Shown: positions 1 to 33,178, counted from the first letter of the stretch. The stretch is DNA of 33,178 bases from an uncultured Bacteroidota bacterium (GCA_903889265.1 CAISWS010000425.1:1-33178); one strand, 5' to 3'. A program made the numbers and translations. The notes: generated by a model not told the origin, from the sequence alone.

Positions 1-132
1 ATTTTTTACCGGTTTGAGGTTAAATGGCCGGAGGAGAATAAAATAGTGTGGGGCAATGTAAAGCTGATTGTTTTTTTGAACCACACCTCGCTTTTCGAAA
101 TTCTTCCTGACTTCGTCACTTTTGAAAAGTGA
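1..132 (+). pseudogene. Partial/truncated acyltransferase-like (PlsC-type) reading frame interrupted by the IS element
   Basis: Frame 1 is open from the window edge: IFYRFEVKWPEENKIVWGNVKLIVFLNHTSLFEILPDFVTFEK*. NHTSLFE resembles the NH(x4)D/E acyltransferase motif. The last residues are encoded inside the IS left end. Confidence 0.5.
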
Positions 133-1756
133 ATGCATTTTCGGGGCTGAAACCCTTGATAATCCTACATTCTTGTTTTTAAATTGGGTGTCCCAGCCTT
201 AAATTTGAGGGTGTTTGTTCGCAGAAAGAAGAATAAGAGTGGCATTATCAGTATTCAAATAATAGATAAAAGTGCTGGTAAGTATAAAATGGTTGAAACG
301 GTCGGGAGTTCAAGTGATCCTGAAACCATTGAGCGGCTATTTTCCAAAGCAAATAAGAGAATTGAAGTTCTGACAGGACAAAATAAGCTACCCTTCAATA
401 GACTTGCAGAGGCAGATTGGGTGAACACTTTTTTGCATGGCATTGAAAGATTAGAACTTGTAGGCCCTGAAATGCTACTGGGAAAACTTTACAATGAAAT
501 AGGTTTTGACGAGATAAAGGATGACTTATTGCGGCATTTAGTTATTGCAAGATTAGCTTATCCGGCAAGCAAGCTAAAAACGGTTGATTATCTCTATCAG
601 TATAAAGGCATTGAAATTGATATAAATAAGATATACCGGTATCTTGATAAGCTTCAGAAGCAACAAATGCAAAGGATACAGGCTATCAGCTATGAACATA
701 CAAGGAAAGTTTTGGGCAACCGGATTTCTATTGTTTTCTATGATGTTACTACACTTTACTTTGAAGCAGAAGATGAGGATGATTTGCGCAAAATCGGCTT
801 CTCTAAAGATGGAAAGCACCAACAACCACAAATTGTTTTAGGCTTGCTGGTAAGCTCAGGCGGCTATCCATTAGCATATGAAATCTTCGAAGGCAATACC
901 TTTGAAGGTCACACCATGATACCTGTAATTGAAGCTTTTAAAACTAAATACAAACTAAAACAACTGGTAATCGTGGCAGATGCAGGTCTCATGTCAGACA
1001 AGAACATCAGTTCACTAAAACTTCAGGGCTTTAAATATATTATCGGTGGCAGGATTAAAAACGAAACAGATATTGTAAAGAAACAAATCCTGGCAATGAA
1101 TCTTAAAGACGGAAAGAGCAAGGTCATTACCAAGCCTGATGGACAGCGCCTTATCGTTAGTTATGCCACTCAACGGGCAAAGAAGGATGCATATAACCGC
1201 CAGCGTGGTATAGCTAAACTTGAAAAGGCTGTTACCAGCGGAAAGCTTACCAAAAAGCAACTACACAACAGGGGCTATAATAAATATCTGAAAATGGATG
1301 GAGAGGTAACTATTGCCATTGACTACTCTAAGCTTGCGAAAGAAAAAAAATGGGATGGGCTTAAAGGATATATCACCAATACAGAGTTTAGCAAGGAAGA
1401 AATTATAGAAAATTATAAGCAACTCTGGATGATTGAAAAGACCTTCAGAATCTCCAAGACTGATTTACGCATCAGGCCGGTATATCATTATGTTAAGCGC
1501 AGGATTGAAGCACACATTTGCATCGCTTTCATTGCTTGCAAAATTTATAAAGAGCTTGAAAGGCAGCTTGCCGAAAAGAAATCTGAACTAAGCCCTGAGA
1601 AAGCTATAGATATTTTAAAAACCATGCATGCCCTTACCTTTATTACGCCCCACTCAAATACCAAATACACAAGATTGTTAATCAAAACGGAGGCCCAAAA
1701 AAATTTGATTGACCTGTTTGACCTATCTTGGGTGTCCCAGTGACGAAGACAGGAAG
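103..1756 (+). mobile_element. IS1634-family-like insertion sequence
   Basis: Near-perfect terminal inverted repeats CTTCCTGaCTTCGTCACT (103-120) and AGTGACGAAGaCAGGAAG (1739-1756), 17/18 matching, flank a complete transposase ORF. Confidence 0.75.
184..1743 (+). CDS. IS1634-like (IS4 superfamily, DDE) transposase
   Basis: 519 aa intact ORF. Features typical of this family: FYDVTTLYFE, IVADAGLMSDKNI, and C-terminal YKQLWMIEKTFRISKTDLRIRPVYH..RRIEAHICIAFIA (YREK-like region). TTG start. Confidence 0.85.
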   Translation: MGVPALNLRVFVRRKKNKSGIISIQIIDKSAGKYKMVETVGSSSDPETIERLFSKANKRIEVLTGQNKLPFNRLAEADWVNTFLHGIERLELVGPEMLLGKLYNEIGFDEIKDDLLRHLVIARLAYPASKLKTVDYLYQYKGIEIDINKIYRYLDKLQKQQMQRIQAISYEHTRKVLGNRISIVFYDVTTLYFEAEDEDDLRKIGFSKDGKHQQPQIVLGLLVSSGGYPLAYEIFEGNTFEGHTMIPVIEAFKTKYKLKQLVIVADAGLMSDKNISSLKLQGFKYIIGGRIKNETDIVKKQILAMNLKDGKSKVITKPDGQRLIVSYATQRAKKDAYNRQRGIAKLEKAVTSGKLTKKQLHNRGYNKYLKMDGEVTIAIDYSKLAKEKKWDGLKGYITNTEFSKEEIIENYKQLWMIEKTFRISKTDLRIRPVYHYVKRRIEAHICIAFIACKIYKELERQLAEKKSELSPEKAIDILKTMHALTFITPHSNTKYTRLLIKTEAQKNLIDLFDLSWVSQ

Positions 1757-1842
1757 GAGACCTTTAAACTTAACCGTCCCCTTTTTATTGGAAGTTACTG
1801 TTACAGGCATGGCGCTATTTATATTGTAAAACCTGCAAAGAA

Positions 1843-2181
1843 TTATTGCTTTTGGTAAACAACGCCGGATAGGGTCATTTCCCAAACACCGGCCGAATTT
1901 TTTGCTGGATACTGATTTATTTCAAAGGATTTAAGTCCAACAGATAAGTCGCTATTTTTTACCCGCGCTACACCTTGGGCTGATTGGAATTTGCCCCCGT
2001 TATCCTTTTCCCAATAACCATCGCTGCGGTTATCAATGCTTAAATGGTAGGTATAAACACCATCTGAACCGTTCCAGATACCAATAAAATAAGAATCAAC
2101 CCTTGCCGCCAGGTCATGACAACCTGAAAGGGTTAGCGTGGTTAAAACCAATAAAACAAAAACTTTAATGGGTTGTTTCAC
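1843..2181 (-). CDS. Small hypothetical lipoprotein
   Basis: Lipobox-like signal peptide MKQPIKVFVLLVLTTLTLSGC; 112 aa. Confidence 0.6.
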   Translation of the reverse strand: MKQPIKVFVLLVLTTLTLSGCHDLAARVDSYFIGIWNGSDGVYTYHLSIDNRSDGYWEKDNGGKFQSAQGVARVKNSDLSVGLKSFEINQYPAKNSAGVWEMTLSGVVYQKQ

Positions 2182-2301
2182 TTTATTATGGGTACGTAAA
2201 TATAGGGAAAGTATTTATTTTGAAACAAGCAGGAAGTGAATGTTAACAATTCGGGCGTGTTAGTATTTTGTTGTTTTAGACGGCTACCGACGATATACGC
2301 C

Positions 2302-2352
2302 GCTGCTTTAAACATATTGCAGATTGCCGTCTGTAAACCATTTTAAAGCAGC
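2302..2352. promoter_or_regulatory. Inverted repeat GCTGCTTTAAA-N29-TTTAAAGCAGC upstream of deoC (candidate operator)
   Basis: Perfect 11-bp arms at 2302-2312 and 2342-2352, adjacent to a TAnnTTTG match (TAATTTTG, 2354-2361). Confidence 0.45.
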
Positions 2353-2353
2353 T

Positions 2354-2361
2354 TAATTTTG
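2354..2361 (+). promoter_or_regulatory. Putative Bacteroidota -7 promoter element (TAnnTTTG) for deoC
   Basis: TAATTTTG matches TAnnTTTG and lies about 110 bp upstream of the deoC start. No well-spaced -33 box found. Confidence 0.3.
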
Positions 2362-2469
2362 TTTTGCCGGTTTCATGAGAAAAATGAGCAGCACATAAGT
2401 TCTATTTTTCTATTTTTATCTCGTGGCTAAGGCAATGTATTGTTGCCCTGCTGTTTAAGACTACTGAAA

Positions 2470-3114
2470 ATGAACCTTGCTTCAAAAATTGACCATACGC
2501 TGTTAAGGGCCGATGTTTCGGAAAAGGAGATAAAAAAGCTGTGCGCCGAGGCGAAGGAATATGGCTTTGCTGCTGTTTGTGTGCCACCCTATTTTGTGCG
2601 CAAATGCAAGCTTTGGCTTAAAGATACCAAGGTTAAAGTGGCAACAGTGGTGGGTTTTCCACTGGGATATTCCCATACTCCAGCCAAGGTAGAAGAGGCA
2701 AGGCGTGCGATAGATGAGGGTGCTGATGAGATAGACATGGTAATTAACATTATTGCGCTGAAAGCCGGCGACAGAAACTATCTGAAGAATGAACTTACAA
2801 GTGCTGCTACTATTGTACAATTGCGCGGAGGGAAACTGAAAGTGATACTGGAGACGGGGCTGTTAACCAAAGAGGAAATTATAACCGCCTGCGAGTTATG
2901 TAAGGAGTTGACAGTTGATTTTGTTAAAACCTCAACAGGTTTTGTAGAGCCGGGGGCAACAGTGGAAGTTATAAAGTTGTTGCGGGCTAATTTACCGCTT
3001 AGTATAAAGATAAAAGCCAGTGGAGGCATACGTACCAAAGAGTTTGCCATGCAACTGATTGAAGCGGGCGCCGACAGGTTAGGTTCATCGGCCAGCGTAA
3101 GTATCGTATCATAA
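2470..3114 (+). CDS. deoC: Deoxyribose-phosphate aldolase
   Basis: MNLASKIDHTLLRADVSEKEI, VVGFPLGYSHTPAKVEEARRAIDEGADEIDMVINI, DFVKTSTGF, IKASGGIRT. Start placed at the internal ATG. Confidence 0.93.
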   Translation: MNLASKIDHTLLRADVSEKEIKKLCAEAKEYGFAAVCVPPYFVRKCKLWLKDTKVKVATVVGFPLGYSHTPAKVEEARRAIDEGADEIDMVINIIALKAGDRNYLKNELTSAATIVQLRGGKLKVILETGLLTKEEIITACELCKELTVDFVKTSTGFVEPGATVEVIKLLRANLPLSIKIKASGGIRTKEFAMQLIEAGADRLGSSASVSIVS

Positions 3115-3144
3115 AAAAATTAACGGATTAATTTAAGTTGAACC

Positions 3145-3564
3145 ATGAAAGACCGGGGTATTTTTGTTTACGTGCCCATTTTATTATTTGCTGCAGGCCC
3201 TTTTTTTTGTAAGGCACAGGATACCGCAATTGTTTGCAACAAATATGCTGTTGTTAAGGAGAATGCAACTATTACAACCTTGGCGGGTAAGTATGATGAT
3301 TATAACAGGAAGAAGGAATTTGCCGATGGTTACCGGATACAGATAACATATACCGATGTGCGCTCAGAGGCGTATAAAAGCAAGGGGCAGATGTATAAAG
3401 ATTTTCCGGAACTGAACTCTTATGTGGAATATGAGCAACCTTATTTTAAACTGCGTATAGGTGATTTTAAAACCAGGCTTGAAGCCACCTATTTTATGCA
3501 GCAGGTAACGCCGCTTTATTCGGGGGCATTTATTGTAAAAGATAAGATAAGGATAAAGCAATGA
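3145..3564 (+). CDS. Secreted SPOR-domain protein
   Basis: Signal peptide followed by GYRIQITYTDVRSEAYKSKGQMYKDFPELNSYVEYEQPYFKLRIGDFKTRLEA, typical of the SPOR repeat. Confidence 0.7.
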   Translation: MKDRGIFVYVPILLFAAGPFFCKAQDTAIVCNKYAVVKENATITTLAGKYDDYNRKKEFADGYRIQITYTDVRSEAYKSKGQMYKDFPELNSYVEYEQPYFKLRIGDFKTRLEATYFMQQVTPLYSGAFIVKDKIRIKQ

Positions 3565-3683
3565 ACTTAATAAAGATAGTTATTGCGAATGCCGCTTTGG
3601 GTACGAAGCAATCTTGCATTTAAGTATTGTGCCAAAATAGGATACAGGTTTTTTTTCAACGCCCTGGGATTACCGGAACATTT

Positions 3684-4853
3684 ATGATTGAAAGAATAAA
3701 AAACCTTTCTGAAAAATATTTTCCCCGCGTTATTGAACTTCGCAGGCAGATACATGCTAATCCTGAACTAAGCTGGGAAGAATATGAGACTTCAAAACTG
3801 GTAGCTGCTGAGTTAAATAAGCTGCCCGGAATGTTGGTTACCACCGGAGTAGCCAAAACCGGGGTTGTTGGTATTTTAAAAGGAAATAATCCTGAGTCAA
3901 AATGCATCGCATTACGGGCAGATATGGATGCCCTGCCTATAGCTGAACAAAACGCACTTGAGTACTGTTCGAAAAAAGAAGGCAAAATGCACGCCTGCGG
4001 ACACGATGTGCATACCTCTAATTTATTAGGGGTGGCGATGATACTTTCGGAGTTAAAAAGCGAGATAGAAGGAACTGTTAAGTTTATCTTTCAACCCAGC
4101 GAGGAGAAAATTCCGAGTGGGGCAGAGGCCATGATTAATGCCGGCGTACTTGAAAACCCGAAGCCTGCAAAAATATTTGGACTACATGTTTCGCCGGAAC
4201 TGGAAGCCGGTTTGGTTGGCTTTCATGGCGGCAGGTTTATGGCATCGAGCGACGAAATTTATTTGACGGTTATTGGCAAGGGTGGGCATGCGGCACAGCC
4301 ACAAAACGTTATAAACCCGCTATTAATTGCTGTTGAGATTTTACTGGCACTAAAACCACTTACTGATTTGAATGTGCCTACCGTTCTTGCGTTCGGAAAA
4401 ATTGAAGGTAAGGGGGCAACCAATGTGATACCCGATAAGGTTGAGCTTGCCGGAACCTTGAGATGTTTTGATGAAAGACTACGCGCTGAAAGGCATGAAA
4501 AAATAAAAGCCATTTGCGAAAGTGTGGCACAACAGCAGGGTGGAAGTTGTAAGGTAAATATATTGAAGGGTTATCCGGTGTTGGTGAACAACGAGGTAGT
4601 TACTTCTTCGGCGCAAAAGTCGGCTGTAGCGTTTATGGGTAAGGAGCACGTTATAGAAATGCCAATAAGAATGGGAAGTGAGGATTTTGCGTACTACACG
4701 CACCAAATACCTGCTTGTTTTTACAGGTTGGGTGTGGGCAATGCAAAAAAGGGAATTACGTCAGGCATACATACGCCAACTTTTAATATTGATGAAGATG
4801 CCTTAAAGGCAAGCATTGGGTTGATGAGTTGGCTTGCTTTGGATAGAAGCTAG
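3684..4853 (+). CDS. M20-family amidohydrolase/carboxypeptidase
   Basis: LRRQIHANPELSWEEYET, ALRADMDALPI, MHACGHDVHTS, FQPSEE, MGSEDFAYY. Start at the internal ATG. Confidence 0.9.
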   Translation: MIERIKNLSEKYFPRVIELRRQIHANPELSWEEYETSKLVAAELNKLPGMLVTTGVAKTGVVGILKGNNPESKCIALRADMDALPIAEQNALEYCSKKEGKMHACGHDVHTSNLLGVAMILSELKSEIEGTVKFIFQPSEEKIPSGAEAMINAGVLENPKPAKIFGLHVSPELEAGLVGFHGGRFMASSDEIYLTVIGKGGHAAQPQNVINPLLIAVEILLALKPLTDLNVPTVLAFGKIEGKGATNVIPDKVELAGTLRCFDERLRAERHEKIKAICESVAQQQGGSCKVNILKGYPVLVNNEVVTSSAQKSAVAFMGKEHVIEMPIRMGSEDFAYYTHQIPACFYRLGVGNAKKGITSGIHTPTFNIDEDALKASIGLMSWLALDRS

Positions 4854-4923
4854 ATATTAGAACCAAGAGCCATGATTACGATACTGCCTCTGTTGGATCC
4901 TGATTCAACGCTTTTGTATCTGT

Positions 4924-5805
4924 TTACCCAAACAAAGTGCTTGATAAATACCGGTCACCTCTGTCGCAAATAATCGCTACTACTACACCTTCATCAATTT
5001 CGGCTATTAGTTTGGTGGCAATGGCTACAGCGCCACCGCTGCTCATGCCGCAGAATACTCCTTCCACACGGGCAAGTTTGCGGGTCATTTCTGTGGCTTC
5101 TGCTTCTGAAATATCAATAACCCGGTCTACACGTTGTGGTTCAAATATTTTAGGAAGATATTCTTTGGGCCATCTTCTGATACCGGGTATGCGCGAGCCA
5201 TCGGTTGGCTGGGCGCCTATAATCTGAATGTTGTTATTTTTTTCTTTTAAAAACCTGGATACGCCCATGATGGTACCGGTAGTGCCCATGGATGAAACAA
5301 AGTGGGTAATTTTTCCATCTGTATCGCGCCATATTTCGGGGCCGGTGGTGCGGTAGTGGGCCCCGTAATTATCAGGGTTGGCAAACTGATTAAGCATCAG
5401 GTAACCGCCTTTGGCAACCTGGACATGGGCATAGTCTATAGCGCCTTCCATGCTGGCAGCACCGGGGGTTAGCGTTACTTTGGCACCAAAGGCTTCCATG
5501 GTAAGCACCCGCTCGCGGGTTGAGTTATCGGGCATTACCAGTTCTATTTCAACGCCACACAAACGGGCAATCATAGCAAGGGCTATACCGGTGTTGCCAC
5601 TGGTGGCTTCAACCAGTTTCATACCGGGTTTTAATTCGCCACGGTCTATGGCACCTTTTATCATGCCATAAGCTGCCCGGTCTTTTACACTTCCGCCGGG
5701 GTTATCGCCTTCAAGCTTGCCGTATAGTTTAACGCCGGGCTTATTGTGCAGTTTGTTTAGTTCTACCAGTGGGGTGTTGCCAATAAGGTCTAACAATGTT
5801 GCCAT
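4924..5805 (-). CDS. cysM: Cysteine synthase (O-acetylserine sulfhydrylase, CysM type)
   Basis: IGNTPLVEL, GGSVKDRAAYGMI, EATSGNTGIALAMIA, GTTGTIMGVSRFLKE, CDRGDRYLSSTLF. Confidence 0.9.
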   Translation of the reverse strand: MATLLDLIGNTPLVELNKLHNKPGVKLYGKLEGDNPGGSVKDRAAYGMIKGAIDRGELKPGMKLVEATSGNTGIALAMIARLCGVEIELVMPDNSTRERVLTMEAFGAKVTLTPGAASMEGAIDYAHVQVAKGGYLMLNQFANPDNYGAHYRTTGPEIWRDTDGKITHFVSSMGTTGTIMGVSRFLKEKNNNIQIIGAQPTDGSRIPGIRRWPKEYLPKIFEPQRVDRVIDISEAEATEMTRKLARVEGVFCGMSSGGAVAIATKLIAEIDEGVVVAIICDRGDRYLSSTLFG

Positions 5806-5969
5806 GTATTACATTTTGAGGGTAGCCAAAAATATAGAATTACGACCCCTCTGCCAAACCTAAGCGTAATGGGATTGTTTAAAATAACAGCAAGGCTCAG
5901 GTACGCCATTATTCCGGACTAAAGGGCATAATTTTAACAATTCAAGGAAATTAACACTAAACATGACTA

Positions 5970-5996
5970 AACTTAGTGTCCTGATTACACTAAGTT
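5970..5996. promoter_or_regulatory. Perfect inverted repeat AACTTAGTGT-N7-ACACTAAGTT upstream of gap
   Basis: 10-bp arms at 5970-5979 and 5987-5996. A third half-site ACACTAA lies at 5954-5960. Confidence 0.5.
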
Positions 5997-6001
5997 AATA
6001 A

Positions 6002-7111
<1,110 letters not shown>

Positions 7112-7121
7112 TTCCAAATTA

Positions 7122-7754
7122 CTAACGGGTATTTATGGCATGCATAAATTCTTCCCGGGATATAAACCTGGCACCCATGCTTTCTAGATGCGGGGTGTGA
7201 ACCTGGCAATCTATCAGATTAAATTTACCTGCCTGACAAAGGGCAATAAGAGCGAGTTTGGAAGTATTAGGCGCTTTGCTGAACATGCTTTCGCCGCAGA
7301 AAACTTTGTTTACTATTACGCCATACAGGCCGCCAACAAGTTCATCTCCGTTCCGTACCTCAACTGATTGGGCTATATTTTTTTGATGCAACCGGACATA
7401 GGCTTGTATCATATCATCGTGAATCCAGGTACCAAGCTGGCCTTTGCGTGATATGGTGGAGCAATTTTTCATCACCCCTTCAAAATCAGTATTCCACTTT
7501 ACCTGGTACTTGTTTGTTTTTATCAACTGTTTCATGCTGTGCGAAACGCGGACTTCATTGGGCATTAAAACAAACCGCTGATGCGGGCTATACCACAAAA
7601 TTTGCTCGCCTTTGGCATACCAGGGGAAGATGCCGTTTTGATAAGCCAGCTTTAAACGCTCTACCGATAAATCACCACCAATGGCCAGCAGGCCGTCTTC
7701 ATCGGCCAATGCGGGGTTGGGGAAAATAAGTTTGGAGCTGAGTTGGAAAAACAT
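7122..7754 (-). CDS. aat: Leucyl/phenylalanyl-tRNA--protein transferase
   Basis: FPNPALADEDGLLAIGGDLSVERLKLAYQNGIFPWY, ILWYSPHQRFVL, SVEVRNGDELVGGLYGV, FCGESMFSKAPNTSKLAL. Confidence 0.95.
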   Translation of the reverse strand: MFFQLSSKLIFPNPALADEDGLLAIGGDLSVERLKLAYQNGIFPWYAKGEQILWYSPHQRFVLMPNEVRVSHSMKQLIKTNKYQVKWNTDFEGVMKNCSTISRKGQLGTWIHDDMIQAYVRLHQKNIAQSVEVRNGDELVGGLYGVIVNKVFCGESMFSKAPNTSKLALIALCQAGKFNLIDCQVHTPHLESMGARFISREEFMHAINTR

Positions 7755-7921
7755 GCGGCGAAGTTGGGGAAACGCACTAATTATTTTGCAAATAATTTAC
7801 AATCAACTCGATACTCAAAGTTACGGGTTCTCTTTCGTAGAAAATTAATGGGTATGATAAACTGCTTCAATAGTTGGTTCCGTGAGGGTGCCACATAAAT
7901 TTTTATTTTTGCACCCGCTTT

Positions 7922-8563
7922 ATGAGTAAGCCCGATAAAAACATTTTCCCGATACACGATAAGTTGCTGGATAGAAACAGCAAGGAGCAGTTGCTGAAGC
8001 AGCACAGCAAAGTGCTATGGTTTACGGGCTTATCGGGCTCGGGTAAAAGCACCATTGCTAATGGGGTGGAGAATGAATTGCATCATTTAGGGCATTTAAC
8101 TATGCTACTGGATGGCGACAATGTAAGAGCGGGAATTAATAATAACCTGGGCTTTTCGGAAGAGGACCGAAAAGAAAATATCAGGCGCATTGCAGAAGTA
8201 GCCAAATTATTGATGGAAGGCGGGGTAATAACCATTTGCTGTTTTGTAAGCCCAAGCGAGGAGTTGAGAGAGATGGCCCGTGGTATAATAGGAAAGGATG
8301 ATTTTATTGAAATTTATGTAAACACCCCGGTTGAGGTTTGTGAGCAGCGCGATGTAAAGGGCCTTTATGCCAAAGCGAGGAGAGGGGAGATTAAAGATTT
8401 TACCGGTGTAAATGCGCCGTTTGAAGAACCCGTAAATGCGGATATAGTTTTGCAGTCGGGCAATATGAGTATATATGACTGCGTTAAGCTTGTTCTGGAA
8501 AATGTGATACCGAAGATTGGATATGTGAAAACGGATAAGAAGGACGATTTTTTTGTCATTTAA
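7922..8563 (+). CDS. cysC: Adenylyl-sulfate kinase
   Basis: WFTGLSGSGKSTIANGVE (P-loop), LLDGDNVRAGINNNLGFSEEDRKENIRRIAEVAKL, DVKGLYAKARRGEIKDFTGV. Confidence 0.95.
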   Translation: MSKPDKNIFPIHDKLLDRNSKEQLLKQHSKVLWFTGLSGSGKSTIANGVENELHHLGHLTMLLDGDNVRAGINNNLGFSEEDRKENIRRIAEVAKLLMEGGVITICCFVSPSEELREMARGIIGKDDFIEIYVNTPVEVCEQRDVKGLYAKARRGEIKDFTGVNAPFEEPVNADIVLQSGNMSIYDCVKLVLENVIPKIGYVKTDKKDDFFVI

Positions 8564-8586
8564 CCTACTAAATATATAGACTGATA

Positions 8587-9489
8587 ATGTCTTATACATT
8601 GAATCATTTAAAAACGCTGGAGTCGGAATCAATTTTCATTTTACGTGAAGTGGCAGCGCAGTTTCAAAACCCCGCTATTTTGTTTAGTGGAGGCAAGGAT
8701 TCAATACTTGTTACCTACCTTGCAAAAAAGGCATTTTGCCCTGCAGCCATACCGTTTCCGTTAGTGCATATTGATACCGGGCATAACTTTGCTGAAACGC
8801 TTCAATACCGGGATAAGCTGGTAGAGAAACTGGATGCCAAACTGATTGTAGGCTCAGTGCAGGATAGTATTGACCATGGGAGAGTAGCAGAGGAGAAGGG
8901 CTACAATGCTTCGCGCATAAGGCTGCAAACAACTACGCTGCTGGATATTATTGAAAAGTACAAATTTGACGCCTGCATAGGTGGTGCACGGCGAGATGAG
9001 GAGAAGGCAAGGGCCAAAGAACGTTTCTTTTCGCACCGCGATGAGTTTGGCCAGTGGGACCCTAAGAACCAGCGCCCTGAGCTTTGGAATTTGTTTAATG
9101 GCAGAATGCATCAGGGAGAGAACTTCAGGGTATTTCCGATATCTAACTGGACAGAACTGGACGTTTGGCAATACCTGGCGATGGAGGGCATTGATATGCC
9201 TTCGCTATATTTTTCGCATAAACGCAGGGTGTTTTTCAGAGACGGGGCCTGGCTGGCAGAAAGCCCGAATATACCCATGCGGCCTACGGAAGTTGTTGAA
9301 GAAAAGGTGGTGCGTTTCAGAACCATAGGTGATATTACTTCAACCGGTGCCTCGCTCTCGACGGCCTCAACATTAAATGATATTATACAGGAAGTAGCTG
9401 CCACACGTGTAACTGAACGAGGTGGACGAGCGGACGACAAGAGAAGTGAAACAAGTATGGAGGACCGGAAGAAGGAAGGATATTTTTAG
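8587..9489 (+). CDS. cysD: Sulfate adenylyltransferase subunit 2
   Basis: LNHLKTLESESIFILREVAAQFQNPAILFSGGKDSI, GGARRDEEKARAKERFFS, FPISNWTELDVWQYL, ends MEDRKKEGYF. Confidence 0.95.
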   Translation: MSYTLNHLKTLESESIFILREVAAQFQNPAILFSGGKDSILVTYLAKKAFCPAAIPFPLVHIDTGHNFAETLQYRDKLVEKLDAKLIVGSVQDSIDHGRVAEEKGYNASRIRLQTTTLLDIIEKYKFDACIGGARRDEEKARAKERFFSHRDEFGQWDPKNQRPELWNLFNGRMHQGENFRVFPISNWTELDVWQYLAMEGIDMPSLYFSHKRRVFFRDGAWLAESPNIPMRPTEVVEEKVVRFRTIGDITSTGASLSTASTLNDIIQEVAATRVTERGGRADDKRSETSMEDRKKEGYF

Positions 9490-9517
9490 CCCCTCCCATC
9501 CCTGAAGGGGATGCTAA
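9487..9517. repeat. Short palindrome spanning the cysD stop codon in the cysD-cysN gap
   Basis: TAGCCCCTcccatccctgaAGGGGatGCTA: arms CCCCT/AGGGG nested in TAGC/GCTA. Confidence 0.4.
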
Positions 9518-9536
9518 AACCAAATGCAAAATAAAA

Positions 9537-10856
9537 ATGATAGATTTAGAATCAGTAACAGATACCGAGCAAGTGAAAGAGGAAAAATTTGATGCAAATA
9601 GTTACCTGAATATGGAGTTGCTGCGGTTTACTACCGCTGGCAGTGTTGATGATGGTAAAAGCACGCTTATTGGCAGGTTATTATACGATTCGAAGTCTAT
9701 TTTCGAAGATCAGTACGAGTCTATAAGGGCTACGTCAGAAAAGCATGGTGACCAATATGTAAATCTTGCATTGCTTACTGATGGATTAAAAGCCGAACGC
9801 GAGCAAGGTATTACTATTGATGTAGCCTACAGGTATTTCTCTACCCCTAAACGCAAATTTATTATTGCTGATACACCGGGGCATATTCAGTATACACGCA
9901 ATATGGTGACCGGTGCCTCAACTGCTAACCTGGCCATTATTCTTATTGATGCGCGTAAAGGGGTTATTGAACAAACCCGGAGGCATTCAATCATTGCCTC
10001 ACTATTGGGGATTCCGCACATAGCTGTTTGTATCAACAAAATGGATATGGTTGATTACAGCCAGGAAGTGTTTGATAAAATTGTTGAAGACTACCGCATT
10101 TTTGCAACTCGTTTAAAAACAAAAGATATTCACTTTATACCGGTTTCGGCTTTGCTCGGCGACAACATCGTTAACCGGTCAGAGCATATGAAATGGTATG
10201 AGGGCGTTACTCTGCTTTATCTGCTTGAAACCATTCACATTGCCAGCGACATTAACCATATTGACCTCCGGTTCCCGGTGCAATATGTTATCCGGCCATT
10301 TTCAGATAAGTTTCATGATTACCGGGGTTATGCCGGCAGGCTTGCAAGCGGGGTGATAAGGCCGGGTGATAAAATAACAGTACTGCCTTCGGGTTTTACT
10401 TCAAAAGTTAAACAGGTTGAATTGGATGGAATGATTTTGGAAGAGGCCTTTGCGCCCATGTCGGTAACCGTATTATTGGAAGATGATATTGATATATCCA
10501 GAGGAGATATGCTTGTGCGCGAAAATAATTTGCCCCGCCAAAGCCAGGATATTGAAGCCATGGTATGCTGGATGAGCGATAAGCCTTTGCAGATTAATGG
10601 CAAGTACGCGCTTAAACACACCACCAAAGATGTGAGGGCTGTGATTAAAGAGATAAAATATAAGCTGGATATAAACTCACTGCACCGGATTACTGAAAAT
10701 CCATCTATTGGAATGAATGATATAGGCCGGATATCTTTGCGCACCACCAAGCCGCTTTGCTGTGATGCCTACACTAAAAACAGGGATACAGGAAGTTTTA
10801 TTTTGATTGATGAGGCTACCAATATTACGGTGGGCGCTTGTATGGTTATTGATTAA
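9537..10856 (+). CDS. cysN: Sulfate adenylyltransferase subunit 1 (GTPase)
   Basis: LLRFTTAGSVDDGKSTLIGRLLYDSK, AEREQGITIDVAYRYF, IADTPGHIQYTRNMVTGAS, INKMDMVDYS. Confidence 0.95.
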   Translation: MIDLESVTDTEQVKEEKFDANSYLNMELLRFTTAGSVDDGKSTLIGRLLYDSKSIFEDQYESIRATSEKHGDQYVNLALLTDGLKAEREQGITIDVAYRYFSTPKRKFIIADTPGHIQYTRNMVTGASTANLAIILIDARKGVIEQTRRHSIIASLLGIPHIAVCINKMDMVDYSQEVFDKIVEDYRIFATRLKTKDIHFIPVSALLGDNIVNRSEHMKWYEGVTLLYLLETIHIASDINHIDLRFPVQYVIRPFSDKFHDYRGYAGRLASGVIRPGDKITVLPSGFTSKVKQVELDGMILEEAFAPMSVTVLLEDDIDISRGDMLVRENNLPRQSQDIEAMVCWMSDKPLQINGKYALKHTTKDVRAVIKEIKYKLDINSLHRITENPSIGMNDIGRISLRTTKPLCCDAYTKNRDTGSFILIDEATNITVGACMVID

Positions 10857-10877
10857 GAAACGTAAAAACAAAATACT

Positions 10878-11195
10878 ATGCAGGAAAAGACCGTAACCGA
10901 ATTAAAGCAGATGATAGACAGCGGCGTTAATTTTCAACTGATAGATGTCCGTGAGCCGCATGAATTTGAAATATGCAATTTGAATGGAAAGCTGATACCC
11001 ATGAACGAGGTGCCCGAGCATATTGACGAAATTGCCAAAGATGTACCAGTGGTTATTCATTGCCGCAGCGGTGCACGCAGCGGTAGAATTTGCCAGTACC
11101 TGGAAACAGAACATGGATATACCAATCTGTTTAATTTAAAAGGCGGCATATTAGCATGGGCTAACCAGATTGACCCAACCATGCCTAAGTATTAA
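10878..11195 (+). CDS. Rhodanese-like domain protein
   Basis: LIDVREPHEFEICNLNG, VVIHCRSGARSGRICQYLE (active-site Cys loop), NLKGGILAWANQID. Confidence 0.88.
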   Translation: MQEKTVTELKQMIDSGVNFQLIDVREPHEFEICNLNGKLIPMNEVPEHIDEIAKDVPVVIHCRSGARSGRICQYLETEHGYTNLFNLKGGILAWANQIDPTMPKY

Positions 11196-12811
11196 CCGGC
11201 AATTGCTTCTAATTTCTGTGACAAAGTTTTGGTTGCTGAACCTGCTTTAACAGGTATATGATCCATGGCGTATTCGCTAAGCGCTGTAATGGTTAACGAT
11301 GGATTAACTCCCAGGTTACAAGGCATAATTGAGCCATCCAGCACATACATATTTGGATACCCGTGCACCCGGAAATATTCATCTACCACACCTTCTTCTT
11401 TTGTTGCGCCCATGGGGCAGCCACCCAGGATATGGGCGGTTGAAGCAAGATTAAACATTACTTCGCTGGCGGCATTCATGGGCACACCATTTACCTTTTT
11501 TGCAAAGCGGTATAGTGCTTCCTGGCCAACCGGTATGTAAGTAGGTACCCGTTGCTTGCTATCGTTGCTCATGCCCATGCTGGTGCCGAAAATTCCTTTT
11601 TTGAGGTGCAACCGCATGGAGTTTTCAAGGGTTTGCATAATCAGGAATATAATGCCGGTGTTTGCCGGGTCAGATACAAACAACATCCTCAAAAACTGAA
11701 TGGGGTGAATAATCATATTGCCCAGCATTTTGGCAGTGCGCACTGCCGGTGGGCCGTCTCCTGCCGCCATTACTCCCAGGCGGGTCATAGCTCCGCTTTT
11801 ATCTGGAAACTTGCATACCTCTATGTTGGTATTTTCATCGGGAGAAAATACCCGTGAAATGGCGATACCATGATTTAGTTTTCTATCCGCTGCCATTACG
11901 CCACTCAGCATTTCAGAATTGGTAAGAATGTTTTCGCCGAGTTTATCTGATAAACCAGTAAGCGTTTTTGTAACAAACTTCTGTTTAAGTAACAAATCCA
12001 TAGTACCTAAAACGCCACCGCAAACAATCAGCCCTTTTGATTTAAATACCTGTTTGTTTTTTGAGAATAATGAGGTGGAAGATTCAGTATGTATTACATA
12101 TTCGCCATTCAAATACTCAATTTTATTAACTGCGGTCTCGGCTAATATTTTTGCACCGAACTCTTTTTCGGCAAACCAGAGATAGTTTTTATCAAGCGTG
12201 TTTTTGGCATTTTCCCTGCAGCCAACCATGCAGCCTGCACATTCGGTGCAGCCTGAACGCAACGGGCCCAGTCCTTTAAAGTAAGGGTCAACTTCTTTGT
12301 TAACCGGGCCAAGGTAAACGCCCACGCCATCAACCGGTTTAAATGAATCGCCATGGCCCATTTCTTCCGCCACTTCTTTCAAAATCCTGTCTTCTTCATA
12401 GTCCCTTTTAAAAGTAGTGGTGCCCAGCATAAACTTAGCTGTGTCAAAATAAGGAGCAAGAACGCTCTTCCAATCTTTGAAATGACTCCATATTTTATTT
12501 TTATAAAATGGCTCTTTGGGCATCATGTGGGTGTTGGCATACACCAGCGAACCACCACCAACGCCTACACCGCTTATTACAAATACCTCATTGAAGAAGG
12601 TAAGTTTTTGTATGCCAAAGAATTTTATCAGTGGCATCCATAAATACTTAGGAAGGTTCCAATTGGTTTTGGGAAAGTCTGAGGTATTCCAACGCTTGCC
12701 TTTTTCAATCACCAGTACCGAGTAACCTTTTTCGGCTAATCGCATAGCGGAAACGCTACCGCCAAATCCTGAGCCGATAACAATGTAATCGTAGGTTAGT
12801 TCCTGTGCCAT
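11192..12811 (-). CDS. GMC-family FAD oxidoreductase (cholesterol-oxidase-like)
   Basis: YDYIVIGSGFGGSVSAMRLAEKGYSVLVIEKG, GSLVYANT, CTECAGCMVGCRENAKNTLDKNYL, HILGGCPMG, LDGSIMPCNLGVNPSLTITALSEYA. Start at the internal ATG. Confidence 0.85.
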   Translation of the reverse strand: MAQELTYDYIVIGSGFGGSVSAMRLAEKGYSVLVIEKGKRWNTSDFPKTNWNLPKYLWMPLIKFFGIQKLTFFNEVFVISGVGVGGGSLVYANTHMMPKEPFYKNKIWSHFKDWKSVLAPYFDTAKFMLGTTTFKRDYEEDRILKEVAEEMGHGDSFKPVDGVGVYLGPVNKEVDPYFKGLGPLRSGCTECAGCMVGCRENAKNTLDKNYLWFAEKEFGAKILAETAVNKIEYLNGEYVIHTESSTSLFSKNKQVFKSKGLIVCGGVLGTMDLLLKQKFVTKTLTGLSDKLGENILTNSEMLSGVMAADRKLNHGIAISRVFSPDENTNIEVCKFPDKSGAMTRLGVMAAGDGPPAVRTAKMLGNMIIHPIQFLRMLFVSDPANTGIIFLIMQTLENSMRLHLKKGIFGTSMGMSNDSKQRVPTYIPVGQEALYRFAKKVNGVPMNAASEVMFNLASTAHILGGCPMGATKEEGVVDEYFRVHGYPNMYVLDGSIMPCNLGVNPSLTITALSEYAMDHIPVKAGSATKTLSQKLEAIAG

Positions 12812-12884
12812 AAGTAATAATTCAGTGCGAAAAGTTCCGGCATGCAAAAATGGTTTTCGTTGCCGTCAGTTCAACACTAAATTA

Positions 12885-14078
12885 CTAATTCTTAAATGTA
12901 ATGCGGGTTGTATAGAGCTCTTTTACCGCCGTGGCAAGGTTAAAGTAGCCGCTCAGGATATGATTTTTATCATCCCAGTTTAAATCGCTCAGCCAATACC
13001 TCAGGCCATCGGTTAGCAACACATCTTTAAACTTAACATTGATGATATACTTGGCGGCATTGTTGTCTGTAACTACTATGTCCTGGCTTTCAAGTTTGGC
13101 GTCAAAGGTATTGTCGGGCATTTCCAGTTTTTTCAGGTCCCTCTCTATAAACTTATTGAAAACAAGGTGCTCAATTGTTATTGTGGGGGAGGTACTTTTA
13201 TCTCCATTTATATTTAACGCAAAAGGAATAGATATTTTGCCGATTTTAGGTTCATGCGACCAGTGCCTGAACCGGTTACTTCCCTCGCAAAACAAACCTA
13301 CCAGCCAAACTTTTGCCTTAGGGTCGTTACCATGCAGATTGAGCCACCAAATCCATTCATAGGGATGAATTTCGGGATGGCAATTGTGGTTGCAATCGAG
13401 GCAGCTTGCGCCGTAAACACCCATGGTAGGATGATCAGTGCCAAAGTTAGGATGGTCTTTTAACTCCAGTCCTGGTTGAGTAGGGAAAAATAAATAATGC
13501 AGCTGTACCCTGAAATTGCGCGGAGGGGTCATTTCGCTATGCACCCGGTAACGGGTAATATCTATATTGTTTGTGTCGCGCACAAAGGGTGGGGCATTAT
13601 AGTTGGTTTTGTGTTTAGGCCTGAAATCCTGACGGTGGTATGATCGCTGTACGTCATATGAATTATACGCTTTATCCAGGTATTTCTGCAGATGAAAATT
13701 AAGGTCGTAATTGATATCATACTCTGTATATTCTTCTTCGCCACTACGGGCATTATTTCTTACGGTACCTACAAATTTTGTTTTCACCATCGAAACCGCG
13801 CGCCAGTTATAATCGCCAAAGGCATGAATAAGCCAGCCCACTAAAAACAGCTGGTGGTGCTCTTTTTTGCGGCCCAGCACTGAATCATGTACCATGGGCT
13901 GCACCAGGTCCAGGACTTCTTCGTTCAAGGTATCATTTGCTTCAACAGCGTCATTCGAAAGAAGCAGGTTTTTAAAAACCCGGTCGGTAGTGTTGTAGGT
14001 AGATATTTTATAGCTTGTTTGCGCAAAACTAAATTGTGCCAATATTGTTATTAGCACAAGGAGGAAGGTGTGTTTCAT
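12885..14078 (-). CDS. Secreted protein of unknown function, His/Cys/Trp-rich
   Basis: Signal peptide MKHTFLLVLITILAQFSFAQ. Central motif GASCLDCNHNCHPEIHPYEWIWWLNLHG. Confidence 0.65.
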   Translation of the reverse strand: MKHTFLLVLITILAQFSFAQTSYKISTYNTTDRVFKNLLLSNDAVEANDTLNEEVLDLVQPMVHDSVLGRKKEHHQLFLVGWLIHAFGDYNWRAVSMVKTKFVGTVRNNARSGEEEYTEYDINYDLNFHLQKYLDKAYNSYDVQRSYHRQDFRPKHKTNYNAPPFVRDTNNIDITRYRVHSEMTPPRNFRVQLHYLFFPTQPGLELKDHPNFGTDHPTMGVYGASCLDCNHNCHPEIHPYEWIWWLNLHGNDPKAKVWLVGLFCEGSNRFRHWSHEPKIGKISIPFALNINGDKSTSPTITIEHLVFNKFIERDLKKLEMPDNTFDAKLESQDIVVTDNNAAKYIINVKFKDVLLTDGLRYWLSDLNWDDKNHILSGYFNLATAVKELYTTRITFKN

Positions 14079-14141
14079 GTTTATTCGTGAATACGCCAAA
14101 AATAATCATTCATAATTATCGTAAAAGTTATTTTCGTTGCT

Positions 14142-15236
14142 GTGAGTAATAAATTTAACCTGATTCCCCTATCTGACTGGACCCTGGCTGGTAACAGCCC
14201 CTTGGTTATAGCGGGGCCCTGTAGTGCTGAGGGCGAAGAACAGGTGCTTGAAACCGTTACCCAGATTGTAAAACATTGCGGTAAAAAGGTTCATATGCTA
14301 CGCGCCGGAATATGGAAGCCCCGTACCCGGCCCAACTCGTTTGAGGGCGTAGGTGAAATAGGGTTGCCGTGGGTAAAAAATGCTGCTTTGGCGGTGGGCC
14401 TGCCTGTGTCCGTTGAAGTGGCGAACCCCGAGCATGTGGAGGCTGCTTTAAAAGCAGGTATTGATGTGCTTTGGATAGGTGCGCGAACAACTGTTTCACC
14501 TTTTAACGTGCAGAGCATTGCCGATGCCCTGAAAGGCGTGGATATACCAGTTTTTGTAAAAAACCCCGTTAACCCTGACCTCGAATTATGGGTAGGTGCG
14601 GTTGAGCGTTTAAATGCGGCGGGTATCAACAAACTTGCAGTGATACACCGCGGGTTTTCTTCTTATGAAAAAAGCATTTACCGCAACCAGCCCATGTGGG
14701 AAATACCTATTGAGTTGCGCAGGAGGTATCCTGAAATTCCCATTATTGTAGATCCATCTCATATGGGTGGTACGCGCGAGTTGATATACCTGCTTTCGCA
14801 ACAAGGGATGGACATGGGATTTGATGGTTTGATGATAGAGACACACATCAACCCGGATAAAGCATGGAGCGATGCCAAACAACAGGTAACTCCTGAGCGG
14901 TTGGCGGAGATTTTGAACTCCCTTATAGTAAGGCAGCCTAAACTGGATAAAGACGACTTTAAAACCCTGCACGACCTGCGCGCCAGGGTAGACAGAATTG
15001 ATGATTATATTATTGAACTATTGTGCGAACGCATGGGTATTTCTGAGGAAATAGGCATTTTTAAAAAGAACGAGCACCTGGCAGTGCACCAAGCTGAGCG
15101 TTGGGCGCAGATTGTTACGCGCGCCCTTGAAAAGGGTAAAACCGGAGGGTTAACCGAGGAGTTTATCCTTAAAATGTTTCAGCAGGTGCATAATGAATCT
15201 ATTTATCATCAAACCAAGGTGATGGAGAAGAACTGA
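14142..15236 (+). CDS. Bifunctional 3-deoxy-7-phosphoheptulonate synthase / chorismate mutase type II
   Basis: VIAGPCSAEGEEQV, RAGIWKPRTRPNSFEGVG, PIIVDPSHMGGTRELI, then chorismate mutase-like LHDLRARVDRIDDYIIELLCERM. GTG start. Confidence 0.92.
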   Translation: MSNKFNLIPLSDWTLAGNSPLVIAGPCSAEGEEQVLETVTQIVKHCGKKVHMLRAGIWKPRTRPNSFEGVGEIGLPWVKNAALAVGLPVSVEVANPEHVEAALKAGIDVLWIGARTTVSPFNVQSIADALKGVDIPVFVKNPVNPDLELWVGAVERLNAAGINKLAVIHRGFSSYEKSIYRNQPMWEIPIELRRRYPEIPIIVDPSHMGGTRELIYLLSQQGMDMGFDGLMIETHINPDKAWSDAKQQVTPERLAEILNSLIVRQPKLDKDDFKTLHDLRARVDRIDDYIIELLCERMGISEEIGIFKKNEHLAVHQAERWAQIVTRALEKGKTGGLTEEFILKMFQQVHNESIYHQTKVMEKN

Positions 15237-15287
15237 TTGAGCGCTGATTCACCAACTATCCTCACCTCAAAATTATTAGTTTAGCCC

Positions 15288-15322
15288 CTTGTTTTATGAT
15301 AATTGAAACAAGTGCCGTGCAC
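15288..15322. promoter_or_regulatory. Palindromic elements upstream of hutU
   Basis: CTTGTTT (15288-15294) and AAACAAG (15306-15312), followed by GTGCcgtGCAC (15312-15322), 10-44 bp before the hutU ATG. Confidence 0.35.
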
Positions 15323-15331
15323 TTATAAAAT

Positions 15332-16990
15332 ATGGATATGACAACAGAAACTAAAAGAGTATTACACGCTGCGCATGGCACAGAATTGAGTTGTAAAGGA
15401 TGGGTGCAGGAGGCTGCCTTACGCATGTTAATGAATAACCTGGACCCGGCAGTAGCCGAAAGGCCTGAAGACCTGATAGTTTACGGTGGCCTGGGTAAAG
15501 CTGCACGTAACTGGGAAGCCTTTGATAAAATAGTAGAGTGCCTGAAAGACCTGGAAGAAGACGAAACGCTGATGATACAAAGTGGTAAACCGGTGGGAGT
15601 GTTGAGGTCGCATAAAGATGCTCCGAGGGTATTATTGGCCAATTCAAACTTGGTTGGGAAATGGGCTACGTGGGAGCATTTCAGGGAACTGGAAAAAAAA
15701 GGCCTTATTATGTACGGCCAGATGACCGCCGGTTCATGGATTTATATTGGCAGCCAGGGAATAGTTCAGGGAACTTATGAAACCTATTTATCGCTGGCTG
15801 ACCAGCATTATGGTGGTACCCTAAAAGGCAAACTGAATGTTACTGCCGGGCTTGGTGGTATGGGTGGTGCTCAACCACTTTCTATAACCATGAACGAGGG
15901 TGTTTGCCTTGCGGCGGAAGTAGAAGAATGGAGAATAAAAAAGCGAATTGAAACGCGCTACCTGGATAAATACACCAACAATATTGATGAGGCTATTGAC
16001 TGGAGTTTGGAGGCCAAAGAAAAAGGCGAAGCGGTGTCGATAGGTGTTTGCTGTAACGCTGTTGAATTGCTACAGAGATTGATTGACAGAAATATTACAC
16101 CCGATACCTTGACTGACCAAACATCGGCACACGATGAGTTGATAGGTTATTTCCCTGAGGGGTTGAGTGTTGAGGCGGCAAAGGTTTTAAGAGAGGCAAA
16201 CCCTGAGCAATATATTGAGAGGTCTTTGGATACCATGGCTAAGCATGTAAGGCAAATGCTGGAGTTGCAAAAACGTGGCGCTATAACTTTTGATTATGGC
16301 AATAATATTCGTGGACAGGCGAAGGATAAAAGAGGGGTTGCAAATGCTTTTGATTTTCCCGGTTTTGTGCCAGCTTATATCCGCCCTTTGTTTTGCGAGG
16401 GAAAGGGGCCGTTCAGGTTTGTAGCTTTAAGTGGCGATGAAAATGACATTCATGTTTGCGATGAAAAGCTGAAAGAGCTTTTTCCGGATAATGTGGGGCT
16501 TAACCGTTGGTTGAATATGGCCAAAGAGCGGATTGCTTTTCAGGGATTACCAGCGCGTATTTGCTGGCTAGGTATGGGCGACCGTGAAATTGCGGGCGTT
16601 GCATTTAATGAACTGGTGAAAACCGGAAAGGTAAAAGCACCCATTGTAATAGGCCGCGACCACCTGGATACCGGTTCGGTTGCCTCACCTAACCGCGAAA
16701 CTGAGGCTATGATGGATGGCAGCGATGCCATTGCCGACTGGCCAATTTTAAATGCGCTTATTAATACTGCGGGCGGTGCAAGCTGGGTTTCGTTCCATCA
16801 TGGCGGTGGTGTTGGTATGGGTTACTCGTTACATGCGGGTATGGTTATCGTAGCAGATGGCACTGACGATGCCAAGCGCAGGCTTAAACGTGTATTGCAT
16901 AACGACCCGGCAATGGGTGTTATACGCCATGCTGACGCAGGCTATGAAATTGCAAAATCTACAGCGAAAGAGTTTGGGTTGGATTTATAG
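15332..16990 (+). CDS. hutU: Urocanate hydratase
   Basis: [113 protein letters not shown]. Confidence 0.96.
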
Positions 16991-17030
16991 TGCCGCAGAT
17001 ATTATTTATCTTCGTTAAAGGGTAAATTTT

Positions 17031-17261
17031 ATGAAGACATTCACCATAAGAGTTGAAAATGACAGGGACGCAGAACTGCTTAAAAAGCTGTTAGAATCCA
17101 CTCACTTTGAAGATAGGATTGAAACAACGGAAGAGGAGGAGTTAGATACTGAGGAAATTCAAATGCTTGAAGAGCGTTGGGAAAGTTATATCCGGAATCC
17201 CTCATCGGCAATATCTCTTGATGATTTCAAAAAGGAGTTGAAAGATAAATATGGCCTATAA
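17031..17261 (+). CDS. Putative antitoxin of a type II TA pair
   Basis: 76 aa acidic protein whose stop region overlaps the following ParE/RelE-like gene. Confidence 0.6.
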   Translation: MKTFTIRVENDRDAELLKKLLESTHFEDRIETTEEEELDTEEIQMLEERWESYIRNPSSAISLDDFKKELKDKYGL

Positions 17262-17544
17262 GATTCTGCTGCTACCTGAGGCCAGAATTGAAATTGCAGA
17301 TACGGCCATATTTTATAAACAATTTTCAGATGAACTATCTTCGGTCCTATTGACTAAACTCTACCAAAGCCTGAGCCTGGCTGCAGAAGACCCACAATTA
17401 TTTCAGGCAGATAGAAATGGCTTTAGAAAAATTAATCTCAAAAGATTTCCATACAAGATTGTTTTTAAAATCTCCGGTGATTCAATTGTTGTGATGGCAT
17501 TGGCACATCACAAGCAAAGGCCGGGATATTGGAAAAACCGGTAA
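17251..17544 (+). CDS. ParE/RelE-family toxin
   Basis: MAYKILLLPEARIEIADTAIFYKQFSDELSSVLLTKLYQSLS...FRKINLKRFPYKIVFKISGDSIVVMALAHHKQRPGYWKNR, typical of the ParE/RelE plasmid-stabilisation fold. Confidence 0.85.
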   Translation: MAYKILLLPEARIEIADTAIFYKQFSDELSSVLLTKLYQSLSLAAEDPQLFQADRNGFRKINLKRFPYKIVFKISGDSIVVMALAHHKQRPGYWKNR

Positions 17545-17549
17545 TTTAT

Positions 17550-20500
17550 TTAATACGGCTGATTCTTTCCCAGCTTTTTCAACTCAGTATTTACTTTAGG
17601 CCTGTAGGTTTTTTTGCGCTCTTCCAGCTTTTTTCCGCCATCGTTCATATCGCGTTGTAACTTGTTAAGCCCCTCAACCTGCGAATGGGTGGGTTCGCCC
17701 TGGTAGAAATTTACGCCTGCATAGATATCGCTTATTTTATCGCGCAATTTTTGTTCATCAACAAATATTACGGTGCGGCCTTCTTTAACTGGTACCAATT
17801 CAGCACGTAATTCTTCAAGGCTATCGTAATACTCTTTAATGATGGGCGAAAGGCCGATGGCTTCTTTAATTTGCTTCTCTTCCTGTAACACAGAATCCAT
17901 TAAAGATGCAAGTTCCTCCTGCATTTTGTACGAGCGCATTACGGCATCATGGTTTTGAGCCAGTTGTTGCGAAGTAGCAGCACTTTTATCATCATGAACC
18001 AGGTCAAGCTCACCTTCGGCCGTTTTCCCATTTACCACCACTTTCACTTTATACTTCCCCTCCAATACCATAGGGCCTATGGTGGATGCAAAATCAAGCT
18101 TTGAGCCTCCCTGCGCTACATGCGGCGGTTTAAGGCGCATGTTCCAGGTTATTTTGTTGATGCCTTTGCGTTTAGTACCTGGCAGGTCAACTAAAAAATT
18201 ACCCAGGCTATCGTATATCTGCACAACCACATTGCCGCTATTTACGCGGTCTTTGAGGTAATAAAGTATGGGCGCCTCTTCAGTACTGTTGGGGCCGGTG
18301 TATCCGGCAAATGGCCAATCGCTGTTATAATGGCCAATTGAAACCGGTGTTGGACGTGAGCTTATAGTTGCTACATCCGAATTTAGTAACTGCTCATTCA
18401 TTTTTCTAAGTGGCGAAATGTCGTCAACAATTAATACACCTCTGCCGTGTGTGGCAATTACCAGATCGTTGGTGCGTGGTTCAATTACCAGGTCGCGCAC
18501 CATGGCGTAATCTGGTATATGGCCTTTCATTTGCACCCAGTTGGTGCCGCCATCAATTGTTGTATACAAGCCCATTTCGGTGCCCAGAAAAAGCAGGTCT
18601 TTACTTACAATGTCTTCTCTTATTTTGTTGGCGTAACCTTTAAATTGGTCGCTGGTAATCAGTTTCCAGCTTTTACCCATGTCGGTTGATTTGGCCAGGT
18701 AAGTTTTCATATCACCGTAGGTGTGATTATCAAACGTTACGTACACCACATTTTTATCGAACCGGGAAGGCATAATACTGGAAACCCATGTTTGTGCCGG
18801 CACACCACATAACTTGTATTTATCAGAGAAATTGGTCCATGTTTTTCCTCCATCCTGGGTTAGTTGTAAATTGCCATCATCTGTTCCAACCCAAATCATT
18901 TTTTCATCTATCGGCGATTCGGCAAGTGTAAAAATGGTGCAATGATTTTCTGCCGAAGTATTGTCGTTGGTCAAGCCACCGCTCTCTTCCTGCTTCTGTT
19001 TGGCTGGGTCGTTGGTAGTAAGGTCAGGCGATATTTTATCCCAGGTAAGGCCATTGTTTTCGCTTTTGAATAAGAACTGTGCGCCCATATAAATGCGTTT
19101 TTTGCTTACCGGGCTGCGCACTATGGGTGTGTTCCAGTTAAAGCGGAACTTGGGGTCGCCTTCACCGGCTTTGGGCTGTACGTCCTGTTCCTGTCCGGGC
19201 TTTATTTCTACTCTTGAAATATGCCCACCCTGATACTCGCTGTAAATAACATCATGGTCTTCACCATTAGGCTGTACCCAGAAACCATCACCACCACCCA
19301 CATTGCGCCAGTCGGCATTTTTAATGCCACCGGGGGCTTGTGAGGGTGCGCGCCACGAACCGTTGTCCTGTAATCCGCAATACACATAATAAGGGTCCTG
19401 GTCATCAACCTGAACATGGTATAACTGTGCCACAGGAAGGCTGTTCAAATAAATCCAGTTATTACCCCGGTCAACACTCATATAAACACCGCCATCGGTG
19501 CCAACATACATTTGCGATGTGTTTTTCGGGTTTATCCAAAGTGCGTGCATATCGCTGTGCAACCAGCCTGAGCTGTTTTGCGAACGCACCCAACTGTAAC
19601 CGCCGTCTTCGCTGTAAGAAAACTCAAACGCAGGCCTGTAGACGCGTTTTGCATCGAAAGGGTCAACTACTATGGTGCTGAAATAGAAAGGACGGGCGCA
19701 AACGTTATCATCGGCGCTTTGCTCTTTCCATGATTCACCGCCATCCGCTGAAATATACAAGCTGGTTTTTTTAGATTCAATTATAGCCACCATGTTATCC
19801 GGTGACGAAGGCGAAACAGTTATAGCTGCCCTGCCAATAGTATCGGCACTTATCCCTTTCTGAATTTTTCTCCAGGTTTTTCCTCCATCGGTTGATTTCA
19901 TTACGGAACAGGCTGGACCGCCCGAATTAAAAGCATAGGGTTTTCTTCTGAACTGCCACAAGGTGGCGTACATAATATCGGGGTTTTTCGGGTTTAGCGC
20001 AAAATCGGCGCAACCGGTCGAATCGTTGGCGAACAATATTTTCTCCCAGTTTTTACCGCCATCAGTGGTTTTGTACAAGCCACGGTCAGGTGAGTTACTC
20101 CATAGTTTGCCTGGCACTGCTACATAAACGGTATTAGGGGCGTTAGGGCTGATAATTATTTTGCTGATGTGTTCGCTGTTGGGCAGGCCCATAAATACCC
20201 AATTTTCGCCTCCATCGGTCGTTTTATAAATACCGTTGCCGATGCTTACTGTGTTACGCATATTACTTTCTCCGGTGCCTACCCAAACAACATCGGGGTT
20301 GGTCTGGTCGATAGTAACCGCTCCAATGCTCTGACAGTGTTTATCAAACAGAGGTTTAAACTCCGCACCGCCATTAGTAGTTTTCCAAACCCCACCACCG
20401 GCGGTGCCAATGTATAGTATACGCGGGTCGGCATTAACGCCATCAATGGCGGTAATTCTTCCGCCGGTTACTGCAGGGCCTATATGGCGGGCTTCAAGTT

Positions 20501-20630
20501 TGCCCAATGCGGCCGAGGTAAGTTTTACCTTAGACTCAGCGGGTGCCTTGTCTTTTGTTTTGGCCTTCTGCCCGAAAACGGTTGCGCCAACAACCAGTGC
20601 CAGCACTACAAAGAATAGTTTTTTAACCAT
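17550..20630 (-). CDS. Secreted BNR/sortilin-like beta-propeller (glycosyl hydrolase-like) protein
   Basis: Signal peptide; repeated KTTDGGENW, STDGGKTW, SADGGESW, SEDGGYSW and TQDGGKTW Asp-box motifs; 1026 aa. Confidence 0.85.
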   Translation of the reverse strand: MVKKLFFVVLALVVGATVFGQKAKTKDKAPAESKVKLTSAALGKLEARHIGPAVTGGRITAIDGVNADPRILYIGTAGGGVWKTTNGGAEFKPLFDKHCQSIGAVTIDQTNPDVVWVGTGESNMRNTVSIGNGIYKTTDGGENWVFMGLPNSEHISKIIISPNAPNTVYVAVPGKLWSNSPDRGLYKTTDGGKNWEKILFANDSTGCADFALNPKNPDIMYATLWQFRRKPYAFNSGGPACSVMKSTDGGKTWRKIQKGISADTIGRAAITVSPSSPDNMVAIIESKKTSLYISADGGESWKEQSADDNVCARPFYFSTIVVDPFDAKRVYRPAFEFSYSEDGGYSWVRSQNSSGWLHSDMHALWINPKNTSQMYVGTDGGVYMSVDRGNNWIYLNSLPVAQLYHVQVDDQDPYYVYCGLQDNGSWRAPSQAPGGIKNADWRNVGGGDGFWVQPNGEDHDVIYSEYQGGHISRVEIKPGQEQDVQPKAGEGDPKFRFNWNTPIVRSPVSKKRIYMGAQFLFKSENNGLTWDKISPDLTTNDPAKQKQEESGGLTNDNTSAENHCTIFTLAESPIDEKMIWVGTDDGNLQLTQDGGKTWTNFSDKYKLCGVPAQTWVSSIMPSRFDKNVVYVTFDNHTYGDMKTYLAKSTDMGKSWKLITSDQFKGYANKIREDIVSKDLLFLGTEMGLYTTIDGGTNWVQMKGHIPDYAMVRDLVIEPRTNDLVIATHGRGVLIVDDISPLRKMNEQLLNSDVATISSRPTPVSIGHYNSDWPFAGYTGPNSTEEAPILYYLKDRVNSGNVVVQIYDSLGNFLVDLPGTKRKGINKITWNMRLKPPHVAQGGSKLDFASTIGPMVLEGKYKVKVVVNGKTAEGELDLVHDDKSAATSQQLAQNHDAVMRSYKMQEELASLMDSVLQEEKQIKEAIGLSPIIKEYYDSLEELRAELVPVKEGRTVIFVDEQKLRDKISDIYAGVNFYQGEPTHSQVEGLNKLQRDMNDGGKKLEERKKTYRPKVNTELKKLGKNQPY

Positions 20631-20682
20631 GGTAATATATTTGATAATGTGTTTGAGTTATTGTTTTAATACCGTAACAGGC

Positions 20683-21417
20683 TTATTTGCTCTTAGGTTT
20701 GTCAAAAACTGTGGCATCTACCGGTAGATTAACTTCTACTTTCGAGAAGTTAATGGGGCCTCCCTGTTCGTTGCCATTTTCATCCACTGATTGTACGGAG
20801 TATGGCACGGTGATGCCAAATTCAGTTTTTTTAAAGTCGGAGAACGTGATGTAGCCTTTCTCTTCTTTATCCTTTAGCTTAACACGGCGGATTTCTTTCA
20901 ATATGTAGTAAGTCTCAGCGTCTATATAGTAATATACCATGTCGCCATCTTTAGTAGTAAGTCTTATTTTAAGCACATCCGTGCCGTCCATATCATCGGT
21001 GCCCAGGTATTCAACGGTGTATCCTTTCTCTTTGTAATTAAGCAGCAGCCCCTGCGGGTCCGAAGAAAGTTTTTCAGAGCGGATGTCGTTGGGTGACATG
21101 GGGTCGGCATCTCTTTTACCACTGAAGGGATTATAAGTCCAGCCGCTATCGGCTCGGGTGGCCCTTTTGCTGGTCATGCCTTGCCAGCTGAATTCTGTTA
21201 ATGCGCCCTTAAAAGGTTTTATTACCTGAGTTTCAGCCACCGGTGCAAGCATACCCGGTCCCAGTAACATATTGCCGGTATACCTGATGGCATTAACCCG
21301 CGCCCATTTTTCTTTGCCACCAATGGCATCAAAATGTTTGTTGATAATATCGTCGGCTGTTTGTGCAAATAAGCGGCCACCGGCCACCAGCAGTAATACA
21401 AATAAGGTGCTGCGCAT
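20683..21417 (-). CDS. Exported LolA/outer-membrane lipoprotein-sorting-like protein
   Basis: Signal peptide, then TADDIINKHFDAIGGKEKWARVNAIRYTGNM, YTVEYLGTDDMDGTDVLKIRLTTKDG, YYIDAETYYILKEIRR. Confidence 0.6.
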   Translation of the reverse strand: MRSTLFVLLLVAGGRLFAQTADDIINKHFDAIGGKEKWARVNAIRYTGNMLLGPGMLAPVAETQVIKPFKGALTEFSWQGMTSKRATRADSGWTYNPFSGKRDADPMSPNDIRSEKLSSDPQGLLLNYKEKGYTVEYLGTDDMDGTDVLKIRLTTKDGDMVYYYIDAETYYILKEIRRVKLKDKEEKGYITFSDFKKTEFGITVPYSVQSVDENGNEQGGPINFSKVEVNLPVDATVFDKPKSK

Positions 21418-21558
21418 AATGCTGTTTGTTTAAAAGGCAAATTACAAATCTTTTACAATAGTTTTTTACGGGCAATTTTAAACCTTGTATCAGTCAGATT
21501 AGATAACTTTCGGATTCTGGTTGCGTAAGCTGGTACGTAGCTTTAATTTGTAACAGAG

Positions 21559-22443
21559 ATGGAAACACCGGATGTTTTTTTACAACGCATGATAAACTGG
21601 CTCGAGGCCCGGCGCATTATTAACCTGTTGCTGGTTTTTGGCTATTTCACTTTTATTTTTTTGATGCATGTGCCCTGTGCAAAGTTGTCGGTTTTTGTAC
21701 AGAACAAATTGTCGCTTCCGGTTTACAACAATGTGGTAATTGGTATTTCTTTTTTTATCCTCGTAATGTATCTTCTTTTCATGTTCAGGCAATTAAAAAC
21801 CTATTCCGAAAACCGGTTACATAAGCTTGTTTTCTTGCTGCTGTGTTTGTCGTTTATCATTCTGCATTTCAATATTATGTTTGAAATGAACATTGAAATT
21901 ATTCACGTTTTTCAATATTCCATATTGGCATTCCTTCTTTTTCCTTTAACCCGGCGTTTTGGTGCTGCGGTTTGTTTTGCTATACCTTTTATGTTGGTGG
22001 ACGAATGGAACCAATACATTAACCTGTATCCCGGGTTTGTGCAGTATTTTGAGTTTAACGATGTAATACTGGATATTAATGGCTGCGGGCTGGCTATGAT
22101 TTCGCTATACCTTGCCGGAGTAAGGGGCGAAGAAAATATGAAGCCGTTATGGAAAAGGCCGGAATTTATTTTGCTGTTTGTTGGTGCGATTGCAACCGCC
22201 ATGGCATTGCAGACCTGCTTTATTTCGTTATACGCGGCAGATAAATGTAATAATACCTGGCTGGTTTTGAATATAGTGCCAGAAGCGCCTGCCTTCTGGC
22301 GTAAGTTTCCGGGGAGGGATGTGGTATATCATATTATGCAGCCGCTGGAAGCAATTATAAGTATAGGAGTATTGGCTACCTTTTATTTTGGTTTGGATTC
22401 TTTCAGAGTGAACTTTTCAGAAAAAGCCTCCAAAATTCAGTGA
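21559..22443 (+). CDS. Membrane protein with VanZ-like features
   Basis: Multiple hydrophobic segments; EIIHVFQYSILAFLLF, VDEWNQYI, FEFNDVILDINGCGLAM resemble the VanZ-like pattern. Confidence 0.5.
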   Translation: METPDVFLQRMINWLEARRIINLLLVFGYFTFIFLMHVPCAKLSVFVQNKLSLPVYNNVVIGISFFILVMYLLFMFRQLKTYSENRLHKLVFLLLCLSFIILHFNIMFEMNIEIIHVFQYSILAFLLFPLTRRFGAAVCFAIPFMLVDEWNQYINLYPGFVQYFEFNDVILDINGCGLAMISLYLAGVRGEENMKPLWKRPEFILLFVGAIATAMALQTCFISLYAADKCNNTWLVLNIVPEAPAFWRKFPGRDVVYHIMQPLEAIISIGVLATFYFGLDSFRVNFSEKASKIQ

Positions 22444-23199
22444 TAAATTAAGTTCAGGACGAAAATTACCATAATAGCGGGCCTCATTTACATATATCTG
22501 ACCTGTGGAATAGCTTACCGATTGAATATCTAGCCGCTGTTCCCAAAACCGGCGAAAACCAGCTCCCATAGAAAACTCAACTATTAAAGGGTCAAACATC
22601 CATTGCCAACCAAGATTAAGTGTAAAATCAACAGCATTGCGGTGTTCCATCATGTAGGTATTTGGAAGATATGAAGGGCCTCCGGTGTTTAAGTTGGAGT
22701 TAAACTCGTCCACCTCGTTCGCCTTAAAATTGTAACGCTTGAACTCTATCATTGGGCTAAGCCAAAAACTCCCCAATGCCTCCTTTTTAACGTAAAATTT
22801 AGGCTGGAAGGACAAATAATAACCTACCAATGCTTTTCGTTCATTGTAAGTGTAATACGGACTGTAATTGGGTTCATCGACAAAAATGATATTTATTACA
22901 TCCGCTACAAAATCGCGGGTGGTAAGACCAACTCCGCCCTGTACGCTTAGCCATGGGAATATTTTACGTTCGTAATAAAAAGGGATAACACCGCTTACCC
23001 AAGTCGTTAATCCAATTTTAACAATGTTATTAGCTTTTTCAGCCTTGGATAATTTTGTCCGGCTTGCGTCTCTTGAAAAAACAATTACTTCCGTGGACCC
23101 TTGTTCATGCCTTGTAGTGTCTACCCTGATTGTTTGGGCTTTAATGTCACCAGCAAAAAACATAATTGCCATTGCAGTAAAAATTACAATAAATTTCAT
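22417..23199 (-). CDS. Hypothetical exported, possibly outer-membrane beta-barrel protein
   Basis: Signal peptide MKFIVIFTAMAIMFFAGDIKAQ; alternating aromatic C-terminal strands ending in LNLSLNFGGFF. Confidence 0.5.
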   Translation of the reverse strand: MKFIVIFTAMAIMFFAGDIKAQTIRVDTTRHEQGSTEVIVFSRDASRTKLSKAEKANNIVKIGLTTWVSGVIPFYYERKIFPWLSVQGGVGLTTRDFVADVINIIFVDEPNYSPYYTYNERKALVGYYLSFQPKFYVKKEALGSFWLSPMIEFKRYNFKANEVDEFNSNLNTGGPSYLPNTYMMEHRNAVDFTLNLGWQWMFDPLIVEFSMGAGFRRFWEQRLDIQSVSYSTGQIYVNEARYYGNFRPELNLSLNFGGFF

Positions 23200-23256
23200 T
23201 TGCACTTTTGTTTTAACAAATGTATATTATATTGTGCCGATATAAAACAAAACCCA

Positions 23257-24870
23257 ATGAAAAAAAGACAATTACACCCAGTCTGGTTTTTGACCATACT
23301 AATTTCTTTCAGTGCCTATCAATTAGGTTTGGCCCAGACAATTAAATTTGAAATGGGGCCTGAATACAAGGTAGAGAAGAGAACGGAAGTGGCAGAAAGG
23401 TTTATTCATGGCGATAAATCTTCCTCCTACCTATTATGGGCAAATTACAATTTGGGGTCAATGTGGGCTCACGCTTATAGCTTTGGGGCAGCTAAAATAA
23501 AGGCAACCGCATCACTGCAGAAATTTGATGCAAAGATGAACCAAACCTTCGATAAGGAGTTCGTTACTAATGAAAAGGATTTGAACTTCGAAGATGTTAT
23601 ATGGGCTTCGGGTAAGTTTATCATGTTTACGAGCAAATATGATAAAGCCACCAACACTAATACGGCTTACGCCAATTTTGTGGATGCGGATGCAAAAATA
23701 GATGCCAAATCAATAACGGTAATGAAGCTAACGAGTGATAACAAGAAATTTCCAGGCAGCTTCGATTTTTGCGTATCTGATGATTCTACAAAGTTTTTAG
23801 TTTATGCTCAGGCTCAAACTGAAAAAGAGGATAACCCAAAATTTGTATTCGATGTTTATTCAACAGATATGGTAAAACTGTGGGAGAAAATCGTAACTCT
23901 TCCATACAAAGAAAGAATGGTAAAAATTTATGATTACTCTGTTTCAAACAATGGAGACGTATTCATCTTGCTAAAAAAATACGACCAGGACAAAAAGGGA
24001 TGGGGTAAAAATGAAAAGAAGACCGATCAGGGAGTAGTTGCTAATTACAATTATGAAGTATTGGTGTATACAAACGGGGGTAAAGATTATAAAGAATATA
24101 CACTTGATTTGAATGGCAAGTTCGTGGTAGACCCGGCCTTTAAAATAGACCCCAAGGGCAATCTTGCTGTAGCTGGGTTTTACACTGATATTTTAGGGGG
24201 AGCCGAAAAGGGCATTTTTTATATGACTATAGATGCTGAATCGAAACAGGTAAAGACTTCGAACATGAAGGAGTTTACTAAAGAAATGATTGATGCTATT
24301 GGGAAAAATCACAATTTCACTAAGACCAAGGGTAAAGACCAAGGATTGAAATTTTTTGTGTTTAATAAATTTATTTTACGTAATGACGGCGGGGCCGTTC
24401 TACTGGCGGAGAATCAATATGTCAACGAGTATACAGTAACAGATGAGCATGGAATGACCAGAACAGAGTATACCTATTACTACAACGATATTATAGCAAT
24501 AAATGTTAACCCTAAAGGTGAAATTGAGTGGTTTAGCAGAGTACCTAAAAGGCAATTTGCACGGGAACGATTACCTTACCTTTCTTATTCACCAATGGTA
24601 GTAGGAGATAAAATTTACCTGATTTATAACGACAATAAGAATAATACGGAAGATGAGGCTAAGCCGAAATATTTTAACTATAAAGATGGGGTGGCGGTGA
24701 TAACTACTATTGATGCTAATGGCAAAATAACTAAGAAGAACCTATTTGGGTTAAAGGATAATGAAACTATTTTATATCCCAGAAACAGTTCGCAAACATC
24801 TTCTAATAAGATGTCGGTTTTCATGGCAAAAGGGAAAAATTACAGGATAGGTTACCTGACGGTAGAGTAG
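23257..24870 (+). CDS. Hypothetical secreted protein
   Basis: Start at the internal ATG gives signal peptide MKKRQLHPVWFLTILISFSAYQLGLAQ; 537 aa; no recognised domain. Confidence 0.6.
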   Translation: MKKRQLHPVWFLTILISFSAYQLGLAQTIKFEMGPEYKVEKRTEVAERFIHGDKSSSYLLWANYNLGSMWAHAYSFGAAKIKATASLQKFDAKMNQTFDKEFVTNEKDLNFEDVIWASGKFIMFTSKYDKATNTNTAYANFVDADAKIDAKSITVMKLTSDNKKFPGSFDFCVSDDSTKFLVYAQAQTEKEDNPKFVFDVYSTDMVKLWEKIVTLPYKERMVKIYDYSVSNNGDVFILLKKYDQDKKGWGKNEKKTDQGVVANYNYEVLVYTNGGKDYKEYTLDLNGKFVVDPAFKIDPKGNLAVAGFYTDILGGAEKGIFYMTIDAESKQVKTSNMKEFTKEMIDAIGKNHNFTKTKGKDQGLKFFVFNKFILRNDGGAVLLAENQYVNEYTVTDEHGMTRTEYTYYYNDIIAINVNPKGEIEWFSRVPKRQFARERLPYLSYSPMVVGDKIYLIYNDNKNNTEDEAKPKYFNYKDGVAVITTIDANGKITKKNLFGLKDNETILYPRNSSQTSSNKMSVFMAKGKNYRIGYLTVE

Positions 24871-24887
24871 TCAAGTTGAGTTGAATG

Positions 24888-24934
24888 TATAAATAAAGAA
24901 GCTGAATAAAATCTATTCGGCTTCTTTATTTATA
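24888..24934. terminator. Strong bidirectional intrinsic terminator
   Basis: TATAAATAAAGAAGCtGAATA-AAATC-TATTCgGCTTCTTTATTTATA: 21-bp stem with one G-T pair and 5-nt loop, just after the stop at 24870 and facing the minus-strand gene at 25068. Confidence 0.85.
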
Positions 24935-25067
24935 TAGTATGAAATTTATTTTATACCTGCTATCGCTCCGACATCTATTATTTTATCATGTTTCAAGAAA
25001 GTCCTTGAAAACCAAGGAGCGCAATTTGATGATTTAATCCGGCTCATGTCATTAGCAATATTGAAGT

Positions 25068-25589
25068 TCATCTTTCAAGGCCAAACGCAAAAGCCTCATT
25101 TGTACTGGTTATCAGAAAGAAATATTCCCCGGTATTCGCAGCTATAGGTAGTGTCAATAAATAAAGACCAGAACCTACTTTCGCAAAATTTATTTCTGTA
25201 CCTGCTTGCTTCGCAGTACCATGTGCCCCTGATTTTGAATCTACATATTCTCGTTGGCCTTTTACCTCACAATAGTTAAGCATGCACTCTGCACCAGGAT
25301 TTGCGTTTTCCGGGTTAAAATGAATCAAGAATTGCGGGTTGGTCATTTTGGAGATTCTGACATTTGAAGAAACACCCGGTATAACCATCACACTTTCGTT
25401 TCCCCATATCCCAACATGCCTTCTATCGGTTGTCATTTTAGGTGTTTCAAGCTCTGTAGTGGAATTCTTATCCTTGTCATATAGATATACGACATTATCT
25501 TTTTGTGGTTTCGGATATTTTTTATCCTGGGCGGATGCAGAGGAAAATACCATAAGGCATATCGCCGATAAGAAGAGTGTTTTTTTCAT
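25068..25589 (-). CDS. Hypothetical exported protein
   Basis: Signal peptide MKKTLFLSAICLMVFSSASAQ; 173 aa. Confidence 0.55.
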   Translation of the reverse strand: MKKTLFLSAICLMVFSSASAQDKKYPKPQKDNVVYLYDKDKNSTTELETPKMTTDRRHVGIWGNESVMVIPGVSSNVRISKMTNPQFLIHFNPENANPGAECMLNYCEVKGQREYVDSKSGAHGTAKQAGTEINFAKVGSGLYLLTLPIAANTGEYFFLITSTNEAFAFGLER

Positions 25590-25792
25590 AATATTCTTTT
25601 AGTTTAAACGAAAATAAAAATAAATATCAAGAAACAAGAGCTTCGTAAGTCTTAGCTAAGAGGATATTAGAGGCTGTTTGAGGTTTGCAAAGGGAAAGAG
25701 AATGATAAATCGTTAGCTCCTAAGCATGTCAGAGTTAACTACAGGCCAAACAAGGCTGCGTAAGGCATTCTTTACCTGATATAAAGCCCTCT

Positions 25793-26932
25793 CTAAGCTA
25801 ATACTGCCCTAGAAATTACAATCCGTTGCACCTCACTGGTTCCCTCGTATATCTGAGTAATCTTGGCATCGCGCATCAGGCGTTCAACGTGGTATTCTTT
25901 TACAAAACCATAGCCGCCATGTACCTGCACAGCCTCAACCGTGGTTTTCATGGCCACTTCCGATGCAAACACTTTAGCCATAGCTGAGGCTATATCGTAG
26001 TTTTTGTGCTGGTCTTTTAATAAGGCAGCTTTATAAACTAACAGGCGTGCGGCTTCAATTTCGGTAGCCATATCTGCCAGTTTAAATGCTATAGCCTGGT
26101 GGTTTATAATTTCTTTGCCAAAGGCTTTGCGTACTTGTGCGTAATCAACGGCCAGTTCATATGCCCCTGCAGCGATACCTAAAGCTTGTGCAGCAATACC
26201 TATTCGCCCGCCGCTCAAAGTCTTCATGGCAAATTTAAAACCGAAGCCATCTTCACCTATCCTGTTTTCCTTGGGCACTTTTACATCATTAAATAAAAGC
26301 GTATGTGTGTCTGACGAACGAATGCCTAACTTGTCTTCTTTTTTTCCTACAACAAAACCCGGCATTCCTTTTTCAACTATCAAAACGTTAATGCCTTTAT
26401 GGCCTTTCTCGGGATGGGTTTGGGCAATAACCAAATAAACTGAAGCGCAACCGCCGTTGGTTATCCAGTTTTTGGTGCCGTTTAAGATATAGTGGTCGCC
26501 CATGTCAACAGCCGTGGTGCGCTGGCTGGTGGCATCACTTCCTGCTTCAGGTTCGCTGAGGCAGAAGGCGCCTATTTTTTCGCCCTTGGCAAGCGGGGTT
26601 AAATACTTTTGTTTTTGCTCTTCGGTTCCGAATTCTTCAAGCCCCCAGCAAACTAATGAGTTATTAACGCTCATTAAAACCGAGCAGGATGAATCAACTT
26701 TTGATATTTCTTCCATGGCTATTACGTAGCTAATGGCATCCATACCCCCACCTCCATATTTCGGCGAAACCATCATGCCTAAAAAACCGAGTTCTGCCAT
26801 TTTTTTTACCTGTTCTGCCGGCCAGCTCATATGCGTATCGCGTTCAATTACCCCCGGCTTGCATTCGTTTTGTGCAAAATCGCGGGCGGCCTGGCGTATC
26901 ATCAAGTGTTCTTCGGTCAATGAAAAGTTCAT
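25793..26932 (-). CDS. Acyl-CoA dehydrogenase
   Basis: KIGAFCLSEPEAGSDATSQRTTA, NGTKNWITNGG, LGIRSSDTHTLLFNDVKVPKENRIG, VEAVQVHGGYGFVKEYHVERLMRDAKITQIYEGTSEVQRIVI. Confidence 0.95.
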   Translation of the reverse strand: MNFSLTEEHLMIRQAARDFAQNECKPGVIERDTHMSWPAEQVKKMAELGFLGMMVSPKYGGGGMDAISYVIAMEEISKVDSSCSVLMSVNNSLVCWGLEEFGTEEQKQKYLTPLAKGEKIGAFCLSEPEAGSDATSQRTTAVDMGDHYILNGTKNWITNGGCASVYLVIAQTHPEKGHKGINVLIVEKGMPGFVVGKKEDKLGIRSSDTHTLLFNDVKVPKENRIGEDGFGFKFAMKTLSGGRIGIAAQALGIAAGAYELAVDYAQVRKAFGKEIINHQAIAFKLADMATEIEAARLLVYKAALLKDQHKNYDIASAMAKVFASEVAMKTTVEAVQVHGGYGFVKEYHVERLMRDAKITQIYEGTSEVQRIVISRAVLA

Positions 26933-27027
26933 GGTATGGAATGGTTATTGGTAAACGGATAGTATGAATTAACGGTGGCGAAGATAGGAGAAATGGGGGC
27001 AGGGGCAACACAAAAGGAAGAGAATAT

Positions 27028-27516
27028 TTATCCTTTTGAGCGCTGTATAATACCTGTGGTGCTAAACCCCTTTAAATAAGGCACTGTTTTTACCAACCCA
27101 CCATAACTTTTTACAAAAGCGCTACCTACAATTTCATCGGGTTTCCAATCGCCGCCTTTTACTAAAATATCAGGCTTAATGGCATGTATCAGCGCTTCGG
27201 GGGTGTCTTCTTCAAAAATGATAATGGCATCAGTAAACTGCATGGCAGCAAGCACAACGGCCCTTGACTGTTCATCATTCACCGGCCGGTCTTTTCCTTT
27301 TAAACGCTTAACTGAGGAATCGGAATTAAGCCCTATTATCAGCCTTTCACCCATTTCGCTGCACGATGCCAGCAGGTGGGCGTGGCCCTGGTGCACAATA
27401 TCAAAGCAGCCATTGGTAAACACGATTTTATCGCCCAACCTTCTCCAGAATTCTATCCGTTTCAGGAGGTCGTTCAATTGAAAGAGTTTCGATTCAATCT
27501 TATCGGTAAAAACCAA
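27028..27516 (-). CDS. rfaE2: D-glycero-beta-D-manno-heptose 1-phosphate adenylyltransferase (RfaE domain II)
   Basis: KIVFTNGCFDIVHQGHAHLLASCSEMGERLIIGLNSDSSVKRLKGKDRPVNDEQSRAVVLAAMQFTDAIIIFEEDTP. Confidence 0.92.
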   Translation of the reverse strand: MVFTDKIESKLFQLNDLLKRIEFWRRLGDKIVFTNGCFDIVHQGHAHLLASCSEMGERLIIGLNSDSSVKRLKGKDRPVNDEQSRAVVLAAMQFTDAIIIFEEDTPEALIHAIKPDILVKGGDWKPDEIVGSAFVKSYGGLVKTVPYLKGFSTTGIIQRSKG

Positions 27517-27520
27517 GTGC

Positions 27521-28552
27521 TTAGGATTTAGGGCTTACTTCTTTTAACGAAGGTTCGCGGTTAAATATTGCAAGCACCATCAGCGAAATTACACCGCCTA
27601 CTAAAACCGATGCCGTTTGCGCCGACCATGAAACTAACCCGTACGAAAGGGCTGCACTACCCGCAACACCGTAAACATTTACAATAAGCTGCATAAATAT
27701 GGGATACAGCCCCAATCCACCGGGTGTTAGTGAAAATGCCACAGCACTAAAAGCCAGGCACATAAAGGCCGCAATAGGGGGCAAATTGGCCGTTTCAGGA
27801 AACATGAAGAAACCCACATAACCCATGCTGAAATAGCAGGCCCAAATCATTACTGTGTGGAATACAAACTCCCAGGGGCTGCCAATATCTTTTATAGAAA
27901 TAATACCTCTTATCATACCCATGGCCCTTTCCTTACCTTCGGCAATCAATGAACTGAGGCCTTGTTTATTTATGCGATAAGCTAAAAACGCAACCACCAG
28001 TATTATTACGCCAAAAAATACACCGTATTTAAAGGTATCGCTAATCTGGTATTTACCTGCCAGCTCCTGCGATTTAGATGCTATCTCCGCTTTTAAAGCC
28101 CAGAACTTATCACTTTGCGTTGTTACCAGTATTGCAAGTATTATGCCCAGGCACAATACATCTACAATCCTCTCTAAAACCATAGTGCCAATGGCCTTAT
28201 CCATGGGCACGTTTTCATAGCGCGATAACACCCCGCAACGGCTTACCTCGCCCAGGCGGGGGAAGAAGATGTTCAGAAAATACATAATCATTACACTAAA
28301 AAAGGTGTTAAACATGCTAGGGTTATAACCCAGCGGCCTCAGCAGCAAACGCCAGCGCTGGCTACGGAAATAATTGCTTACAATACCAATTACCGAAGGA
28401 AGAATAACCCACAGGTAGTTGGCCCTTTTAATATCGGCAACAATCTGCAATTTCTCGGTTTCGCTCATCCGGCCTACAAACCAGTAAACTATACCTATGC
28501 CTACGCCTAAGGATACAGCCAGCTTTACAAAACCTTCAATATACTTTTTCAC
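27521..28552 (-). CDS. Flippase-like membrane protein (lysylphosphatidylglycerol synthase TM region family)
   Basis: Polytopic; RSQRWRLLLRPLGY, NIFFPRLGEVSRCGVLSRYENVPMDKAIGTMVLERIVDVLCL, SLTPGGLGLYPI. Confidence 0.8.
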   Translation of the reverse strand: MKKYIEGFVKLAVSLGVGIGIVYWFVGRMSETEKLQIVADIKRANYLWVILPSVIGIVSNYFRSQRWRLLLRPLGYNPSMFNTFFSVMIMYFLNIFFPRLGEVSRCGVLSRYENVPMDKAIGTMVLERIVDVLCLGIILAILVTTQSDKFWALKAEIASKSQELAGKYQISDTFKYGVFFGVIILVVAFLAYRINKQGLSSLIAEGKERAMGMIRGIISIKDIGSPWEFVFHTVMIWACYFSMGYVGFFMFPETANLPPIAAFMCLAFSAVAFSLTPGGLGLYPIFMQLIVNVYGVAGSAALSYGLVSWSAQTASVLVGGVISLMVLAIFNREPSLKEVSPKS

Positions 28553-28555
28553 TTA

Positions 28556-28906
28556 TTAATGGCTGAGTTGGTTAGCTGAATTAACATGTATGGTAACCGG
28601 AACATGGTTTTTATGCTCCTCCGGGGTTAACATGCAATAACTGATAACAATTACAATATCGCCTACCGCTACCTTACGGGCTGCAGGGCCGTTAAGGCAA
28701 ATAGTGCCACTCCCCCTTTCGCCTTTTATTACATAAGTTTCAAGGCGTTCGCCGTTATTTACATTTACTATTTGCACCCGCTCATGCTCCACCAGTTTGG
28801 CGGCATCCATCAGGTCTTCATCAATAGTAATGCTGCCAATATAATTAAGGTCAGCCTGTGTAACCGTTGCCCGGTGTAGTTTCGATTTATATACTGTTAT
28901 AAACAT
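28556..28906 (-). CDS. panD: Aspartate 1-decarboxylase
   Basis: [31 protein letters not shown], cleavage-site [44 protein letters not shown]. Confidence 0.95.
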
Positions 28907-28951
28907 AGCGGGGCGAAAGTAATGGAAATTTGATAATGGCAGAACTTAGAG

Positions 28952-28987
28952 GCAATAAGTTAACCGCAACATAGGTTAGCTTATTGC
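28952..28987. repeat. 14-bp-arm inverted repeat upstream of panD
   Basis: GCAATAAGTTAACC (28952-28965), 8-nt loop GCAACATA, GGTTAGCTTATTGC (28974-28987); one T-G wobble. Confidence 0.6.
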
Positions 28988-29072
28988 ATACAATTAAAAC
29001 ATCGCGGAAAGGGGTAGAGGGGTGTTTCCACTTTAAAAATTATCTTGTTGATTATCAGCACTTTAATTTCTT

Positions 29073-29099
29073 AAGACCCGTTTCCCGAAAAGGGGTCTT
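29073..29099. repeat. Hairpin-forming inverted repeat
   Basis: AAGACCC (29073-29079) and GGGTCTT (29093-29099), with inner TTT/AAA pairing. Confidence 0.4.
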
Positions 29100-29123
29100 G
29101 AGAGATTCTGGTAAATAAAAAGT

Positions 29124-29340
29124 ATGCGTAAAGACCATGTGCTTCTGCCTCCGGCTACTCGAAAAATTTCAGGGCAAAGGCCAGTTGGCTATACCTGGCC
29201 TGCAACACAACTACATACAAATAAATAACACCATTGTAAAACAGCAAGCCCTACAGCAACTAAACCCCGAACAGCTAAAGCAAATAGAAGAAATGATACA
29301 ACGCAATTTGCCGGAGTCAGATACTGAAAATGGTGCGTGA
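29124..29340 (+). pseudogene. Possible gene remnant(s) upstream of the R-M locus
   Basis: ATG at 29124 reads MRKDHVLLPPATRKISGQ..., reminiscent of the N-terminus of XRE-type regulators, but stops after ~35 codons with no HTH. ORF 29137-29340 in another frame encodes a 67-aa peptide with no recognised domain. Confidence 0.3.
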
Positions 29341-29412
29341 GTGACCGGCTGTTTTGTATTAAGCTCTGAAATGTTTCATCCCGACTTACTCGGGAGCGGC
29401 GTCATATAACAG

Positions 29413-29432
29413 CACAGGGTGTCAGCCCTGTG
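29413..29432. repeat. Hairpin CACAGGG-TGTCAG-CCCTGTG
   Basis: Perfect 7-bp stem, 6-nt loop, followed by TTTT; lies downstream of the small ORF ending at 29340. Confidence 0.45.
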
Positions 29433-29603
29433 TTTTGAAATTATTTTATACAGCCCTGAAAGCGCGTAATACCCTCGCTAACGGAATCCCGTATAAAGTC
29501 AAAACCGCATATTAAATAGCCGCACAAATTTGATTTAAATCTTAAATTGCAACGGCCACTATTTTATTTCAGTAGCCAAACGCCAATAACTCTTCTCAGA
29601 CCT

Positions 29604-31349
29604 ATGAATAATTTTAAAGAAAAAGCAAACTTCCTCTGGTCAATTGCAGACTTGCTGCGCGGCCATTATAAACAAGCCGATTACGGCAAAGTAATTTTAC
29701 CGCTTACTGTATTACGCAGGCTCGATTTTGTATTGGAACCCACCAAGAAAAAAGTGTTAGAAGCCTACGACCAGCACAAAACCAAAAAGCCTGAAGTACT
29801 CGACCCCATTTTAAACAACATCGCAAAGGCCAAATTTCATAACCACAGCAAATTTGATTTTTACGAACTGGCCAAAGACCATAACCACGTAGCCGCCAAC
29901 CTGCGTAATTACATCAACGGCTTTTCGGGCAGTGCAAAAGAAATTATCGATTATTTCAGCTTTGAAGACCAGATAAAAAAACTGGACGAATACGACCTGC
30001 TTTATCTCGTAATTAAAAAATTCTCAGAAGCAGGCGACATGTTTAAGGGTGTAACCACCATAGAAATGGGCTACATCTTTGAAGAACTCATCCGCAAGTT
30101 TGCTGAAATAAGTAACGAAACTGCCGGGGAGCACTTTACCCCGCGCGAAGTAATACGCCTGATGGTAAATTTGCTGTTTGTAAATGATAAGGACATACTG
30201 CGTAAAAAAGGCATTGTAAAAACCCTGTATGACCCTGCCTGCGGCACCGGTGGTATGTTAAGTGAAGCAGAACTTTACTTACAGGAACTAAACCCCGATG
30301 CCAAGCTTGAAGTTTTTGGACAAGAACTAAATCCTGAATCGTATGCCATCTGCAAAAGCGATATGCTGATTAAGGGGCAAAACCCGGCCAACATTAAATT
30401 TGGCAACTCGTTTACCCAGGACGGCTTGGAAGATGAAACCTTTGATTACATGCTGAGCAACCCACCTTTTGGTGTGGAATGGAAAAAAGCTGAAAAGCAG
30501 ATTAAAGACGAATACGCCACCAAAGGTTTTGCCGGCAGGTTTGGCGCGGGCTTACCTGCTATAAGCGATGGCTCATTTCTGTTTTTGCAGCACATGATAA
30601 GCAAAATGAAACGCAGCGCAGGCGGCAGTCGCATTGCCATTGTATTTAATGGTAGCCCCCTGTTTAGCGGCGGAGCAGGCAGCGGCACCAGCGATATACG
30701 TAAATGGATTATTGAAAACGATATGCTGGAAGCCATTATAGGCCTGCCTGACCAGTTGTTTTACAACACCGGCATATCAACCTATATATGGATTGTTACC
30801 GACCGTAAAACAAAAGACCGCAAGGGCAAGGTACAGCTAATAAACGCCACCGGTGCCGACAAAGACGATAAGGATAACCCCTTTTACAGCAAAATGCTGC
30901 GCAGCCTTGGTAACAAGCGTAAAGAAATACACGAAAAGGCAATACAACACATAACCGAAATATATGGGGCCAATAAACCCGGCCCTTATTGCAAAATTTT
31001 TGATAACGACGATTTTGGCTACAGCCGCATTACTGTTGAAAGACCCAAAAGAGATGCAAAAGGAAAAATTGAAACTGATAAAAAAGGCAATCCCATACCC
31101 AATGCCGACCTGCGCGATTTTGAAAACGTACCTTTAAAAGAAGATATAGCAGCCTACTTTAAAAAGGAAGTATTGCCGCACCTGCCCGATGCAAAAATTG
31201 ATGAAGGCAAAACCAAAATTGGATACGAAATAAACTTTACCAAATACTTTTATCAATATAAACCCCTGCGCAGTTTACAGGATATACGAAAGGACATTTT
31301 GGCTTTGGAGGAAGAAACTGAAAATATGATAGGGCACGCATTAAAATAA
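29604..31349 (+). CDS. hsdM: Type I restriction-modification DNA methyltransferase subunit M
   Basis: FLWSIADLLRGHYKQADYGKVILPLTVLRRLD, TAGEHFTPREVIRLMVNLL, DPACGTGGML (motif I), MLSNPPFGVEW (motif IV). Start at the internal ATG. Confidence 0.95.
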   Translation: MNNFKEKANFLWSIADLLRGHYKQADYGKVILPLTVLRRLDFVLEPTKKKVLEAYDQHKTKKPEVLDPILNNIAKAKFHNHSKFDFYELAKDHNHVAANLRNYINGFSGSAKEIIDYFSFEDQIKKLDEYDLLYLVIKKFSEAGDMFKGVTTIEMGYIFEELIRKFAEISNETAGEHFTPREVIRLMVNLLFVNDKDILRKKGIVKTLYDPACGTGGMLSEAELYLQELNPDAKLEVFGQELNPESYAICKSDMLIKGQNPANIKFGNSFTQDGLEDETFDYMLSNPPFGVEWKKAEKQIKDEYATKGFAGRFGAGLPAISDGSFLFLQHMISKMKRSAGGSRIAIVFNGSPLFSGGAGSGTSDIRKWIIENDMLEAIIGLPDQLFYNTGISTYIWIVTDRKTKDRKGKVQLINATGADKDDKDNPFYSKMLRSLGNKRKEIHEKAIQHITEIYGANKPGPYCKIFDNDDFGYSRITVERPKRDAKGKIETDKKGNPIPNADLRDFENVPLKEDIAAYFKKEVLPHLPDAKIDEGKTKIGYEINFTKYFYQYKPLRSLQDIRKDILALEEETENMIGHALK

Positions 31350-31434
31350 AAAAACCCGGATTCATCACCAGCATAAAAACTGGGAGAGGAACTACCGGGA
31401 CTGCCTGATGCAAATATACTAAAAATAACGCGAA

Positions 31435-32082
31435 ATGGATAGACAATATATGCAAAGCGTTTTTTCCCCGGAAAGAATGCATAAATATTTCGGCAAACAC
31501 ACTCCTGATGAGGCAAAAGCTATAAAGCATTATCAACTAAATATTTCGGCCTCAGAAAGCTTTTACCCAAGCCTCAGTATTTTTGAAATAGCGCTGAGAA
31601 ATAGCCTCAACCGCAAGTTATGCGATAAATTTAATACCCAGGATTGGTATCTGGCACTTGCAACACAACCAGGATTAAAAGACCTGAACCGCGAAATTAC
31701 TATGGCGCAAAAACATATAACAAAGCGCCACGAAGTTATTAGCGGTGCAAAAGTGGTAGCAGAGCTTACGCTTGGGTTTTGGGTTAGGATTTTAAATGCA
31801 GAATACGAACGCATTTTATGGAAGGATTTAAGAAAAGCATTTCCAAATATGTCTAAAACTGACCGCCAAAGGCATAACGTTTCTGCACCTATTAATAAAA
31901 TCCGGGATTTCCGTAACCGCGTTTTCCATCATGAGCCCATTTTGTGGAACATCAGCAAGGTGGAGCAAATACACGCTGATATATATACCGTGTGTGGATG
32001 GATTAATAAAGACTTACCCGATTTCATAAAAACAGTTGACCGTTTTCCTGAAACTATTTCAAGCATTAAAACGGAACTTTAA
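31435..32082 (+). CDS. Abi-like protein (Abi_2/AbiD-F-like) with HEPN-type RNase motif
   Basis: YFGKHTPDEAKAIKHYQLNISASESFYPSLSIFEIALRNSLNRKL, and RDFRNRVFHHEPI containing an Rx4H (RNRVFH) HEPN signature. Confidence 0.8.
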   Translation: MDRQYMQSVFSPERMHKYFGKHTPDEAKAIKHYQLNISASESFYPSLSIFEIALRNSLNRKLCDKFNTQDWYLALATQPGLKDLNREITMAQKHITKRHEVISGAKVVAELTLGFWVRILNAEYERILWKDLRKAFPNMSKTDRQRHNVSAPINKIRDFRNRVFHHEPILWNISKVEQIHADIYTVCGWINKDLPDFIKTVDRFPETISSIKTEL

Positions 32083-32084
32083 TA

Positions 32085-33125
32085 ATGAAATCCTACCCCA
32101 AATATAAACCCACCGGCATTGATTGGATTGGTGATATTCCAAGTCATTGGGAAGTGAAGAAGTTGAAGTATATCACTTACATGAAAGCGCGTGTAGGTTG
32201 GCATGGTTTAAAGGCTGATGAGTTTTCCCTCGATGAGAATTTGCCTTATTGCGTTACAGGAACGGATTTAATTAAGGGAAAAGTAAATTGGTCAAGTTGT
32301 TACAGAATCAGTGAAGAGAGGTATGAAGAAGACCCCTACATTAAGCTAAAAGAAAACGACCTTTTGGTAACTAAGGACGGTACTATAGGGAAGGTTGCAA
32401 TTGTTGAAGGACTAAATGGAAAGGCAATTTTAAATAGTGGTGTTTTCGTAATGAGGCCGCTAGAAAATAAGTATGATACCAGATTCATGTTTTGGCTGAT
32501 TGAATCAACTGTTTTTTCCGAATTTGTCGGCCTTACTTCTCGTGGCTCAACAATTATTCACCTATACCAGGACAACTTTCTCAATTGGTCTATAACACTA
32601 CCAAATCTTGAAGAACAAACCGCCATCGCCAATTACCTCGATGAAAAAACCACCCAAATAGATACACTGATTGTCAACAAACAAAAGCTGATTGAGCTGC
32701 TTAAAGAAGAGCGCACCGCCATTATTAACCACGCAGTTACAAAAGGCATAAACCCAAATGCAAAATTAAAACCAAGCGGGGTGGATTGGTTAGGAGATGT
32801 GCCGGAAAATTGGGGCCTAAAAAAATTGAAGTATGTAGCAAAATTAAAAAGCGGGGATACTATTACTTCTGATTCAATTAGACCAGAAGGCCATTTTAAG
32901 GTTTTCGGGGGAAATGGATTACGAGGCTTTACTGCAACATATACCCACCACGGGGATTATGTACTTATTGGTCGTCAGGGTGCACTGTGCGGAAATATTA
33001 ACTACGCAGCAGGTAAATTCTTTGCATCCGAACATGCAATTGTGGTTACAATAATTGATGGAAGTAATTTTGTATGGCTAGGCGAATTACTTAGAATAAT
33101 GGTTACTGTTCAGAAGCTAATATAA
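32085..33125 (+). CDS. hsdS: Type I restriction specificity subunit S, apparently truncated in its second target-recognition half
   Basis: Two homologous repeat starts: KYKPTGIDWIGDIPSHWEVKKLKYI and KLKPSGVDWLGDVPENWGLKKLKYV. Central EEQTAIANYLDEKTTQIDTLIVNKQKLIELLKEERTAIINHAVTKG. Confidence 0.88.
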   Translation: MKSYPKYKPTGIDWIGDIPSHWEVKKLKYITYMKARVGWHGLKADEFSLDENLPYCVTGTDLIKGKVNWSSCYRISEERYEEDPYIKLKENDLLVTKDGTIGKVAIVEGLNGKAILNSGVFVMRPLENKYDTRFMFWLIESTVFSEFVGLTSRGSTIIHLYQDNFLNWSITLPNLEEQTAIANYLDEKTTQIDTLIVNKQKLIELLKEERTAIINHAVTKGINPNAKLKPSGVDWLGDVPENWGLKKLKYVAKLKSGDTITSDSIRPEGHFKVFGGNGLRGFTATYTHHGDYVLIGRQGALCGNINYAAGKFFASEHAIVVTIIDGSNFVWLGELLRIMVTVQKLI

Positions 33126-33178
33126 GAAAAAAATGAACACGTAGAAAAAAACGGAAAATTAACTTATCAGTCTTATTA

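Follow-up and report, generated by a model that had tools for sequence, protein, structure and literature searches.

Introduction

AbiF is an RNA-antitoxin system in which a toxic HEPN dimer carries a bound RNA, as described in C. difficile (AbiFCd-RCd22, PMC12373285), and a review reports an AbiF RNA-antitoxin system, PbAbiF, in Prevotellaceae (PMC12737573). PD-T4-5, a plasmid-borne AbiD/F-like protein, provides abortive infection against T4 (Vassallo et al. 2022, PMC9519451), and the portions of that paper available to us describe no RNA partner for it. Abi2/AbiF/AbiD HEPN genes embedded in restriction-modification (R-M) operons have been reported as well, with coupling to R-M proposed (Anantharaman 2013, PMC3710099); the available portions of that source likewise describe no RNA partner for these genes. 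Both the R-M linkage of such genes and the existence of AbiF-RNA pairs are already known. PrrC and RloC are anticodon nucleases, HEPN RNases carrying an Rx4-6H motif, and PrrC resides within a type I R-M locus. In type III toxin-antitoxin systems (ToxIN, AbiQ, CptIN) an RNA antitoxin neutralises a protein RNase.

Here we describe a locus from an uncultured Bacteroidota bacterium, contained in a contig of 33,178 nt (GCA_903889265.1, CAISWS010000425.1) that is referred to below as the window. Like the genes described in PMC3710099, its abi gene belongs to the HEPN Abi superfamily and lies within an R-M operon.

Results

A small Abi-like HEPN gene lies within an interrupted type I R-M operon

An earlier note on this DNA had placed a 215-aa Abi-like gene between hsdM and hsdS on one strand, with its stop codon 2 nt before the hsdS ATG. 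Open reading frame (ORF) calls, Pfam and PADLOC bear out this arrangement, the abi stop codon occupying 32080-32082. The features of the region are as follows.

29604..31349, plus strand: hsdM, encoding the 581-aa modification subunit of a type I R-M system (Pfam N6_Mtase 1.6e-59, HsdM_N 3.3e-26; PADLOC MTase_I 857 bits)
31346..31404, minus strand: structured small RNA, candidate RNA antitoxin (found in homologues; covariation; G-U versus A-C; covariance model match of 80 bits)
31346..31364, minus strand: intrinsic-terminator-like end of the small RNA, a CCGGG arm followed by UUUUUUU (an A-run before CCCGG on the plus strand)
31411..31418, minus strand: -7 promoter box of the small RNA, TATATTTG, of the Bacteroidota type TAnnTTTG (same box in other loci)
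31435..32082, plus strand: abi, Abi_2/AbiF-like HEPN protein, 215 aa, candidate RNase toxin with Rx4H at R160/H165 (motif, AlphaFold, Foldseek)
32085..33101, plus strand: hsdS, type I specificity subunit with its 3' end lost (Methylase_S 6e-24; frame continues into a genome-wide repeat)
33101..33178 (start approximate): terminus of an IS66-type insertion sequence by which hsdS is interrupted (repeat on other contigs)

hsdM is intact in the window. The hsdS that the earlier note had recognised is present but incomplete: the ORF call extends over 32085-33125 (plus strand), its last codons consist of repeat sequence, and an IS66-type repeat replaces its 3' end. The repeat at 33101-33178 is 94-100% identical to sequence on four other contigs of the same genome, on one of which it lies beside a 481-aa IS66-like transposase. 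These matches indicate that hsdS is probably disrupted by an IS66-type element in this genome, or in part of the population, and the contig ends here because of this repeat. A different contig of the genome (C20, 3352-6351; L180) encodes an intact 1000-aa HsdR that is 60% identical to the HsdR following hsdS in locus L038 and is likely the restriction subunit of the window's type I system.

The Abi protein contains the motif R157-D-F-R160-N-R-V-F-H165-H-E-P, in which R160, N161, R162, H165 and E167 are invariant among 51 homologues, so that the Rx4H motif pointed out earlier is indeed conserved. The Pfam search suggested in the earlier note gave an Abi_2 match (E 1.7e-4) that fell just under the gathering cut-off (22.4 vs 25.6 bits). 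The nearest PADLOC family was PD-T4-5 (E 5.8e-17), matched over positions 24-235 of a 309-aa profile, and it is through this profile that the likeness to PD-T4-5 is known here. Structure prediction for 31435-32082 with AlphaFold gave an all-helical model (pLDDT 95.9, for the monomer without RNA) with an AbiF-like HEPN fold. The best Foldseek match in the PDB, 8vz6_A, is the PbAbiF dimer bound to its ncRNA and was recovered with a probability of 0.97, a TM score of 0.52 and 12% identity, but an E-value of 0.49; runner-up matches had probabilities of 0.11 or less. Sequence searches of the PDB with the Abi protein (phmmer and a profile search) returned no match. The 8vz6_A structure is the only credible PDB match for the model, and on that account the protein appears to be AbiF-like, distantly. 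It forms a single domain without an NTPase domain, consistent with the HEPN-type Abi protein lacking such a domain that had been proposed.

Small HEPN 'Abi family' proteins are common on plasmids (552 records matched) and often carry annotations as hypothetical or as solo genes.

The hsdM-abi gap contains a conserved structured RNA on the minus strand

The 85 nt between hsdM and abi hold a conserved minus-strand RNA that was absent from the earlier note. It has an outer stem, CCCGG/CCGGG, enclosing the core UCCUCUC...GGUGAUGA, and its 3' U-tract overlaps the hsdM stop codon. The gap folded far more stably than shuffled sequences on both strands (z -3.4 on plus, -2.9 on minus). Across 51 distinct sequences, 99.3% of cells in the 15-pair structure were paired and 7 of the 15 pairs had changes on both sides, with a covariation of 0.219, whereas shuffles gave 0.083 and slid controls no more than 0.035. 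Read on the minus strand, the alignment contains 23 G-U cells and no A-C cells, whereas on the plus strand those 23 become mismatches, and the RNA was assigned to the minus strand for this reason. We also considered a plus-strand reading of the hairpin, which is ruled out by the same asymmetry and by the placement of promoter and terminator.

TAnnTTTG is the Bacteroidota -7 promoter element. In 75 of 78 loci this box stands at the same place, with a distance of exactly 7 nt to the following GCnGUCCC in most of them, and a TTTG -33 box at a spacing of 19-20 nt from it is found in 48 of 74 loci, the window's own being non-canonical. At the other end, the A-run before CCCGG on the plus strand is present in all Bacteroidota loci, which on the minus strand places six or seven U directly after the final arm. 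The RNA would be expected to start near GCAGUCCC on the minus strand and to be about 60-75 nt long.

The RNA is the constant partner of abi

A scan of GTDB genomes yielded the 80 closest homologue loci, encoding proteins 47-65% identical to that of the window. The RNA was found in all 79 that could be assessed (77 by pattern, L092 and L106 by covariance model), the remaining one, L107, being excluded because it is cut off at a contig end. In these 77 loci, the element spans about 50 nt and is situated 73-93 nt upstream of the abi ATG. No intact abi without the RNA occurred among the 79, and in five loci abi is broken by stop codons while the RNA is kept intact, which fits a toxin/antitoxin model. 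When 93 neighbour proteins were scanned with PADLOC and Pfam, none emerged as a constant partner; the constant partner of abi is the adjacent structured minus-strand RNA. Conservation is far higher in the RNA than in the protein (mean distances 0.18 and 0.42), and the two sets of distances correlate (Mantel r 0.27, p 0.0006).

The pairing extends to more distant relatives. Covariance model R1 recovered the RNA beside relatives carried by plasmids of Escherichia, Pseudomonas, Pantoea, Enterobacter, Aeromonas and Xanthomonas, where it again occupies the minus strand and precedes abi by 45-110 nt. The proteins of these gammaproteobacterial plasmid relatives are 34-39% identical, and in their RNAs the outer stem is swapped whole, CCCGG/CCGGG becoming CCUAG/CUAGG, with UCCUCUC and GRUGAYGA kept. 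Model R2 added P. syringae, Picosynechococcus and others. Among relatives on viral contigs, which had not been used in building the covariance model, the RNA was present in 7 of 8, at the same place and on the same strand (E 6e-11 to 3e-4). Across 132 kb of sequence surrounding hsdM relatives, the model matched at no locus other than the window's own. The RNA fits no family of Rfam 15 in gathering or permissive scans, and RF03085, the Rfam abiF family, did not match by cmscan at E up to 10. In E. coli complete genomes, the homologue from an E. coli plasmid had no relative at the DNA level.

Several further observations concern the range of the RNA. Model R2 had no match at three PD-T4-5-like plasmid genes of Klebsiella and Escherichia (L142, L146 and L147; 335-343 aa), which share a different, conserved GC-rich element upstream of abi that the model does not match. 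In four loci from Alphaproteobacteria and Rhodococcus (L140, L143, L144 and L148), a hairpin of the form CCCCGG...CUCU...AUG...CCGGGG occupies the same place and strand before abi. These hairpins have diverged beyond the reach of the model but probably belong to the same RNA class. One MAG labelled Lachnospiraceae (L104) carries the RNA with a Bacteroidota-type promoter, reflecting either horizontal transfer or a binning error. Orphan copies without abi also exist, in L132, L115 and L116, and given these the RNA may have another role in places. The L132 copy (7023-7081, minus strand, 60 bits) lies directly before an hsdM (7214-8686) in a type I locus and would be either the remnant of a lost toxin or a solitary antitoxin; within a single genus (g64), L115, L116 and L122-L126 hold RNA copies without a recognisable abi, in repeat-rich surroundings.

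In L106 (4920-4978), the whole RNA unit, from promoter to terminator, is flipped, so that it lies on the same strand as abi. Because the unit is inverted together with its own promoter and terminator, it is predicted to be an autonomous sRNA that is neither obligatorily antisense nor a 5'-UTR element. This bears on an arrangement resembling type I toxin-antitoxin systems, in which the minus-strand RNA would pair with the 5' leader of the abi mRNA and block translation. In nearly all loci, the divergent orientation does give full complementarity between the RNA and the abi leader, and the RNA could act partly through such base-pairing. However, in L106 it cannot be antisense to abi, unpaired letters of the core are conserved across phyla although pairing would not need them, and the AbiF precedent is one of protein binding. 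We therefore regard translational block by antisense pairing as improbable as the main mode of action.

Insertion into the R-M operon has occurred more than once

The order hsdM-abi-hsdS was found in only 2 of the 80 homologue loci, L032 and L038, and an hsdM-like gene within 5 kb in 4 of them; the other loci have mixed housekeeping genes as neighbours. In the tree, the window groups with the solo loci L028 and L029, and L032 and L038 are placed elsewhere. A single origin of the embedded arrangement was rejected (AU p=0.0035). From this placement and the AU result, insertion between hsdM and hsdS happened at least twice, independently. In genome G177 (L151), which has an hsdM 81-83% identical to that of the window, hsdS directly follows hsdM and the RNA is absent; this locus is an empty site. 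Other hsdM relatives have DUF262-like, GxxExxY-like, AAA-like and OLD-like genes in the gap, as judged by eye from the sequences, and because unrelated genes fill it in this way, the gap is a cargo slot. The hsdM-hsdS slots of L151-L179 hold many different genes and offer a source of candidate defence genes.

Two additional contacts with R-M genes were noted. In L036, a different hsdM-like gene precedes the RNA and an abi that contains a stop, and in L133 abi is directly upstream of hsdM, the two overlapping in the ORF call (8747-9562 and 7200-8795), with AAA and DUF4276-like genes before hsdS. A plus-strand -7 box before the element is absent in the three embedded loci and present in 36 of 76 others, which hints that an embedded abi may rely on hsdM transcription. 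Given the mixed housekeeping neighbours elsewhere and the few contacts with R-M, the module is presumably self-contained and has on occasion inserted into a type I locus. Its association with R-M probably exceeds chance, yet is dispensable for function.

The earlier note had proposed a PrrC-like backup RNase regulated through HsdM or HsdS, and it had named association of the homologues with type I R-M as a test. In such a scheme, the HsdM/HsdS complex would keep the HEPN protein inactive and a phage block of the restriction enzyme would release it. The shared operon and strand, the short distance to hsdS, the same arrangement in L032 and L038, the hsdM neighbours in L036 and L133, and the precedent of PrrC itself (PMC3710099) all speak for such control. 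On the other side, the homologues are mostly unlinked: 76 of 80 have no hsdM-like gene within 5 kb, yet all that could be assessed keep the RNA. Moreover, the arrangement arose through at least two insertions, the slot is empty in L151 and filled with unrelated cargo in other relatives, the Abi protein lacks the N-terminal NTPase domain of PrrC and RloC, and in the window hsdS is broken whereas abi and the RNA are intact. Unlike PrrC and RloC, whose type I linkage is regular, this family has an occasional R-M linkage and a constant RNA partner. Regulation through HsdM or HsdS is thus not supported, and we consider it quite unlikely; an abortive-infection RNase is still plausible by analogy, without the parallel to R-M-controlled PrrC.

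Discussion

Based on the data presented above, it is probable that abi and its divergent RNA constitute a portable, AbiF-like HEPN RNase toxin/RNA-antitoxin module for abortive infection, residing in an R-M cargo slot. The systems nearest to it are the AbiF-abiF RNA pairs (RF03085; AbiFCd-RCd22, PMC12373285; PbAbiF-AbiFr, 8vz6), with which it has in common an Abi_2-type HEPN protein, the Rx4H motif and a constant adjacent structured RNA, PbAbiF also being the closest PDB fold. The two RNAs resemble each other in their outer G+C stem and in a CUCU ... AUG core, which is an observation rather than a test of homology; in L136, for example, the Rfam abiF motif lies in sense orientation directly before AbiF, with CCUCUC and AUG within the outer stem. 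In contrast, the window protein is only 215 aa and about 12% identical to AbiF, RF03085 does not recognise its RNA, and this RNA is divergent, with its own promoter and terminator, whereas the abiF RNAs of L136 and RCd22 are in sense, just upstream. With type III systems the module would share the expected logic of an RNA neutralising an RNase. It differs from them in that the HEPN protein does not have the ToxN fold and the RNA is a single copy instead of tandem repeats, and divergent instead of co-transcribed.

By analogy with AbiF, we infer expression of the RNA, its binding to the protein, toxicity, a trigger and an antiphage effect. Given the AbiF precedent, the module most likely acts through a toxic RNase that the RNA restrains: a structured antitoxin of about 60 nt would bind the Abi dimer and keep the Rx4H active site off. 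Phage takeover would deplete this short-lived RNA, be it through shut-off of host transcription, loss of DNA or decay of RNA, and the drop would free the HEPN RNase, which would cut RNA and stop growth, resulting in abortive infection. In the window, abi would probably be read from the hsdM promoter, with hsdS following two bases on, and the small RNA would still be transcribed from a separate promoter on the other strand.

AbiF-like HEPN proteins are the proposed ancestors of Cas13 (PMC12165695, PMC12737573), and in keeping with that origin the RNA might be a guide or activator that aims the HEPN protein at particular RNAs rather than an antitoxin. Since the whole RNA is conserved, it has no variable spacer-like stretch, and broken toxins beside intact RNAs are a better fit for an antitoxin; a guide role is very unlikely. 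Least probable of all is a cis-acting abi mRNA leader, serving autoregulation or attenuation with no separate RNA, as the position of the element before abi and the folding of the plus strand might suggest, given the G-U over A-C asymmetry, the minus-strand promoter and terminator and the inverted unit of L106.

Setting aside the primary PbAbiF paper, which might overlap in part, we found this RNA family, its divergent placement and its pairing with PD-T4-5-like proteins described neither in Rfam 15 nor in the open literature searched. More tentatively, the toxin/RNA-antitoxin module may represent a class of HEPN abortive-infection systems that crosses phyla under a divergent, protein-binding RNA antitoxin. 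Such an RNA could be the missing antitoxin of PD-T4-5-like single-gene systems and would have the same CUCU...AUG core as abiF RNA. Once landed in a type I R-M operon, the toxin would be supplied from the hsdM promoter and so be tied to restriction, with the antitoxin still under a promoter of its own.

These results imply that one large branch of small HEPN Abi proteins always comes with its own RNA, which provides a testable switch, and they would broaden the AbiF-RNA principle underlying Cas13's origin by adding a second RNA family, whose gene orientation is the opposite. They also serve as a warning that position inside an R-M operon is a poor guide to functional coupling: in the window, abi and its RNA most likely form a portable module for phage defence that came to lie in the operon, and not a part of the restriction system.
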